Positions 1 through 64,000 of a DNA stretch of 64,000 nucleotides are shown in pieces. The notes beneath the pieces were generated by a model. The model was not told the DNA's origin. It made no database searches and saw only the letters and a list, made by a program, of their open reading frames with translations. Location: contig JAFXAP010000010.1 of the NCBI GenBank assembly GCA_017516965.1, positions 1-64,000 of the forward strand. Reading direction: 5' to 3'. Numbering within the stretch: position 1 is the first letter of the stretch; every line of letters starts with the position of its first letter. The translations under genes were made by a program, and so were the position numbers. Source of the stretch: Clostridia bacterium (lineage in GTDB: Bacteria > Bacillota > Clostridia > Oscillospirales > Acutalibacteraceae).

Positions 1-99
1 TTAAATGTCCGGTGGACATTTAAAAAGTGCGGGTGCGTGTCGGCGGCGTTGACCGCCGAGCGAATCGGGAGTAAGCAAAGATGAGACTAAATAAAAGTT

Positions 100-127
100 A
101 AGAACACCTTAGAGGGTGTTCTTTTTT
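100..127 (+). terminator. Rho-independent terminator, repeat copy 1
   Basis: Stem AAGAACACC / GGTGTTCTT with a 6-nt loop, followed by a T-run. It would terminate a plus-strand transcript entering from left of the window. Confidence 0.85.
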
Positions 128-272
128 GTTTTGCCGTACGAGATTCGAAAAGCACGGTCGGTGATAACCGATTTTAAATGTCCGGTGGACATTTAAAAAG
201 TGCGGGTGCGTGTCGGCGGCGTTGACCGCCGAGCGAATCGGGAGTAAGCAAAGATGAGACTAAATAAAAGTT

Positions 273-299
273 AAGAACACCTTAGAGGGTGTTCTTTTT
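273..299 (+). terminator. Rho-independent terminator, repeat copy 2
   Basis: Same 9-bp stem and loop as the first copy, 173 nt downstream, with a five-T tail. Two identical terminators in series upstream of the lipoprotein gene would insulate it from upstream transcription. Confidence 0.85.
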
Positions 300-425
300 G
301 TTTTTCCGTACGAGATTTGAAAAGCACACTTTTATTTCATAAAATTGTAATTTTTTATTGTAATTTAATATAAAATATGATATAGTAAAATTATAAATAT
401 TTTTGCTTTTTTAGGAGGAATAAAA

Positions 426-1493
426 ATGAATTCTATTAAAAAAATTCTTGCATTAAGTTTGTGTGTTGTTATGTTTGCAGCTTTGTTTTGTGGCTGTGAG
501 TTAAAAGAAGATGTTGTTATTAATAAAGATGGAACTTGTAAAATGACTACAACAACAATTATTCCTGTTGAAGAGCTTGAGATAGCCGAGGGCGTCGACA
601 CTACCGTTAATGGTCAAGATATTGCTACACTGCCTAAAAAGGTGATAAACGGAAAAGAATGCTATGTTGATAAGCAGACTAAAAGTTTTAAATCTATTGC
701 TGCGCTAAAAAAAGAATTAACAGCCCAAACAGAAGAAAGCTCAGGTTTGTTTAAAAAGGTGGTTGTTACCGATAAGAAGTTTGAAGGCTATTTGATTGAG
801 GGAACAGAAATGTTTGCCGATATGGGAATGAGTGTTCAATTTGGCATCACTCTACCATATAAAATAGCAAAAACCAATGGTAAATTAAGTAAAGACAAGA
901 AGACAGTTACATTTAACATTAATGGCAGTAAAACAAAAATTTATGCTTATACGTCTTCTGCATTATCAGCTAAAAAAGACATTTCTAAAACCAAAATTTC
1001 TTTATCTTGCTATTCATACACATATAACGGCAAGGTTAAAACACCTATCGTTACGGTTAAAACCGCTGCAGGTACAAAACTTAAAAAGAACGTTGACTAC
1101 ACCTTAAAATCTTCAAGCGGTAGAAAGAATGTTGGTACCTATACAGTAACTGTCACGGGTAAGGGTAACTACACAGGAACTAAGAAACTTACCTTTAAAA
1201 TTCTCCCGACTAAGACTGGTGTATCAAAGCTTACCGCAGGTAAAGAGAGTGTTACGGTAAATATCTCTAAGAAATCCACACAGGTAACAGGTTATCAGGT
1301 ACAGTACTCTACAAGCAAAAAGTTTACAAGCGCTAAAACAAAGACAATTTCAAGTTACAAAACAACGAAATATACTTTAAAGAGCCTTAGCGCTAAAAAG
1401 ACATACTACGTGAGAGTAAGAACCTACAAAACAGTAAATGGTAAAAAATACTACTCAGGTTGGTCAACTGCAAAGTCAGCAAAAACAAAATAA
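426..1493 (+). CDS. Secreted lipoprotein with Ig-like and FnIII-like C-terminal modules
   Basis: 355 aa. The N-terminus is a lipoprotein signal: KK, a hydrophobic run, then a lipobox-like FCGC with Cys at about residue 25. The middle part (about 26-185) is not recognised. Residues about 195-265 form a module with the motif YTYNGKVKTPIVTVK and the segment ending GNYTGTKKLTFKI, as seen in clostridial surface proteins. Residues 269-355 form a fibronectin-III-like module with KTYYVRVRTYKT and YYSGWS. This last module differs at only 7 of 87 residues from the C-terminus of the giant surface protein at 22204-27918. AGGAGG about 7 nt upstream supports the ATG. Likely displayed on the outer face of the membrane or wall; the specific role is unknown. 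Confidence 0.8.
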   Translation: MNSIKKILALSLCVVMFAALFCGCELKEDVVINKDGTCKMTTTTIIPVEELEIAEGVDTTVNGQDIATLPKKVINGKECYVDKQTKSFKSIAALKKELTAQTEESSGLFKKVVVTDKKFEGYLIEGTEMFADMGMSVQFGITLPYKIAKTNGKLSKDKKTVTFNINGSKTKIYAYTSSALSAKKDISKTKISLSCYSYTYNGKVKTPIVTVKTAAGTKLKKNVDYTLKSSSGRKNVGTYTVTVTGKGNYTGTKKLTFKILPTKTGVSKLTAGKESVTVNISKKSTQVTGYQVQYSTSKKFTSAKTKTISSYKTTKYTLKSLSAKKTYYVRVRTYKTVNGKKYYSGWSTAKSAKTK

Positions 1494-1510
1494 TGTTATT
1501 AAACTAAAAA

Positions 1511-1539
1511 AGTCAGACTCCAAAGGTCTGACTTTTTTT
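1511..1539 (+). terminator. Rho-independent terminator after the lipoprotein gene
   Basis: Stem AGTCAGAC(T)CC / GGTCTGACT with an AAA loop and a T7 tail, 17 nt after the stop codon. Confidence 0.85.
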
Positions 1540-1548
1540 ATGAATAAG

Positions 1549-1809
1549 TTATATGAGTATTTGTAAAAGTACAACACCACAAACACACGGCAGTCCAAAA
1601 ATACCGCTGCCGCCCACGGTCCACCAATTAAGCGGCACAAAAACGCCTGTGAATTTTTGGGTAAGGTTTATTACTGCGATAGCGGTAAACCCTAATATTG
1701 CATTTAAAAATATTGACTTTAAAAATTTGTGGCTTTTTATATGTAATATGAGCAAAACGAATGCGCAGATTGATAACCAGATTATTGCAATTATTCCAAG
1801 AGTTTTCAA
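1549..1809 (-). CDS. BofA-like family protein (sporulation processing regulator type)
   Basis: About 86 aa from a TTG at 1809 (91 aa from an ATG at 1824). It has two or three hydrophobic segments. The C-terminal signature FTGVFVPLNWWTVGGSGIFG followed by LPCVCGVVLLQIL matches the BofA family, which in Bacillus controls SpoIVFB processing of pro-sigmaK. The ATG at 1824 lies in the loop/stem of a hairpin and has no Shine-Dalgarno. The TTG at 1809 has GGGGTGA four nt upstream, so I prefer it. It follows a small membrane-protein gene on the same strand. Its presence suggests a spore-former, but the protein may have another role in Clostridia. Confidence 0.7.
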   Translation of the reverse strand: MKTLGIIAIIWLSICAFVLLILHIKSHKFLKSIFLNAILGFTAIAVINLTQKFTGVFVPLNWWTVGGSGIFGLPCVCGVVLLQILI

Positions 1810-1814
1810 AAAAT

Positions 1815-1841
1815 CACCCCACATAAAATATATGTGGGGTG
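1815..1841 (-). terminator. Hairpin plus U-run overlapping the start of the BofA-like gene
   Basis: A perfect 11-bp inverted repeat (CACCCCACATA / TATGTGGGGTG) with a 5-nt loop. On the minus strand it is followed immediately by ATTTTTTG. It can act as the terminator of the upstream membrane-protein gene and also buries the GGGGTG Shine-Dalgarno of the TTG start, so it may modulate BofA-like expression. Confidence 0.6.
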
Positions 1842-1871
1842 TTAAATCTTTATTATATGATATTTTAAAAT

Positions 1872-2192
1872 TTATACGCCTGAGCCTAGTTCAATTATAA
1901 AGCAAAAGTAAAAATGAACAAATAAAATGGAAAGAATAGAAAATGAAAGCATAATAATATTTTGTTTTTTTGATTCTTGTTTACAAAGAGAAATAATTTG
2001 TAAAATTACACTTGGAATTATAAAAATAATAGAAACTATAGGGAATAATAGCGTTGCGCCAAAAAAACCTAAAAAAGAAATCAGGTCATTAATGTGAAGA
2101 AATGCTAATGCCCAAGATAAAAACAAAAAAACATATGGAGTAATTAACAGAAAAAAGGCAATTTTGGTTTTTAATGATTTTTTATTTTTCAT
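1872..2192 (-). CDS. Small integral membrane protein, unknown function
   Basis: 106 aa, not recognised. Lys-rich N-terminus (MKNKKSLKTK) and three predicted membrane segments, at roughly residues 10-32, 38-68 and 80-100. A strong Shine-Dalgarno (GGGAGGAG) lies about 8 nt before the ATG. It is upstream of the BofA-like gene on the same strand and separated from it by a terminator-like hairpin. Confidence 0.65.
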   Translation of the reverse strand: MKNKKSLKTKIAFFLLITPYVFLFLSWALAFLHINDLISFLGFFGATLLFPIVSIIFIIPSVILQIISLCKQESKKQNIIMLSFSILSILFVHFYFCFIIELGSGV

Positions 2193-2320
2193 AATAAACT
2201 CCTCCCGATGATTTTAATCTTATCATAGCATTCTAAAAAAAGCAATGATGTGATCTTGGCAAACGCTTTTGTTTGGTTTATGAATAACTTAAAAATTCTT
2301 TGTTAAATTTTTGTTTATTA

Positions 2321-2349
2321 TAGACATATTAAATAATATGTGTTAGAAT
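2321..2349 (+). promoter_or_regulatory. Promoter of the ATP synthase operon
   Basis: TAGACA (2321-2326), a 17-nt spacer and TAGAAT (2344-2349): one mismatch to each consensus hexamer. The start point would be near 2356, so the inverted-repeat element at 2375-2536 would be transcribed as the leader of the atp mRNA. Confidence 0.7.
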
Positions 2350-2374
2350 AACAATAAAATGGGAAAGAATGGTT

Positions 2375-2536
2375 TCAGGTTGACGAAAGTCAAATTCGCC
2401 ACACCTGACAAATAATAATTTTCATTGTTTTCTTGTTTCATCACTTGTAATATCGCGACCTTGCAAAAATAAACACGAGAAGGGTGGGAAAAGGCGACGA
2501 GCGAAACCGTAGCGGTTTTGATTTTCGTCAACCTGA
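2375..2536 (+). repeat. 162-bp element with 20-bp terminal inverted repeats in the atp leader
   Basis: The left end (TCAGGTTGACGAAAGTCAAA) and right end (2517-2536) are reverse complements with one mismatch. Inside are a small hairpin with a GAAA tetraloop (TTGAC-GAAA-GTCAA) and a hairpin AAACCG-TAG-CGGTTT. No transposase frame is present and no target-site duplication is obvious. It sits between the operon promoter and the first gene, and its right end stops 2 nt before the atpI start. This fits a MITE-like insertion or a structured RNA leader. Confidence 0.65.
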
Positions 2537-2538
2537 TA

Positions 2539-2925
2539 GTGAAAATTGATAAAACTATAATAAAAGAAACAAAATATGTGGCTTCGTTTGTTGTCATATT
2601 AAGTGTTCTGATGCAGGCCGTTTTTTTAATAATTGCAAAATGGAATTATACGGTACTGCTTGGTAACATCTGGGGCGCGGCTTTAGCTGTTGGTAATTTT
2701 TTTGTTATGGGACTTTTTGTTCAAAAGGCAGTTGCCCAAGATGAAAAAGATGCCAGACAAACAATAAGAGCCTCTCAAAGTATTCGCTTTGCTATAATTT
2801 TTCTTTTGGCTGTTGTAGGAATTTTGATTTTCAAACAAACACCTACACGCGTTGCTATACTGATTCCATTAGTTTTTCCGCGCATAGCTATTATAATAAG
2901 ACCTTTAATTGATAAAAATTTTTAA
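2539..2925 (+). CDS. atpI: ATP synthase subunit I-like protein (AtpI)
   Basis: About 128 aa from GTG 2539; the frame is open from a TTG at 2518, but that lies inside the inverted-repeat element. It has four hydrophobic segments (about residues 15-37, 41-63, 83-103 and 107-127), with charged patches such as QKAVAQDEKDARQ between the second and third. Size, topology and position directly before atpB match the AtpI/subunit I family, which assists c-ring assembly. No good Shine-Dalgarno is seen; the element immediately upstream may have replaced the original start region. Start uncertain. Confidence 0.7.
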   Translation: MKIDKTIIKETKYVASFVVILSVLMQAVFLIIAKWNYTVLLGNIWGAALAVGNFFVMGLFVQKAVAQDEKDARQTIRASQSIRFAIIFLLAVVGILIFKQTPTRVAILIPLVFPRIAIIIRPLIDKNF

Positions 2926-2939
2926 GGAGGTGTTGCTTT

Positions 2940-3836
2940 ACGAAAACTCAGAAGAGTATTCGCTTTAAATTTGTAGACGCACTGCTTCTGATAGGTGCCA
3001 TTTTACCACTTGTTTTAGGTATGACGCTTAAGGTGCTTTTTACACCTGAAAAGTCAGGCATCAGCATTTCTGGAGCCTTGATTTATTTTACAATTCCAAT
3101 GCCACTTCAAAATTTACCTATAACTGAATCGCAGGTTAATTCGGTGTTGGTTTTAATCACAATATTTTGCTTGTGTCTTTATTTCACTCATGGAATTACT
3201 GTTAAGGCAGAACTCAAGCGTCAGCAAATTGCTGAGTGGATAGTAAAGCAGACGCAATCTTTAGTAAAAACTAATATGAGTGATTATTTTTCTGGCTTTG
3301 CACCGTTCGTAGCGGCAATAATGGGGCTTTCTGCCTTTTCAAGTTTATTGTCACTTATAGGTCTTTATCCACCAACCTCTGATATTAATATAGTAGGCGG
3401 ATGGGCAATATTAGTTTTTATACTTATAACTTATTATAAGATGAAATGCGGACCTATTCACTATGTGAAAAGTTTTGGTGATCCAGTACCACTGTTGTCA
3501 CCGCTCAATATTATAAGCGAGGTTGCGACACCGATTTCAATGGCTTTTCGTCACTATGGCAATGTGCTTTCGGGCGCGGTTATTTCGGTGTTGGTAGCTA
3601 CGGGACTTCAGGGATTATCTAAACTGCTTTTGGGTTGGTTGCCCGGATTCCTTGGCGAAATACCATTTTTGCAAGTGGGCTTACCTGCAATACTATCGGT
3701 TTATTTTGATTTGTTCAGCGGTTGTTTGCAGGCATTTATATTTGCAATGCTTACAATGCTTTATGTCGCAAGTGGATTTCCTGAAGAAGATTACTTTGCA
3801 CGTAGAGCAAAAAAATTAGCTAAGTTAAAAAAATAA
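2940..3836 (+). CDS. atpB: F1Fo ATP synthase subunit a; apparent ACG start
   Basis: Membrane stator subunit forming the ion half-channels. The family sequence is clear: GALIYFTIPMPLQNLPITE near the N-terminus, the essential Arg region ISEVATPISMAFRHYGN (Arg in FRHYG), and a C-terminal helix pair. The first in-frame ATG is 3021, but the frame is open back to a stop at 2913. The upstream part encodes a basic N-terminus and a hydrophobic helix (VDALLLIGAILPLVLG) cut by the ATG at 3021. A consensus Shine-Dalgarno AAGGAGG (2924-2930) lies 9 nt before ACG at 2940, and no ATG, GTG or TTG occurs in frame before 3021. I place the start at 2940 (298 aa); 3021 is the conservative alternative (271 aa). 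Confidence 0.9.
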   Translation, partial: TKTQKSIRFKFVDALLLIGAILPLVLGMTLKVLFTPEKSGISISGALIYFTIPMPLQNLPITESQVNSVLVLITIFCLCLYFTHGITVKAELKRQQIAEWIVKQTQSLVKTNMSDYFSGFAPFVAAIMGLSAFSSLLSLIGLYPPTSDINIVGGWAILVFILITYYKMKCGPIHYVKSFGDPVPLLSPLNIISEVATPISMAFRHYGNVLSGAVISVLVATGLQGLSKLLLGWLPGFLGEIPFLQVGLPAILSVYFDLFSGCLQAFIFAMLTMLYVASGFPEEDYFARRAKKLAKLKK

Positions 3837-3862
3837 AATTTATATAAACGGAGGAAAATATT

Positions 3863-4144
3863 ATGGAACTCGCAATTGGTATTATTTTAGGTTGTTGCGC
3901 TTTGGGCGCAGGTGCTGCAATGATCGCAGGTATAGGCCCCGGTATTGGTGAAGGTAATGCCGTAGCCAGTGCTTGTGAAGCTATCGGACGTCAGCCTGAA
4001 TGCAAAGGCTCGGTTACAACAACAATGCTTATGGGTTGCGCTATTGCGGAAACGACAGGTCTTTATGCGCTTGTTATTGCAATTTTGCTTATCTTTGTTG
4101 CGCCTAATATGCTTGTAAACATTTTGCTTAATGCAGTAAAATAA
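3863..4144 (+). CDS. atpE: F1Fo ATP synthase subunit c, two-carboxylate (sodium-type) motif
   Basis: 93-aa hairpin of two membrane helices forming the rotor ring. Helix 1 carries GIGPGIGEGN with Glu30; helix 2 carries AIAETTGLY with Glu63, Thr64 and Tyr68. The Glu63-Thr64-Tyr68 pattern corresponds to the Na+-binding E65/S66/Y70 set of Ilyobacter c subunits, and Glu30 occupies the place of Gln32. This gives a two-carboxylate site like that described for Fusobacterium nucleatum. The polar loop GRQPE contacts gamma/epsilon. Predicted to couple to Na+ (inference). GGAGG lies upstream of the ATG. Confidence 0.95.
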   Translation: MELAIGIILGCCALGAGAAMIAGIGPGIGEGNAVASACEAIGRQPECKGSVTTTMLMGCAIAETTGLYALVIAILLIFVAPNMLVNILLNAVK

Positions 4145-4160
4145 TTCGGGGGAAATATAA

Positions 4161-4661
4161 ATGCAATCCTTGGATATTATATCCGTAAATTTATGGCAGA
4201 TACTTATATCCCTTGCTAACCTTACAATTTTGTTTTTAATACTTAAAAAGTTTTTGTATAAGCCGGTGCAAAAAATGCTTGATGCGCGTCGCGCTGAAAT
4301 CGACAGCCAGTATGCTGATGCTGATGCCGCAAATACAAGCGCTAAGGCAAAAGACGCCGAACTTACCGAGCGTCTTGCAGGCGCCAAGGCAGAAGCCGAG
4401 GGCATTGTAAAAGAGGCTGCCGACACAGCAAAAAATCGCGGAGACAAAATTATTGAGGACGCAAGAGCTACTGCTGACGGTATTATCCGTCAGGCAGAGG
4501 TAGATGCTGAACTCCATCGTAAACGCGTAAACGAGACAATCAAAGCGCAGATTGTCGATGTTTCTACCGCTTTGGCAGAAAAAATGCTTGAGCGTGAAAT
4601 TAACACCGATGATCACAATGCGCTTATTGACGAGTTTATTGAAAAAATAGGTGAAGAATAA
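4161..4661 (+). CDS. atpF: F1Fo ATP synthase subunit b
   Basis: 166 aa. One N-terminal membrane helix (about residues 9-30), then a long Ala/Lys/Glu-rich amphipathic coiled coil (ARRAEIDSQYADADAANTSA onward), as expected for the peripheral stalk linking subunit a to F1 through delta. Its TAA overlaps the ATG of atpH by one base, indicating coupled translation. A GGGGG-type Shine-Dalgarno precedes the ATG. Confidence 0.95.
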   Translation: MQSLDIISVNLWQILISLANLTILFLILKKFLYKPVQKMLDARRAEIDSQYADADAANTSAKAKDAELTERLAGAKAEAEGIVKEAADTAKNRGDKIIEDARATADGIIRQAEVDAELHRKRVNETIKAQIVDVSTALAEKMLEREINTDDHNALIDEFIEKIGEE

Positions 4662-5191
4662 TGACAGCGATAGGTAATAACTACTCAGAGGCGCTGTTTA
4701 TGTTGGCGCGCGAAGAAAACTGCGTTGACGAGTTCTATGACAGTTTAAAAACTGTGCAACAGGTTTTAGAAAGCACGCCTGAATATTTACAGTTTTTATC
4801 TACGCCGAGCATTCCTAAAAGTGAACGCACCAAGGCGCTTGAGAGCGCTTTTGAGGGTAAAATTAACACACACGTTTTATCTTTTTTACAACTGCTTTGT
4901 GAGCACGGTAAGGCGGAAATCTTTTTTGAGTGCGTAAGTGATTTTGAAAGCCTTCGTCAATGGGCGTCAAATACAGTTGTTGCTGTGGTTAAGACTGCGG
5001 TAGAACTAAACGACGCGCAAAAGCAAGGTCTTATAAAAAGTCTTGAAAAACGCACAGGAAAAAGCGTGACATTACAGTGTGTTATAGACTCAAAATTGCT
5101 TGGTGGCATATCGGTAGAACTCGACGGCGAACTGATTGACGGCAGTGTTAAAAACAACTTAAAGCGCGTAAGGGAAGTGATTAGCGTATGA
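4661..5191 (+). CDS. atpH: F1 ATP synthase subunit delta
   Basis: 176 aa, normal size. The N-terminal helical domain begins with [15 protein letters not shown]; the C-terminal part contains the family motif [20 protein letters not shown]. It connects the top of the alpha3beta3 head to the b stalk. Start overlaps the atpF stop and end overlaps the atpA start (ATGA), so it is embedded in the operon. Confidence 0.95.
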
Positions 5192-6681
5192 GTGAAAAGC
5201 AACAAGAGATTAGCTATATTATAAAGGAGCAGATAAAAAACTATCGCTCACAAATTGAAATGAAAGAGACCGGCAGGGTAATTCTTGTCGGCGACGGTAT
5301 TGCGCGCGTTTACGGGCTTACCAACTGTATGGCAAACGAACTGCTCGAGTTTGAAGACGGTTCGGCAGGTCTTGCCCAAAACCTTGAGGAAGACACCGTA
5401 TCGGTTGCAGTTCTTTCGGATGATAATAATATTCGTGAGGGTACTGTTGTTCGTCGTACGGGCAAGGTATTGTCGGTGCCCGTTGGTGAAAAAATGCTCG
5501 GTCGTGTCGTAAATGCTTTGGGTGAGCCAATTGACGGCAAAGGACCTATAGAATACAGCGGCTTTAACCCCATCGAAGCAGAAGCGCCCGGTATTATTGA
5601 ACGTAAGAGCGTATCGGTGCCTTTGCAAACAGGTATTAAGGCTATTGACAGTATGATACCCATAGGTCGCGGTCAACGTGAGCTTATAATAGGTGACCGT
5701 CAGACAGGAAAAACCGAGATTGCTGTTGACACAATTATAAATCAGAAAAATACCGATGTTATATGTATTTATGTAGCAATCGGTCAAAAGAATACATCGG
5801 TTGTAAGCTTGGTTAACAACCTTACAAAAGCGGGCGCTATGGACTACACAATAGTAGTGTCGGCATCTGCTTCTGAGAGCGCGCCGCTTCAGTATATTGC
5901 GCCCTATTCAGGTTGCGCTATGGCTGAATATTTCAGAGCGCAGGGTAAAGATGTGTTGATAATATATGACGATTTAAGTAAGCACGCAGTTGCATATCGC
6001 GCGCTGTCACTGCTTATTCGTCGTCCACCCGGTCGTGAAGCCTATCCTGGTGACGTATTCTATTTACATTCACGTTTGCTTGAACGCGCAGCTTGTGTAG
6101 CGCCTGAATACGGCGGTGGTTCTATTACTGCGCTACCGATTATCGAAACTCAGGCGGGTGATGTTTCGGCATATATTCCGACAAACGTTATCTCAATTAC
6201 CGACGGACAGATATTCCTTGAAACCGAACTTTTCCACTCAGGTGTTATGCCGGCTATTAACCCCGGTATTTCGGTTAGCCGTGTTGGTGGTTCCGCTCAG
6301 AAAAAGAGTATGAAAAAGGTTTCGGGTGAACTTAAACTTCTTTATTCACAATATCGTGAACTTCAGGCATTTGCGCAGTTTGGTAGTGACCTTGATGCCG
6401 ATACCAAGGCTCGTTTGGCTTTGGGTGAGCGTATAGTAGAGGTGCTAAAGCAAGGCCGAAACAGTCCTGTATCGGTTGGTTGCCAGGTTGCAATTATCTA
6501 TGCCGTAACAAAGGGCTGGCTTGATAGTATTGCCGTTGCCGACGTTCATAAGTTCCAGGAAAACTTATTTGAAAAATTACAAAATCAAAAACCGCAATTA
6601 CTTCAACGTTTTGAAGATGGTTATTTTGAAGATGAAGACATAGCATCTTTAGAAGAAACACTTCGTGAAATGACGAGGTGA
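5188..6681 (+). CDS. atpA: F1 ATP synthase subunit alpha
   Basis: 497 aa, close to the usual 500. It binds nucleotide at non-catalytic sites of the F1 head. Beta-barrel N-domain, Walker [10 protein letters not shown], Walker B region [12 protein letters not shown], the conserved [20 protein letters not shown] block and the signature [17 protein letters not shown]. Overlaps atpH by 4 nt. Confidence 0.98.
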
Positions 6682-6686
6682 GGTAG

Positions 6687-7493
6687 ATGTCAGGTAACAC
6701 AAAAACGCTGAAACTGCGTATAAAAAGCGTTGACTCAACCCTGCATCTTACCAAGGCGATGGGTCTTGTGGCATCATCTAAAATGCGAAAGGCAAATATG
6801 GCTATGGCGGCAGGTCGTCAGTATGAAGAGGCAGTGCAAAACGTAGTTGATTTGCTAACAGCGGTACCCGAGTGTCAGAGCAGTCCTTTTATGCGTGAAT
6901 ATAAAGAGGGTGAAAAAACCCGACTTATTGTAATCGCAGGTGACCGCGGACTCGCAGGCGGATATAACGCTAACATTTTCCGTACCGTTCGCGATTTTGG
7001 CGAAGCCGAGATTATTCCCATTGGTAAGCGAGCTTGCGAGCGTTTTGGCAAAGAAATAGTATCAAGCGAAAAATTTTACGCTAGCGATGCTTTTGAATTG
7101 GCTAAACAGCTTTGTGAACAGTTTGAAGCGGGTGAGTTCGGTCGTCTTGGAATAGTTACAACAAACTATATTTCAATGATGACACAAACCCCAGAGATTA
7201 AATGGGTTTTACCGCTTACAAAGGGTGAAAATGTGCAAAACACATCCGCAGTTTTTGAACCCGATGAGCGCACCATACTTGATATTGCGGTGCCTGAATA
7301 TATTTCGGGTGTGATTGTAGCCTGTGTTCGTGAAAGCTTTGCAAGTGAGGTTGCCGCTCGCCGTATGGCTATGGATTCGGCAGGCAAAAACGCTCAGCAA
7401 ATGATTGACGAGCTTATGCTACAGTATAACCGCGCGCGTCAGGGTGCGATTACTCAAGAAATTACTGAAATTGTTGCCGGTGCCGGAAATTAA
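6687..7493 (+). CDS. atpG: F1 ATP synthase subunit gamma
   Basis: 268 aa (family usually 280-290). The N-terminal helix contains RIKSVDSTLHLTKAMGLVASSKMR; the C-terminal helix contains MAMDSAGKNAQQMIDELMLQYNRARQGAITQEITEI, both typical of the central shaft (quoted in part). Between them is the Rossmann-like domain with VIAGDRGLAGGYN. The stop overlaps the ATG of the inserted four-helix-bundle ORF. Confidence 0.97.
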   Translation: MSGNTKTLKLRIKSVDSTLHLTKAMGLVASSKMRKANMAMAAGRQYEEAVQNVVDLLTAVPECQSSPFMREYKEGEKTRLIVIAGDRGLAGGYNANIFRTVRDFGEAEIIPIGKRACERFGKEIVSSEKFYASDAFELAKQLCEQFEAGEFGRLGIVTTNYISMMTQTPEIKWVLPLTKGENVQNTSAVFEPDERTILDIAVPEYISGVIVACVRESFASEVAARRMAMDSAGKNAQQMIDELMLQYNRARQGAITQEITEIVAGAGN

Positions 7494-7748
7494 TGCACAA
7501 TTCACAATGCATAGGTGCAAACGTAAAAGAGGCGGTACGCGGTCAGTCTAAGGCAGACTTTGCCGCTAAAATGAATATTGCATTAAAAGAGGCATCTGAA
7601 ACTGAATATTGGATAGATATTCTACACGAAACAGATTATATAAACGAAAAGGAATTTGTTAGTATAAATAAAGATTTAAAAGAAATTAGCAAATTGCTTA
7701 CGAGTATAGTGAAGACTTCATTAAATGATTAATTGCGCATTGTGCATT
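7492..7748 (+). mobile_element. Small insertion carrying the four-helix-bundle remnant
   Basis: The ORF is bounded by imperfect inverted repeats: AATGCACAATTCACAAT at 7492-7508 and AATTGCGCATTGTGCATT at 7731-7748 (about 15 of 18 positions pair). The right repeat is followed by ATGCATT direct repeats. There is no transposase. The unit separates atpG from atpD by 286 nt in an operon whose other gaps are mostly short or overlapping. Confidence 0.55.
7493..7732 (+). pseudogene. N-terminally truncated four-helix-bundle protein (23S rRNA IVS-protein family) inside the atp operon
   Basis: 79-aa ORF matching the C-terminal two thirds of the four helix bundle / 23S rRNA intervening-sequence protein family (PF05635 type): IGANVKEAVRGQSKADFAAK, then MNIALKEASETEYW, LHETDYI and KLLTSIVK. 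Full members are near 120 aa; the first helix is missing and the frame begins with MHNSQC encoded by the flanking repeat. The ATG overlaps the atpG stop, so it could be translated by coupling. It lies exactly between atpG and atpD, a position with no family role in ATP synthase. Most likely a decayed insertion, though a short peptide may still be made. Confidence 0.75.
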
Positions 7749-7773
7749 ATGCATTATGCATTTTCGGGAGTGA

Positions 7774-9176
<1,403 letters not shown>

Positions 9177-9177
<1 letters not shown>

Positions 9178-9437
9178 TGAATACCTATAACCTTATAATT
9201 TCTACTCCTGACGGCAGTGTGTTTGATGGTGAAGCTGAGATTTTGATTGTTCGTGGCACAGAGGGTGAACTTGCTGTTATGGCAGGGCACGTGCCTTTTA
9301 TCACGGCGGTAAAAGCGGGACAGTGCAAGGTAATTATGTCAGATGACGAGCAAAAGACCGCCCAAATAGGTGGCGGAATATTAACCGTTCAAAACAATAA
9401 AACCACACTGCTTTGCAGTGATTTTAAATGGAACTAA
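9177..9437 (+). CDS. atpC: F1 ATP synthase subunit epsilon, beta-sandwich domain only
   Basis: 86 aa against the usual 130-140. It contains the N-terminal beta-sandwich (ISTPDGSVFDGEAEILIVRG, then TEGELAVMAGHVPFITAVK) that binds gamma and the c-ring. It ends right after the last strand, so the C-terminal two-helix domain, which latches F1 and inhibits ATP hydrolysis, is absent. A natural TAA and a terminator follow, with no downstream remnant of the helices. Such short epsilons are known in some bacteria. Confidence 0.9.
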
Positions 9438-9441
9438 TAAA

Positions 9442-9477
9442 AATACCGGGTTTTTACTCGGTATTTTATTTTTTTTG
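9442..9477 (+). terminator. Terminator of the ATP synthase operon
   Basis: Stem AATACCG / CGGTATT with a 10-nt loop and a long T-rich tail, a few nt after atpC. Confidence 0.9.
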
Positions 9478-9498
9478 CCTAAAAATAGTAAAAATATA

Positions 9499-9527
9499 TT
9501 TAAAATTATTACTTAATATGTTATAAT
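9499..9527 (+). promoter_or_regulatory. Probable promoter of the hprK cluster
   Basis: Perfect TATAAT at 9522-9527 with a weak -35 (TTTAAA) 17 nt upstream, directly after the atp terminator. Confidence 0.5.
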
Positions 9528-9561
9528 AATTATGATTAAAGAGAAATGAGGTGTTTTACTC

Positions 9562-10518
9562 ATGAAAACCGACTGCACAATTGAGTTATCTCGTATAGTG
9601 AAAGAATTTTCTTTAGAGGTTTTAAATATGCCTGAAAGCGAGGTTTTGGTATCATCTACCGAAACCAACCGACCTGGTCTTCACCTTGCGGGATATTATG
9701 AATATTTTGACTCGAGCCGAATACAAATTCTTGGTATGAATGAAATCGGATTTTTACAAAGATTTGACGAGGCAGAGAAGTTTAAACGTGTTGATGAGTT
9801 TTTTGCAAAAAAACCTGTGGCAGTAATTATTGCCCGAAATCTTGCAGAAGATAGTATATATGCCCAAGTAGCTAAGAAGTATAACGTACCGCTTCTTGTA
9901 AGCAAAAACTCAACATCTGATTTTGAAGCGGCGCTTATAGCATTTTTAAATCTTCAGTTGGCTCCACGTATTACACGTCACGGTGTTTTGGTCGAGGTTT
10001 ATGGCGAAGGTATTTTGCTTCTCGGTGAGAGTGGCGTTGGTAAAAGTGAAACGGCAATCGAGCTTGTAAAACGTGGTCACCGACTTATTGCTGATGATGC
10101 AGTAGAAATTCGTCGTGTGTCAAGCAAGTCGCTGGTGGGTACTGCGCCTGATAACATACGTCATTTTATCGAACTTCGTGGCATAGGAATTATTAATGCA
10201 AGTCGTATTTTTGGCGCGGGTGCTGTAAAACTAACCGAAAAAATCGACCTTGTTATCAATATGGAACAATGGGATGCCAGCAAAAATTATGACCGTATGG
10301 GACTTGAAACCCAAAAGACTGAAATATTAGGACTTGAAGTTCCGTCGCTTACAATTCCTGTAAAACCGGGTCGTAATCTGGCGGTAATTATCGAGGTTGC
10401 GGCTATGAACAGCCGTCAGAAAAAGCTTGGTTATAATGCGGCAGAAGATTTGCTAAACCGTCTTGGTATGAATGACGATTTTGCCAAAACCGAGGAAACA
10501 AACGTTAAACCATTTTAA
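9562..10518 (+). CDS. hprK: HPr kinase/phosphorylase
   Basis: 318 aa, normal size. Phosphorylates HPr on Ser46 in carbon catabolite control and reverses the reaction. N-terminal domain about 1-130; the C-terminal kinase domain has Walker A GESGVGKSE, followed by LVKRGHRLIADDAVEIRR, and the signature ELRGIGIINASRIFGAGAV. First gene of a cluster with a sugar kinase, murB, a RapZ-like gene and whiA, resembling the Firmicutes hprK/yvc-whiA neighbourhood. AGGTG precedes the ATG. Confidence 0.97.
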   Translation: MKTDCTIELSRIVKEFSLEVLNMPESEVLVSSTETNRPGLHLAGYYEYFDSSRIQILGMNEIGFLQRFDEAEKFKRVDEFFAKKPVAVIIARNLAEDSIYAQVAKKYNVPLLVSKNSTSDFEAALIAFLNLQLAPRITRHGVLVEVYGEGILLLGESGVGKSETAIELVKRGHRLIADDAVEIRRVSSKSLVGTAPDNIRHFIELRGIGIINASRIFGAGAVKLTEKIDLVINMEQWDASKNYDRMGLETQKTEILGLEVPSLTIPVKPGRNLAVIIEVAAMNSRQKKLGYNAAEDLLNRLGMNDDFAKTEETNVKPF

Positions 10519-10553
10519 GCATACTTAATGCTAAAACAAGAGAGGGAAAAATT

Positions 10554-11510
10554 ATGTATAAATTGGGTGTAGATTTAGGTGGAACAAATATTGTAGCAGG
10601 TGTGGTAGATGAAAAATACAGAGTTATTGCTACTGCAAAGCGCAAAACAAATTTGCCCAGAAGCGCAGAAGAAATAATAGATGATATTGTTGCAGTAACC
10701 TTTGAAGCTATTGAGAACGCTGGAGTTAGCGCAGATGATATAGACGGTTACGGTATTGGTTGCCCCGGTTCTATTGACCACGAAACAGGTAGTGTGCCAT
10801 ATTCTAACAATCTCGAATTTTATGATTTGCCACTCGCAGAAATTCTTTGCAAAAAAACAGGTAAAACATTCTATGTTGAAAATGATGCCAATGCGGCGGC
10901 TTACGGTGAATATATTGCGGGTGCCGGTAAGGGTACTAAAAACTTTATTGCAATAACATTGGGTACCGGTGTTGGCGGCGGTATTATTATAGACGGTAAA
11001 ATCTATTCAGGTTCCAACGGCGCCGGCGGTGAGCTTGGTCATACAGTTATTCAAATGGGTGGTCAGGCTTGCACTTGCGGTCGTTTTGGCTGTTGGGAAA
11101 CCTATGCTTCGGCTACAGCGCTTGTTCGTCAAACAAAACAGGCTATGATGCGCTATAAAAATAGCAGAATGTGGGATATTTGTGACGGCAATATTGAAAA
11201 TGCCAATGGTGTTACTGCATTTAAAGCTAAAAGACTTGGCGACCGCGTAGGCAGTATGGTTGTTGACGAATATATTCGTTATGTTGCGGTTGGTATTGCG
11301 AACGTGCTTGACACCTTCCAGCCTGATATGATATGCATTGGCGGCGGTGTTTCTAAAGAAGGCGAATATCTTACCGACCCGCTTAATGAATATGTTGAGG
11401 GTGAAAACTATGCCCGTCATATGAAGGTTAAAACCGTTATTAAAACTGCCGACCTTGGCAATGATGCAGGTATTATAGGCGCGGCTTATCTTTGTAATCT
11501 TCACAAGTAA
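10554..11510 (+). CDS. ROK-family sugar kinase (glucokinase-like)
   Basis: 318 aa. The N-terminal phosphate-binding loop is GVDLGGTNIVAGVVDE; the catalytic region is VENDANAAAYGEY; the second phosphate loop is TLGTGVGGGIIIDG; the ROK zinc motif is CTCGRFGCWE. Probably phosphorylates glucose (family knowledge). A position next to hprK and upstream of pfkA suits carbohydrate metabolism. Exact substrate not provable from sequence. Confidence 0.9.
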   Translation: MYKLGVDLGGTNIVAGVVDEKYRVIATAKRKTNLPRSAEEIIDDIVAVTFEAIENAGVSADDIDGYGIGCPGSIDHETGSVPYSNNLEFYDLPLAEILCKKTGKTFYVENDANAAAYGEYIAGAGKGTKNFIAITLGTGVGGGIIIDGKIYSGSNGAGGELGHTVIQMGGQACTCGRFGCWETYASATALVRQTKQAMMRYKNSRMWDICDGNIENANGVTAFKAKRLGDRVGSMVVDEYIRYVAVGIANVLDTFQPDMICIGGGVSKEGEYLTDPLNEYVEGENYARHMKVKTVIKTADLGNDAGIIGAAYLCNLHK

Positions 11511-11519
11511 GGTGATTTT

Positions 11520-12425
11520 ATGAAATTTGATAACCTGACGGACAGATTATCAGAACTTAAAATTGAATATGTAAAAGACGAACCGATGAGTCGCCATACC
11601 ACGTTTAAAATAGGCGGTAATGCTGATGTGTTGGTTACTGTTAAAACCACCGATGAATTAAAGCAGGTTTTACTGCTCGCCAATAAGTTAAACGTGCCGT
11701 ATTTTGTGTTGGGCAAGGGCTCAAATCTTTTGGTGTCTGATAATGGAATTGAGGGAATGGTTATAAGTCTCGCCACCCTTAACGATATAACAATAAGCGG
11801 TAACAAGGTTATTTGTGGCGCGGGGGCGAGTTTGCGTAGTGTTTGTATTGCTGCGCAAAAAGCTTCGCTTTCGGGACTTGAATTCGCCTATGGAATACCC
11901 GGTACAGTTGGTGGCGCGCTTTATATGAACGCAGGCGCCTATGGCGGAGAAATGTCACAAGTTACGGTGTCTGCTACAGCGGTTGACAGCCTTGGTAATG
12001 AGGTTGTACTTTCAATAGATGATATGAAACTTGGTTATAGAACAAGCGTGTTTAAAAATAGCGAACTTATCATAACCGACGTTACATTTGAACTGAAATC
12101 GGGCAAGAGTGAAGATATAAAGGCTGCTATGAATGACTTTTTTGCCCGTAGGCAAGATAAGCAACCGCTTGAATTTCCATCTGCCGGCAGCACTTTTAAA
12201 CGTCCCGAAGGCTATTTTGCGGGCGCTCTTATTGAAAAAAATAACTTAAAGGGTGTATCGGTAGGCGGAGCGCAGGTAAGTGAAAAACACGCAGGTTTTG
12301 TTATAAACAGGGGTGGAGCTACCTGCGGTGATGTGCTTACACTTATTGAAAAGATAAAAGATGTTGTGAAAAATTCTGACGGGGTTACACTTGAACCTGA
12401 AGTTATATTCGTAGGAAGAAAGTAA
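11520..12425 (+). CDS. murB: UDP-N-acetylmuramate dehydrogenase
   Basis: 301 aa. FAD enzyme reducing UDP-GlcNAc-enolpyruvate in peptidoglycan precursor synthesis. Motifs: SRHTTFKIGG, LGKGSNLLVSD, GIPGTVGGALYMNAGAYGGE, and PSAGSTFKRP with the catalytic Ser; a C-terminal Glu lies in the LEPEVIF segment. Length and lack of the long C-terminal domain fit type II MurB of Firmicutes. Lies 9 nt after the sugar kinase. Confidence 0.96.
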   Translation: MKFDNLTDRLSELKIEYVKDEPMSRHTTFKIGGNADVLVTVKTTDELKQVLLLANKLNVPYFVLGKGSNLLVSDNGIEGMVISLATLNDITISGNKVICGAGASLRSVCIAAQKASLSGLEFAYGIPGTVGGALYMNAGAYGGEMSQVTVSATAVDSLGNEVVLSIDDMKLGYRTSVFKNSELIITDVTFELKSGKSEDIKAAMNDFFARRQDKQPLEFPSAGSTFKRPEGYFAGALIEKNNLKGVSVGGAQVSEKHAGFVINRGGATCGDVLTLIEKIKDVVKNSDGVTLEPEVIFVGRK

Positions 12426-12429
12426 TTAA

Positions 12430-12804
12430 ATGAAAATTGAATGTAGATCCTTTGGCTTTAAAAATGGGGCAGACGCGCAAGCAGATTTCGTTTTAGATGT
12501 GCGCTGTCTGCCCAATCCATTTTATGTAGAGCATTTAAAGCATAAAACAGGTCTGGACAAGTCTGTAAGAGATTATGTTTTAAATAATGAAACAAGTCAG
12601 CAGTATCTGGAAAAAATTATAGATATGCTTATGACGGCAATATCGGTTAAAGAAAAATACGGTATAGAAAAAATGTCGGTATCTTTTGGATGTACGGGCG
12701 GGCATCATAGGTCGGTTACCTTTGCTATAATGGTTTGTGAAAAACTAAAGCAAAGTGGGTTTGATGCTTATTGTGTTCACCGAGATATTGATAAAGAGGA
12801 TTAA
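12430..12804 (+). CDS. Stand-alone RapZ C-terminal domain protein
   Basis: 124 aa. It corresponds to the C-terminal half of RapZ/YvcJ: FGFKNGADAQADFVLDVRCL, PNPFY, and SFGCTGGHHRSVTFA. The N-terminal P-loop ATPase domain of full RapZ (about 290 aa) is absent; murB ends 4 nt before the ATG, so there is no room for it. In E. coli the C-terminal domain of RapZ binds GlmZ/GlmY RNAs and the GlcN6P signal, so this may be an RNA- or metabolite-binding adapter (inference). In many Firmicutes full rapZ and yvcK sit here between hprK/murB and whiA. Confidence 0.85.
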   Translation: MKIECRSFGFKNGADAQADFVLDVRCLPNPFYVEHLKHKTGLDKSVRDYVLNNETSQQYLEKIIDMLMTAISVKEKYGIEKMSVSFGCTGGHHRSVTFAIMVCEKLKQSGFDAYCVHRDIDKED

Positions 12805-12806
12805 TT

Positions 12807-13703
12807 ATGTCTTTTTGTTCAGATATAAAAACCGAACTTAGCGAAATCAGAGTGTCACGTTGTTGTATGCAGGCGCTTACATATGGGCTTTTGCTTTTTA
12901 GCCGTTCCTTTAGCGCTAAAAAAATGTCTATGCAAAGCGAAAATTTATCGGTTACAAGGTTATATGCGTCTATGATTAAGAAAAACTATGACGCGCAGGT
13001 TACTATAACCGAGGGTAGCAGTAAAAATACTACCTACCGTGCGGAAGTAGGAGACGAAATTGACCGCCTTAAAATTTTGGCATCGGTAGATTTTGGTATG
13101 ATAGAGGGTAAAATCAGTCACGAATTTTTTAATCGTGATTGTTGCGAAGCTTCATTTGTGCGTGGGGCATTTTTAAGTTGTGGTCAAATGAGCGACCCTG
13201 AAAAAAGTTATAGGGTTGATTTTTCGGTAAAAAGTCAGGCGCTGGCTGAAGAACTACGCGATATATTAGCGCGTCACGATGTAAAGGCAAATATTTCAAC
13301 GCGCGGCAAGGGTTTTGTTGTATATATAAAGCGCAGTGAGATGATAATAAACTTGTTGACGCTTATGGGCGCTTCTATGCGAAGTCTTGAGCTTATTGAA
13401 ACCACCATAATTAAAGAGGCGAACAACAAAACAAACCGAATGTTTAACTGTGACGGTGCTAATATTAAAAAGACTATTGAAGCATCAATAAAACAGAGAA
13501 CAGCCATTGAATATCTAATTAAAAGAGAGATGCTTTCGTCTTTGCCAAACGAGTTAATCTCAGCGGCAAATTTGCGTATGCAATATCCTGAAAGTTCGCT
13601 TAAAGATTTATGTAAAAATTCTACCGAACCGATAACCGTTTCGGGGCTTAATCACAGACTGAAAAAAATAATAGAAATATATGAAGATATAAAATCTAGG
13701 TAA
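12807..13703 (+). CDS. whiA: Sporulation/cell-division transcription regulator WhiA
   Basis: 298 aa. N-terminal LAGLIDADG-like fold (GAFLSCGQMSDPEKSYRVDF region) and a C-terminal helix-turn-helix with RMQYPESSLKDL and VSGLNHRLKKI. Conserved partner of rapZ/yvcK in Gram-positive bacteria. Starts 3 nt after the RapZ-like gene, so it is co-transcribed. Confidence 0.95.
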   Translation: MSFCSDIKTELSEIRVSRCCMQALTYGLLLFSRSFSAKKMSMQSENLSVTRLYASMIKKNYDAQVTITEGSSKNTTYRAEVGDEIDRLKILASVDFGMIEGKISHEFFNRDCCEASFVRGAFLSCGQMSDPEKSYRVDFSVKSQALAEELRDILARHDVKANISTRGKGFVVYIKRSEMIINLLTLMGASMRSLELIETTIIKEANNKTNRMFNCDGANIKKTIEASIKQRTAIEYLIKREMLSSLPNELISAANLRMQYPESSLKDLCKNSTEPITVSGLNHRLKKIIEIYEDIKSR

Positions 13704-13717
13704 GGGGTGAATACGGC

Positions 13718-16700
13718 ATGGGCTTTACACATCTGCATTTGCATACAGAATACAGTTTGCTTGACGGCTGTTGCCGTATAAATAAACTTATCGACTCGGT
13801 AGCAAATAAGGGTCAGTCGGCGGTAGCTATCACCGATCACGGTGTTATGTATGGTGCTATTGATTTTTACAAAGCGGCAAAGAAAAAGGGCGTAAAGCCC
13901 ATTATAGGTTGCGAGGTTTATGTAGCGCCCAATAGTCGCTTTGATAAACAAAAAACACCCGACGGAAACTATAGTCACTTGGTGCTGCTTTGCGAAAACA
14001 ACGAAGGGTATCAGAATCTTATAAAATTGGTATCTATAGGCTTTACCGAAGGTTTTTATACAAGACCGCGTGTTGACCGCGAATTGTTAGAAAAATACCA
14101 CACGGGACTTATTGCATTGTCGGCTTGTCTTGCGGGTGAAATCCCTCGCGCTATAATGGACGGCGATTATAACAAGGCAATGCAGACTGCGCTTTGGTAT
14201 AAGAATGTTTTTGGAGAAAATAACTTCTTTTTAGAGGTGCAAAATCACGGAATTGCCGAACAACAAACAGTTAATTCATATATTAAAAAACTGTCGCACG
14301 AAACGGGTATTCCCACGGTTGCTACAAATGATGTGCACTATATAGAAAAAGACGACAGTTTTATGCACAAGGTTTTGCTGTGCGTGCAAACGGGTAGCAA
14401 AATCGGTGAGCAAAACGCTCTGGAATTTAAAACCGAGGAGTTTTATCTTAAAAGTGAAAGTGAAATGCGCGACGCGCTTCCTGAGTTTTGCGACGCGATT
14501 GAAAATACACAAAAAATTGCCGACCGATGCAACGTCGAATTTGAATTTGGCAAGATAAAATTACCGTTTTTTGATACAGGCGGAGAGGATCACTATGAAT
14601 TTTTCCGTCGTAAATGTTATGACGGACTTTATAAAAATTATGGCAGTAATCCTGAGCGGAGCGTTATAGACCGATTAGAGTATGAATTATCGGTTATAAA
14701 TAAAATGGGTTACGTTGACTATTATCTTATAGTCTGGGATTTTATAAATTATGCAAAAAAATCCGGCATACCGGTAGGCCCCGGACGTGGCTCGGGCGCC
14801 GGAAGTCTTGCGGCATACTGCATAGGTATTACGGGTGTTGACCCTATAAAATACAACCTTCTTTTTGAACGCTTTTTAAATCCTGAGCGCGTATCTATGC
14901 CCGATTTTGACGTGGATTTTTGCTATGTTAACCGTCCTAAAGTTATAGATTACGTTACAAATAAATATGGCGCTGATCACGTAGCGCAGATAGTAACCTT
15001 TGGTACAATGGCGGCTCGCGCCGCTGTGCGAGATGTGGGTCGCGCTATGGATATTCCGTATGCTACCTGTGATAAAATTGCTAAACTTATACCTCAGTCG
15101 ATAGGTATGACGTTAGAAACGGCGCTTGCCACATCTAAAGAATTAAAGGCTTTGTATGACGGTGATACCATTACCAGAGATTTGATTGATATGGCAATCA
15201 AGCTAGAGGGAATGCCGCGTCACGCATCTACACACGCGGCAGGTGTTGTTATATCTGACCGACCGGTAAGTGACTATGTTCCGCTTGCTACCAATGACGA
15301 ATCGGTGGTAACCCAATACCCAATGACAACGCTTGATGAACTGGGACTTTTAAAAATGGACTTTTTGGGTCTTAGAAACCTTACTGTCATTGAGGATACA
15401 CAAAAAGATATAAGAAAAAAGAATTCTTTGTTTGATATCGAAAAAATACCGCTTGATGACGCCGAAACCTTTAAAATGATGGGTGAGGGTTTTACCGACG
15501 GTGTGTTTCAGTTTGAATCTGACGGAATGAAAAACGTAATGCGCAAATTCCGTCCCGAAACGCTCGAAGATTTAATTGCAATAATTTCTCTTTACCGACC
15601 GGGGCCGATGGATTCTATTCCCAGGTATATACACAACCGTCACAATCCACAGGATGTAAAATATGATACACCGCTTCTTGAACCGATACTTAACGTGACG
15701 TACGGCTGTATCGTTTATCAAGAGCAGGTAATGCAGATTTTCAGAAGCCTTGCAGGGTATTCCTTGGGTCGCGCTGATATAGTGCGCCGCGCTATGTCAA
15801 AAAAGAAGCACGACGTTTTAGCTCGTGAGCGAGAAGCGTTTATCTACGGTGAAAAGGACGCAAACGGCAACACTATTTGTGATGGCGCTGTAAATCGCGG
15901 TGTAAGTGAAGCTGTAGCTGAAAAATTGTTTGATGAAATTTCAGCATTCAGTTCTTATGCATTTAACAAATCTCACGCGGCGGCATATGCTGTTGTGGCA
16001 TATCGTACTGCGTACTTAAAATGTCATTACCCAACCGAATATTTTGCGGCGTTGCTTACAAGTGTTCTTGACTATCCTGCAAAAATTGCTCAATACACCG
16101 ACGAGTGTAAGCGTATTGGTATAAAGATATTGCCACCATCAGTGAATGAAAGTTATGAAAACTTCACTTCGGACGGAAAAAATATTCGTTTTGGTCTGCT
16201 TGCTGTACGAAATTTAGGCTCTAACCTTATAAATCAGTTTATAAACGAAAGGGCAAACGGTAAATACACTTCACTTTATGATTTTTGCTCCCGTAACTAT
16301 AGCCGTAACTTTAATAGACGCGCTCTTGAAGGTCTTATCAAAAGCGGCGCTATGGACTCGTTAGAGGATAACCGACGTAAAATGCTATACAATATAGATA
16401 AGGTATTATCGGTTGTTGATGAAACGAGACGTTTTTCTGGTGAAGGGCAACTTGACCTTTTTGGCGACAGCAGTCAGAACAACACGCTTACACTTACCCA
16501 TATTGACGAAATGCCTAAGTCGGAATTACTCGCTATGGAAAAGGCTGTAACAGGTATGTATTTGTCGGGTCACCCGATGAATAACTATCGTACATTTGCT
16601 AAAAATCCACGCTTTGTTCCTATTTCAAAAATTAATTCTAAAATTGTTGGCGATGGTAAACGAACAAGCATTGTAGGCATACTTGGAGATATTAAACTTA

Positions 16701-17155
16701 AACAGCTAAAAAATAAAAATACTATAGCATACACCACGCTTGAAGATACTACAGGTGTGATAGACGTTATTGTTTTTTCAGCAACCCTTGCAAAATATCG
16801 CGAAGTAATGTTGCCGGGTAATATTGTTGTAATAAACGGCAAGGTAAGCGAACGCGAAGACCGAGATGCTGAGTTTGTATGCGAGTCGGTGGAATTAGTA
16901 CCCGAAAGCGCACAAAACAGCGATAAAATCAGCACCCTTTACCTTAAAATACCAAGCCTTAATTCGACGCAGTTTGCTAAAGTTTGCGATGTTTTATCAA
17001 AATATAAGGGTGATAGTGACGTTATAATTGTGTGCGAAGATACAGGCAAACGTATTATGGCGCCCGATCGACTTAAAATTACCCCATCGGAAAAACTCAG
17101 CGATGAATTGGCGGTAATAATAGGTCAAAATAATGTCAAACTGGTATCAAAGTAA
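13718..17155 (+). CDS. dnaE: DNA polymerase III alpha subunit, DnaE type
   Basis: 1145 aa. PHP domain with HLHLHTEYSLLDG and AITDHGVMYGAID; palm with GPGRGSGAGSLAAYC and the catalytic acids in MPDFDVDF; fingers through SLYRPGPMDSIPRYI; tandem HhH region; OB-fold about 965-1060 (TSIVGILGDIKLKQLKNKNT). Intact PHP metal ligands suggest a possible PHP-based proofreading activity as in other DnaE1 proteins (inference). Length and domain order resemble clostridial DnaE1. A separate PolC is encoded at the end of this window. Shine-Dalgarno AAGGGGTGA upstream. Confidence 0.97.
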   Translation: MGFTHLHLHTEYSLLDGCCRINKLIDSVANKGQSAVAITDHGVMYGAIDFYKAAKKKGVKPIIGCEVYVAPNSRFDKQKTPDGNYSHLVLLCENNEGYQNLIKLVSIGFTEGFYTRPRVDRELLEKYHTGLIALSACLAGEIPRAIMDGDYNKAMQTALWYKNVFGENNFFLEVQNHGIAEQQTVNSYIKKLSHETGIPTVATNDVHYIEKDDSFMHKVLLCVQTGSKIGEQNALEFKTEEFYLKSESEMRDALPEFCDAIENTQKIADRCNVEFEFGKIKLPFFDTGGEDHYEFFRRKCYDGLYKNYGSNPERSVIDRLEYELSVINKMGYVDYYLIVWDFINYAKKSGIPVGPGRGSGAGSLAAYCIGITGVDPIKYNLLFERFLNPERVSMPDFDVDFCYVNRPKVIDYVTNKYGADHVAQIVTFGTMAARAAVRDVGRAMDIPYATCDKIAKLIPQSIGMTLETALATSKELKALYDGDTITRDLIDMAIKLEGMPRHASTHAAGVVISDRPVSDYVPLATNDESVVTQYPMTTLDELGLLKMDFLGLRNLTVIEDTQKDIRKKNSLFDIEKIPLDDAETFKMMGEGFTDGVFQFESDGMKNVMRKFRPETLEDLIAIISLYRPGPMDSIPRYIHNRHNPQDVKYDTPLLEPILNVTYGCIVYQEQVMQIFRSLAGYSLGRADIVRRAMSKKKHDVLAREREAFIYGEKDANGNTICDGAVNRGVSEAVAEKLFDEISAFSSYAFNKSHAAAYAVVAYRTAYLKCHYPTEYFAALLTSVLDYPAKIAQYTDECKRIGIKILPPSVNESYENFTSDGKNIRFGLLAVRNLGSNLINQFINERANGKYTSLYDFCSRNYSRNFNRRALEGLIKSGAMDSLEDNRRKMLYNIDKVLSVVDETRRFSGEGQLDLFGDSSQNNTLTLTHIDEMPKSELLAMEKAVTGMYLSGHPMNNYRTFAKNPRFVPISKINSKIVGDGKRTSIVGILGDIKLKQLKNKNTIAYTTLEDTTGVIDVIVFSATLAKYREVMLPGNIVVINGKVSEREDRDAEFVCESVELVPESAQNSDKISTLYLKIPSLNSTQFAKVCDVLSKYKGDSDVIIVCEDTGKRIMAPDRLKITPSEKLSDELAVIIGQNNVKLVSK

Positions 17156-17163
17156 AAAAATGG

Positions 17164-17192
17164 TTGCAGTTTTAAAATTAATGGTGTATAAT
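17164..17192 (+). promoter_or_regulatory. Promoter of pfkA
   Basis: TTGCAG, 17-nt spacer, perfect TATAAT; about 25 nt upstream of the pfkA Shine-Dalgarno. Confidence 0.85.
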
Positions 17193-17224
17193 AATTTGGC
17201 ATATATTTTGGAGATGATACAAAA

Positions 17225-18184
17225 ATGAAAACAATAGGTGTTTTAACAAGTGGCGGCGACGCGCCGGGTATGAACGCTGCGGTACGTGCCGTAGTGAGAA
17301 CTGCTATTTCACTTGGTATGACAGTTAAGGGAATAAGACGCGGTTACGCAGGTCTTATTGAAAATGATATTTTTGATATGGATGCGCGCTCAGTTTCTGA
17401 CGTTATAAATCGTGGCGGCACACTGCTTTACACAGCGCGTTGCCCCAAATTCAGAACTGAAGAGGGCGTTTTAGAGGCTGTCGAAAGCTGTAAAAAGCAC
17501 GGCATTGAAGGTTTGGTTGTAATTGGCGGTGACGGTTCATTCAGAGGCGCTTTAGAACTTTCACGTCACGGTGTGCCTTGTATTGGTGTGCCCGGAACAA
17601 TCGACAATGACATTGCTTGTACTGAATATACAATTGGTTTTGATACTGCTATGAATACCGCTATGGAAATGGTAGATAAAATCCGTGACACAGCTCAGTC
17701 ACACGACCGTTGCAGTGTTATTGAGGTTATGGGCCGTCACGCAGGTTATATCGCAGTTCAGACGGGTATTGCTGTTGGCGCTACCGCAATTATGGTGCCT
17801 GAAGTTCCTGTAAATATTGAACGTATTATCAAAAAAATTAACACCACAAAAAGTAATGGTAAAAAGCACTTTATTGTTATTGTTGCCGAAGGTGTTGGCG
17901 GTGTAGAGGAAATTGCAAAACAAATTATGGCAGGTACAGGCGTTGACTCACGCGCTACCGTTTTAGGTCATGTTCAGCGTGGTGGTAACCCAACCTTGCG
18001 TGACAGACTTCGCGCTACACAGATGGGCTATGAGGCTGTTCAGCTTTTATATCAAGGCAAGGGTAACCGCGTGGTTGCTTATAAGGGAAGCTCGGTTGTA
18101 AACTATGACATTGAGGATGCCCTTCAAATGAAAAAAGAGTTTGACCAGAATATGCTTAAAATTGCTCTTGAAACAGCAATATAA
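17225..18184 (+). CDS. pfkA: ATP-dependent 6-phosphofructokinase
   Basis: 319 aa. Catalyses fructose-6-phosphate to fructose-1,6-bisphosphate. ATP loop TSGGDAPGMNAAVRAV, GGDGSFRGA, catalytic GTIDNDI, substrate segment EVMGRHAGYIA, and the ATP-type Gly in GGDG. C-terminal LGHVQRGGNPT. It has its own promoter and terminator. Confidence 0.97.
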   Translation: MKTIGVLTSGGDAPGMNAAVRAVVRTAISLGMTVKGIRRGYAGLIENDIFDMDARSVSDVINRGGTLLYTARCPKFRTEEGVLEAVESCKKHGIEGLVVIGGDGSFRGALELSRHGVPCIGVPGTIDNDIACTEYTIGFDTAMNTAMEMVDKIRDTAQSHDRCSVIEVMGRHAGYIAVQTGIAVGATAIMVPEVPVNIERIIKKINTTKSNGKKHFIVIVAEGVGGVEEIAKQIMAGTGVDSRATVLGHVQRGGNPTLRDRLRATQMGYEAVQLLYQGKGNRVVAYKGSSVVNYDIEDALQMKKEFDQNMLKIALETAI

Positions 18185-18205
18185 AAATTTAAAATTTAAT
18201 TATAA

Positions 18206-18244
18206 AAAATCTTGCTAAAGTTTTTTCTTTAGCAAGATTTTTTG
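18206..18244 (+). terminator. Terminator of pfkA
   Basis: Stem AATCTTGCTAAAG / CTTTAGCAAGATT, loop of six T, then a T6 tail. Confidence 0.92.
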
Positions 18245-18273
18245 TTGCTGTTTTTGTGTTTAGATGTTATAAT
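18245..18273 (+). promoter_or_regulatory. Promoter upstream of the degraded catabolic genes
   Basis: TTGCTG, 17-nt spacer and perfect TATAAT. Although the first gene is broken, the promoter appears intact and could still drive the enzyme at 19044-20738. Confidence 0.75.
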
Positions 18274-18327
18274 AATTATGTCTTTATATTCGATTATTGA
18301 CTGATTTTTTAAAAAGAGGTGTGCTAT

Positions 18328-18635
18328 ATGAATTCTAAATATGAATCACTGTTTACTCCATGAAAAATAGGTAATGTAGAAATTAAAAACCGAATTGTAA
18401 TGTGTCCAATGGGTGGCACGTCGCTTTTTGGTTGGTTTGAGCTTGGCGGTTGTCATTTTGATAAGGAAGCGGCAAAACTCTTTTTGGAAAGAGCAAATAA
18501 TAACGTTGGTCTTATAATCCCCGGTATTGCTCCGCTGCGTGACACGTTTTGGGGTAAGTGGCTTTGGCAAAACCCTAAAATGTTTAAAGAACTTAAAGAT
18601 TTTATGGATGAAATACATAAAACAGATACAAAGCT
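18328..18635 (+). pseudogene. Remnant of an Old Yellow Enzyme-type NADH:flavin oxidoreductase
   Basis: The ATG (18328) has an AGAGGTG Shine-Dalgarno. Translation gives MNSKYESLFTP, then TGA (18361) where homologues have Trp (LFTPWKIGNVEIKNRIV pattern). The frame continues with KIGNVEIKNRIVMCPMGG and a FAD/FMN-barrel start as far as MDEIHKTDTKL, then stops matching near 18633. Only about 100 of roughly 640 residues of an enoate-reductase/2,4-dienoyl-CoA-reductase-like protein remain. Nonsense mutation plus a large deletion make this a pseudogene. Confidence 0.85.
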
Positions 18636-19025
18636 GTTGTATCCAAAGAAGGCTTCAATACGTTAGCTTCTATGCAAATGGCGCTTCAGTTTGGTGATAA
18701 ACAAACAAAATGCGGTGACCAAAACAATAAAGAGCTTTACGGTAAGCCGCTATTCAACAAGGCTCTTTGCCTACCTCAGACCATAGGCTCCACCACAGGT
18801 GGCTTGATGCTTTATTGCGCTTGCGCTATGGGCAGACAGCCTGCTTGTATGTTGTTTGCAAATCATATTGACTCACTCGCGGCGGCAGGCGCTGTACTTG
18901 CGGACGTTTGGGTAGATGGAATTACTATGCCTGTTATAGACTGTCTTGGCGATGAGTTTTTAGAATATGTAAAAGATGATATGACAATCAATGTAAAAGA
19001 GGATGGTACTGTAATAGTAGAATAG
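18633..19025 (+). pseudogene. AcnX small subunit/swivel domain, fused to the upstream remnant by deletion
   Basis: From about 18633 a new frame reads AVVSKEGFNTLASMQMALQF and continues as an AcnX (DUF126) swivel domain: LCLPQTIGSTTGG with the conserved STTGG-type loop, HIDSLAAAGAVLADVW and IDCLGDEFLEYVKDDM. AcnX proteins act as cis-3-hydroxy-L-proline or mevalonate-5-phosphate dehydratases and need a large subunit, which is absent here. A 117-aa piece could start at ATG 18672, but the native N-terminus was lost at the deletion junction. Not expected to be functional alone. Confidence 0.7.
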
Positions 19026-19043
19026 TATTTAAAAGGTGATATT

Positions 19044-20738
19044 ATGACTTTTAAAAATCAAGTTTATAATTTGATGAAGAATTGGTGTGACGAGCTTTTA
19101 AAGACGCAACTTTCAATGCCCGACCCACTTCTTGACGGCGCAATTTTGTGCCCCGGTTGCGCGGTTGTTCACGGCAGATGCGCCGATATGGTTTTGCCAC
19201 TTGTTCTTTTGTATAGTCAAACAGGTAGCGAACATTATCTCACAGCGGCTAAAAAGCTTATTGACTGGACCGAATATAATCTGCTTTCTGAAAATGATGA
19301 TTACCGCAATGACCTTGCAAACCGTTGGAAAGGTACTAACATTTTCACCTGTTTGATGCTTGGCGAAACATTGCATAGATTTAAAGATGTTTTAGACGAG
19401 GAAACATTCACTAAGTGGGATGCTATATTCCGTCGTCGCGCGGCGGCATCAATCGGTTGGTGTGAAAAGGCAGGTCCCCATATAAACTATAATGCGGGCG
19501 CGGCGGCAATGTTTGCGTTTGCTTATAACTATACAGGTGAGCAAAAATTTCTTGATAACGCATTAAAGCAAGAGGCTTTTTGTCGCGCTCATTTTGACAA
19601 TCAGGGGCTTTTCTTTGGCGAGGGTAAACCGCTTGACGGCACTACTGCAAAGGGTTGTCATTTTATTGATATGGGTTATAATCTTGAAGAATCTATACCG
19701 CTTCTTGTTATGCACGCGTTATGGATGAAAGACGATGAAAAACTAAAATTCTATGTTGATCGCGCTATTGACCATCTGGGATTTTTGTTGCCTGACGGCG
19801 CTATTGATAACAGTTGGGGTACACGCCAAAACAAATGGACCTATTGGGGTAGCCGTACCAGTGACGGTATGCACGAAGGTTTTGTATATGTTGCAAGGGA
19901 AAATCCTGTTATTGCAAAGGCTGTGCGCCGCAATATTGAACTGCTTGAACGTTGCACGACCCACGGCAGACTTTACGGTGGTCTTATGTACCATAGCGCT
20001 AACGAACCTGCTTGTGTTCATCACGCATTTGACAAGGTTAAATCACTTGCGGTTTTATATCTTGAAATGGGCGACGAGTTTGACACCTGTCTTGATGCTG
20101 TTTTACCTCGCGAGGTTGAGGGTGTAAAAGCATATCAGAACGGCAATCTCTATACCGTGACAAAGGGCGATTTTATTGCTACTGTTAACGCCTGTGACAC
20201 CCACATTTATCACGCTTCTGAAACGGGTGGCGGCGCTATCAGTATGCTTTATAACAAAAATTACGGCGCTGTAATGGCGGCAACGCTTTATCGCTTTGTG
20301 GCTACCGAGCCTATGAATATGCAAATTCAGCGCAACGTTGATGAAGAGGTTTGTAACACGGCGCGACTTGGTCGCTCTGATACCGATAAAACGGTTGAGC
20401 TTTTTAATGATGGTTATTCAATCACCGCTAAAAGTGAGCAAAGTGGTTTTAGTATTAAGTATGACTTTTGTGATGATGCGGTTAACATCAGCATTTTATC
20501 AGATAAAGACAGTGAGTACGTTTTACCAATAATCAGTGAGAATCACGATGAAGTAAAGGTATTAGACAACGAGATAGTATTTAAAAATATGCTGTCTGTT
20601 TGCGCTGACGTTAAATGTGAAATTACACCCGATGGCAACAAACGTCATTTTCATCCCGTGGGTGGTTTTCAGTATAAACATCTTACATACCCCGTTACAG
20701 CAAATAAGCAACTTAATATCACGATTAAGACAAAATAA
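19044..20738 (+). CDS. Putative (alpha/alpha)-barrel glycosidase/lyase-like protein
   Basis: 564 aa, cytoplasmic (no signal peptide). Residues about 1-350 are helix-rich with repeating Trp/His motifs such as GPHINYNAGAAAMFAFAYNY, DMGYNLEESIPLL and DNSWGTRQNKWTYWGSRTSD, typical of six-hairpin glycoside hydrolase or heparinase II/III-like folds. The C-terminal part (about 370-564) looks like a beta-sandwich. Family not identified; a role in sugar or uronate catabolism is inference. It has its own Shine-Dalgarno 18 nt after the AcnX remnant and is the only intact gene of that transcription unit. Confidence 0.7.
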   Translation: MTFKNQVYNLMKNWCDELLKTQLSMPDPLLDGAILCPGCAVVHGRCADMVLPLVLLYSQTGSEHYLTAAKKLIDWTEYNLLSENDDYRNDLANRWKGTNIFTCLMLGETLHRFKDVLDEETFTKWDAIFRRRAAASIGWCEKAGPHINYNAGAAAMFAFAYNYTGEQKFLDNALKQEAFCRAHFDNQGLFFGEGKPLDGTTAKGCHFIDMGYNLEESIPLLVMHALWMKDDEKLKFYVDRAIDHLGFLLPDGAIDNSWGTRQNKWTYWGSRTSDGMHEGFVYVARENPVIAKAVRRNIELLERCTTHGRLYGGLMYHSANEPACVHHAFDKVKSLAVLYLEMGDEFDTCLDAVLPREVEGVKAYQNGNLYTVTKGDFIATVNACDTHIYHASETGGGAISMLYNKNYGAVMAATLYRFVATEPMNMQIQRNVDEEVCNTARLGRSDTDKTVELFNDGYSITAKSEQSGFSIKYDFCDDAVNISILSDKDSEYVLPIISENHDEVKVLDNEIVFKNMLSVCADVKCEITPDGNKRHFHPVGGFQYKHLTYPVTANKQLNITIKTK

Positions 20739-20741
20739 AAA

Positions 20742-20773
20742 ATGCCCCGTCAAACGTTTGACGGGGTATTTTA
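20742..20773. terminator. Bidirectional terminator between convergent genes
   Basis: ATGCCCCGTCAAACG / TTTGACGGGGTAT palindrome with A/T-rich runs on both sides; serves the plus-strand enzyme gene and the minus-strand CapA-like gene. Confidence 0.9.
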
Positions 20774-20775
20774 AT

Positions 20776-22077
20776 TTAAACGGGGGATGAGATTTTTCCA
20801 TCCATAAAATCAAGAATTCGTTTTTTTATGGTTTCGTCTTTAACAATAGCGGGTTGGAAATTGTTAAGTTTTTCTGTGTAAACATAGCAAGGTATTATGT
20901 TTGACTCGCTTGATTTTAACTTGAGATTTTTATCAATTGTTAAACTCATTTGATAAATTACGGTTCGGTTTTCGGGTTGGCGATGACCGCCATAGCAGAA
21001 ATTGCCTATTGAATATACAATTTCAACACCTTTGTAAACCTCACGTGGCTGTAAAACGTGGGGGTGTCCGCCTACTACTAAATCGGCGCCGTTGTCAACC
21101 AATTTTCTTGCGGCGCGACGTTTCCACTCTTCAGGGGCGTGAATTTTTTCTGTGCCGCCGTGGAACATTACTACCTGATAGTGCGAATGCTTTTTTGCAG
21201 TCTTCATAAGATTTATAATGTTGTTTGCCTGCCATTCACCCCAAAGACCTGCGCAAATAACCGATATAACGTAACCGCCCTTTTCAAAATACATTATTTT
21301 GCTTTCGTCACCGTAAAGCATACCGGCACCCTTTATAGCGGCAATAGTGTCTTTATATCCTTCGGTGCCGTAATCTTTTATATGATTGTTTGCAATAAGG
21401 GTGCCCTCTATACTAGAGCCTGACAAAATTTTGATGTTAGACGCAGGGGCTTTGAACCAAAAGGCAGGGGAGTAGTCTTTATATACAGGGGAAAGTTTTC
21501 GGTCGGTTAATACATTTTCAAGATTAACTATTGTAAAATCATCTGCTTCAAAAATGGGGCGTACCTTTTCTAAAAAATAATCCGGGTCTTTTTCTTTAGC
21601 ATATTCAGCAAAAGAACCTGAGTAATAAGAATTTTCGTTGGTTGCAAGAATCATATCGCCCGTAAAGGAAAGGGTAATGTTAAATTCTTTGCTGTCCTTT
21701 GCAACCTTGTGCCCACTTTTAAGCGGTTTAATACTATCCAGGTCAGTGGGTTTGCTTTGCTGGGGTTTAGTGTTAGAACTCGTGTCTTTTTCGCTTGAAC
21801 TACTTGGTTCTTCTCTTGAGACATCAGACTCTACGCTTGAGGTAGGAGATTCCTCACTTGAAGAATTGGTATCTTCACTTATTACAGGTGTCAACACACT
21901 TGAAACGAAATCAGAGTTTACGGTGCTTGAGTTGTCAGAAATAGGGGAACCGTTTGCTGTATTGGTGCGCGGTGGGTTTAAAATGCAACTTAGCACCAAT
22001 GCTACCGCAAGTAGCGCAGCAACGGTTGAAATTATTACTGCAATAATTTTGCTTTTTGTGGTATTAGATTTTTCCAT
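20776..22077 (-). CDS. CapA/PgsA-like metallophosphatase-family surface protein
   Basis: 433 aa from ATG 22077, which has AGGAG 9 nt upstream; the frame is open to 22143 without a ribosome site. Single N-terminal membrane anchor (about residues 8-32), a Ser/Thr/Glu-rich linker to about residue 115, then the PGA_cap/CapA domain: LSFTGDMILA, IVNLENVLTD, LIANNHIKDYG, VMFHGGTE, GADLVVGGHPHVLQ and YSIGNFCYGG. CapA proteins take part in poly-gamma-glutamate capsule export or anchoring, but many homologues exist outside capsule loci and no capB/capC lies nearby. Extracytoplasmic phosphatase-like role inferred. Confidence 0.85.
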   Translation of the reverse strand: MEKSNTTKSKIIAVIISTVAALLAVALVLSCILNPPRTNTANGSPISDNSSTVNSDFVSSVLTPVISEDTNSSSEESPTSSVESDVSREEPSSSSEKDTSSNTKPQQSKPTDLDSIKPLKSGHKVAKDSKEFNITLSFTGDMILATNENSYYSGSFAEYAKEKDPDYFLEKVRPIFEADDFTIVNLENVLTDRKLSPVYKDYSPAFWFKAPASNIKILSGSSIEGTLIANNHIKDYGTEGYKDTIAAIKGAGMLYGDESKIMYFEKGGYVISVICAGLWGEWQANNIINLMKTAKKHSHYQVVMFHGGTEKIHAPEEWKRRAARKLVDNGADLVVGGHPHVLQPREVYKGVEIVYSIGNFCYGGHRQPENRTVIYQMSLTIDKNLKLKSSESNIIPCYVYTEKLNNFQPAIVKDETIKKRILDFMDGKISSPV

Positions 22078-22148
22078 ACAAACACTCCTAAAGAATGTAT
22101 TTAACAGTAAACAAATTTTATAATAATATATTAGAAAAGTCAAGGTGT

Positions 22149-22190
22149 AAAAAAGTAAGGCTCACCATTAAGGTAAGCCTTACTTTTTTG
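22149..22190. terminator. Bidirectional-type hairpin after the giant surface-protein gene
   Basis: AAGTAAGGCT / AGCCTTACTT stem with A6 on the left and T6 on the right; 14 nt beyond the stop of the minus-strand gene at 22204. Confidence 0.85.
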
Positions 22191-22203
22191 CATAAATTAA
22201 TAA

Positions 22204-25200
22204 CTATTTTGTTTTCACTGATTTTACAGTTGACCAGCCTGAGTAGTACTTTTTACCACTTACAGTCTTATATGTTCTTACTCTTACGTAGTATGTCTTT
22301 TTAGCGCTAAGACTCTTTAAAGTATATTTCGTTGTTTTATAACTTGAAATTGTCTTTGTTTTAGCGCTTGTGAACTTCTTGCTTGTAGAGTACTGTACCT
22401 CGTAGCCGCTTACCTGTGTAGATTTCTTTGAGATATTTACTGTAATACTCTTTTTACCTGCGGTAAGCTTAGATACTGTTGTACCTGCTGGGTTAATTTT
22501 GAAGGTAAGTGTCTTAGTACCTGAGTACTTGCCCTTCATTTTTATGGTTACTTTATAAGTACCAACGTTCTTTCTACCACTAGCATAACTTACGGTGTAG
22601 TCAGTATTCTTCTTAAGTGTCTTACCTGCTGAATCTTTTACAGTAACACTTGGTGTTTTAACCTTGCCGTTATAGGTATAACTTGTAGTTGAAAGTTTAA
22701 AGCTCTTAACATACTTAATTGTAGTGGTGCTTGCTACCTTGTCGCATCTTGAACACGAGTTCACAACCTTACCGTTCTTTGAAAGTGTTGCCTTTGTGGT
22801 GGTTGTTGTGTAGTTGTGACCTAATGCTTTACCGCTTGTTACACCACATACTTTACAGGTTTTAGCCTTGGTGCAGGTGGCTGATGCATAACTATGCGCT
22901 ACCTTTGCAATGCTTTCGGTCTTGATGGTTGCTTTACACAATGTGCACTTGTAGGTCTTGGTACCTGTGGCTTTACAAGTAGCATTCTTGGTTATGGTAC
23001 CCTTATCTGACTTGTGAGAAAGTTTACTGCCAGTGGTAACACCACAAACCTTACAAGTCTTAGGTGCTTTGCAGGTAGCGGCTGCATAAGAATGTTTTAT
23101 AGTTCTTGTTAAACCACAAATATTACATGTTGTATCGCAAGCATTGTCATATTCGCATATATTTTGACTCTTATCGTTTATATCAATAAACGGTATGCCA
23201 TTTTCTTTTGCGTAAGTTTCGGCGCTAGAATCCTTATAGCCGTAGATGGTTACATTAGGACAGTTGAAAAGTGCAGTATCATTGATATTGGTAACACTTT
23301 CGGGAATTGCAATACTCTTTAAATTGATTTGCTCATCAAATGCGTAATTGGCAATAAGCTTTGTACCATCTTTAATAATAACTCTGGTGTTTTTAGGCAT
23401 TTTGCCTTTGTAGTGATAAGCCGACTTTTCAAGGTAAACCATGCCGTCTTTTTGTGATTCATACCAGGCAGTTCCGTCGAATGCATAACCGTCGAGGCTT
23501 TGAATATTGTCTGAAATATCAATTTTAGCAAGGTTTTTGCTGTCCGCGAAACTCTTATAAGTAATTGTTGTTACGCTTTCAGGAATATCAACCTCGGTAG
23601 CAGCAATACCGTAGAATGCATATCTACCAATACGTGTCATGCCCTCGTTAAGATTTAACTGTTTAATGGGGCAATTGTAGAATGCCCTTTCCCATATATC
23701 GATATTGTTGTTTTTAAAATCTACGTTTTCAATTTTTGAGTTTGCGAAAGCGCATTCATCAATATATTGGATGTTTTCGGGTATCACAACAGATGTAAGC
23801 TTAGTATTTTCAAAGGCGAAAGAACTGATGCTTTCAAGACCTGTGCCTATAGTAAGCGAGGTAAGTGGGGTGTTGGCAAATGCCGAACTGTTCATATAAT
23901 TTAAACTGTTAGGCAATGTTACGCTGTTAACCTTTGACTCTGCAAAAGCGCTATGTTCGATTTCTTGCAAACCTTCGTTAAGAGTAAGATTTGTAAGAGC
24001 GGAATTATAAAACGCTTTATAGCTTATGGTTTTAACACTTGCAGGAATTACTGCAGTCTTAATGCCACTGCCATCAAATGCGTGTTCGCCAAGGTTCTTT
24101 AAATTAGAAGGAATGTTAACATCTTCTAATTTTTCGCAACCCCTGAAAGCACCGGTAGAAATGGACTGTAGATTTTCGGGAAGAATAACTTTTTCAAGAT
24201 TGATACTTCCTGCAAAAGCATAGTAAACGATATCGGTAATGTTGTCTGAAACTATTACTTCGGTAAGATTGCTGTTTTGGAATGCCATATTGCCGATGGT
24301 AGTTACAGTATCAGGCATATCGTATTTACCGGTTTTGTTACTGTCGCAAGAGTAAATTGTGGTTTTATCATCACTATAGATAATACCATCTTCCTGAACA
24401 AAGCCAGTGTCGCTGTTGCCCAAATCTATAGTGAAATTATAACTTCCGTTAAAGAACAGGTTAATATCGGTTACGGTTTCGGGAACTACGTGTGCTGTAG
24501 TTTTAGCACGGGGGATGGCTAACATTTTTGTTACATCCTTGTTGTAGACAATGCCGTCAACCGATGTGTAATACGGGTTGTTTTGTGAAACAACAATTTG
24601 CTCGAGTGAAGGGCAGCAGTTAAACATTGAATTTCTGAGAAGAAGTACATCTGCGCCTATGGTTACCTTTTTGAGATTGTAGCAATCATAGAAAATTTCA
24701 TCAGAAATAGATGTAATGCCGTCAGGAATTATAATTTCTTCTGCGCCGCAACCAAGACCTGTTATACCGATTACAGTATAGTCACCTATTGCAGTTGGCA
24801 CAGTTACAACCTTTTCATCGCTGCTGCAGTCGATAATAATCGCGCCGTCACCTTGAATTAAATATGTGTAATCGCCGTCGGTGTGTTGGTTGAGTATGCT
24901 AACTGTGCTTTCGGCTGTTTTGCCAAGAGTGCTTACAGCAATGGTATACACGCCGCCTGCAACCCATTCATTTTCATAAGATTGAGGAGAAAGTTCTTCT
25001 GTAATTACTTCATACCATTCATCTTTATAAGAAAAGCTGCCGTTGCTTCCTGTGATTTGAGTGCCATCATTAAATGTGATGGTGTAATTAAGAAGATTAC
25101 GCCACCAATAATGGTTGTAATATAAATCCCATTCGCCCGTTTCAGGATTATATTGTGAACTTTGGTCACAATATTTACCCTCGGCAATAACTATTGGATC

Positions 25201-27918
25201 TACAGTTATACTAACAACAGGGGAAGGAGTGATGGTAACAGGCACTTCTGCCTTAGCGCCATCAATTTTTACGGTAGCGGTATAGGTGTTACCGGCAGTC
25301 CATTGGTTAGAATAACCTTGGTTAGCGCTGAAAGTAATATCAAATGTTTCTTCGTCACCTGTTTCAATATAACCATTGTTTATTTCGTAAACTTTACCAT
25401 TTTTCATAGTAAGAGTGCCTTGAACCTTATCGGTCCAACGATACTCCAGGTATTCTCTGTCCCACTCATCTGTGTCAGGGTTGTAATCGTTTTGGTATTC
25501 GCAGTTTGTACCCTCAATTATAGAAATTGGGTCAATTTCTATTTTTGCAACGGGAGATTCTGTGATGGTAACAGTATGATTTGCTGTATAACCCAAAACG
25601 GAAATGGTTACGTTGTGTGTGCCAACGCCCCACTCTTTTTGGTAGCCCTGGCCATCGTTACATTGTAGCCAATAGTATTCACCGTCATATTCAAAGTCTT
25701 CGCCACTACCGTTAATTACCTGACCATCCTTCATAGTTATGGTATATTTTAAAAGGTCATACTCATTCCAGTCGTAGTAATTATATGCGAGGTCGCTTTC
25801 TTCGGTTTCTTGATTCCAATCATAGCAAGTATAGCAATTGGTGTTTTCAATAATGGAAACAGGGTCAAAACTGATGCTTTCGATAGGGGTATCTATTATC
25901 TCAACAGATACGTTAGCCTTGTAACCTAAAATATTGATTTCACCGCTGTAGTTGCCTACGCCCCAAGGATTTTTGAAACTTTGAGTATCATTATAATTGC
26001 AGTAATATCTTTCTCCATTGTAATAAATACAACCGTCTTCATCACTTTGGAGAGTTTCTCCGCCTTTTAACGTAACGGTATATTTAAGTTTGTTCCACCA
26101 ATCGTAACGGTAATACTCCTTATAGCTTTCGGTTTCATCATCCCAATCTTCGCAGTAATCACCGTTGTAATTTTCGATGAAGGTTATGGGTTCGAAGCTA
26201 ATGCTTTCAATAGGAGTTTCAGCGATAGTAACGGTATGGTTCACTGCGTAATCAAAAGTGGAAATGGTTACGTTATGTGTGCCAACACCCCATTTATTTT
26301 GATAACTCTGGTCATCTTCGTGTTCGAATGGATAGTATTCACCATTATACTCAAAACCGTCACCTGTTCCGGTGATTACCTGACCATCATTCATAGTTAT
26401 GGTATATTTAAGATTATTCCACCAATAGTAACGATAATACTCTTTATAGCTTTCGGTTTCATCATCCCAACCTTCGTTGTAATCACCGCCATAATTTTCA
26501 ATAAAGGTTATGGGTTCAAAGCTAACACTTTCAACAGGAGATTCAGTGAGGGTAATGCTAAAATCGGATGTGTAGCCCAAAGCGGAAATAGTTACGTTGT
26601 GTGTGCCAATATCCCATTGATTTTGATAAGCTTGGTCATCTTCGTATTCAAGTAAATAATATTCACCATCGTAGTCAAAGCCGTCACCGTTACCGGTAAT
26701 TACCTGACCATCCTTCATAGTAATGGTATATCTAAGACGGCTCCACCAATAGTAACGATAATACTCCTTATAACTTTCGGTTTCATCATCCCAACCTTCA
26801 CAGTAATCACCGCCATAGTTTTTAACAAGGGTTATGGGTTCAAAACTGATGCTTTCAACAGGTGTTTCGGTGACATTAGCGGTAAGCTCTGCCGTGTAAC
26901 CCAAAGCGGAAATGCTTACATTGTGTGTGCCGATATCCCATTGATTTTGATAAGCTTGGTCATCGTTGAGTTCAAATGAATGGTATTCATCATTATAGTT
27001 AAAGCCGCAGCCTGTTCCGCTGATTACCTGACCGTCTTTCATGGTTATGGTATATCTGAGACGGTCCCACCAATTATAACGGTAATACTCTTTATTGCTT
27101 TGGGTTTCGTCATCCCAACCTTCACAGTAATCACCGCCATAGTTTTCATAAAGATTTACGGGTTCTACGCTAATGCTTTCAATAGGTGATTCGTTTATAT
27201 GAACATATAAATTTGAGGTAACACCATCAACAGTAAATTCAGTTGAATAGGTAGCGCCTACCTGCCATTGATTGTGTGCGCCTTGGTCAAAATCGGTGTA
27301 TTCAAACTTATACCAACGGTCTATATACCAAAATTCAAGATTTGAATCTTGTATGAGGTCACCATCTTCCATCGTAACATAATAGTTTAATTTATCACTC
27401 CAGTTATAATGGTAATACTCGTTGCCCTCACTGTCGGTAATTTTGGTGCTGTCGGTTTCGTAAAGTTCGATTGTTTCAAACTGAACGTCGCTAATAGGAC
27501 TTAGTCTTACGCTTACTGGGAAGGTTGTACTAAAATCAGAGCCTACACCTACTTCTAAATAATAGGTTTCTCCTGCGGTAAGGTCGGCAACGATTTTAAA
27601 AGCGCCTTCTCCTCCGAAAAAACCGCCATTACTGTGAGCAATAGGATCGTTGTTTGGATCATCATATAAAATTGCGGTGGTCCAAATGTCTATTGTTTCG
27701 GATTCGAAAACATATTTACCATCCGTTTCAGGTGTAAACTTAAACCAATCTGAATCTGTCATCCCTGAAACGTAAGCATAGGCCGATTCACCGCCGACAT
27801 ACAGTTCTTGGTAATCAACCAATGCATCGTTATCGGTAGCAAATACTGAAACATTTAAAGAAAAAAGCATTGCCAATGTCAGAATAATTGCAACCGATTT
27901 TTTTAGAAATTTTTTCAC
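22204..27918 (-). CDS. Giant repeat-rich surface protein (BspA-type LRR)
   Basis: 1904 aa from GTG, Shine-Dalgarno AAAGGAG. Signal peptide (about 1-28), then about eight modules of near 108 aa, each with SISFEPITFIEN-like, EYYRYYWW and YTITMKDGQV motifs. About residues 1010-1580 hold BspA/LRR_5 leucine-rich repeats (pattern IPESVTTITYKSFADS). Then come Cys-rich KTCKVCG/CTLCKATIKT segments, an YTYNGKVKTP module and a terminal FnIII-like module. No LPxTG or membrane anchor is evident, so attachment may be non-covalent. Likely adhesion or host/fibre interaction (inference). Starts 20 nt after the transpeptidase gene, probably the same operon. Confidence 0.85.
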   Translation of the reverse strand: MKKFLKKSVAIILTLAMLFSLNVSVFATDNDALVDYQELYVGGESAYAYVSGMTDSDWFKFTPETDGKYVFESETIDIWTTAILYDDPNNDPIAHSNGGFFGGEGAFKIVADLTAGETYYLEVGVGSDFSTTFPVSVRLSPISDVQFETIELYETDSTKITDSEGNEYYHYNWSDKLNYYVTMEDGDLIQDSNLEFWYIDRWYKFEYTDFDQGAHNQWQVGATYSTEFTVDGVTSNLYVHINESPIESISVEPVNLYENYGGDYCEGWDDETQSNKEYYRYNWWDRLRYTITMKDGQVISGTGCGFNYNDEYHSFELNDDQAYQNQWDIGTHNVSISALGYTAELTANVTETPVESISFEPITLVKNYGGDYCEGWDDETESYKEYYRYYWWSRLRYTITMKDGQVITGNGDGFDYDGEYYLLEYEDDQAYQNQWDIGTHNVTISALGYTSDFSITLTESPVESVSFEPITFIENYGGDYNEGWDDETESYKEYYRYYWWNNLKYTITMNDGQVITGTGDGFEYNGEYYPFEHEDDQSYQNKWGVGTHNVTISTFDYAVNHTVTIAETPIESISFEPITFIENYNGDYCEDWDDETESYKEYYRYDWWNKLKYTVTLKGGETLQSDEDGCIYYNGERYYCNYNDTQSFKNPWGVGNYSGEINILGYKANVSVEIIDTPIESISFDPVSIIENTNCYTCYDWNQETEESDLAYNYYDWNEYDLLKYTITMKDGQVINGSGEDFEYDGEYYWLQCNDGQGYQKEWGVGTHNVTISVLGYTANHTVTITESPVAKIEIDPISIIEGTNCEYQNDYNPDTDEWDREYLEYRWTDKVQGTLTMKNGKVYEINNGYIETGDEETFDITFSANQGYSNQWTAGNTYTATVKIDGAKAEVPVTITPSPVVSITVDPIVIAEGKYCDQSSQYNPETGEWDLYYNHYWWRNLLNYTITFNDGTQITGSNGSFSYKDEWYEVITEELSPQSYENEWVAGGVYTIAVSTLGKTAESTVSILNQHTDGDYTYLIQGDGAIIIDCSSDEKVVTVPTAIGDYTVIGITGLGCGAEEIIIPDGITSISDEIFYDCYNLKKVTIGADVLLLRNSMFNCCPSLEQIVVSQNNPYYTSVDGIVYNKDVTKMLAIPRAKTTAHVVPETVTDINLFFNGSYNFTIDLGNSDTGFVQEDGIIYSDDKTTIYSCDSNKTGKYDMPDTVTTIGNMAFQNSNLTEVIVSDNITDIVYYAFAGSINLEKVILPENLQSISTGAFRGCEKLEDVNIPSNLKNLGEHAFDGSGIKTAVIPASVKTISYKAFYNSALTNLTLNEGLQEIEHSAFAESKVNSVTLPNSLNYMNSSAFANTPLTSLTIGTGLESISSFAFENTKLTSVVIPENIQYIDECAFANSKIENVDFKNNNIDIWERAFYNCPIKQLNLNEGMTRIGRYAFYGIAATEVDIPESVTTITYKSFADSKNLAKIDISDNIQSLDGYAFDGTAWYESQKDGMVYLEKSAYHYKGKMPKNTRVIIKDGTKLIANYAFDEQINLKSIAIPESVTNINDTALFNCPNVTIYGYKDSSAETYAKENGIPFIDINDKSQNICEYDNACDTTCNICGLTRTIKHSYAAATCKAPKTCKVCGVTTGSKLSHKSDKGTITKNATCKATGTKTYKCTLCKATIKTESIAKVAHSYASATCTKAKTCKVCGVTSGKALGHNYTTTTTKATLSKNGKVVNSCSRCDKVASTTTIKYVKSFKLSTTSYTYNGKVKTPSVTVKDSAGKTLKKNTDYTVSYASGRKNVGTYKVTIKMKGKYSGTKTLTFKINPAGTTVSKLTAGKKSITVNISKKSTQVSGYEVQYSTSKKFTSAKTKTISSYKTTKYTLKSLSAKKTYYVRVRTYKTVSGKKYYSGWSTVKSVKTK
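24885..27490 (-). repeat. About eight tandem 108-aa modules in the giant surface protein
   Basis: Module boundaries are marked by the SISFEP-type motif; four consecutive motifs fall at 27175, 26851, 26527 and 26203, an exact 324-nt period, and the next at 25876 (327 nt). The outer modules are more divergent. The modules are rich in Trp, Tyr, Asp and Glu. Confidence 0.85.
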
Positions 27919-27938
27919 AAAATCTCTCCTTTCTATAA

Positions 27939-29285
27939 TTAGTGCCTGTCACAAAGTGAAGGTACATTATTACGTGTAAAGTACCCAAGTCTTATAAGGG
28001 TACAGCCTGCTTTTGCCATTTTGCCCGTTTCGGTGCAATAGGCAACTGTTGAAAGCCCTGATTTATATGTAAACCTTTTTACCGCCGAAGGGTTGTTTTT
28101 GTAAATATTATTAACTATATTCGAAAAGATTTCGGGCGCTGTATTTTTGGTGTTTAATGAGTGCCATACCGAACAACTGTACTGAGGAGTTATACCAACA
28201 AACCAGTTGTTACCGCCCGATTCATCGGTACCTGTTTTTCCGGCAACTTCAATATCGGCGCAGTCAATATTTTCGCCAGTTCCGCCCGGGGCTACAACCT
28301 CTCTGAGCATACGGTTCATAAGCTCGGACGTGTCGGTTTTTATTACCTGTGTAGTAGTTTTTTCTCGGGTATATATTATATTTGAGTCTATATCGGCTAT
28401 TTTAAGTACTGCTTTAGGCGCGCTATAAAAACCGCCGTTTGCAAACATTTGGTAATACCCTGCCATATCAACAGGTGAAACGCCCTGGCTTAATGAACCT
28501 AAAGCAATATTACCTATTACTTCATCTTCACCATAAACCGAAGCTGTATATTTTTCATCAGCTAATGATATACCAAGCTTTGTCTCTAAAAATTGGATTG
28601 ATTGGTTAACGCCTACATCGTTAAGACATTTGACCGCTACCGTGTTAATAGATTCCTTTACAGCTTGAAAAGGGTAGGCGTATTTTTTTGTATATACACC
28701 GCTGGCATTTTTTGGCCAGTCGCGATAACTGCCGTTTTCTTCTTTAACTTGTTTATAGGGTGAATCTTCATAACGGCTTGACCAGTTGATAACGCCGTTT
28801 TCTATCGCCGGCGTATAAACGCTTAAAGGTTTAAATGCCGAACAGGGATCTGTGGGGTTGGTTGAAAAATTCAAGGCATCTTTTGAATTAGTGCTGTAAG
28901 CCGCTATCAGATTTCCGTTTAAATCGGTTATGGCGCTACCGATGTTGATTTTTTGGTCTAAGTTGTCGCAACTTTCATTAAGCGCTGAGTTTACAACGCT
29001 GTCACAAGCGGTGTAAATTGTATATCCACCCTTAAAAAGTTGTTTTTTTGCCGACTTTTCACTTAAATTTTCCTTTTCGGTAATTATTTTTACAGCTTCA
29101 TCAACCGCTATTTGTACGTAGGCGTTTTTTTCTTCTTTTTCAAATTTAGATAAAGAGTTAAACTCGGCGATAATTTTTCCCGTGGAATCAAGCACCGATA
29201 ATTTAGCGTTGCTGTCTGCGCAGGCACACAGGGAAAAGGCGATTGCAATAGCAATAAAATTTGCCGTTAATTTTTTAATATTCAT
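27939..29285 (-). CDS. Penicillin-binding transpeptidase lipoprotein lacking the glycosyltransferase domain
   Basis: 448 aa. Lipoprotein signal with a CACADS-type lipobox near residues 20-22. Class-A-PBP-style linker (GGYTIYTACDSVVNSALNE) and transpeptidase domain with all three active-site motifs: SxxK as S149-AF-K152, SxN as S212-I-N214, and KTG at 350-352. The GT51 glycosyltransferase domain that normally precedes it is missing, leaving only about 70 residues. Predicted to cross-link peptidoglycan or act on a modified wall substrate outside the membrane. Its start overlaps the upstream Wzy_C-like gene by 11 nt, so the two are translationally coupled. Confidence 0.88.
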   Translation of the reverse strand: MNIKKLTANFIAIAIAFSLCACADSNAKLSVLDSTGKIIAEFNSLSKFEKEEKNAYVQIAVDEAVKIITEKENLSEKSAKKQLFKGGYTIYTACDSVVNSALNESCDNLDQKINIGSAITDLNGNLIAAYSTNSKDALNFSTNPTDPCSAFKPLSVYTPAIENGVINWSSRYEDSPYKQVKEENGSYRDWPKNASGVYTKKYAYPFQAVKESINTVAVKCLNDVGVNQSIQFLETKLGISLADEKYTASVYGEDEVIGNIALGSLSQGVSPVDMAGYYQMFANGGFYSAPKAVLKIADIDSNIIYTREKTTTQVIKTDTSELMNRMLREVVAPGGTGENIDCADIEVAGKTGTDESGGNNWFVGITPQYSCSVWHSLNTKNTAPEIFSNIVNNIYKNNPSAVKRFTYKSGLSTVAYCTETGKMAKAGCTLIRLGYFTRNNVPSLCDRH

Positions 29286-30981
29286 TATCTTGCACCTGTT
29301 CTAAATTTTCTATATAGTGTAAAACATCCCGAGCAAGTTGTGTGTTGGGCTGTTCGTCAATCATACGGCCTAAACGGCTTAGCCTTTGGTTATTGCTCTC
29401 TAATTTTTTCTTTGTGCTAAGTAGTTCTTCTTTGCAAATGTCAGCGCTGACATTATCACCCATTTTTTCATAAGCAGATATTCCGTTTATAAGCATTATG
29501 CAGTATTCCTCATATTCGGTATAGCGGAAAGGCATTCTTTCAAAAGCTGCATGCTTGTTTTCAAAAACTTTAACAAAATCCCCTTCGGAATACGCGTATT
29601 TTGCTTTTGCGCTAAAGGGAGCATAGTAATATTGGTTTTGATTTAAAATGATATCGGCCAGTTCGTTTGAGCGGTCAATGTTTTCTTCGTCGCCTAACAT
29701 ATTAAGGGTATTGCGTGTGTTGTATGGAAACAAACTATGCGCAACCTCGCGTGCGCCAAAATGCGCCAAACCGAGAGCCGCTGCCATATACAAATTAATC
29801 AACGCAAGAAGTGTTGCTATTATTTTAAACACAAGACTCTTTTCAAGAACTATTTGTTTATCGCTTGGGTCTTCACAAAGCAGTAAAAGCAACATAAACA
29901 TTCCAATAAATTGAAGATTAAAATCCAAAAGTGAATGCAAGCAGATTACTGCAACCATAATTTTTCGAGAAACAGATATATGCTTTTTGAGTAAAAAGCG
30001 TACTATTGCTGCAATAAAAAGAAGGGCAGGTATGATGCCTATATCAAGAAAAATTTGTAAAAATTCGTTGTGCGCATAAGCCACGTTATAAACGCCGGTT
30101 TGAATACTGCCCTGAATAAAATGATAACCCATATACCCCATGCCAAACGGGTACTTTATAATAAGTGGTAGCGCGTCTGCAAGATAAAGCAAACGACCTA
30201 TAAAGGTGCTTTCGGTTAAACCAAACTTCAAATATCGGCTAAAAACATTTCCGTGAGGTCCAAAAAAGGCAATGATAAAAACTACCGTTAATACCGAAAG
30301 CGCACCGATGATGATTGTGAATTTAAGTTTTTTGTTTGCATTTAGTAAAACGGTTATAAAATTAGAAACCACAAAAAGCAAAAAGGTGGTGCGGCTACCT
30401 GTGTAAAGCAATCCTCCAATTAAGATGGCTAAAGATATGTAGTCTATAATCTTGAATTTTGTTTTGGAAATAATTAAAAGTTCACATACAAGTAAAAACA
30501 AAGCAAAAGTGTTTGGGTATTGAAAAAATCCCGAAAGTCTTTCTGAAACTAAAAAAAGATTTTTGATGCCGGGAATAAAGGAAGCAACCGCGCTTATAAG
30601 CGCCATTATGGCTCCGACATATGCCAGAACATCTAAAGCAATGTGGGCTTTATTTGTCTGCCACAAAGAAATGAGATATAAAATCAAGGGTAAAAATTTC
30701 AAAAAGCCTATAAAAGCCATACCACTATCTATTGCCCATAAAGCAGAAATCCCGTAAAAAAGGACAATGACCGCAACTGAAATAGACATTAAATTAATTT
30801 TGATACGTAAATTTTTGTTTTTAAGAATTTTTACAAATAAATATACACTAAACGCAACAGATAATAAGCAAGAAACAAATTCGTTAAATCCGCCTACTGC
30901 GAAAAGGGTAATTAAAAATATAATATCTGCAAAAGAAATATTTTCTTTTGAAAAACTTTTTAGTTTATGTAAAAATTGCAT
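29275..30981 (-). CDS. O-antigen ligase/polymerase-like (Wzy_C) membrane protein with C-terminal helical repeats
   Basis: 568 aa from ATG 30981 (Shine-Dalgarno GAGGAA); an upstream in-frame start at 31005 lacks one. About 10-12 membrane segments over residues 15-400. The Wzy_C/WaaL signature region includes SGFFQYPNTFALFLL, then TGSRTTFLLF and AYAHNEFLQIFLDIGI. Residues about 420-565 are soluble and TPR-like. Family members transfer lipid-linked glycans to acceptors or polymerise them. In a Gram-positive this suggests glycosylation or polymerisation of a surface polymer or protein; the co-transcribed giant surface protein is a possible acceptor (inference). Confidence 0.85.
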   Translation of the reverse strand: MQFLHKLKSFSKENISFADIIFLITLFAVGGFNEFVSCLLSVAFSVYLFVKILKNKNLRIKINLMSISVAVIVLFYGISALWAIDSGMAFIGFLKFLPLILYLISLWQTNKAHIALDVLAYVGAIMALISAVASFIPGIKNLFLVSERLSGFFQYPNTFALFLLVCELLIISKTKFKIIDYISLAILIGGLLYTGSRTTFLLFVVSNFITVLLNANKKLKFTIIIGALSVLTVVFIIAFFGPHGNVFSRYLKFGLTESTFIGRLLYLADALPLIIKYPFGMGYMGYHFIQGSIQTGVYNVAYAHNEFLQIFLDIGIIPALLFIAAIVRFLLKKHISVSRKIMVAVICLHSLLDFNLQFIGMFMLLLLLCEDPSDKQIVLEKSLVFKIIATLLALINLYMAAALGLAHFGAREVAHSLFPYNTRNTLNMLGDEENIDRSNELADIILNQNQYYYAPFSAKAKYAYSEGDFVKVFENKHAAFERMPFRYTEYEEYCIMLINGISAYEKMGDNVSADICKEELLSTKKKLESNNQRLSRLGRMIDEQPNTQLARDVLHYIENLEQVQDNEY

Positions 30982-31066
30982 TATTGTTCCTCGCTCTTGT
31001 AACAAAATTTGCAGTTGAGTTATGTAATCATTAAATATAATATTATTTATTATATTAGTATAACAT

Positions 31067-31095
31067 GCGCGAACATCAAAATCAATAATTATTAC
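31067..31095 (-). promoter_or_regulatory. Promoter of the ligase-transpeptidase-surface protein operon
   Basis: On the minus strand: TTGATT (31095-31090), 17-nt spacer and TATACT (31072-31067), 86 nt upstream of the first ATG. The opposite strand has a TATAAT at 31193-31198 for the divergent beta-helix gene, with no well-spaced -35. Nothing else is evident in this 306-nt gap. Confidence 0.65.
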
Positions 31096-31287
31096 AGCGC
31101 AAATACCAAAACTTTTTACAATTACCTTTTAAAGCAATTAAAGTTAAATAATATCGCAATAAAGTGTTGATTTTTGTTAAGAAAAAAAGTATTATAATAA
31201 GAGATGCTTTAAAAAAATAATAATACTTTAACTATAGTAACCAAGTACGTAGTTGCGTTTTATTTAATATTTTGGGGTGATGGTTTT

Positions 31288-34200
31288 ATGAAAGCGAAAA
31301 TTAGAATTATATCGGTGATGATATGTTTTGTTATGATCACCTTGGCTTTTAATGTAACGTCACTTTTCCCTTTAATATCGCTGGCAGTCGATGAAGAAAT
31401 CTTGCAGGAGCGAACAGAGATTGTTACACTTGCAGAAGGTGATGATGCTGCGACGCATGGTAGAAATTTTGCTGCAATTAATGAAGCTCTTTCTTCACAA
31501 ACGGAAGATGGTACGCTTTTGACTGTAAAGCTTCAGGCTCAAGAAGGTTCTTTGTGTACCCAATTTTATGTTGGTATGGTTAGAAATGACGGCACGCTTG
31601 CCAGAACTTCTTTAAAAATTCGTTCAAACACAATCGTAGATTTAAACGGTTTGACCCTTATGCGCGCCGGAGAAATGGATAATATGTTCCAAAACTGTGA
31701 TTATTCGGGTGAAACGCAAAACGGAAAGGGTTACTCTCTTTCTGAAAATATAACAATTAAAAACGGCGTAATCGATGGATATTATGGTGATACCGAAACT
31801 TATGGCGCATCTAATCTTATCAACATAGGTCACGCAACTAAAATCACATTAAGTGACGTTGTTTTTAAAAATAGCCACGGTGGTCATCTTGTAGAACTTA
31901 CGGGTTGTCAGGATTGCGTTATTACAAGATGCACCTTTGAAGGTTATATGAAAGAAGAAATCACCAGCTTTGCTGAAGCGCTTCAGTTTGACGTGTGCGA
32001 TGCTAACTCCGGTGATGAAGCCTGGAACGCTGTTTACTGTAACGGCGATTCATCCGACAGCACCTACTGTCAAAATTGTATAGTAACAGATTGTAAGTTT
32101 TATGATTTTCCATCAGGCATTGGTAATCATAAATCCATTCACGGAAACGAAAATCATTCAAGAAACTTTACTATTAAAAACAATATATTCAATAATACTC
32201 TCGACACAAACCAAAGCGCTATCTGGATTTGCGGTATGGATGACGCTACGGTAGAAAACAATACCTTTGAAGGCAATTATTCTTCGGCAGTGCTTGTCAG
32301 CGGAAGTAAAAACACCGCAATTTTAGGTAATACTGTTAAGTTAAAGAAGACTGCCTTTTACATTACAAAAGCCAGCGCATACATCAAGAACTCAAAAGGC
32401 GAAACAGCGCCGGATTATATTTCCGAATGTTCAATAGAAGGTAATACTATTACTGTAGAACCGGGTGGTATTGATGAAGGAAACGATAATTTTTGTGGTA
32501 TAGCCATACATAATGAATCGCAGGTTGATAGTATTACAGGAAATTCGGTTGTTGTTAATTCGACAAGCGAAAACGCGCACGCAATAGATATTACAAGCGG
32601 ATCAACCGTCGGCTTGATCTCTTCTAATGAAAAAATACATTCAGAGCAGGGTATAGGAATTCGAATTTCAAAATCAACGGTTTCGGAGATTTCTTTAAAC
32701 GGAATAACCTCGTATAACGATGGTATACAGATTGCAACCGATGCTGCTGTAACTACTATTTCCTCAAACTCCGCTACCTCATCAAATGCTGATGCAATTT
32801 ATTTTTATAAGTCTGATATCGGTACGCTTTCTGATAATACACTTGTCTCTAAAAAGAATGCAGCCCTTTGTTCTTCGGGTTCTATTTTTGAAAAAATTGA
32901 AAATAATACCTTTGACGGCTATACCTATGGCGTTCAGGTTGTAGGTTCATCTGTGCTTACAAACCTTTTATCAAACAATATCACATCTAAAACAATTGAT
33001 GGAATCTATATTTCAGGCTCATCGGAAATTACCAACATAAAAGGCAACACGGTTTATGGCGACGAATATGGTATTCGTTTTTGCACAGGCTGTAAGGCCA
33101 CAACAATTTCCAATAATAAAATTTATGACAGCGGTAAAAACAGCATTCATATCATTGCTTCTGAAGTTGGAACAATTTCCAACAACGAAATAAAAAACAG
33201 CGCTGACTGTGGAATTTATGCTTCCACATCAACAATTTCCAACATAAAAAGCAACAAGATTACCGAGTGCAAGAGTTGTGGTATTAAGCTTTCTAAAACA
33301 AAGATTTCAAAAATTTCTTCAAACGAAATATCTTCAAATTCCGGTGGCATACAGGTTATAACTAATTCTGAGGTAACTACTATTTCCTCAAACAAGGTTA
33401 CATCATCAACCGCAGATGCGATGTATGTTTATAAGTCTGATGTTGGTACGCTTTCCTCTAATACATTAGTTTCTAAAAAGAAGGCGGCACTTTGCTCATC
33501 GGGTTCTGATTTTAGTAAAATTGAAAAGAATACGCTTAAGGGTTATACCCACGGTATTCAGGTTGCAAGTTCTTCAAAACTTACAAATCTTTTATCAAAT
33601 ACTATCACTTCACAAACAAGTGACGGAATTTATGCCTTGGGTTCATCGGGAATTACCAACATAAAAAGCAACACCATTTCCGCTGACCAATATGGCATTC
33701 GTTTTACTACAGGCTGTAAATCCACAACAATTTCTAACAATAAAATTCACAACAGCGGTAAAAACAGTATCAATATTAGCGGCTCTAAAGTAGGAACAAT
33801 TTCCAAAAATGATATAAAAAACAGCGGAGATTGCGGAATTTTTGCTTCTACAGGAACAGTTTCTAATATAACAGAAAACAAGATTACCAAGTGTAAAAAT
33901 CGCGGTATTCAGCTTTCTAAAACAAAGGTTTCAAAAATTTCTTCAAACGAAATATCATCAAGTTCCAGTGGTATACAGATTATAACCAATTCTACGGTAA
34001 CTACCATTTCCTCAAACAAGGTTACATCATCAACCGCAGATGCAATTTATGCTTATAAATCTGATATTGGTACGCTTTCCTCTAATACATTAGTTTCTAA
34101 AAAGAAGGCGGCTCTTTGCTCTTCGGGTTCTAATTTTAGTAAAATTGAAAAGAATACTCTTAAAGGTTATACCTATGGTGTTCAGGCAGTAGGCTCTTCT

Positions 34201-34902
34201 GCGATTAAAAACCTTTTGTCAAACACCATTAATTCTCAAAAAAATGACGGAATCTGCATTTCGGGTTCGTCGGGAATTACTAACATAAAAAGCAACACCG
34301 TTTATGGTGACCAAAATGGTATTCGTTTTACCACCGGCTGTAAATCTACAACCATTTCTAACAATAAAATTTACAACAGCGGTAAAAGTGGCATTAATAT
34401 TATCGGTTCTAAGATTGGAACAATTTCCAACAACGATATTAAAAACAGCGGTGACTGTGGAATTTATGTTTCTTCGGGAACGGTTTCCAACATAACGGGG
34501 AACAAGATTACCAAGGGCAAAAACTGCGGCGTTTATGCTACATCAACAGGTATAGTAAAGAAAATTTTTGGTAATGAGATTAAAAGTTTTAAGAAGTATG
34601 GAATAAAACTTGTAAATAAGAAGAATACAGTCAGTATAGGTAATAATGTGCTTTCAGGCAATTCTGCCGGTAAAGTGCATAATTCGGGAAAGAATAAATC
34701 TATTAACAAAGCCGGTTTCCAAAAGATACTTTCAAATACGTATTATTTTACATCAAAGGGAAAAATTAAGACAGGTTGGCTGACTGTAAAGGGCAAAAAA
34801 TACTATTTTAACAGTTCCGGTGTAATGGCTAAAAACACAGCTATGAAAATCGGCAAAAAAACATATAAGTTTGATTCAAACGGCGTTTGTAAAAACAAAT
34901 AG
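31288..34902 (+). CDS. Secreted right-handed beta-helix protein with cell-wall-binding C-terminus
   Basis: 1204 aa. Signal peptide (about 1-33), then a parallel beta-helix resembling pectate-lyase/NosD-type folds: short repeating coils with NTF/SNTI/GNTV turns (for example IENNTFDGY, ISNNKIY). Residues about 458-1081 consist of three near-identical 208-aa units. The C-terminal 60 residues match choline/glucan-binding-type repeats (YYFTSKGKIKTGWLTVKGKK, then YYFNSSGVMAKN), implying non-covalent wall attachment. No catalytic site recognised; could be a polysaccharide-binding protein or lyase-derived adhesin. Diverges from the ligase operon. Shine-Dalgarno GGGGTGA. Confidence 0.85.
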   Translation: MKAKIRIISVMICFVMITLAFNVTSLFPLISLAVDEEILQERTEIVTLAEGDDAATHGRNFAAINEALSSQTEDGTLLTVKLQAQEGSLCTQFYVGMVRNDGTLARTSLKIRSNTIVDLNGLTLMRAGEMDNMFQNCDYSGETQNGKGYSLSENITIKNGVIDGYYGDTETYGASNLINIGHATKITLSDVVFKNSHGGHLVELTGCQDCVITRCTFEGYMKEEITSFAEALQFDVCDANSGDEAWNAVYCNGDSSDSTYCQNCIVTDCKFYDFPSGIGNHKSIHGNENHSRNFTIKNNIFNNTLDTNQSAIWICGMDDATVENNTFEGNYSSAVLVSGSKNTAILGNTVKLKKTAFYITKASAYIKNSKGETAPDYISECSIEGNTITVEPGGIDEGNDNFCGIAIHNESQVDSITGNSVVVNSTSENAHAIDITSGSTVGLISSNEKIHSEQGIGIRISKSTVSEISLNGITSYNDGIQIATDAAVTTISSNSATSSNADAIYFYKSDIGTLSDNTLVSKKNAALCSSGSIFEKIENNTFDGYTYGVQVVGSSVLTNLLSNNITSKTIDGIYISGSSEITNIKGNTVYGDEYGIRFCTGCKATTISNNKIYDSGKNSIHIIASEVGTISNNEIKNSADCGIYASTSTISNIKSNKITECKSCGIKLSKTKISKISSNEISSNSGGIQVITNSEVTTISSNKVTSSTADAMYVYKSDVGTLSSNTLVSKKKAALCSSGSDFSKIEKNTLKGYTHGIQVASSSKLTNLLSNTITSQTSDGIYALGSSGITNIKSNTISADQYGIRFTTGCKSTTISNNKIHNSGKNSINISGSKVGTISKNDIKNSGDCGIFASTGTVSNITENKITKCKNRGIQLSKTKVSKISSNEISSSSSGIQIITNSTVTTISSNKVTSSTADAIYAYKSDIGTLSSNTLVSKKKAALCSSGSNFSKIEKNTLKGYTYGVQAVGSSAIKNLLSNTINSQKNDGICISGSSGITNIKSNTVYGDQNGIRFTTGCKSTTISNNKIYNSGKSGINIIGSKIGTISNNDIKNSGDCGIYVSSGTVSNITGNKITKGKNCGVYATSTGIVKKIFGNEIKSFKKYGIKLVNKKNTVSIGNNVLSGNSAGKVHNSGKNKSINKAGFQKILSNTYYFTSKGKIKTGWLTVKGKKYYFNSSGVMAKNTAMKIGKKTYKFDSNGVCKNK
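32659..34530 (+). repeat. Three tandem 624-bp units in the beta-helix gene
   Basis: The motif GTAACTAC(T/C)ATT recurs at 32749, 33373 and 33997, an exact 624-nt (208-codon) period. Units 2 and 3 are much more alike than unit 1, pointing to recent duplication or gene conversion. Confidence 0.9.
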
Positions 34903-34978
34903 TATTTTCTTTTGATTAGCTTATAACAGGCTTAGATAGCGCGGTAAAAAAACAACTTGTAAAAACAAGGTTTTAATA

Positions 34979-35007
34979 TTGACATTATATCTCAGCTATT
35001 ATAAAAT
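34979..35007 (+). promoter_or_regulatory. Promoter of the secreted FnIII-like gene
   Basis: Perfect TTGACA, 17-nt spacer and TAAAAT; 32 nt upstream of the ATG. A weak hairpin (CTTGT/ACAAG plus TTTT, about 34955-34974) may terminate the preceding gene. Confidence 0.85.
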
Positions 35008-35039
35008 TAAGCATATAAAATATAAAGAGGAGAATTTTT

Positions 35040-36638
35040 ATGAAAATCAAAAGGTTATTAGCGGCAGTTATGGTTATGGTAATGATTTTTACCTGTTTAT
35101 TTACTATGCCCGTTTCGGCTGCTGTTACAGATAAGGCGGTTTATCCAGTTGAATTTGCTAAATTGTATTATGTTGACTATACTAATAGCATAGATGTTTA
35201 CTGGCTTGAATTTACTCTTGAAAAAGCAGGTTTAGTAAGATTTAGACAAATTCCTATGACTGATGATTCCGGTAACGAATTAAGAATAGATTATCGTTTA
35301 TATCACGCTAATAACAACGATAAAGGCTCGGAGATTTGGTCAAACTATGCCAATAACATACCTAAAAACAAGTATAATGAACACGATATTACGATAGGTT
35401 TGGCAGCTGGTACATATCGTATGGAAATGGCTGCAGATTATATCTATATTCCTAGCAATCAAACCCGTAGACTAACCTTCCAATTTGATTATTCTGCTAT
35501 TAACAATTATGAAACTGAAGGTAATAATACAAAGAAAACAGCTGATAAATTAACCCTTAATAAAAAGATGAACGGTTACATAGATAATTCGGTGGATTAT
35601 TATGCGTTAACCGTTACTAAAGATACGCTCATTCGTTTTAAAATAGGTAATTATGGCAACCTCTATTCCGAAACATCAATTAAACTTGAAAAAGCAGATG
35701 GCACAAGTAAGTATTTGGTTAAGAGTGACGCAGTTGCAACCAGCGATGGCGCTTATTTTGATGTTCTGCTTAAAAAAGGCAAAAACTATATATACATAAA
35801 TCCTCCTTACGAAAAACAAATTTATTATTCAATAACTCCTTCTACAAATGTAAAAGTTAGCGCGCCCACAATTAAAAATTTAAAGATTACAGGTACTCGT
35901 GTAGATGTAAGTTGGTCTCAACCTTCCGATGTTAGCGGTTACGAAGTTTGGAGAAAAATTAACAACGGTAGTTGGAAGTGTGAACTTACTTCCGGTATAA
36001 ACACAATAGGGTTTTATCAAACCGGCACTAACTTTAATAATACCTATCAATTCAAAGTAAGAGCTTATAAGAAAATAGATGGTAAAAAGGTTTATAGCGA
36101 TTGGTCTAAAATCAAAGCTCTTAACCCAACTCCCACAAATATTAAGCTTTCAAAATCCTCTTACACATATAACGGTAAAAAGATAACCCCTTCGGTTACA
36201 ATTAAAGATAAAAAGGGGAAAACCTTGAAAAAGGATGTCGACTATAAGATTAGCTATGCTTCCGGAAGAAAGGAAGTTGGTAAATATAAAGTTACTATCA
36301 CTTTTAAGGGCAACTATTCCGGAAAAAAGACAGTTTACTTTAAAATCAATCCAAAAGGAACTTCTGTTTCGAGTGTAACAGCGGCAAAGAAGAGCCTTAA
36401 GGTAAAACTTAAAAAGCAAACTACAAAGACTTCCGGCTATCAAATTCAATATAGCACTTCTAAAAAATTCAGTAGCGCAAAAACAGTAACAATTAAAAGC
36501 AATAAAACTACTTCGGCAACACTAAAGAGCCTTAAATCAAAGAAAACATACTATGTTCGCGTTAGAACATATAAAACGGTAAAGGGTACAAAGTATTACT
36601 CAGGCTGGTCAAGTGCAAAAGTAAAGAAAACAAAATAA
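35040..36638 (+). CDS. Secreted multi-module protein with FnIII- and Ig-like domains
   Basis: 532 aa. Signal peptide (about 1-28, ending PVSAA). Residues about 35-150 and 155-275 look like two beta-sandwich, PPC-like modules. An FnIII-type domain follows (about 280-365: VDVSWSQPSDVSGYEVWRK), then the YTYNGKKITPSVTIK module (about 375-440) and the terminal FnIII-like module ending KTYYVRVRTYKTVKG and YYSGWS. The last two modules are diverged paralogues of those in the lipoprotein at 426 and the giant protein at 22204. No anchor seen; secreted or wall-associated, function unknown. Confidence 0.8.
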   Translation: MKIKRLLAAVMVMVMIFTCLFTMPVSAAVTDKAVYPVEFAKLYYVDYTNSIDVYWLEFTLEKAGLVRFRQIPMTDDSGNELRIDYRLYHANNNDKGSEIWSNYANNIPKNKYNEHDITIGLAAGTYRMEMAADYIYIPSNQTRRLTFQFDYSAINNYETEGNNTKKTADKLTLNKKMNGYIDNSVDYYALTVTKDTLIRFKIGNYGNLYSETSIKLEKADGTSKYLVKSDAVATSDGAYFDVLLKKGKNYIYINPPYEKQIYYSITPSTNVKVSAPTIKNLKITGTRVDVSWSQPSDVSGYEVWRKINNGSWKCELTSGINTIGFYQTGTNFNNTYQFKVRAYKKIDGKKVYSDWSKIKALNPTPTNIKLSKSSYTYNGKKITPSVTIKDKKGKTLKKDVDYKISYASGRKEVGKYKVTITFKGNYSGKKTVYFKINPKGTSVSSVTAAKKSLKVKLKKQTTKTSGYQIQYSTSKKFSSAKTVTIKSNKTTSATLKSLKSKKTYYVRVRTYKTVKGTKYYSGWSSAKVKKTK

Positions 36639-36740
36639 GTTTAAATCTATAGTTGCGTTTTTACTGTTACTTAATTACTTTCAAAAAAATCCTCTGTCAA
36701 AAAACGTAGATAGCAGTGGAAAGTGAAAAGCGAAAAAGTA

Positions 36741-36771
36741 AAAATCCTCATTCTTGCGAATGAGGATTTTT

Positions 36772-36772
<1 letters not shown>
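36741..36772. terminator. Bidirectional terminator between the secreted-protein gene and tRNA-Ala
   Basis: AAAATCCTCATTC / GAATGAGGATTTT with a 4-nt loop and runs of A/T on both sides. It ends exactly at the tRNA 3' CCA on the opposite strand. Confidence 0.9.
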
Positions 36773-36847
<75 letters not shown>

Positions 36848-36997
36848 GTTATTTGAAGTAAGAGGTAATAGTGAATAGTGAAGAAGTATTTTTAACTCCC
36901 GACTATGTCAATATACCAAACAGTACATTAATGTTATCATAATGCTTTCAAAAAATCAAGAGTAGTATAAATTTTATTAAAAAAACACACTTTTTTG

Positions 36998-37026
36998 TTG
37001 ACTTTTTAAAGCCGTTGGGTTATAAT
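36998..37026 (+). promoter_or_regulatory. Promoter of rpmH
   Basis: TTGACT, 17-nt spacer, perfect TATAAT. The rest of the gap between the tRNA and this promoter (36848-36997) is AT-rich with no recognisable feature; no DnaA-box cluster was seen. Confidence 0.88.
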
Positions 37027-37106
37027 CCTTATCTATAAGGGGTATTTTGCCCACGTATAAATTTTGATATGTAATATTTATATCTCGGACAAGGAGGTTA
37101 GCAATA

Positions 37107-37241
37107 ATGAAAAGAACTTATCAGCCTAAGAAATTACATCGTAAAAAAGAACACGGTTTCCTTAAGAGAATGGCTACAGCCAATGGTCGTAAAGTTTTGG
37201 CTCGCCGTAGAGCAAAAGGAAGAAAGCAGTTATCTTACTAA
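37107..37241 (+). CDS. rpmH: 50S ribosomal protein L34
   Basis: 44 aa: [20 protein letters not shown], then [20 protein letters not shown], then QLSY. Complete L34 sequence with a perfect AAGGAGG Shine-Dalgarno. First gene of the conserved rpmH-rnpA-yidD-yidC-khpB block. Confidence 0.97.
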
Positions 37242-37244
37242 AGA

Positions 37245-37275
37245 AAAAGCCACTTCCAAGGTGGCTTTTACTTTT
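37245..37275 (+). terminator. Terminator/attenuator between rpmH and rnpA
   Basis: Stem AAAAGCCAC / GTGGCTTTT with a 7-nt loop, then ACTTTT. Likely reduces read-through so that L34 is made in excess over RnpA. Confidence 0.8.
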
Positions 37276-37318
37276 ATAGTAATTATCATGTAAAACCAAT
37301 GTGTAGTTAGGTGATATT

Positions 37319-37657
37319 ATGAGAGCCTACACAAAATTAAAACAAAATTGGGAATTTCATCGCGCATATAAACGTGGCGTGGCATTTGTTTCGCCTGAAT
37401 TTGTGCTTTACGTTGTAAAGGGTAAAAAGGATCAACTGCGTTTAGGCATTACTGCCGGTAAAAAAATTGGCACTGCAGTTAGTCGTAACCGCGCAAAACG
37501 TGTTATAACAGCCGCGTTTGATGAGTGCGCTCGGCATATTCCCGCAGGGCATGATTGCGTTGTTGTTGCCCGAACACGAATTATTAACACAAAAAGTAAT
37601 ATTGTTGCCGCCAATATGGCGCGTCATTTTAAAAAACAAAATCTATGGGTAGAATAA
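37319..37657 (+). CDS. rnpA: Ribonuclease P protein component
   Basis: 112 aa basic protein. Family signature KKIGTAVSRNRAKRVI, and an N-terminal segment with WEFHRAYKRG. Assists RNase P RNA in 5' tRNA maturation. Its end overlaps yidD by 13 nt. Confidence 0.95.
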   Translation: MRAYTKLKQNWEFHRAYKRGVAFVSPEFVLYVVKGKKDQLRLGITAGKKIGTAVSRNRAKRVITAAFDECARHIPAGHDCVVVARTRIINTKSNIVAANMARHFKKQNLWVE

Positions 37658-37893
37658 GGAATCCCCTAAGCCGATTTATAATATGGCTTATTAAATTTTA
37701 CAAACAACATGTGTCACCTCACAAAATTCCATGTTGCCGTTTTACACCAAGTTGTTCAGCCTATGCTATTGAGGCAATTACAGTTCACGGGGCATTTAAA
37801 GGTTTAATTTTATCGATTTATAGGGTTTTGAGGTGTAATCCACTATGTAAGGGCGGATATGATCCGGTTCCGCCTAAAAAACACAAAGATTAG
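37645..37893 (+). CDS. yidD: Membrane protein insertion efficiency factor YidD
   Basis: 82 aa. Amphipathic N-terminal helix, the CRFTPSCSAYAIEAI motif and a CNPLCKGGYDPVP tail typical of YidD. Translationally overlapped with rnpA and followed closely by yidC. Confidence 0.95.
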   Translation: MGRIRNPLSRFIIWLIKFYKQHVSPHKIPCCRFTPSCSAYAIEAITVHGAFKGLILSIYRVLRCNPLCKGGYDPVPPKKHKD

Positions 37894-37907
37894 GAAGGTT
37901 ATTAAGT

Positions 37908-38972
37908 ATGGGAGCACTTTTTGATATAATCAATAAACCGCTTGGATATGTGCTTAGTTTTTTTGCAGATATGATGGGCAATGATTTTGCCGCTGCGGTT
38001 GCTTTGTTTACTTTACTTGTAAATATTGCTTTAATTCCACTGAGTATCAAGAGCCAGAAATCTTCTGTTCAACAGATACGTATCAAGCCAAAGCTTGACG
38101 AACTTAGAAAAAAATACGGCGATGACAGGCAAAAAATGGCGCAAGCCCAGCAGGAACTCTATCAGCAAGAGGGAGTTTCTATGGCAGGCGGCTGTTTGCC
38201 AATGATTATTCGTCTTGTGCTTATGATGAGCATATACACACTTATTATGTCTCCATTTACCTATATAGCAAAGGTAGATGCAACACACGTAACTAATGTT
38301 CATAAAGCAGTTGTTGAAGAAACATTAAATGTTTATAAAGAAAACGACACAGCAAAATATAACGAAACTTTAAAACTTCTTGACATTGACAAAAACGATA
38401 AACTTCAAAACAAAGACCTTACAGTTATAAATTTGGTTCGTAAAAGTCCTGATGCTGTAAAAAATGTTTTAAAGGGAAGCTTAAGCGCTGAAAGATATGC
38501 TGAGGTAGAAAAAAGTTTAGATATAGTTGTTCAAAAGGACAATGAAAGAAAGATTAATTTTAATCTTTTTGGAATTGAGGGCCTTAATCTTACCGAAACA
38601 CCTAAGTTTAATATAAATATTGTTGAGGGCTTTCAACTTTTATGGCTTATACCAATCGGTGCATTTGTAGCGCAGATTATATCAAGCCTTGTATCAATGC
38701 GTGTTAATAAAATCAATAATCCTGATGCGCCATCTATGGCAGGTATGATGCTTATGATGCCTTTAATTTCGCTCTTTATCGGTTTTGGTTTGCCCGGTGG
38801 TGTTGGTTTTTACTGGATATGCTCGTCACTTATAGGCGGTCTTATTCAATCGGGTGTGCAGCTTTGGTATGGTCCAAACAAAATGCTTGCACGTGAACGC
38901 GCTAAAGAACTTGGTGTGCAGTGTGACTTTGAGAAAAAACAGTTAGAAAAACTTAGCAAAACAGACGACTAA
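37908..38972 (+). CDS. yidC: YidC/Oxa1-family membrane protein insertase
   Basis: 354 aa. Conserved five-helix core: first core helix near residues 20-45, the coiled hairpin KSSVQQIRIKPKLDELRKKY, QQELYQQEGV, and C-terminal helices with GVGFYWICSSLIGGLIQS. A polar loop of about 110 residues (roughly 120-230) between core helices is longer than in Bacillus SpoIIIJ. No lipobox cysteine, so not a lipoprotein type. Inserts membrane proteins with or without SecYEG. Confidence 0.93.
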   Translation: MGALFDIINKPLGYVLSFFADMMGNDFAAAVALFTLLVNIALIPLSIKSQKSSVQQIRIKPKLDELRKKYGDDRQKMAQAQQELYQQEGVSMAGGCLPMIIRLVLMMSIYTLIMSPFTYIAKVDATHVTNVHKAVVEETLNVYKENDTAKYNETLKLLDIDKNDKLQNKDLTVINLVRKSPDAVKNVLKGSLSAERYAEVEKSLDIVVQKDNERKINFNLFGIEGLNLTETPKFNINIVEGFQLLWLIPIGAFVAQIISSLVSMRVNKINNPDAPSMAGMMLMMPLISLFIGFGLPGGVGFYWICSSLIGGLIQSGVQLWYGPNKMLARERAKELGVQCDFEKKQLEKLSKTDD

Positions 38973-38991
38973 TATTTAGGAGGGTCCTTTC

Positions 38992-39939
38992 TTGATTAAA
39001 GAGGCAATTGGCTTCGGTAGCACAGTTGACGAAGCAAAAGAAGACGCCATATTGCGACTTGGCGCTAAATTAGAAGAAGACGTACAATTTGAAATAATCT
39101 CATTACCTAAAAAGAAAGTATTGGGTATTTTTGGCGGCGCGCAAGCCGAAGTAAAGGCTTATGTAGAGCGCCCTGATAAACCAGGCAAAAAGAATAACAA
39201 GTCTGCTAAAAAGATTGAAAATAAAGAAAAGGCAGAAAAGAAGGCTAAGGCAGAAAAGCAGGAAGTAAAAAAAGCAGAGCCAAAGCCTGAAAAACCACAA
39301 CCGGAACTTGTAGACCAATCACTTATTGATGCAAACTCACCTACTGGTAAAGCGATAGCATATCTTAATGCAATTCTTAAAGACCTTGGTTGTGAAAACA
39401 TTGAAATTAAAGCCGCTGTTCGTGAAAACGGAGCACTTATAGTGCTTGACGGCGAGGGACTTGGCGTTGTTATTGGTCATCGCGGTGAAACACTTGATGC
39501 TTTGCAGCATTTGGTAAGCCTTGCAGCCAATAGCGCCAACGGTTATTTTAAGGTAACACTTAATATAGGTGACTACCGTGAAAAGCGCGAACAGACCTTG
39601 GTGTCTTTGGCGACTCGAGTTGCCGAACAGGTTAAACGCAACTCACGCAACCGCGCACTTGAGCCAATGAGCGCTTATGAGCGTCGTATTATTCACACCG
39701 CAGTTCAAGAAATTGAGGGTGTAAGCTCGGCTTCAATCGGCGAAGGCAAAAACCGTCGTGTTGTTATTTTCCCCGAAGGCGGTTCGCCTAATATGCCGCG
39801 TCGTGACGACAACCGTCGTAGAAATTCGCGCGGTGGTCGCAAAACCTCTAATGCTGTATCAAGCGCACCTGCGCGTGAGCCCAAGCGCGACAGCAACATT
39901 CCGCTTTACGGCAAGATTACTGCAAATACAGAAGAATAA
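38992..39939 (+). CDS. khpB: RNA-binding protein KhpB (Jag/EloR)
   Basis: 315 aa from TTG with AGGAGGG upstream. Jag-N domain (IKEAIGFGSTVDEAKEDAI), a Lys/Glu-rich linker (about 60-105), a KH domain with VIGHRGETLDALQHLVS, an R3H domain with MSAYERRIIHTAVQEI, and an Arg-rich tail. Works with KhpA in RNA binding and cell elongation control in Firmicutes. Confidence 0.94.
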   Translation: MIKEAIGFGSTVDEAKEDAILRLGAKLEEDVQFEIISLPKKKVLGIFGGAQAEVKAYVERPDKPGKKNNKSAKKIENKEKAEKKAKAEKQEVKKAEPKPEKPQPELVDQSLIDANSPTGKAIAYLNAILKDLGCENIEIKAAVRENGALIVLDGEGLGVVIGHRGETLDALQHLVSLAANSANGYFKVTLNIGDYREKREQTLVSLATRVAEQVKRNSRNRALEPMSAYERRIIHTAVQEIEGVSSASIGEGKNRRVVIFPEGGSPNMPRRDDNRRRNSRGGRKTSNAVSSAPAREPKRDSNIPLYGKITANTEE

Positions 39940-39948
39940 AATTTTTAA

Positions 39949-39976
39949 AAGAGCCAAAATGTTTTGGCTCTTTTTG
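39949..39976 (+). terminator. Terminator of the rpmH-khpB cluster
   Basis: AGAGCCAAAA / TTTTGGCTCT stem, short loop, T5 tail. Confidence 0.9.
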
Positions 39977-40028
39977 TATTTACTGCCCCTTTTTTCGCAT
40001 AATATATTGCGAAAGAGGGTTTTGTTTT

Positions 40029-41405
40029 ATGAAAAATAAATATTTTGGTACCGACGGTTTCAGAGGTGAAGTTAACGTTGATTTAACTGCTTCGCACGCA
40101 TATAAAATCGGTCGATTTTTAGGGTGGTATTTTAGTTCGGAATTTTCTAAATCGAATAATAACAAAACAAAAATTGTGATTGGTAAAGATACGCGCCGTT
40201 CAAGTTATATGCTTGAGTATGCCCTGTGTTCAGGAATTATTGCGTCGGGAGCCGATGCATACATTTTGCACGTAACTACAACCCCCAGCGTGTCATATGT
40301 CACACGAAACGAGGATTTTGATTGTGGTATTATGATAACTGCATCACACAATCCGTTTTACGATAACGGTATAAAACTTATTAACCGTTATGGCGAAAAA
40401 TTTGACGATAATGCCACTTGTCTTATAGAAGAGTATATTGATGGCAATTTAAAGAATCTAAATATTGAAGGAGATGATTTGCCACTTGCAAAACGCGAAA
40501 ACATTGGCAAAATCGTCGACTATGTTTCGGGTAGAAACCGATATGTAGGTTATCTTATATCGTTAGCGTCGCATTCATATAAACACTTAAAAATAGGATT
40601 AGACTGCGCAAACGGCGCTGTTTGGAGTATAGCGCGCGCAGTATTTGAAGCGCTTGGCGCGCAAAGTTATGTTATTGGTGATGCCCCTAACGGAACCAAC
40701 ATAAACGAAAACTGTGGCTCTACCCATATAGAAAATTTATGTCAGCTTGTGCGTGAACAGCACCTTGATATCGGCTTTGCTTTTGATGGTGATAGTGATC
40801 GTTGTATTGCCGTTGATGAAAAAGGCAACGTAGTTGACGGTGATAAGATGATGTATATTTTAGCGCGACGGTTAAAATCGCGTAATATGTTGCGTGATGA
40901 TACGGTTGTGGCAACAATAATGTCTAACAGCGGTTTTGTTAACAGTTTAAAAAAGGCAAATATAAATTGCGAACTTACCACGGTTGGTGACCGCTTTGTG
41001 TACGAGCGTATGCAACAAAAAGATTATGACCTGGGTGGCGAACAGTCGGGACATATAATACTAAAAAAATACGCTACAACAGGTGATGGACTTCTCACTG
41101 CAATTATGATTGCTGAGGAACTTTGCGATAGTAAAACAACCCTTTCAAAACTTGCAGAGCCTGTATTTGTATATCCTCAATTTACAAAAAATGTACGGGT
41201 AAAAGATAAAGAGGCTGTTACGACAAATAAGACAGTATTGGATGCGGTAAAAAAGGTTGAAGAAAAGATAGGCGGCAAGGGTAGGGTACTACTTCGCAAA
41301 AGCGGCACCGAGCCTGTGGTTCGGGTAATGGTTGAGTGTGAAAAAGCGGATGACTGTAAAACCTATGCGCAAATGATAGCCGACACAATAGTCGAGAACA
41401 TATAA
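40029..41405 (+). CDS. glmM: Phosphoglucosamine mutase
   Basis: 458 aa. Alpha-D-phosphohexomutase fold: N-terminal FGTDGFRGEVN, active-site serine loop MITASHNPFYDNGIK, metal loop FDGDSDRC, sugar-binding GGEQSGHIIL, and phosphate-binding RKSGTEPVVRVM. Most similar in style to GlmM (glucosamine-6-P to glucosamine-1-P), though other phosphohexomutases cannot be fully excluded. GAGGG Shine-Dalgarno. Confidence 0.9.
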   Translation: MKNKYFGTDGFRGEVNVDLTASHAYKIGRFLGWYFSSEFSKSNNNKTKIVIGKDTRRSSYMLEYALCSGIIASGADAYILHVTTTPSVSYVTRNEDFDCGIMITASHNPFYDNGIKLINRYGEKFDDNATCLIEEYIDGNLKNLNIEGDDLPLAKRENIGKIVDYVSGRNRYVGYLISLASHSYKHLKIGLDCANGAVWSIARAVFEALGAQSYVIGDAPNGTNINENCGSTHIENLCQLVREQHLDIGFAFDGDSDRCIAVDEKGNVVDGDKMMYILARRLKSRNMLRDDTVVATIMSNSGFVNSLKKANINCELTTVGDRFVYERMQQKDYDLGGEQSGHIILKKYATTGDGLLTAIMIAEELCDSKTTLSKLAEPVFVYPQFTKNVRVKDKEAVTTNKTVLDAVKKVEEKIGGKGRVLLRKSGTEPVVRVMVECEKADDCKTYAQMIADTIVENI

Positions 41406-41414
41406 TCAAAGCAT

Positions 41415-41448
41415 AAAGCCGATATAAGAATATCGGCTTTATTTTTTT
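41415..41448 (+). terminator. Terminator of glmM
   Basis: AAAGCCGATAT / ATATCGGCTTT with a 4-nt loop, then A and T7. Confidence 0.92.
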
Positions 41449-41513
41449 GGTTGAAAAAAAGATTTAAATATTGTATTATAATATTAAAAATATTATTTTA
41501 CAGGTGATTTGTT

Positions 41514-43109
41514 TTGAAAAATACATTTTTGAACATAATAAGACAACCCGACGATATAAAAATTCAAACCGAAAATTCACCATTTCGCTTTGAAGAAAAG
41601 GGCGCCGTAAATGATACACGCGCTAAGGTGGATTGTACTGTTGAAAACGGTGTTTTAAATGTAACGCTTTACCCTAATGGCGATGCTGTTAAATATGTAA
41701 GACTGCGTTTTAACGGCGATATATCAGGTGTTAATATGCTGCTTGGTGACTCGCTTGTTCGCAGTCAGACCGATGATATTTTGTGGCACGTTTTTTTACC
41801 GCATTATCAGATGCCGTGGTATTTTTACACTAATGATGGCGAGTGTTTACACGGGTATGGTGTAAAAACCGGGTGCAACAGTTTTGCTTTTTGGTATGCA
41901 GACCCATATGGCATAACCTTGTTGCTTGATGTGCGAAACGGTTCGGGCGGTATTGATTGTGAAAAACTTTTGTGTGCGCAAATTGTATGTCGCGAGGGTG
42001 ACACAGGGGAGAATATGTACAAAGCGGCACACGAGTTTTGCAGACTGATGTGCGACAAGCCCAATTTGCCTAAGACACCGGTTTATGGACTAAACAACTG
42101 GTATTGGGCATATGGCGCTATAGAAGAATCGGTAGTGTTAGAAGAAGCAGGTTACCTTGGTAAGCTTACAAAGGGATTTAAAAATCGCCCATTTATGACC
42201 ATTGATGACGGTTGGCAGATAGCTCACGCAAAGGGCAAATATAACGGTGGACCTTGGAATTTAAGCAATGAAAATTTCAAGTATATGCAATCGACTGCCG
42301 AAAAAATACATAACCTTGATTGTCGCGCAGGTATTTGGATAAGATTGTTGCTGACCCTCTCTCACTTGCCTGAAGAGGCGGTTTATAACAGCCCATATAA
42401 TCCCAATGGCTTGGTTATGGACCCCACACACGAATTTTCTAAGCAAAAAATTTATGAAGATATTAGCCGTCTTTCAAACTGGGGATTTGATATGATAAAG
42501 CACGACTTTTCATTTTTTGATTTGTTTGGCGCGACTCTTTCAAATAATATGCCACATCATTTTTATGATAAGACAAAAACAAATGCCCAAATTGTAAAAG
42601 AGTTTTATGAGCTTGTTCAAAGCGCTGCAGGAAGCACTCTTGTAATGGGTTGCAACACCGTAAATCACTTGGCAGCAGGTATTCATCAGATACAACGTAG
42701 CGGCAATGATACAAGTGGCAGACACTTTGAGTTTACAAGGCGTTTTGGTGTTCATTCTGTGATGCGCGCGCCTCAAAACAACGCTTTCTTTAAAACCGAC
42801 CCTGATTGCGCCGCATTTACCGAAAAGGTTTCTAAAAAACTTAATTTAGACTTTTTAGAAATGGCGGCAATAACGGGCGCTGCAACCTTCGCTTCGGTTA
42901 CACCCGGCATTTTAAACGGGGAAGAAGAAAAACGCTTGCAAGAAATTTTTGCTATAGCCGATACCATAAAAAGCGAGGAATACGCAAATGTTTGTGACTG
43001 GACTCATACGGCGGTTCCTTCAAAGTTTGAATTCAGAGGTAAACTTTATAATTACAATTGGTATGAAGATTATTGCGGCGCAAGAAATTTTGTTTCTTGG
43101 TATGAATAA
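41514..43109 (+). CDS. GH36/GH27-like (clan GH-D) glycosidase, alpha-galactosidase-like
   Basis: 531 aa from TTG (Shine-Dalgarno AGGTGA). N-terminal beta-sandwich (about 1-180), then a TIM barrel with NNWYWAYG, RPFMTIDDGWQ, and FDMIKHDFS, whose Asp would be the nucleophile as in KxD of clan GH-D, then SGNDTSG near the expected acid/base. No signal peptide, so it acts on imported oligosaccharides. Substrate unproven; shorter than typical 700-aa GH36. Monocistronic between two terminators. Confidence 0.78.
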   Translation: MKNTFLNIIRQPDDIKIQTENSPFRFEEKGAVNDTRAKVDCTVENGVLNVTLYPNGDAVKYVRLRFNGDISGVNMLLGDSLVRSQTDDILWHVFLPHYQMPWYFYTNDGECLHGYGVKTGCNSFAFWYADPYGITLLLDVRNGSGGIDCEKLLCAQIVCREGDTGENMYKAAHEFCRLMCDKPNLPKTPVYGLNNWYWAYGAIEESVVLEEAGYLGKLTKGFKNRPFMTIDDGWQIAHAKGKYNGGPWNLSNENFKYMQSTAEKIHNLDCRAGIWIRLLLTLSHLPEEAVYNSPYNPNGLVMDPTHEFSKQKIYEDISRLSNWGFDMIKHDFSFFDLFGATLSNNMPHHFYDKTKTNAQIVKEFYELVQSAAGSTLVMGCNTVNHLAAGIHQIQRSGNDTSGRHFEFTRRFGVHSVMRAPQNNAFFKTDPDCAAFTEKVSKKLNLDFLEMAAITGAATFASVTPGILNGEEEKRLQEIFAIADTIKSEEYANVCDWTHTAVPSKFEFRGKLYNYNWYEDYCGARNFVSWYE

Positions 43110-43110
43110 A

Positions 43111-43147
43111 AAATACATCCACGCGTTTAGCGTGGATGTATTTTTTA
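43111..43147. terminator. Bidirectional terminator between convergent genes
   Basis: AAAATACATCCACGC / GCGTGGATGTATTTT stem with long A and T runs on either side; it slightly overlaps the end of the minus-strand cohesin-like gene. Confidence 0.93.
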
Positions 43148-44503
43148 TTCTTGAGACTTTTTGTTGTTTTTAATTATAAGTACTGCGCCAAAGGCTAATA
43201 TACCGAGGCTTAAAACAATGCAGAGTATAAGTAAAATAATGCCTGAAGTGCTTGTGAAAAACGTAGATGATTTAAGTTCTTCTTTTGAACTATTGTCATT
43301 ACTGTCAACAGAGTCTTCTTGTGGCTTGGGCTTTATGACGCTCTCTCCCTCTACAGGTTCTTCATCTTCTTTGTCAACAAATTTGTCTTGATAATCCTTT
43401 AATCCTTCAACAGAAGAAATTGGATTTTTTGAACCTACGGTATTGTTTATTGTGGGTTTTTTGTTTGAGGAATTATTTGCACTGTCACTATTTGTATTGT
43501 CACTGCTTGCGTTGGGGGAAGATTGTAAACCATCGTTTGCAGAAGAATCAGTTTCAGAATCTGTGTGTTCGGTTTGCGAGTCACTTGATTGTGAATCTTC
43601 ATCCGTTGAGGTGTTTACGTTTGTTGAAGAGTTTTCATCGACCGAAGAATTATCATTGGTCGAAGAGTTGTTAGTGATAGAGGAATTATTATTACTTGAT
43701 GAACTGCTTCCCGGCTCTGAATTTTCGGTATCATTGCCACCAATTTCTTCATAAGTAAAAATTATTTCATCAAAACGCTCGTCACAAAACTTACAGTGTT
43801 TTGACATAATGCCGTTTTCTTGCGGTGTGGCGGCTTTATCTACCGTCCACTCATTTTCAACGTCGTGATAAACGGGAAGCGTAACCTCCTCAATGCTACC
43901 GCAACGTGCGCAGGTACGGGTTTTGAGTCCTTCTTTGGTGCAGGAAGGCTTATCTGTAACTGTCCAACCGCCAAAGTTATGACCAATGCGGTCACATTCA
44001 CTTTCTACAGTTATGCTACCTGTAGTAATTTTAGGCACTATCAAATCCTGTTTAGAGTTTGAAAAACAGTTATCAATGTTAGCACCATATTTTTCATAGT
44101 TGGGATTGCCAAGGGCAATTGTGTATTTGCCCGGTTTTGCATTATCTTTTATTTTGAATTTTATCGAAATTATGTTGCCGCTTGTAGTTTTGTCACTGGT
44201 TTCTGAAATAGAAAATGCAACATAACCTTTATCACTGTGGTTTTTATAGACTGGAGTGCTTACAAAACCTTTTGTAAAATCAATAAATTCAAATTGTGAT
44301 TTGTCATATGTAATTGAGAAGGTCATTGCCATAATACCCGGATTGCCGGTTATAGAGACGCCTATGGTAACTTCTTGACCTGCCATAGCGGACGCATTAG
44401 ATATTTTGACATTTGGAGTAGGGGCTGCCAAAACGGTAGTGCACATACAAGCGCAAAGAATTATACAAAGGAAGAGGGAAGCAAGAATTTTTATCTTTTT
44501 CAT
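43145..44503 (-). CDS. Membrane-anchored cohesin-like surface protein
   Basis: 452 aa. Signal peptide (about 1-26), then a cohesin-type beta-sandwich (about 30-165: VKISNASAMAGQEVTIGVSI, GIMAMTFSITYDKSQFEFI, GNIISIKFKIKD). A Cys-rich segment (CTKEGLKTRTCARCG, CKFCDE; about 170-250) resembles those in the giant protein. A long Ser/Asn/Thr/Asp linker (about 255-400) and a C-terminal membrane helix with a KNNKKSQE stop-transfer tail follow. Cohesins bind dockerins on enzymes or scaffoldins. No dockerin was recognised in this window, so the partner is unknown and the domain may have a non-cellulosomal role. Confidence 0.8.
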   Translation of the reverse strand: MKKIKILASLFLCIILCACMCTTVLAAPTPNVKISNASAMAGQEVTIGVSITGNPGIMAMTFSITYDKSQFEFIDFTKGFVSTPVYKNHSDKGYVAFSISETSDKTTSGNIISIKFKIKDNAKPGKYTIALGNPNYEKYGANIDNCFSNSKQDLIVPKITTGSITVESECDRIGHNFGGWTVTDKPSCTKEGLKTRTCARCGSIEEVTLPVYHDVENEWTVDKAATPQENGIMSKHCKFCDERFDEIIFTYEEIGGNDTENSEPGSSSSSNNNSSITNNSSTNDNSSVDENSSTNVNTSTDEDSQSSDSQTEHTDSETDSSANDGLQSSPNASSDNTNSDSANNSSNKKPTINNTVGSKNPISSVEGLKDYQDKFVDKEDEEPVEGESVIKPKPQEDSVDSNDNSSKEELKSSTFFTSTSGIILLILCIVLSLGILAFGAVLIIKNNKKSQE

Positions 44504-44678
44504 TTTTTACCTCGCAGTAATATTATTTTAGTTAAATATAACATTTTATTATAAAAAAGTCAATCAAATAGGGTTTAAGGCAAATTTTACAATAAAATTA
44601 TTAAAAATATTTGTTAACAATGCCTATGTAAAAAATTTTTTAAAAGTGCTATAATTAGTTAGCAAAGGGGTGAGACGT

Positions 44679-45167
44679 TTGTTTAATATTGGGGACACGG
44701 TAGTTTATGGTGCGCAGGGCATTTGCAAAATAGCGGGTTTTGATACAAAAACAATAGGTAAAGCTGATATTAAATATTATGTTTTAAAACCTATGTTTAA
44801 TGAAAATACAGCAGTATTTGTCCCGGTAGAAAATGCAACGCTTACCGAAAAGATGAAAAGTGTTTTAACCAAATCTCAGGCGGAACAATTAATCTTAAAA
44901 ATTGATGATATAGATGTTATAAAATTTAGTGGCGAAAATCAAAAACGCGAGCAGTATAAGGCTGTGTTGGCAAGTAATGACCGTGAAAAACTTATATCGC
45001 TTATAAAGACAATTCGTCTTGAAAGAGACATTAGGAGAAACAGCGGGAAAAAGCTTAATATAAATGATGAACAGACTCTCAGGAAGGCCGAAACGTTGCT
45101 ATATAATGAGTTGGCGATTGTTTACAATGTAGAGCCTGACAATGTAAAAAATATAATTAAATTTTAA
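44679..45167 (+). CDS. CarD/CdnL-family transcription regulator
   Basis: 162 aa from TTG 44679, giving MFNIGDTVVYGAQGICKI, the standard CarD N-terminus; a GTG at 44670 is the alternative but lies inside the AAAGGGGTG Shine-Dalgarno. The RNA-polymerase-interacting Tudor-like domain covers about residues 1-60 (YYVLKPMFNENTAVFVPVEN) and a helical DNA-contacting C-terminal domain follows. Binds the beta subunit and stabilises open complexes (family knowledge). A TATAAT at 44650-44655 probably serves as its -10. Confidence 0.88.
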   Translation: MFNIGDTVVYGAQGICKIAGFDTKTIGKADIKYYVLKPMFNENTAVFVPVENATLTEKMKSVLTKSQAEQLILKIDDIDVIKFSGENQKREQYKAVLASNDREKLISLIKTIRLERDIRRNSGKKLNINDEQTLRKAETLLYNELAIVYNVEPDNVKNIIKF

Positions 45168-45170
45168 ACC

Positions 45171-45215
45171 AATCGGTGTTTTATGCAGTTTCCATTCATA
45201 AAATGCCGATTTTTT
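45171..45215 (+). terminator. Terminator of the carD-like gene
   Basis: Imperfect stem AATCGGTGTTTTATG / CATAAAATGCCGATT, 10-12-nt loop and T6 tail. It ends 1-2 nt before the aromatic operon promoter. Confidence 0.8.
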
Positions 45216-45216
45216 C

Positions 45217-45245
45217 TTGACAAATGTTAAAAAAGAGAGTAAAAT
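45217..45245 (+). promoter_or_regulatory. Promoter of the aromatic amino acid operon
   Basis: Perfect TTGACA, 17-nt spacer, TAAAAT. Predicted start near 45252, giving a leader of about 200 nt. Confidence 0.93.
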
Positions 45246-45262
45246 TGACCATATATTTTAGA

Positions 45263-45430
45263 GAGGAGACAGATTTTATGTGTTTTAACAGTAATTATTA
45301 CTTTTATTACTTTAATCAGGACTGTCTTACCTCTTTTAAGAAAGCAAATTAATTTGCAACTTAATAGATAAATAGACAGTCCGCAACCGTTTGTGCATAA
45401 AAATGCATTGTACTCGGTTGGCGGATTTTT
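45263..45430 (+). promoter_or_regulatory. Ribosome-mediated attenuator with mutually exclusive hairpins
   Basis: Segment 1: GAGGAGACAG (45263-45272). Segment 2: GGACTGTCT (45319-45327) continuing to CCTC (45330-45333). Segment 3: AGACAGTCC (45374-45382) overlapping TCCGCAACCG (45380-45389). Segment 4: CGGTTGGCGGA (45415-45425) followed by T5. Pairing 3:4 is the terminator (10-11 bp, one bulge). Pairing 2:3 (9 bp, perfect) is the antiterminator. Pairing 1:2 (AGACAG/CTGTCT plus GAGG/CCTC) blocks the antiterminator and hides the leader Shine-Dalgarno. A ribosome stalled at codons 7-12 leaves segment 2 free to pair with 3. Confidence 0.88.
45278..45352 (+). CDS. Tyr/Phe-rich attenuator leader peptide
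   Basis: 24-aa peptide with a strong Shine-Dalgarno (GAGAGGAG) 9 nt upstream. It starts MCFNSN, continues YYFYYF at codons 7-12 and NQDC at 13-16, and ends TSFKKAN; eight of 24 residues are Tyr or Phe. Position between a consensus promoter and a terminator, and the product of the following operon (Phe and Tyr synthesis), identify it as a control peptide. Stalling at the Tyr/Phe cluster when charged tRNA is scarce would expose the antiterminator arm that starts 6 nt after codon 12. Confidence 0.9.
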   Translation: MCFNSNYYFYYFNQDCLTSFKKAN

Positions 45431-45453
45431 CACTTTAATAGGAGATGAAAGAT

Positions 45454-46638
45454 ATGATAAACAAATCAATGGCAGACCTTGGAAATCAACCCTCAGTGAT
45501 TAGAGAAATATTTGAATATTCACTTAAACGCAAAGCGCAGATAGGAGCAGAAAACGTATATGATTTCAGCCTTGGAAATCCAAGCATACCTGCACCTAAA
45601 ATTGTGGATGATACTATAAAAGAATTGGTAGAGTCGGGTGACAGCGTTGCGCTTCACGGTTACACTTCGGCTCAGGGCGCAATGCCTGTAAGAGAGCAGA
45701 TTGCCGCAAATATTAAAAGCCGTTTTAATTTCCCCGCCAGTGCAAAAAATATTTACATTACCTGTGGCGCGGCGGCATCGCTTACCTCTACATTAAAAGC
45801 AGTGGTAAACGACGGTGACGAGGTTATACTGTTGGCGCCGTATTTTCCCGAATATAATGTTTTTTGCGCAAATGCAGGCGCTAAGACAGTAGCAGTGCTT
45901 GGCACAGGCGATAATTTTTCACTTGACTTTGACGCGCTTGACAAGGCTATAAATAAGAACACTGCGGCAATTATTGTCAACTCGCCTAATAATCCAACCG
46001 GCGCCATAATTCCTGAAAGCGATATTATAAAACTTGCTTCTTTGCTTAATAGAAAAGGTAAGGAACTGGGCCGTGCAATTTATATTATTGCAGACGAGCC
46101 ATATCGTGAGCTTACATACGGCGATGATGTGCCATATATTCCAAACTTTTATGACAATACTGTGGTTTGCTACTCTTACAGCAAATCATTATCGCTTCCC
46201 GGTGAGCGTATCGGTTATGTGTTTGTTTCACCAAATTGTGAAGATAGTGACGACTTGTTTGCGGCGGTTTGTGGCGCGGCTCGCAGTATGGGCTACGTTT
46301 GCGCTCCAAGTCTTATGCAACGTGTAATTGCCAAGTGCGACGGCAAGACCAGCGACGTTTCACTTTACAATAAAAATCGCGAATTGCTCTATAATTCGTT
46401 AAGTGAAATCGGTTATCAGGCAGTAAAACCACAGGGCGCGTTTTACCTTTTTATGAAGGCGCTCGAAGAAGATGCAAATGCCTTTTGTGAGAAGGCTAAA
46501 AAGCACGAGTTGTTACTGGTGCCTGCCGATAGTTTTGGGGCTAAAGGCTATGTTAGAATTTCTTATTGCGTATCGTATGATACCATAAAAAATTCTATCC
46601 CGGCATTTAAAGCTCTGTTTGAAGAATATAAAAAATAG
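45454..46638 (+). CDS. Class I/II PLP-dependent aminotransferase (aromatic operon)
   Basis: 394 aa from ATG 45454, 9 nt after AGGAG; ATG 45445 directly abuts the AGGAG and is unlikely. Fold-type I aminotransferase: FSLGNPSIPAPK, CGAAASLTSTLKAVV, NSPNNPTGAI, ADEPYRELTY, and the PLP lysine in YSYSKSLSLPGERIGY. As first gene of the aromatic operon it probably converts phenylpyruvate/4-hydroxyphenylpyruvate to Phe/Tyr (inference from context); AspC-type activity is possible. Confidence 0.9.
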   Translation: MINKSMADLGNQPSVIREIFEYSLKRKAQIGAENVYDFSLGNPSIPAPKIVDDTIKELVESGDSVALHGYTSAQGAMPVREQIAANIKSRFNFPASAKNIYITCGAAASLTSTLKAVVNDGDEVILLAPYFPEYNVFCANAGAKTVAVLGTGDNFSLDFDALDKAINKNTAAIIVNSPNNPTGAIIPESDIIKLASLLNRKGKELGRAIYIIADEPYRELTYGDDVPYIPNFYDNTVVCYSYSKSLSLPGERIGYVFVSPNCEDSDDLFAAVCGAARSMGYVCAPSLMQRVIAKCDGKTSDVSLYNKNRELLYNSLSEIGYQAVKPQGAFYLFMKALEEDANAFCEKAKKHELLLVPADSFGAKGYVRISYCVSYDTIKNSIPAFKALFEEYKK

Positions 46639-46659
46639 TTAAAGGGAGTAAGGTTTAGT

Positions 46660-47748
46660 ATGACCGAACTTGAAAAAGCTAGACTGGCTATAAATAATGT
46701 GGACAAACAAATGGCGGAACTTTTTGAGCAGAGAATGGATGCTGCAAGAATTGTTGCCCAGTATAAAAAAGAAAACGGACTTAAAATAGATGATTTTGCG
46801 CGTGAAGAACAGGTTATTTCAAACAATACCGCTCTTATAAAGGATGAGGATTACAAATCGTACTATATCAACTTTTTGCGTGAAACAATAAATCTTTCAA
46901 AACTTTTACAGCACCGTCTGCTTGAAGGTATGCGAGTGGCATATAGCGGTGTTGAGGGTGCTTTTGCCAACATTGTGGCAGAGCGAATTTTCCCCGACGC
47001 TAACTGCGTAGGCTACAAGGATTTTAAAGCGGCGTATGACGCTGTTGTAAACGGAGAATGCGATTGCGCAGTACTGCCTATCGAAAACAGTTTTAATGGT
47101 GACGTTGGCAAGGTTATGGACTTAAGCTTTTTTGGTTCGCTTTATGTAAATGGAATTTATGAAGCTGAAATTGTGCAAAACCTGCTTGGAGTTAAAGGCG
47201 CAAAGCGCGAAGATATTAAAACCGTTATAAGTCACTCTCAGGCGCTTGGTCAATGCGCGTCATACATTGAAGAAAACGGTTTTGAAACGCAAGAGGCGGT
47301 AAATACTGCCGTTGCCGCAAAGACTGTTGCCGAAAGCGGCGATAAAGCCATAGCCGCAATAGGCAGCGCCGAGGCGGCAGAAAAATTTGGCCTTGTAAAG
47401 ATAGAAGCACATATAAATGAAAGCAATCAAAATTCAACCCGATTTGCTGTGTTTTCTCGCAGCGAAAAGGCGCATCTTGCTACCGATAATCACTTTATAA
47501 TGCTCTTTACCGTAAATAATGCGGCAGGTTCATTGGGTAAAGCGATATCTGTAATAGGTGAGCACGGTTTTAATCTTAAGGCGCTTAAAAGCAGACCGAC
47601 AAAAGAACTTGTTTGGGACTATTATTTCTATGCCGAGGGTGAAGGTAATATCGGTAGCGAGCAGGGTGAAAAAATGCTTAAAAAACTATCTGAATGTTGC
47701 TCGAACTTAAAAATTCTTGGTAGTTTTGAAAAGGAGATAAGGGTATGA
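46660..47748 (+). CDS. pheA: Bifunctional chorismate mutase/prephenate dehydratase
   Basis: 362 aa. N-terminal AroQ-type chorismate mutase (about 1-88: LAINNVDKQMAELFEQRMDA, VAQYKK), prephenate dehydratase (about 95-275: AYSGVEGAFANIVAE, PIENSFNGDVGKV, NSTRFAVFSR), then an ACT regulatory domain (about 280-360: AAGSLGKAISVIGEHGFNLK, ALKSRP) for phenylalanine feedback. Ends 4 nt into aroB. Confidence 0.96.
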   Translation: MTELEKARLAINNVDKQMAELFEQRMDAARIVAQYKKENGLKIDDFAREEQVISNNTALIKDEDYKSYYINFLRETINLSKLLQHRLLEGMRVAYSGVEGAFANIVAERIFPDANCVGYKDFKAAYDAVVNGECDCAVLPIENSFNGDVGKVMDLSFFGSLYVNGIYEAEIVQNLLGVKGAKREDIKTVISHSQALGQCASYIEENGFETQEAVNTAVAAKTVAESGDKAIAAIGSAEAAEKFGLVKIEAHINESNQNSTRFAVFSRSEKAHLATDNHFIMLFTVNNAAGSLGKAISVIGEHGFNLKALKSRPTKELVWDYYFYAEGEGNIGSEQGEKMLKKLSECCSNLKILGSFEKEIRV

Positions 47749-48746
47749 TAATACCTGTAAAAACTGCAGGTGGCGGATACAACATATATTTGGAACGCGG
47801 CGCAATAGGCAAAGCTGCCCAGTATTTTAATCTTGACCGCAAGGTGCTTATCGTCACCGATGACGGAGTGCCTGAGTCTTACGCTAAAACTGTAGCCGCA
47901 CAATCAAAGCAGTCGATGACGGTTGTCTTTGCTCAGGGTGAGGCATCTAAAAATTTTGATACCTATAAAAGCATACTTGAAGCTATGACAAAGAGTGCTT
48001 TTACGCGTACCGATTGTGTCGTTGCAGTAGGCGGTGGCGTTACAGGTGATATGGCGGGTTTTGCGGCGGCTACATTTATGCGTGGCATCGATTTTTACAA
48101 TATACCCACTACCGTGCTTTCTCAGGTCGATTCATCGGTAGGTGGTAAGACAGCCATTGATTTTGGTGGGTTTAAAAATATTGTAGGCGCTTTTCATCAA
48201 CCAAAGGGTGTAATAATTGACCCTGACACTCTAAAAACTTTGCCACAGCGACAAATTTCTAACGGACTTGCCGAATCGGTAAAAATGGCGCTCACACACG
48301 ATGCAGAACTTTTTGCTATGTTGGAGAGCAATGATTTTGATATTGATACGGTAATTGAGCGTTCAATAAAAATTAAACGCTCGGTCGTCCAGAATGATGA
48401 AAAGGAATCGGGGCTTCGCAAGGTGCTTAATTTTGGTCACACAGTAGGCCACGCCATTGAAAGCAACACACCAAGTCTTTATCACGGCGAATGTGTAGCC
48501 CTTGGTATGTTGCCAATGTGTAGCGAGAGTGTAAGAGCAAGACTTGTTCCGGTTCTTAAAAAACTAAATTTACCTGTGTCAGTAGATTGTGACACACAAA
48601 AAATAATTGACACTATGAGCCACGATAAAAAAATGGCAGGAGATATAATTTCGGTAATTCGTGTAGAAAATGTCGGAACATTTGATATAACAGAACTTCA
48701 ATTTGCAGATTTTGCAGATGAAATAAAGGCGGTGTATGAAAATTGA
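47745..48746 (+). CDS. aroB: 3-dehydroquinate synthase
   Basis: 333 aa, somewhat short but complete. NAD-dependent second step of the shikimate pathway. Motifs: VAVGGGVTGDMAGFAAATFM, IPTTVLSQVDSSVGGKTAID, GFKNIVGAFHQPKGV, NFGHTVGHAIE and YHGECVALGM (zinc ligands). Overlaps pheA and aroC by 4 nt each. Confidence 0.96.
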   Translation: MIIPVKTAGGGYNIYLERGAIGKAAQYFNLDRKVLIVTDDGVPESYAKTVAAQSKQSMTVVFAQGEASKNFDTYKSILEAMTKSAFTRTDCVVAVGGGVTGDMAGFAAATFMRGIDFYNIPTTVLSQVDSSVGGKTAIDFGGFKNIVGAFHQPKGVIIDPDTLKTLPQRQISNGLAESVKMALTHDAELFAMLESNDFDIDTVIERSIKIKRSVVQNDEKESGLRKVLNFGHTVGHAIESNTPSLYHGECVALGMLPMCSESVRARLVPVLKKLNLPVSVDCDTQKIIDTMSHDKKMAGDIISVIRVENVGTFDITELQFADFADEIKAVYEN

Positions 48747-49837
48747 AAAACACCATAGGCAATTCACTTACAGTTACCTTGTTTGGTGAGAGTCACGGCA
48801 AGGCTATCGGCGCGGTTATAGACGGTATCTCGTCAGGAATTAAGGTTGACGAAGACTATATTGCCAATATGCTCTCCCGTCGCAGACCAAAGGACGCGCT
48901 GTCTACACCCCGTCAGGAAAGGGACGAATTCAGCATTTTAAGCGGTGTTTTTGAAGGCTATACCACAGGTACGCCAATTTGCATTTCAATTCCTAATGCC
49001 GACACACACTCATCTGATTACGGTCAGATGCAATATAAAATGCGACCTTCCCACGCCGACTATACTGCAAACTGTCGTTATAACGGTTTTCAGGATTACC
49101 GAGGCGGCGGACATTTTAGCGGCAGAATAACTGCGGCGCTTGTAGCGGCAGGAGCGATAGTGTTACCAGCCCTTAATAAAAAAGGGATTTATATTGGTAC
49201 GCATATAAAAAGTATTGCAGGAATCAATGATATTGATTTTACAAATAATAAGGAAATTATTGATATTTCTAAAAAAGATTTTCCTGTTTTAGATGAAACT
49301 GCAAAAGACAAAATGCAGCAAAAAATCCTTGAGGCAAAATCACAGGGCGACAGCGTTGGCGGTGTGCTTGAAACGGCGATTATCGGTCTGCCTGCCGGTG
49401 TAGGTGAACCCTGGTTTGATACGGTAGAGGGTATGCTGTCTCACGCAATCTTTTCGGTTCCTGCTGTAAAGGGAATTGAGTTTGGTTTGGGATTTGATTT
49501 TGCCGATAAATGTGGAAGCCAAGCCAATGACCAGATGTATGTAGATGGTGATAGCGTTAAATGCTACACCAACAATAACGGCGGTGTAATTGGTGGCATT
49601 ACAAATGGAATGCCGATTGTTTTTCGCGCTGTTATTAAACCCACACCAACAATCTCTAAAGAGCAGAAAACCGTTGATATAAACACTATGAGCGATACAA
49701 CCCTTGAGGCGCGTGGCAGACATGACCCCTGCATTGCGCACAGGGCGGCTGTTGTGGTTGAAAGTGTGGCGGCGCTTGTTATTGCCGATATGCTTACTAC
49801 AAAATTTGGAACAGCCTGGTTGGCAAAGTTTGAGTAA
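48743..49837 (+). CDS. aroC: Chorismate synthase
   Basis: 364 aa from TTG, overlapping the aroB TGA. Final step to chorismate using reduced FMN. Signatures GESHGKAIGAVIDG, RRPKDALSTPRQERDEF, SHADYTANCRYNGFQDYRGG, GGISNG-like GGITNGMPI, and RHDPCIAHRAAVVVESV. Alternative starts are unlikely because of the coupling. The 127 nt after its stop contain no gene. Confidence 0.96.
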   Translation: MKNTIGNSLTVTLFGESHGKAIGAVIDGISSGIKVDEDYIANMLSRRRPKDALSTPRQERDEFSILSGVFEGYTTGTPICISIPNADTHSSDYGQMQYKMRPSHADYTANCRYNGFQDYRGGGHFSGRITAALVAAGAIVLPALNKKGIYIGTHIKSIAGINDIDFTNNKEIIDISKKDFPVLDETAKDKMQQKILEAKSQGDSVGGVLETAIIGLPAGVGEPWFDTVEGMLSHAIFSVPAVKGIEFGLGFDFADKCGSQANDQMYVDGDSVKCYTNNNGGVIGGITNGMPIVFRAVIKPTPTISKEQKTVDINTMSDTTLEARGRHDPCIAHRAAVVVESVAALVIADMLTTKFGTAWLAKFE

Positions 49838-49964
49838 ATTACCCATAGCGCCGCTTTTGTGAGGGGCGGTATAAAATATACAGCACCACTCACTACAAGA
49901 TGACACTGTGAACAATTTTCTTTCAAACTATATTTATACTTTAAATCTATGGAAGGTTTATATA

Positions 49965-51203
49965 ATGGAGTACGGATGTATTGGTGAAAAACTGACACAC
50001 AGTTTTTCTAAAGAGATACATAATCTGCTTTTTGATTACGATTATGAAATAAGGGAAATTCCTAAGGGAGAACTTGATGCCTTTATGACCGAAAGGGATT
50101 TTAAGGCCATAAACGTAACCATACCCTATAAGCAGGATGTAATACCTTATCTTGACTGGATTAGTGATACCGCAAAAACTATTGGCGCTGTTAATACAAT
50201 AGTAAATCGTGGCGGTAAACTTTACGGTTATAATACCGATTTTGCGGGTATGACCGCTTTGATAAAAACAAACGGTATACAAGTAAACGGTAAAAGCGTA
50301 TTGGTTTTAGGTAGCGGTGGCACGTCAAAAACTGCGGTAGCGGTGGCAAAAGCTTTAGGTGCAACTATTGTAAAACGTGTATCACGCACAGCGAAAGAAG
50401 ACTGTATTACTTATAGTCAGGCATATAATGACTTTAAAGATGCTCAGGTTATAATCAACACCACACCCTGTGGCATGTACCCTAACATTATCGGTGAACC
50501 AGTAGATATTGACGCTTTTAAAAATTGCGAGGCTTTAGTTGATGCTATTTACAATCCGCTTTGTTCAAATCTTGTAATTAAAGCTAAAATTAGGGGAATC
50601 AAAGCTACGGGTGGACTTTATATGCTGGTGGCGCAGGCGGCATTTGCGGCAGAACTGTTTATAGACACTGCTGTCAGCGAAGAAAAAATCTATGACGTGT
50701 ATAAAAAAATAGTGTCTAGTAAGCGCAACATAGTTCTTACAGGAATGCCATCAAGCGGGAAAAGTACAATTGGTAAAAGACTTGCAAAAGCGCTTGGTAT
50801 GAACTTTGTTGATACTGACACCGAAATTGAAAATGTGGCAGGTAAACCGATTGCTCAAATTTTTAAAGAATCGGGCGAGGGCCATTTCCGCGATATAGAG
50901 TCGGATGTTATTGCCGACGTTTCGGCAAGACAAAATCAGGTTATAGCAACGGGTGGCGGCGCTATTTTACGAGAGCAAAACATAACTCTTTTAAAGGGAA
51001 ACGGCACGGTGTATTTTATTGACAGACCGCTTAAACTGCTAATAACTACCGATGACCGACCACTCTCAAGTAATCGCGACGACCTTATAAAAAGATATAA
51101 TGAACGATATGATATTTACTGCAATACAGCAGATAAACGAGTAGTAAATGACGGCGAAATTAACTCCGTTATAGACACGATAAAGGAAGACTTTTTAAAA
51201 TGA
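49965..51203 (+). CDS. Shikimate dehydrogenase-shikimate kinase fusion (AroE-AroK)
   Basis: 412 aa from ATG 49965 (AAGG upstream); the frame is open from 49908. N-terminal AroE (about 1-245): GEKLTHSFSKEIHN, INVTIPYKQDVIPYLD (catalytic Lys), GAVNTIV, YNTDFAG, NAD(P) loop LGSGGTSKTAV, and GGLYMLVAQAAFAAELF. C-terminal AroK (about 250-412): Walker A TGMPSSGKSTIGK, DTDTEIE, FRDIES, ATGGGAIL and RPL. The fusion channels two successive shikimate steps on one polypeptide. Overlaps aroQ by 4 nt. Confidence 0.94.
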   Translation: MEYGCIGEKLTHSFSKEIHNLLFDYDYEIREIPKGELDAFMTERDFKAINVTIPYKQDVIPYLDWISDTAKTIGAVNTIVNRGGKLYGYNTDFAGMTALIKTNGIQVNGKSVLVLGSGGTSKTAVAVAKALGATIVKRVSRTAKEDCITYSQAYNDFKDAQVIINTTPCGMYPNIIGEPVDIDAFKNCEALVDAIYNPLCSNLVIKAKIRGIKATGGLYMLVAQAAFAAELFIDTAVSEEKIYDVYKKIVSSKRNIVLTGMPSSGKSTIGKRLAKALGMNFVDTDTEIENVAGKPIAQIFKESGEGHFRDIESDVIADVSARQNQVIATGGGAILREQNITLLKGNGTVYFIDRPLKLLITTDDRPLSSNRDDLIKRYNERYDIYCNTADKRVVNDGEINSVIDTIKEDFLK

Positions 51204-51631
51204 AGATACTTGTAATAAACGGACCTAATCTAAATATGCTTGGTATTCGTGAGCCTGATATTTACGGCAAAAACACATATGACGATTTGTGCGCTCTTAT
51301 TACCGACTATGCCAACATCAAGGGTGTAGAGGTAAAGATTTTTCAATCAAATCACGAGGGCGCGCTTGTTGATGAAATTCAATCGGCATATAAAAACTTT
51401 GACGGTATTGTTATAAACCCTGCGGCGTATACCCACACAAGCGTAGCAATTTTAGACGCTGTTAAATCGGTTGGAATTCCTACTGTCGAGGTGCATATTT
51501 CTGCGGTAGAAACCCGTGAAGATTTTCGCCAGATAAGTTATGTGCGTAAAGCTTGTATTAAAACAATTACAGGTCTTGGTTTTGACGGATACTTAAGGGC
51601 TATCGATACACTTATTGATAACGGGAAGTAA
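51200..51631 (+). CDS. aroQ: 3-dehydroquinate dehydratase, type II
   Basis: 143 aa. INGPNLNMLGIREPDIYG with the catalytic Tyr, FQSNHEGALVDEIQ, NPAAYTHTSVAI, and VEVHIS with the catalytic His. Type II (dodecameric) enzyme; no type I AroD in the operon. Confidence 0.96.
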   Translation: MKILVINGPNLNMLGIREPDIYGKNTYDDLCALITDYANIKGVEVKIFQSNHEGALVDEIQSAYKNFDGIVINPAAYTHTSVAILDAVKSVGIPTVEVHISAVETREDFRQISYVRKACIKTITGLGFDGYLRAIDTLIDNGK

Positions 51632-51633
51632 TT

Positions 51634-52836
51634 ATGACAGTAACTATTAAAAAATCAAAGGCAAACGGCACTGTTGCCGCCCCTGCGTCAAAGTCTATGA
51701 CCCATCGCGCGCTTATTTGCGGCGCGCTATCTGATAAAAGCGTAATTAGTAACGTAGAATACTCTAACGATATTCTTGCAACGCTCGATTGCCTTGCGTC
51801 TCTTGGCGCAATTATAGAAAAAAACGACAATATAATAAACATTGGTGCTCTTAATCCGTTTGAGGAAAAAAACGCAACGCTCGATTGCCGTGAAAGTGGT
51901 AGCACTCTGCGTTTTATGATACCGCTTTGTATGATGTCGGGTAGCAAAATTACCCTTATTGGCAGTAAGCGTTTGTTTGAGCGTAATCTTTCGATTTATG
52001 AAGATATTGCAAAACAGAATAATATTGTGTTTGAAAAGGGCGAGGGTAGTCTTACTGTGTGTGGTAAACTGCGTAGCGGTTACTACAAGGTAGCGGGCAA
52101 CATATCTAGCCAGTTTATATCAGGTTTGCTTTTCGCGCTTCCACTGCTTTCAGGGGAGAGCACCGTAGAAATTACAGGCGAATATGAAAGCGAACCATAC
52201 GTAGATTTAACACTTAAGTCGCTGAGTGATTTTGGTGTAATCATAGAAAAATGCGACCGAATATATAAAATTAAAGGCAATCAGACCTATAAATCACAAA
52301 ATATGACGGTCGAGGGTGATTATTCTAACGCGGCTTTTTTAGACGGCTTTAACCTTTTAGGCGGTAATGTTACAGTCACAGGTCTTGACTGTAACAGTCT
52401 TCAGGGAGACAAAATATATAAACAAATGTATAAGGGATTACAAGATGGTGTGAAGCAGTTTGATTTGTCAAACTGTCCCGATTTAGCGCCGGTTATGTTT
52501 GCTTTGTCGGCACATCTTGGCGGCGCACGTTTTACGGGTACTCGTCGTCTTAAGATAAAAGAAAGCGACCGAGCGCAAGCCATGCAACAAGAACTTAAAA
52601 AGTTTGGTGTAGAGGTTTGTGTTGGCGAAAATGACGTTACCGTATATGGTGGAAAACTTAAAACGCCAAGTGAAAGGCTTTGTGGGCATAATGACCACCG
52701 TATAGTTATGGCGCTTTCTTTGCTTTGCGCTCTTACCGGTGGCAGTATAAATGAAGCCGAGGCGGTGGCTAAAAGTTATCCCGACTTTTTTGATAAAATA
52801 AAATCTCTTGGAATAGTGGTAGAAAATGAATCTTAA
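51634..52836 (+). CDS. aroA: 5-enolpyruvylshikimate-3-phosphate synthase
   Basis: 400 aa. Motifs: APASKSMTHRALICGAL with catalytic Lys, DCRESGSTLRFMIPL, SSQFISGLLFALPL, EGDYSNAAFL, DLAPVMFALSAH, IKESDRAQAMQQELKKFG, and GHNDHRIVMALSLL. LDCRESGSTLRF is followed by a Met-rich stretch rather than the LPG found in class I enzymes. Overlaps tyrA by 11 nt. Confidence 0.96.
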   Translation: MTVTIKKSKANGTVAAPASKSMTHRALICGALSDKSVISNVEYSNDILATLDCLASLGAIIEKNDNIINIGALNPFEEKNATLDCRESGSTLRFMIPLCMMSGSKITLIGSKRLFERNLSIYEDIAKQNNIVFEKGEGSLTVCGKLRSGYYKVAGNISSQFISGLLFALPLLSGESTVEITGEYESEPYVDLTLKSLSDFGVIIEKCDRIYKIKGNQTYKSQNMTVEGDYSNAAFLDGFNLLGGNVTVTGLDCNSLQGDKIYKQMYKGLQDGVKQFDLSNCPDLAPVMFALSAHLGGARFTGTRRLKIKESDRAQAMQQELKKFGVEVCVGENDVTVYGGKLKTPSERLCGHNDHRIVMALSLLCALTGGSINEAEAVAKSYPDFFDKIKSLGIVVENES

Positions 52837-53695
52837 CGAAGTTAAAAATGTATTGATTGTAGGCTTAGGTCTTTTAGGCGGCAGTTATGCCAAGGCACTT
52901 ACCCGAAAGGGTTTTGACGTAAAGGTTATAACTCTTAATCAAGATGATATTGATTACGCATTGTCTGAAGGTTTTATATCGGGCGGTACAACCGTAGTAG
53001 ACCCCGATTTAATAGCTGATTCACAACTGATAATATTTGCGCTTTATCCACACACATTTATTGAGTGGATAGAAACTTACGGAAATCTCATAAAACCCGG
53101 TACGGTTATAACTGATGTTACGGGTGTAAAGGGATGTATTGTAGAGCGTGTACAAAATATGTTGCCTGGCGGTGTCGAGTTTATTTCGGCACACCCAATG
53201 GCAGGTAAAGAAACCTGCGGCGTAAGAAGCGCTGATGATAGTATATTTAAAACTGCAAACTACATTGTAGTGCCTACTAATCGCAATACACCTGACGGCA
53301 TAAGACTTTGTTGCGATTTGGGTCGCGCGCTCGGGTTTAATGATATTTCGAGTCTGACGGTGCGTCAACACGATGAAATGATAGCATTTTTGTCTCAGCT
53401 TACCCACGGTATTGCAATATCGCTTATGTGCGCAAACGGCGACCCTAACCTTGTGAGATATACGGGTGACTCGTTCCGTGACCTTACGAGAATTGCAAAC
53501 ATAAATGACGAAATGTGGAGTGAGTTGTTTTTAGCCAATCGCGATGCGTTACTTCAGGAAATGGATGGCTATCGCGATGCGTTTAATCGACTTTACGACA
53601 CAATAAAAGCGGGTGACCGCGAGGCTATGCGCGATATGATGAGACTGTCAAGCGCCAGAAGAAAGACATTTAACGAGGGTGAAAAACTGATATGA
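52826..53695 (+). CDS. tyrA: Prephenate dehydrogenase
   Basis: 289 aa. NAD loop VGLGLLGGSYAKAL, TDVTGVKG, SAHPMAGKETCGVRSAD, and QLTHGIAISL. Converts prephenate to 4-hydroxyphenylpyruvate for Tyr. No C-terminal ACT domain, so it lacks that feedback module. Start overlaps aroA and end overlaps aroF. Confidence 0.95.
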   Translation: MNLNEVKNVLIVGLGLLGGSYAKALTRKGFDVKVITLNQDDIDYALSEGFISGGTTVVDPDLIADSQLIIFALYPHTFIEWIETYGNLIKPGTVITDVTGVKGCIVERVQNMLPGGVEFISAHPMAGKETCGVRSADDSIFKTANYIVVPTNRNTPDGIRLCCDLGRALGFNDISSLTVRQHDEMIAFLSQLTHGIAISLMCANGDPNLVRYTGDSFRDLTRIANINDEMWSELFLANRDALLQEMDGYRDAFNRLYDTIKAGDREAMRDMMRLSSARRKTFNEGEKLI

Positions 53696-54723
53696 GTATG
53701 GATTTTAAAAGGAAGTTGCCGATTCCGAAAGAGATAAAGGAGCAATACCCCGTAACCGAAAAATTGGCGGCGGTAAAGGCGCAGCGCGACGCCGATATAA
53801 AGGCGGTGTTTAAAGGTGAATCTGACAAGTTTTTGTTAATCATTGGTCCTTGCTCTGCTGACAATGAAGAGGCTGTTCTTGATTATATGGGCAGACTAAA
53901 AAAGGTGGCAGATGAAGTCGATGATAAAATACTTATAATACCGCGTGTTTACACAAATAAACCGCGTACCACGGGTGAAGGTTATAAGGGAATGTTACAT
54001 CAACCAAATCCCGAGGAACAGCCTGATATGCTAAAGGGTATTATTGCTATTCGTGATTTGCATATGAGAGCGCTCAGTGACTATGGTTTTACCTGCGCTG
54101 ATGAAATGCTCTACCCTGAAAACTACCGTTATCTTTCTGATGTTTTAGGGTATGTAGCAATTGGCGCGCGTTCGGTAGAAAATCAACAGCACCGTCTTGT
54201 GTCCAGCGGCATTTCAATACCTGTTGGTATGAAAAATCCAACCAGTGGCGACCTTACCGTTATGATGAACTCAATCAAAGCGGCGCAGACTTCGCACACA
54301 TATTTGTATCGCGGTTGGGAGGTTACAAGTTCTGGTAACGAAACCGCCCACGCAATACTTCGCGGTTATATGGATTTTGCGGGTAGAAATATATCAAACT
54401 ACCATTATGAAGATATTGCGCATCTTTGCGAACTTTATGAAGAATATGGGCTTAAAAATCCATCGGTTATTATTGATGCAAACCATGCAAACTCATCTAA
54501 AAAATATCTTGAGCAGATTCGTATTTCTAAGGATGTCGTTTATAGCCGTAATCATAACAACAACATAAAACATCTTGTAAAAGGTGTTATGATTGAAAGT
54601 TATATTGAAGATGGTGCGCAAAAGATTGGTGAGCACATCTACGGCAAATCGATTACCGACCCGTGTTTAGGTTGGGAGAAAACACAAAATCTTATTTATA
54701 AAATCGCAGACAGTCTGGAGTGA
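53692..54723 (+). CDS. aroF: 3-deoxy-7-phosphoheptulonate synthase (AroF/G/H type)
   Basis: 343 aa, type I-alpha as in E. coli: LIIGPCSADNEEAVLDYMG, IPRVYTNKPRTTGEGYKGM, GARSVENQQHRLVSSGI, PVGMKNPTSGDL, DANHANSSKKY, and ESYIEDGAQ. First committed step of the pathway encoded near the end of the operon. Starts inside the tyrA stop (ATGA). Confidence 0.95.
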   Translation: MSMDFKRKLPIPKEIKEQYPVTEKLAAVKAQRDADIKAVFKGESDKFLLIIGPCSADNEEAVLDYMGRLKKVADEVDDKILIIPRVYTNKPRTTGEGYKGMLHQPNPEEQPDMLKGIIAIRDLHMRALSDYGFTCADEMLYPENYRYLSDVLGYVAIGARSVENQQHRLVSSGISIPVGMKNPTSGDLTVMMNSIKAAQTSHTYLYRGWEVTSSGNETAHAILRGYMDFAGRNISNYHYEDIAHLCELYEEYGLKNPSVIIDANHANSSKKYLEQIRISKDVVYSRNHNNNIKHLVKGVMIESYIEDGAQKIGEHIYGKSITDPCLGWEKTQNLIYKIADSLE

Positions 54724-54727
54724 TAAA

Positions 54728-54994
54728 ATGTCATCTTTTGTTATTGCATTTATTTTTGCGGCTTGTCAGGTTTTGCTGACTGAGCAGTTAATAAAAAATT
54801 ATGAAAATAAAGATAAGAAAAAAACTGCAGTATTTTTTGGCGCGAAATTTTTGACCTATGGAATAGGCGTAGGGCTTGTCATATTTAAATATGTATGGGA
54901 CTTTTTATCAATTTTTTGCGGATTTATAGCCGGTGTTCCGATAGCAATTATTGGACTTTTCCTTTATAAAAAAATATACAAGAAGAAAAAATAA
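54728..54994 (+). CDS. Small membrane protein at the end of the aromatic operon
   Basis: 88 aa, not recognised. Hydrophobic N-terminus (about 3-20), a charged KNYENKDKKKT loop, two further membrane segments (about 40-60 and 62-80) and a Lys-rich tail YKKIYKKKK. Begins 4 nt after aroF, so co-transcribed. Small size argues against a transporter on its own. Confidence 0.65.
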   Translation: MSSFVIAFIFAACQVLLTEQLIKNYENKDKKKTAVFFGAKFLTYGIGVGLVIFKYVWDFLSIFCGFIAGVPIAIIGLFLYKKIYKKKK

Positions 54995-55019
54995 TTTAAT
55001 AGATTACATTAAAAATCAG

Positions 55020-55063
55020 ATTATAGGGACCGTCGTGAAGACGAGTCCCTATAATGCGTTTTT
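55020..55063 (+). terminator. Terminator of the aromatic operon
   Basis: Very strong stem ATTATAGGGAC / GTCCCTATAAT with an inner CGTC-GTGAA-GACG hairpin, followed by GCGTTTTT. Confidence 0.8.
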
Positions 55064-55091
55064 AAGAGTTTGTAAACTTTTTATTTTTCAA

Positions 55092-55120
55092 TTGACTTTA
55101 ACTCGCTGTTATTGTAAAAT
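55092..55120 (+). promoter_or_regulatory. Promoter of pyrH cluster
   Basis: TTGACT, 17-nt spacer, TAAAAT; 40 nt upstream of pyrH. Confidence 0.85.
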
Positions 55121-55159
55121 AACAATGTATATAATATATATCTATAGGGGGAGTTATTT

Positions 55160-55864
55160 ATGAAACCCGTTTATAAGCGTGTATTGCTAAAACTTAGCGG
55201 TGAGGTATTAGCAGGCGAAAAAGGAACAGGCATCGATTTTGATAAGGTGACCGAGGTTTGCGAGTCTATCAAAGAATGTGTTGATTTAGGTGTTGAAATT
55301 GCTATTGTTGTTGGTGGCGGCAATTTTTGGCGTGGCCGTTCAAGTGGCAAAATGGACAGAACTCGCGCCGATCATATGGGTATGCTTGCAACTACAATTA
55401 ACTCATTGGCGCTTTGTGATGCTCTCGAGCAGTTGGGTGTTACTTCACGCGTGCAGACAGCCATTGAAATGCGTCAGATTGCAGAACCATATATTCGCAA
55501 TAAGGCCACACGTCATCTTGAAAAAGGCAGAGTTGTAATCTTTGGTTGCGGTACCGGTAACCCATTCTTTTCTACCGATACAGCTGCCGCTCTTCGCGGT
55601 GTCGAGATTGGCGCTGACGTAATCTTTAAAGCAACAAACGTTGATGGCGTTTATGACAGCGACCCCAAAACTAACCCCGACGCTAAAAAGTATGACATAC
55701 TTACCCATCACGATGTTTTAGCGCAGGAGCTTCACGTTATGGACTCTACCGCGGCTTCACTTTGTATGGATAACAACGTAGATATTCTTGTATTTAATCT
55801 TAACAACCCCCACAATATTGTTGATGCCGTTTGCGGTAAATCAATCGGCACATTGGTAAAATAA
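55160..55864 (+). CDS. pyrH: UMP kinase
   Basis: 234 aa. Amino-acid-kinase fold: [88 protein letters not shown]. Phosphorylates UMP. GGGGGAG Shine-Dalgarno. First gene of the pyrH-frr-uppS-cdsA-dxr-rseP-ispG-polC order; tsf/rpsB, often upstream, are absent here. Confidence 0.97.
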
Positions 55865-55896
55865 TTAAGGCAAACTAGTGTCAAAAGGAGATATTT

Positions 55897-56451
55897 ATGA
55901 ACGAACTAATTAAAAATACCGAAGCAAAGATGACAAAATCTATTGACGCGTTAGAGCGTGAGTATAAATCCATAAGAGCAGGTCGCGCTAATGCTGCAGT
56001 TCTTGACCGTGTTAACGTTGATTATTACGGTGTGCCAACACCCGTTCAGCAAATGGCGGCTGTTTCAGTTCCTGAACCACGCACACTTCTTATTACCCCT
56101 TGGGATAAGACAACTTTAAAAGACATTGAAAAAGCTATTCTTACCTCTGAAATCGGTATCAATCCTCAAAATGACGGTACATGCATTCGTCTTAATTTCC
56201 CACCGCTTACCGAAGAACGTCGTAAAGAAATAGTTAAAGATATTCGCAAAAAGGGCGAGGAGGCAAAGGTTGCTGTTCGCAATCAGCGTCGTGATGCTTT
56301 AGACAAACTTAAAGCACTTAAGAAAAACAATGCTATTACTGAAGATGACGAATCAAACGGAGAGAAAAAGATTCAAAATCTAACCGACAAGTTCTGCAAA
56401 GAGATAGATGAACTTTCAAGCATTAAAGAAAAAGAAATAATGGAAATCTAA
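55897..56451 (+). CDS. frr: Ribosome recycling factor
   Basis: 184 aa. SIDALEREYKSIRAGRANAA, RVNVDYYGVPTPVQQMA, GTCIRLNFPPLTEERRKE and VRNQRRDALDKLK are diagnostic. Splits post-termination ribosomes with EF-G. AAGGAG Shine-Dalgarno. Confidence 0.97.
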   Translation: MNELIKNTEAKMTKSIDALEREYKSIRAGRANAAVLDRVNVDYYGVPTPVQQMAAVSVPEPRTLLITPWDKTTLKDIEKAILTSEIGINPQNDGTCIRLNFPPLTEERRKEIVKDIRKKGEEAKVAVRNQRRDALDKLKALKKNNAITEDDESNGEKKIQNLTDKFCKEIDELSSIKEKEIMEI

Positions 56452-56457
56452 GATGAA

Positions 56458-56482
56458 AGAGCGGATTTTTTTAATCCGCTCT
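56458..56482 (+). other. Hairpin between frr and uppS
   Basis: AGAGCGGATT / AATCCGCTCT with a T5 loop; no T-run follows at once, so it is a weak terminator or an RNA-processing/stability hairpin within the operon. Confidence 0.6.
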
Positions 56483-56515
56483 AATTGTCACTTTTTTGAA
56501 AAAGAGGTTTTAAAA

Positions 56516-57232
56516 TTGTCTATATTCAAAAAGCGAAAAAACACTATGCGACAATTGCCAACCCACATCGCAATTATTATGGACGGTAACGGTCGTTGGG
56601 CAAAGAAACGCTCACTACCGCGCACAGCAGGTCATGCGGCAGGTTCTAAAACATTTAAAGATATTGCGAGATATTGCAATAAAATCGGTCTTAAATATCT
56701 TACTGTATACGCCTTTTCTACAGAAAACTGGAAAAGACCCAAAGAAGAAATTGACAACATTATGAAAATCTTTAAAGAATACCTTGAAGATACCAAGAAT
56801 TTTAAAGATGAGAACATAAGGTTGCAGTTTATCGGCGACCGAAGTGTGCTTAGTGAAGACATTCAGCGTCTTATGAAGCAATCGGAAGAAGATTCAAAAA
56901 ATGCCACGGGACTGCATCTTAATATTGCAATGAATTACGGTGGCAGAGATGAGATTGTTCACGCGGTAAAAGAAATTGTAGCAGAGGGTATAGATTCTGC
57001 TGATATTACCGAGCAGATGATATCTGATAAGCTTTATACAAAAGGTCAACCCGACCCCGATTTTATTATAAGACCCAGTGGAGAATATAGACTTTCTAAC
57101 TATCTTATATGGCAGTCAGCCTACGCTGAATATTGGTTTTCAGATATTTTGTGGCCTGATTTTAAACCAAAGGATTTAGAAAAAGCTATTGATGAATTTA
57201 ACAACCGAAACAGAAGATTCGGTGGAATTTAG
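56516..57232 (+). CDS. uppS: Undecaprenyl diphosphate synthase (isoprenyl transferase)
   Basis: 238 aa from TTG 56516, 8 nt after AGAGG; an ATG at 56453 would run through the intergenic hairpin and is rejected. HIAIIMDGNGRWAKKR with catalytic Asp, AFSTENWKRPKEE, GDRS, NYGGRDEI, PDPDFIIRPSGEYRLSNYLI, and the FSDILWPDF segment. Makes the C55 lipid carrier for wall synthesis. Confidence 0.96.
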   Translation: MSIFKKRKNTMRQLPTHIAIIMDGNGRWAKKRSLPRTAGHAAGSKTFKDIARYCNKIGLKYLTVYAFSTENWKRPKEEIDNIMKIFKEYLEDTKNFKDENIRLQFIGDRSVLSEDIQRLMKQSEEDSKNATGLHLNIAMNYGGRDEIVHAVKEIVAEGIDSADITEQMISDKLYTKGQPDPDFIIRPSGEYRLSNYLIWQSAYAEYWFSDILWPDFKPKDLEKAIDEFNNRNRRFGGI

Positions 57233-57242
57233 GAGACAGATT

Positions 57243-58097
57243 ATGAAAAAACGTATTATTTCAGGCGCGGTAATGACCGCTATTACAACTCTGATATTGA
57301 TTTTAGGGCTTAAGGTTCAAACTCAAATCATAACAGCGTTTATTGCAATTGTTGCGGCGCTTGGTGTGGTTGAGCTTATAGGCAATGTAGCAAAATTAGA
57401 AAATATGGCTTTTAAATTGGTTTCGGCAGTATATACCGTAGTTATGGTGTTCCTTTTTAGTATAATAACTCAGAATATTTTTCAGCTTAACTGTTCAGAG
57501 CATTCTATTGTTGAAATACGCGCATTGGTTGCAGCGGTAATTACATCGGTTTTATACGTTATAGTTTGCGGTGTTTTAACCATCATTTATGAAGAACAAT
57601 TTGACCTTTCTAAGATAACAGTGCTTTGCGGTATGCCAATAATTCTTAGTTTTGCATTTTCAACAATTTCAAGCATGGTACTACTTACCGGCGGAATATA
57701 TTATTTGTTGTTGGTACTTAACTTTTCTTGCATATGTGATATTGGTGCGTATTTTGTCGGCACCAATTTGGGCAAGACCAAGCTTTGCCCAAAAATCAGC
57801 CCTAACAAAACGGTAGAGGGTGCGCTTGGCGGAATTGTAGTAAGTGTTGTTGCAAGCTTGATAATCACACTTTGCTTTGGCTATTTCAATAAATTGTTAC
57901 CCGCTTTGCTTCTTACCATACCGCTTTGCGCTGCGGGTATGGTAGGCGATTTGTTTGCGTCGGTTATTAAACGCAAATCAGATCTTAAAGACTTCGGTAA
58001 CCTTATCCCAGGTCACGGCGGAATACTTGATAGACTCGACAGTATGTTGTTTGTAGCGCCATTGCTTTATTGCCTTTTGATTTTAGGTGTGATTTAA
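57243..58097 (+). CDS. cdsA: Phosphatidate cytidylyltransferase
   Basis: 284 aa from ATG 57243 (AGGAG upstream). Eight or so membrane segments and the C-terminal CDP-DAG synthase signature: KTKLCPKISPNKTVEGALGG, SVIKRKSDLKDFGNLIPGHG with GGILDRLDS. Makes CDP-diacylglycerol. Stop overlaps the dxr ATG by one base. Confidence 0.95.
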   Translation: MKKRIISGAVMTAITTLILILGLKVQTQIITAFIAIVAALGVVELIGNVAKLENMAFKLVSAVYTVVMVFLFSIITQNIFQLNCSEHSIVEIRALVAAVITSVLYVIVCGVLTIIYEEQFDLSKITVLCGMPIILSFAFSTISSMVLLTGGIYYLLLVLNFSCICDIGAYFVGTNLGKTKLCPKISPNKTVEGALGGIVVSVVASLIITLCFGYFNKLLPALLLTIPLCAAGMVGDLFASVIKRKSDLKDFGNLIPGHGGILDRLDSMLFVAPLLYCLLILGVI

Positions 58098-59239
58098 TGA
58101 AAAAAATTATAATTTTAGGCTCGACCGGCTCCATAGGCACACAAGCGCTTGATATTGTTCGCGCTAATCCTGACAAATATCAGGTTGTAGCTTTGGCAGC
58201 GGGAAGCAATGCAAAACTGATTGAAACGCAGGCGCGTGAATTTAATGTTAAAAATGTGGCGCTGTTTAATGAAAATGCGGCGGCAGAACTTAAACTAAAA
58301 CTTGCTGATACCGATATTAAGGTTTTATCAGGCGCTGACGGCGTGTGTGAATTGGCGTCACTTTGCTGTGATATGGTGCTTAATGCAATAGTGGGTATCG
58401 CGGGGCTTCGTCCAACACTTGTGGCTATAGATGCCGGACACACGATTGCGCTTGCTAATAAAGAGACACTTGTAACAGGCGGCGAGATTGTAAATCGAAA
58501 ATTAAAGGAAAAGGGAGTAACCCTTTTGCCCGTTGACAGTGAGCATTCAGCAATATTTCAGTCGCTTCAGGGCGCCCCTACAGGAAGCCTTAAAAAAATA
58601 TTGCTTACAGCATCGGGCGGTCCATTTTTTGGTAAAACAAGTAATGAGTTGCAAAATGTTACCGTAAAAGATGCGCTTAATCATCCTAACTGGTCTATGG
58701 GCGCAAAAATTACCATTGATAGCGCAAGTCTTATGAACAAGGGACTTGAGGTTATTGAGGCGGTGCATTTATTCGGCGTTCCCGCTTCAAAGATTGAGGT
58801 GCTCGTTCACAGACAAAGCATTCTTCATTCAGCGGTAGAACTGTCAGATGGCGCTGTTATTGCACAACTGGGAACACCCGATATGAAATTACCTATACAG
58901 TATGCGCTCACTTACCCTGAGCGTGATATGTGTTTTGAAAGTCTTGACCTTTTTAAAATCGGCGCGCTTACCTTTGAAAAGCCCGACACCGACACCTTTA
59001 GATTGTTACCGCTTTGCATAGAGGCGATAAACCGCGGTGGGCTTTACCCAACAGCCATAAACGGCGCTAATGAGGAATCGGTTAGGTTGTTCCTTGAGGG
59101 TAAGATTAAGTTTTTGCAAATTGCCGAACTTAACGAGAAAGCAATGAATATGTGCGAAAACAAAACCGATTTTACAGTTGAGGAAATTTTTGAGGCTGAT
59201 AAAGCCGCGCGAAAAATCGTAAGAGAGGCTGTGTTATAA
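58097..59239 (+). CDS. dxr: 1-deoxy-D-xylulose-5-phosphate reductoisomerase
   Basis: 380 aa from ATG 58097. NADPH loop ILGSTGSIGTQALDIV, LANKETLVTGG, LLPVDSEHSAIFQSLQG, TASGGPFFGK, HPNWSMGAKITIDSASLMNK and AINGANEESVRLFLEGKI. Second step of the MEP isoprenoid pathway, linked with ispG downstream. Confidence 0.97.
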   Translation: MKKIIILGSTGSIGTQALDIVRANPDKYQVVALAAGSNAKLIETQAREFNVKNVALFNENAAAELKLKLADTDIKVLSGADGVCELASLCCDMVLNAIVGIAGLRPTLVAIDAGHTIALANKETLVTGGEIVNRKLKEKGVTLLPVDSEHSAIFQSLQGAPTGSLKKILLTASGGPFFGKTSNELQNVTVKDALNHPNWSMGAKITIDSASLMNKGLEVIEAVHLFGVPASKIEVLVHRQSILHSAVELSDGAVIAQLGTPDMKLPIQYALTYPERDMCFESLDLFKIGALTFEKPDTDTFRLLPLCIEAINRGGLYPTAINGANEESVRLFLEGKIKFLQIAELNEKAMNMCENKTDFTVEEIFEADKAARKIVREAVL

Positions 59240-59920
59240 ATGAAACAGATAGATAAAAATACCGTAAAGGCTGAAAATCAGTTAAGTGACAAACATGACG
59301 TTACATTTGAATGCGAGGGGAATAGGGGCTTGCGCGTAATGATGGCAGGCAATTCAATTACCTTACATGAGCCAAGTGAAAGTATTGGTTGGCATAATCA
59401 GTGGGGAATGGCGGCCTCCGCTAAAGAAAAGGATTATGTTCACGTACTTAAAAGTCACATTCAAACTATGGCGCCCGATGCAACATTTTGCATTTGTCAG
59501 GCGTATAAATGGGAGCGCGATTTTGCTAACGGTAAACTTGCATATCCGATTTATGAGGATGCTCGTAATTTTAACGCCGACATAATAGTGGTTCGTTTTA
59601 TTGAAAACTGTCCACGCAAGGATTTTGACCCTGAGGTCTTCAAAAGAGAATATGTTGATTTTATAGAGTTTCTCAATAAAAGTGGTAATGCTAAGGTTAT
59701 ACTTACAACATCTTTCTGGGAGCACGACGCGGATAGCGTTGTAGCAGAAGTGTCAAAAGAAATGGGTTGGCCGTTGGTTGTTCTTAATGACCTTGGCGAA
59801 CTTGACGAGATGAAGGCTTTGGGACTTTTTGAACACTTTGGTGTTGCAAACCATCCGGGTGACCTTGGTATGAAAACCATAGCTGACAGAATTTTTGAAG
59901 AGGTAAAAAAACTAATTTAA
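59240..59920 (+). CDS. SGNH/GDSL-type hydrolase-like protein
   Basis: 226 aa, no signal peptide. Block I VMMAGNSITLHEPS has Ser in a GNS context, block II/III region includes ADIIVVRFIENCP, and a C-terminal GVANHPGDLGM supplies the Asp/His-type residues of SGNH hydrolases (HP followed by DxGM rather than classic DxxH). Substrate unknown; family acts on acyl esters or acetylated sugars. Inserted exactly between dxr and rseP, which are usually adjacent; its ATG immediately follows the dxr stop. Confidence 0.75.
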   Translation: MKQIDKNTVKAENQLSDKHDVTFECEGNRGLRVMMAGNSITLHEPSESIGWHNQWGMAASAKEKDYVHVLKSHIQTMAPDATFCICQAYKWERDFANGKLAYPIYEDARNFNADIIVVRFIENCPRKDFDPEVFKREYVDFIEFLNKSGNAKVILTTSFWEHDADSVVAEVSKEMGWPLVVLNDLGELDEMKALGLFEHFGVANHPGDLGMKTIADRIFEEVKKLI

Positions 59921-59929
59921 TTTTAGGTT

Positions 59930-61012
59930 GTGATTATCATTTCCGTTATTATTGATTTTTTTAGCAAAATTATTTCATTTTTTTCTGACAATATATTACC
60001 ATATCTTATAGCGATATTATTGTTTTTAATACTTATCGTAATTCACGAGTTCGGTCACTTCATAGCGGCAAAACTTTTAGGTGTGCGAGTAAATGAGTTT
60101 GCGCTTGGTATGGGTCCAAAACTTATAAAATGGGGCAAGGGCGAAACGAGGTATTCAATAAACGCATTTCCAATAGGTGGCTATTGCGCTATGGAAGGCG
60201 AAGACGAAGAAAGTCACGATGAACGCGCCTTTTGCAACAAAAAGCCCTGGCGCAGATTTTTAATAGTCGTTATGGGCGCAGTCTTTAATTTGATATTGGG
60301 TCTGGTGCTTGTGTCGATTACACTTATTCCTCAAAAAAGTTTTTTGACCACCACCGTTGGCGGCTTTGCAGAAAATGCTGTAAGTGTTAATTATGGACTG
60401 CAAAAGGATGACACCATTACCCACGTTGACGGCAGACGAATTTTTACCACCTATGATTTAAGTTATGCTTTTAGTAACGTCGATGACGGAGCGATTGATA
60501 TAACGGTAAATCGCGGTGGGAAAAGGGTACAACTTGACGGCGTTAAGTTTGCTACGGAGCAAGCCGACGGAATAAATTATCTTACCGTTGATTTTTCGGT
60601 ATATGCCAGAGAAAAGACGTTTTTAAGTTTTATTGACCACACATTTGATACCGCAATTTCAAATTGCGCAGTAGTTTATCGTTCGCTTTTTGATTTGCTT
60701 ACAGGCAGATATGGTATAAGTGCGATGTCGGGTCCTGTTGGTGTTACTGCGGCAATAGGTGAGGTTGCAAAACAAAGTTTTATGGACCTGGTTCCCATTA
60801 TGGCGCTTATAACCATAAATTTAGGACTCTTTAATTTGTTGCCGCTTCCCGCGCTTGATGGCGGCAGACTTGTGTTTATTATATTTGAAATGATATTCCG
60901 CAAACCTGTGCCTAAAAAGTTTGAAGCAATAGTTCACGCAGCAGGTTTTGTAGCGCTTATTGCCCTTATGATAATAATTACGTTTAAAGATATATGGGCG
61001 TTGATATTTTGA
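59930..61012 (+). CDS. rseP: RIP metalloprotease RseP (site-2 protease)
   Basis: 360 aa from GTG. Zinc motif IVIHEFGHFIAAK in the first membrane region, GAVFNLILGLVL, a PDZ domain (about 140-210), FNLLPLPALDGGR with the third zinc ligand, and C-terminal membrane helices. Cleaves membrane-spanning anti-sigma factors or remnant signal peptides. Upstream GGTT only; Shine-Dalgarno weak. Confidence 0.94.
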   Translation: MIIISVIIDFFSKIISFFSDNILPYLIAILLFLILIVIHEFGHFIAAKLLGVRVNEFALGMGPKLIKWGKGETRYSINAFPIGGYCAMEGEDEESHDERAFCNKKPWRRFLIVVMGAVFNLILGLVLVSITLIPQKSFLTTTVGGFAENAVSVNYGLQKDDTITHVDGRRIFTTYDLSYAFSNVDDGAIDITVNRGGKRVQLDGVKFATEQADGINYLTVDFSVYAREKTFLSFIDHTFDTAISNCAVVYRSLFDLLTGRYGISAMSGPVGVTAAIGEVAKQSFMDLVPIMALITINLGLFNLLPLPALDGGRLVFIIFEMIFRKPVPKKFEAIVHAAGFVALIALMIIITFKDIWALIF

Positions 61013-61048
61013 CTGGGTTGAATATCGGTTTTAGAGAGGGTGTTTTAG

Positions 61049-62104
61049 GTGTATAACAACACTACCACAAAGAGAATATATGCAGGTAATGTTGCCATTG
61101 GCGGCGGTGCGCCTGTTAGTATTCAGTCTATGCTTTGCGCGCGCGCTCACGATATTGAGGGCAACGTGCGTCAGGCAGTTGCTTTGCAAAATGCGGGCTG
61201 TGACATAGTACGTGTATCGGTACCCGATATCAAAACTATAAAAACGGTAGAAGCATTAAAACAAAATATAACCATTCCTCTTGTAGCAGATATTCATTTT
61301 GATTGGCGCTTGGCAATTGAGAGCGTAGCCGCAGGTGTTGATAAGGTGCGCATTAATCCCGGTAATATTGGGGACGAAGATAAGGTGCGCGAGGTAGCGC
61401 GCGTTTGTCGTGACAAAAATATTCCTATAAGAATTGGTGTAAACTCAGGTTCTTTAGAAAAAGAGATTTTGGCGCGTTACGGTTCTGCAACACCCGAGGC
61501 TATGGTAGAAAGCGGACTTTATCATATTTCTCTTTTAGAAAAATATGATTTTGATAACATTGTTTTATCGCTGAAGTCCTCTGATACCAAGCGTATGTAT
61601 GACGCTTATGTAAAGGCGGCCGAGGTTTGCCCATACCCATTACATCTTGGTGTTACCGAGGCGGGTACTGAAAATATGGGCGTTATAAAATCGTCGGCAG
61701 GAATTGGCGGACTTCTCCTTCGCGGTATAGGTGATACACTTCGTATATCACTTACCGACGAGCCTGTAAAAGAGGTTGCCGCCGCAAAGAAATTGCTCAA
61801 AGCATTAGGAATAAGAAAAGACGGCATAAAATTTGTATCTTGTCCTACCTGTGGCAGAACCGAAATTGATTTGATTGGTCTTGCAAAACAGGCAGAAGAG
61901 CGTTTTGCAAATATAGATAAAGATATAACGGTTGCAATTATGGGCTGTGTTGTAAATGGCCCCGGTGAAGCAAGCGCTGCTGATATTGGCATTGCGGGCG
62001 GTAAAGATTGCGGTGTTATATTTAAGGGCGGAAAGGTTATTTATAACAAGGTGCCCGAAAGTGAACTTTTAGATTTATTAGAACAAGAAATAAATAAAAT
62101 GTGA
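61049..62104 (+). CDS. ispG: 4-hydroxy-3-methylbut-2-enyl-diphosphate synthase
   Basis: 351 aa from GTG (GAGGGTG upstream). TIM barrel with GGAPVSIQSMLCARAHD, ADIHFDWRLAIESV, KVRINPGNIGD, and [4Fe-4S] cysteines in SCPTCGRTEID and MGCVVNGPGEA. Sixth step of the MEP pathway. Confidence 0.97.
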   Translation: MYNNTTTKRIYAGNVAIGGGAPVSIQSMLCARAHDIEGNVRQAVALQNAGCDIVRVSVPDIKTIKTVEALKQNITIPLVADIHFDWRLAIESVAAGVDKVRINPGNIGDEDKVREVARVCRDKNIPIRIGVNSGSLEKEILARYGSATPEAMVESGLYHISLLEKYDFDNIVLSLKSSDTKRMYDAYVKAAEVCPYPLHLGVTEAGTENMGVIKSSAGIGGLLLRGIGDTLRISLTDEPVKEVAAAKKLLKALGIRKDGIKFVSCPTCGRTEIDLIGLAKQAEERFANIDKDITVAIMGCVVNGPGEASAADIGIAGGKDCGVIFKGGKVIYNKVPESELLDLLEQEINKM

Positions 62105-62113
62105 GGAATATGA

Positions 62114-64000
62114 ATGTACTCTTTGGGGGAATTGTTTGCTACATATTTAAATGCTGATACACTTAAAACATTTGAAAATGCAAACATTAAAACGTGCAAT
62201 TTAAACAGTGATACTCGTGTTATCACTTTAGAAATATTTAGTAATACATATATACCTTGTGCAAAGATAAGTTCCTTGTGCGAGGAGATTAAGTGCGCTT
62301 TGCAGCTTGAAAAAGCAAATGCCGATATAACATTTTCTAAAGAGGCTTTTTGTGTAGAAGCGGCAGAGGGCATTATAAATGAAATCCGCATTAAAAATGT
62401 TGTGTTTAACGGATTTTTTAACGATGCTGAGTATTTATTGCAAGGCGACTGTTTAACAATAACACTTAAGCACGGCGGTCACACCCAAATTTGTGAGGGT
62501 GGATTTGAAAAGATGTTTAAAGCAGGCGTTAAAAAGCAGTTTGGTTTAGATGTTGAAATCACTTTTGACGGTGAACTTGAGGATGCTCCTATAATTCTAC
62601 CTCCGGTTCAAATCGAAAACAAACCTCAAAAAAAGGCCGAAGTGAAAGAAGAAAATGTTAAGTATGACTATAAACCAAAAGACGGTTTGCCGGTTTATCT
62701 TGAAAGCGCAAAATTGTTTTTTGGCAGAAGAATAGATACCAATATTACAAAAATGAGCGACATTGTGCCACCCCCTGCCGAAGAGGGAGCAAAAACATAT
62801 ATTTGCGTATGGGGCGAGGTGTTTGACTTTGAAAGTAAAGTCATTGATACCCGTCGCGGCGGTAAAATGGCAAAGGTTAAGTTTTATTTAAGTGATAATA
62901 CCAATTCCATTCCCTGTACAATGACCAAATTTTTTGACCCGCGTTTCAGCAAAAATATGGATGAAGATGCGGCGGAGTTTTTAGCCAGTATATCAAAACT
63001 TAAAAATGGCGCATGTGTTGCGGCAAACGGCAGTTATTACTACGATAATTGGAGCCGTGAATATGTTTTTGAACCAAAGGCATTGGCAACACTGCAAAAA
63101 TATGATGAAACCGATGACTATGAGGGTCAAAAACGAGTAGAGCTTCACTGCCATACCAATATGTCGGCAAACGATGGCGTTGTATCGGCTACCGATATTA
63201 TAAACCGCGCTTACAACTGGGGTCACAAGGCAATTGCCATAACCGACCACGGCGTTGTTCAGGCATATCCTGAAATTGCATCGGCTGTATCTTCTATTCG
63301 TAAAAAAGGCGGAGAATTTAAGGCTATCTATGGTGTTGAGAGTTATTATATTGACGATATACGTCACAATCTTGATGGACTTACTAACAAAGAAATTGGT
63401 AAACTCAGCAATCACCAGATAATACTTGTAAAAGATTTTACCGGCCTTAGAAATTTGTATGAACTGATTTCTGACGCAAATCTTAACCACTATCACGGCG
63501 CGCCGGGAAGACCAATTGTAATGCGCTCAAAACTCGACACCTTGCGCGAGGGTCTTATACTGGGTTCAGCTTGTGAAGCGGGTGAGCTTTATAAAGCAAT
63601 AGTTGACGGCAAGAGTGATGATGAACTTTTAGAAATTGCGTCATACTATGATTATCTTGAAATTCAGCCTCTTGGCAACAATGAATATATGGTGCGTGAC
63701 AGCGGTAAAACCTTCCGCGATAAAAAGGGCAACGAACTACCTAACCGTCACAAACATGTAACAAGTTTTGAGGTTATAAAGGATTTCAACCGCAAGGTTG
63801 TAGAAATTGCCGACAAACTTTCAAAACCCGTTGTGGCAACGGGTGACGTGCATTTTCTTAAAAAAGAGGATTGCATTTTAAGACAAATTGTTTTGGCAGG
63901 TAAGGGATTTAGTGATGTCGAGTTTGAGACACCGCTATACCTTAAAACAACGAGTGAAATGCTTGATGAGTTTTCATATTTTGGAGACCGTGCATACGAA
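62114..64000 (+). CDS. polC: DNA polymerase III PolC, 5' part; exonuclease domain missing from the PHP domain
   Basis: Starts at ATG 62114 (GAGG 8 nt upstream) and is open to the window edge (629 codons visible). N-terminal domain (about 1-210), OB-fold (about 215-320: YICVWGEVFDFESKVIDTRR), and PHP domain starting VELHCHTNMSANDGVVSATD with AIAITDHGVVQAYPEI. In known PolC the DnaQ-like 3'-5' exonuclease is inserted after the YGVEAYLVDD-type segment. Here GVESYYIDD (near 63331-63358) is followed within about 25 residues by IILVKDFTGLRNLYELI, the post-exonuclease half of PHP, and no DIETTGLS or ExoII/III motif is present. PHP continues through GSACEAGELY and VVATGDVHFLKKED. The palm and C-terminus lie beyond the window. 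Confidence 0.92.
   Translation, partial: MYSLGELFATYLNADTLKTFENANIKTCNLNSDTRVITLEIFSNTYIPCAKISSLCEEIKCALQLEKANADITFSKEAFCVEAAEGIINEIRIKNVVFNGFFNDAEYLLQGDCLTITLKHGGHTQICEGGFEKMFKAGVKKQFGLDVEITFDGELEDAPIILPPVQIENKPQKKAEVKEENVKYDYKPKDGLPVYLESAKLFFGRRIDTNITKMSDIVPPPAEEGAKTYICVWGEVFDFESKVIDTRRGGKMAKVKFYLSDNTNSIPCTMTKFFDPRFSKNMDEDAAEFLASISKLKNGACVAANGSYYYDNWSREYVFEPKALATLQKYDETDDYEGQKRVELHCHTNMSANDGVVSATDIINRAYNWGHKAIAITDHGVVQAYPEIASAVSSIRKKGGEFKAIYGVESYYIDDIRHNLDGLTNKEIGKLSNHQIILVKDFTGLRNLYELISDANLNHYHGAPGRPIVMRSKLDTLREGLILGSACEAGELYKAIVDGKSDDELLEIASYYDYLEIQPLGNNEYMVRDSGKTFRDKKGNELPNRHKHVTSFEVIKDFNRKVVEIADKLSKPVVATGDVHFLKKEDCILRQIVLAGKGFSDVEFETPLYLKTTSEMLDEFSYFGDRAYE

Follow-up and report, generated by a model that had tools for sequence, protein, structure and literature searches.

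A predicted Tyr/Phe leader-peptide attenuator upstream of an aromatic amino acid operon in gut Clostridia

Textbook attenuation is an Escherichia coli story, and the amino acid genes of Firmicutes are usually credited to T-boxes and TRAP. In the E. coli trp, phe, and his leaders the antiterminator overlaps the terminator, and segment 2 of trpL is located after the leader stop codon. Within Firmicutes, leader attenuators are on record for the His leaders of hisS paralogs (PMC2965389), for his operons (PMC9413887), and for the ilv-leu leader of Staphylococcus aureus, which has genetic support from suppressor mutations (PMC5794164). Closer in gene content is uORFC-13-1, which lies before aroF in Acholeplasma and is a predicted Phe-containing uORF beside a terminator; its published description gives 24 sequences, from Acholeplasma and environmental DNA, and names at least one Phe codon (PMC8632094). 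As far as these descriptions go, uORFC-13-1 is the nearest published analogue that we found of the Clostridia leader reported here.

This leader lies in a 64,000-nt stretch of DNA (the window, meaning the whole stretch that was analyzed) on contig C7 of a 1.62-Mb genome. The genomes closest to that one in the collection searched belong to uncultured Clostridia/Oscillospiraceae, most of them from ruminant guts. The leader shares with E. coli trpL, pheL, and hisL a short leader ORF, tandem control codons, and matching biosynthetic genes. We conclude from comparative sequence analysis that it very probably attenuates transcription through a translating ribosome that reads the charging of tRNA-Tyr and tRNA-Phe.

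Leader and operon in the window

Features of the locus are collected in Table 1. As read from family matches, the nine-gene operon downstream of the leader represents the whole shikimate plus Phe/Tyr pathway, with the names of pheA, aroE-aroK, aroA, and tyrA being best NCBIfam matches that all fall below the cut-offs, the first two of them having Pfam matches as well. The start of the aminotransferase is given as the ATG of the ORF list, and relatives compared by eye suggest that it is perhaps the ATG at 45454. Upstream of the leader, the T-run of the terminator of the CarD-like gene directly adjoins the -35 box TTGACA at 45217.

Table 1. Features of the leader and the aromatic operon (positions in the window)
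Feature	Position	Strand	Remarks
CarD-like gene	44670-45167		Upstream of leader promoter
Intrinsic terminator belonging to the CarD-like gene	45171-45216	+	Fold -16.1 kcal/mol, z -5.9, 0/200 shuffles
Sigma-70-type promoter, TTGACA-17-TAAAAT	45217-45245	+	
Segment 1, anti-antiterminator left arm	45256-45272	+	Overlaps leader Shine-Dalgarno GAGGAG, 45263-45268
Leader ORF, 24 codons + TAA, MCFNSNYYFYYFNQDCLTSFKKAN	45278-45352	+	Kept in relatives
Control codons 7-12, Tyr-Tyr-Phe-Tyr-Tyr-Phe	45296-45313	+	
Segment 2, antiterminator left arm	45319-45327	+	Within codons 14-17
1:2 hairpin right arm	Part of segment 2, plus 45330-45342	+	
Segment 3, antiterminator right arm	45374-45382	+	Overlaps terminator 5' arm
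Segment 3:4 intrinsic terminator and U-run	45378-45430	+	Covariation in 30 aligned relatives
PLP-dependent aminotransferase, first gene	45445-46638	+	NF005305, 549 bits
pheA, chorismate mutase/prephenate dehydratase	46660-47748	+	Pfam PDT and CM_2; NCBIfam matches below cut-offs
aroB	47745-48746	+	TIGR01357
aroC	48743-49837	+	TIGR00033
aroE-aroK fusion, one ORF, shikimate dehydrogenase and shikimate kinase	49908-51203	+	Pfam Shikimate_dh_N and SKI; NCBIfam matches below cut-offs
aroQ, type II 3-dehydroquinate dehydratase	51200-51631	+	TIGR01088
aroA, EPSP synthase	51634-52836	+	271.5 bits versus TIGR01356 cut-off of 287.25
tyrA, prephenate dehydrogenase	52826-53695	+	Family matches below cut-offs
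DAHP synthase, AroFGH type	53692-54723	+	TIGR00034

Most of the parts proposed in an earlier, sequence-only reading of the leader hold up. The promoter, described there as a consensus one, agrees with the consensus at 11 of 12 positions; the short ORF does encode YYFYYF at codons 7-12; and the antiterminator is a perfect 9-bp match as claimed, with segment 2 (GGACTGTCT) being the exact reverse complement of segment 3 (AGACAGTCC). The overlapping terminator is likewise present, as a hairpin of -22.0 kcal/mol (z -4.0; 0/200 shuffles as good) with TTTTT after it at 45426-45430, and the whole leader (45250-45440) folds with a z of -4.8, a value that 0/200 shuffles reach. A simple consensus terminator scan did not report the 3:4 hairpin, presumably because its loop and bulge are beyond the limits of the scan. 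The remaining proposal, a 1:2 hairpin that reuses AGACAG, was right as to the hairpin, but AGACAG by itself is too short; the arms extend from about 45256-45272 to 45322-45342 and include the Shine-Dalgarno GAGGAG. The overlap of segment 1 with the ribosome-binding site of the leader is a trait absent from that reading. Folded from its own sequence, the 1:2 hairpin has a z of -2.1 with 8/200 shuffles as good, and support for it comes from relatives.

Among all 4227 families of Rfam release 15, searched at gathering score, the whole window matches only a tRNA, and the best match to 45150-45500 is a thermometer on the other strand (E 0.75). The T-box model (RF00230) has eight matches in the genome, six of them over the cut-off (contigs C4, C5, C8, C9, and C15; L199-L206), which precede trpB, pheS, asnS, thrS, ileS, a 2-isopropylmalate synthase-like gene, and two further loci; it has no match at the aromatic operon leader and none on contig C7. 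Judging by these matches, T-box and leader-peptide sensing of tRNA probably coexist in this genome.

The leader in related genomes

Covariance model R1, built on the 30 leaders of alignment A1, finds a match in 52 of 70 genus genomes, of which about 29 supplied leaders to the model, and thus match by construction, and about 23 supplied none; the other 18 genus genomes have no match in this search. At completeness of at least 90% and contamination of at most 5%, the figure is 30 of 39 genus genomes. The aminotransferase was found in 50 of 61 genus genomes. Twenty-six of 300 family genomes match, 24 of them with a leader ORF; four of these belong to the same genus, and the remaining 20 come from 14 further genera. 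Order, class, and phylum were searched with a second model, R2, at E 0.01 or better, giving matches in 36 of 345, 16 of 341, and 4 of 249 genomes, respectively; the sets overlap and include the genome of the window itself, and the counts of these large searches are lower bounds because 8 to 11 candidates were scored per genome. When 40 family genomes were searched more fully, with 70 candidates each, still only two had a match, our own genome and G096. Two of the phylum matches are outside the class, with E values of 0.006 to 0.009. Distribution outside the genus is patchy. We looked through 33 loci from the order and class searches, and 30 have the same kind of leader ORF and downstream aromatic genes; these span nine other families (f15, f16, f17, f19, f20, f21, f23, f34, and f40), and one of them (L236) has Phe but no Tyr.

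Several candidates were set aside. Class loci L237-L239 (E 0.001-0.004) have no aromatic gene, and a leader ORF is missing from three weak family matches (G336:C63, G102:C10, and G074:C44; E 0.004-0.008), with G102 and G074 also giving no match with R2. Short Tyr/Phe ORFs upstream of Mogibacterium aminotransferases (VQYFYFFVSE and the like; L074, L080, L086, and L087) were judged to be chance occurrences, because they lack the sequences of segments 2 and 3 and are repeated within an apparent neighboring gene. Apart from these, G037 has a further match on C177, weak at E 0.0065.

We examined 75 of the 76 distinct genus and family matches, and 72 have an in-frame, Tyr/Phe-rich leader ORF, so that conservation of the Tyr/Phe run in relatives, named in the sequence-only reading as a check, is observed. 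Four of the 72 leaders reach the end of the contig before any recognized gene; the other 68 are all followed by an aromatic gene, namely the aminotransferase (54), pheA (8), DAHP synthase (5), or tyrA (1), the last being the first recognized gene in G245, 1,026 nt downstream. In three genomes (G003, L027; G013, L020; G056, L017) the leader is located elsewhere, before pheA-aroB. Because the first gene varies and the leader is found before pheA-aroB at these other places, it is tied to the aromatic operon and not to one gene, and it appears to behave as a portable regulatory module, kept whichever gene comes first in the operon. We also note relatives in which the aminotransferase has no leader before it (L012, L017, L020, L027, L029, and L031), being directly 3' of another gene in L017, L020, L027, and L029.

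A promoter matching at least 10 of 12 consensus positions, with its -10 box ending 27 to 47 nt 5' of the leader start, precedes 70 of the 72 genus and family leaders, versus 2.9% of shuffles; with the box so close, the leader has a 5' UTR that hardly extends beyond segment 1. After reduction of the 72 leaders to 53 non-redundant ones, the best 6-codon windows contain Tyr or Phe at 283 of 318 codons in frame versus 84 and 64 in the shifted frames, a count biased upward by selection of the window for in-frame aromatics. This difference, with its bias, disfavors conservation of a nucleotide T-run in place of codons. The 53 peptides have 198 Tyr, 215 Phe, and no Trp among 1,232 residues, and in a larger set of 102 leaders there are 766 Tyr and Phe (380 and 386) among 2,334 residues, with a single Trp in the tail of L234. 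Trp-specific control seems to be separate, with a T-box match before trpB in the same genome.

Pairing between segments and a recurring CGA codon

To compare the arms of the 53 leaders free of alignment, cognate partners were set against swapped ones; for 1:2 this swap test was used in place of alignment columns because the 1:2 register shifts between leaders. Cognate arms pair better for both 1:2 (mean of -16.6 versus -12.4 kcal/mol) and 2:3 (-18.6 versus -15.5 kcal/mol), and 0/20,000 permutations do as well in either case. The cognate partner is the best of 53 in 10 rows for 1:2 and in four for 2:3, with median ranks of 5 and 7, so the signal lies in the averages. The Shine-Dalgarno part and the spacer part of 1:2 each give 0/20,000 when taken alone; a mock arm, consisting of the codons before the control run, also pairs slightly better with its cognate (341/20,000), and part of the 1:2 signal may therefore be common composition or ancestry. 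Against shuffled arms, z is below -1.64 in 38 leaders for 1:2 and in 45 for 2:3. A terminator is found in all 53, and the alternatives overlap, 1:2 with 2:3 by at least 4 nt in 51 leaders and 2:3 with 3:4 by at least 3 nt in 51.

In the alignment columns of the 30 relatives, the terminator has 38 double-change cells and a covariation score of 0.331, each unequaled in 500 shuffles, with pairs changed on both sides (62/500) and pair types (488/500) not above shuffles. The 2:3 core is mostly invariant, and its 82.7% of paired cells is reached by 202/500 shuffles; it exceeds shuffles only in double-change cells and covariation score (8/500 each). Sliding the 2:3 partner cuts the pairing from 82.7% to at most 44.6%. 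In a listing of 44 of the 53 leaders, where the segment 3 anchor of G013 is misplaced, compensation can be seen by eye, for example between GGACTGTC/GACAGTCC and GGGCTGTC/GACAGCCC. The check on compensatory pairing in relatives that the sequence-only reading named thus speaks for the attenuator: cognate arms outdo swapped ones and the terminator covaries, but the antiterminator core is mostly invariant.

Folding of each leader from 20 nt upstream of its start to 36 nt downstream of the control run predicts that the Shine-Dalgarno core is paired with a mean P of 0.80, and with P above 0.5 in 50 of the 53 leaders. The same fold gives lower values for E. coli trpL (0.51-0.52), hisL (0.24-0.28), and pheL (0.23-0.49), three controls being few. 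Given the overlap of segment 1 with the Shine-Dalgarno, formation of the 1:2 hairpin should turn leader translation off. On the assumption that the leading edge of the ribosome is 16 nt beyond the P site, a ribosome stalled at the first control codon would not cover segment 2 in any of the 53 leaders, with a median margin of 9 nt that is geometric only. The distance from the end of segment 2 to the stop codon has a median of 11 nt and ranges from -2 to 34.

Arg-Phe pairs occur 40 times in the 102 leaders, and 37 of them have Arg encoded by the rare codon CGA, distributed over six families (22 in f1, eight in f19, three in f17, two in f34, and one each in f21 and f23; L118, L119, L217, L219, L223, L232, and L236 are examples). 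The exceptions have Arg at the second residue (G065 and L235) or upstream of the run (G245). CGA accounts for 8 of the 48 other Arg codons of the same leaders. When genus and family leaders are thinned to 15 with less than 80% similarity, the Arg codon before Phe is CGA in 14 of 15, versus 54 of 601 Arg codons in genes downstream at the same loci (binomial 3e-14, ignoring kinship). It is 20 or 23 nt before the segment 2 GGxCTG in 10 of the 15, with the motif absent or a distant match in the rest. The Arg residue is not conserved, most other leaders having a different residue there, so the codon itself seems to matter. A search by eye for pairing of the CGA with the terminator found no complement common to every member. 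Among the 36 tRNA model matches in one carrier genome (G052), Arg is represented by anticodons ACG, TCT, CCT, and CCG and not by TCG, in a list that is incomplete in having no tRNA-Asn or tRNA-Ile(GAT); on this list, CGA would fall to the inosine-containing ICG tRNA. Decoding of CGA by inosine wobble is slow, and the CGA before Phe at the control run is possibly a programmed slow codon.

Proposed mechanism and comparison with known leaders

Features expected of an attenuator are present: a Shine-Dalgarno and short ORF with clustered cognate codons, a terminator before the first structural gene, mutually exclusive arms (51/53 for each overlap), a stall position that frees segment 2 (53/53, geometric), and, as judged by position, a place before genes making Tyr and Phe. 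From these parts, their conservation and pairing, and the association with aromatic genes, we infer the following course of events. RNA polymerase would start about 26 nt before the leader ORF, as predicted from the promoter, and a ribosome would begin the leader. With Tyr- or Phe-tRNA scarce, the ribosome would stall on the YYFYYF codons with its leading edge short of segment 2 by 9 nt, the median in relatives, and would part segment 1 from segment 2; 2:3 would then form and keep segment 3 from segment 4, and the operon would be transcribed. With both tRNAs charged, the ribosome would continue, segment 2 would be covered by the ribosome or pair with segment 1 behind it, 3:4 would form, and transcription would end near 45430. 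Short-tail leaders are likely to have segment 2 masked by the ribosome itself. In long-tail leaders, our own included, a ribosome at the stop codon would have cleared the antiterminator arm, so that capture by segment 1 and not masking would have to block 2:3. As segment 1 overlaps the leader Shine-Dalgarno, the 1:2 hairpin should also block further initiation on the same RNA, such that the first ribosome would decide.

Other explanations were weighed against tRNA-sensing attenuation. A TnaC-like arrest peptide, in which the nascent chain would respond inside the ribosome to free aromatic amino acids or to some other ligand, could account for the residue motif [DGV]C[LP], which is present in 75 of 97 leaders and could resemble a conserved peptide. 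The codons of this motif are mostly those of segment 2 (GGACTGYCY), however, so pairing explains it, and Tyr and Phe exchange freely while run length, position, and flanking residues vary; we regard an arrest peptide as improbable. Less probable still is a TRAP-like or riboswitch mechanism, in which a protein or a small-molecule ligand would operate the switch and the ORF would be incidental: a terminator and antiterminator taken alone would fit it, and T-boxes occur in the same genome, but no Rfam family matches at the leader, and the conserved part from the start codon to segment 2 is a Tyr/Phe coding frame with a Shine-Dalgarno and not a structured domain.

The relatives noted above with a leaderless aminotransferase would be in keeping with an ordinary terminator with constitutive partial readthrough and a non-regulatory upstream ORF. 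The mutually exclusive 1:2, 2:3, and 3:4 arms, and the better pairing of cognate than swapped arms, are unexpected in the absence of selection for switching, and we consider this the most improbable of the alternatives. Ribosome-mediated attenuation is the reading that we prefer, and we regard the leader as a known mechanism in an apparently undescribed family with two unusual traits, the overlap of segment 1 with the Shine-Dalgarno and the CGA codon, neither of which the sequence-only reading had picked up. A wider proposal is tentative, and we think it rather less likely to be right than wrong: that these leaders make up a widespread Clostridia attenuator class in which the leader ribosome-binding site is the anti-antiterminator and one ribosome decides for each RNA, with many members having a slow CGA at the edge of the control run that holds the ribosome in place and times it against the polymerase. 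The merged ribosome-binding site and anti-antiterminator, together with the conserved CGA, nonetheless provide concrete hypotheses on ribosome-polymerase timing.

The sequence-only reading had called ribosome-mediated control by Tyr and Phe codons unusual in Firmicutes. This is upheld insofar as we found no Tyr/Phe leader attenuator of Clostridia in the literature searched, which consisted of open-licence papers, but, going by the published descriptions, leader attenuators are reported or predicted for his, hisS, ilv-leu, and aroF genes, and the mechanism is thus not foreign to the group. Like uORFC-13-1, the Clostridia leader has a Phe uORF and a terminator before a DAHP synthase gene; as described, uORFC-13-1 differs in being from another taxon and in having no Tyr run or shikimate operon named. 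The Firmicutes his, hisS, and ilv-leu leaders, by their descriptions, similarly combine a leader peptide with a terminator and antiterminator but concern other amino acids and other operons, and the S. aureus ilv-leu leader is genetically supported, whereas the Tyr/Phe leader is known from sequence. In contrast to the E. coli leaders, that of Clostridia has Tyr and Phe codons together and stands before a whole shikimate and Phe/Tyr operon; its segment 1 overlaps a leader Shine-Dalgarno with more predicted pairing than in trpL, hisL, and pheL, and its segment 2 lies inside the ORF, unlike that of trpL. T-boxes (RF00230) likewise read tRNA charging to control expression, and a set of gut Clostridia appears to run the whole shikimate pathway by codon-sensing attenuation with T-boxes at trpB and pheS in the same cell.
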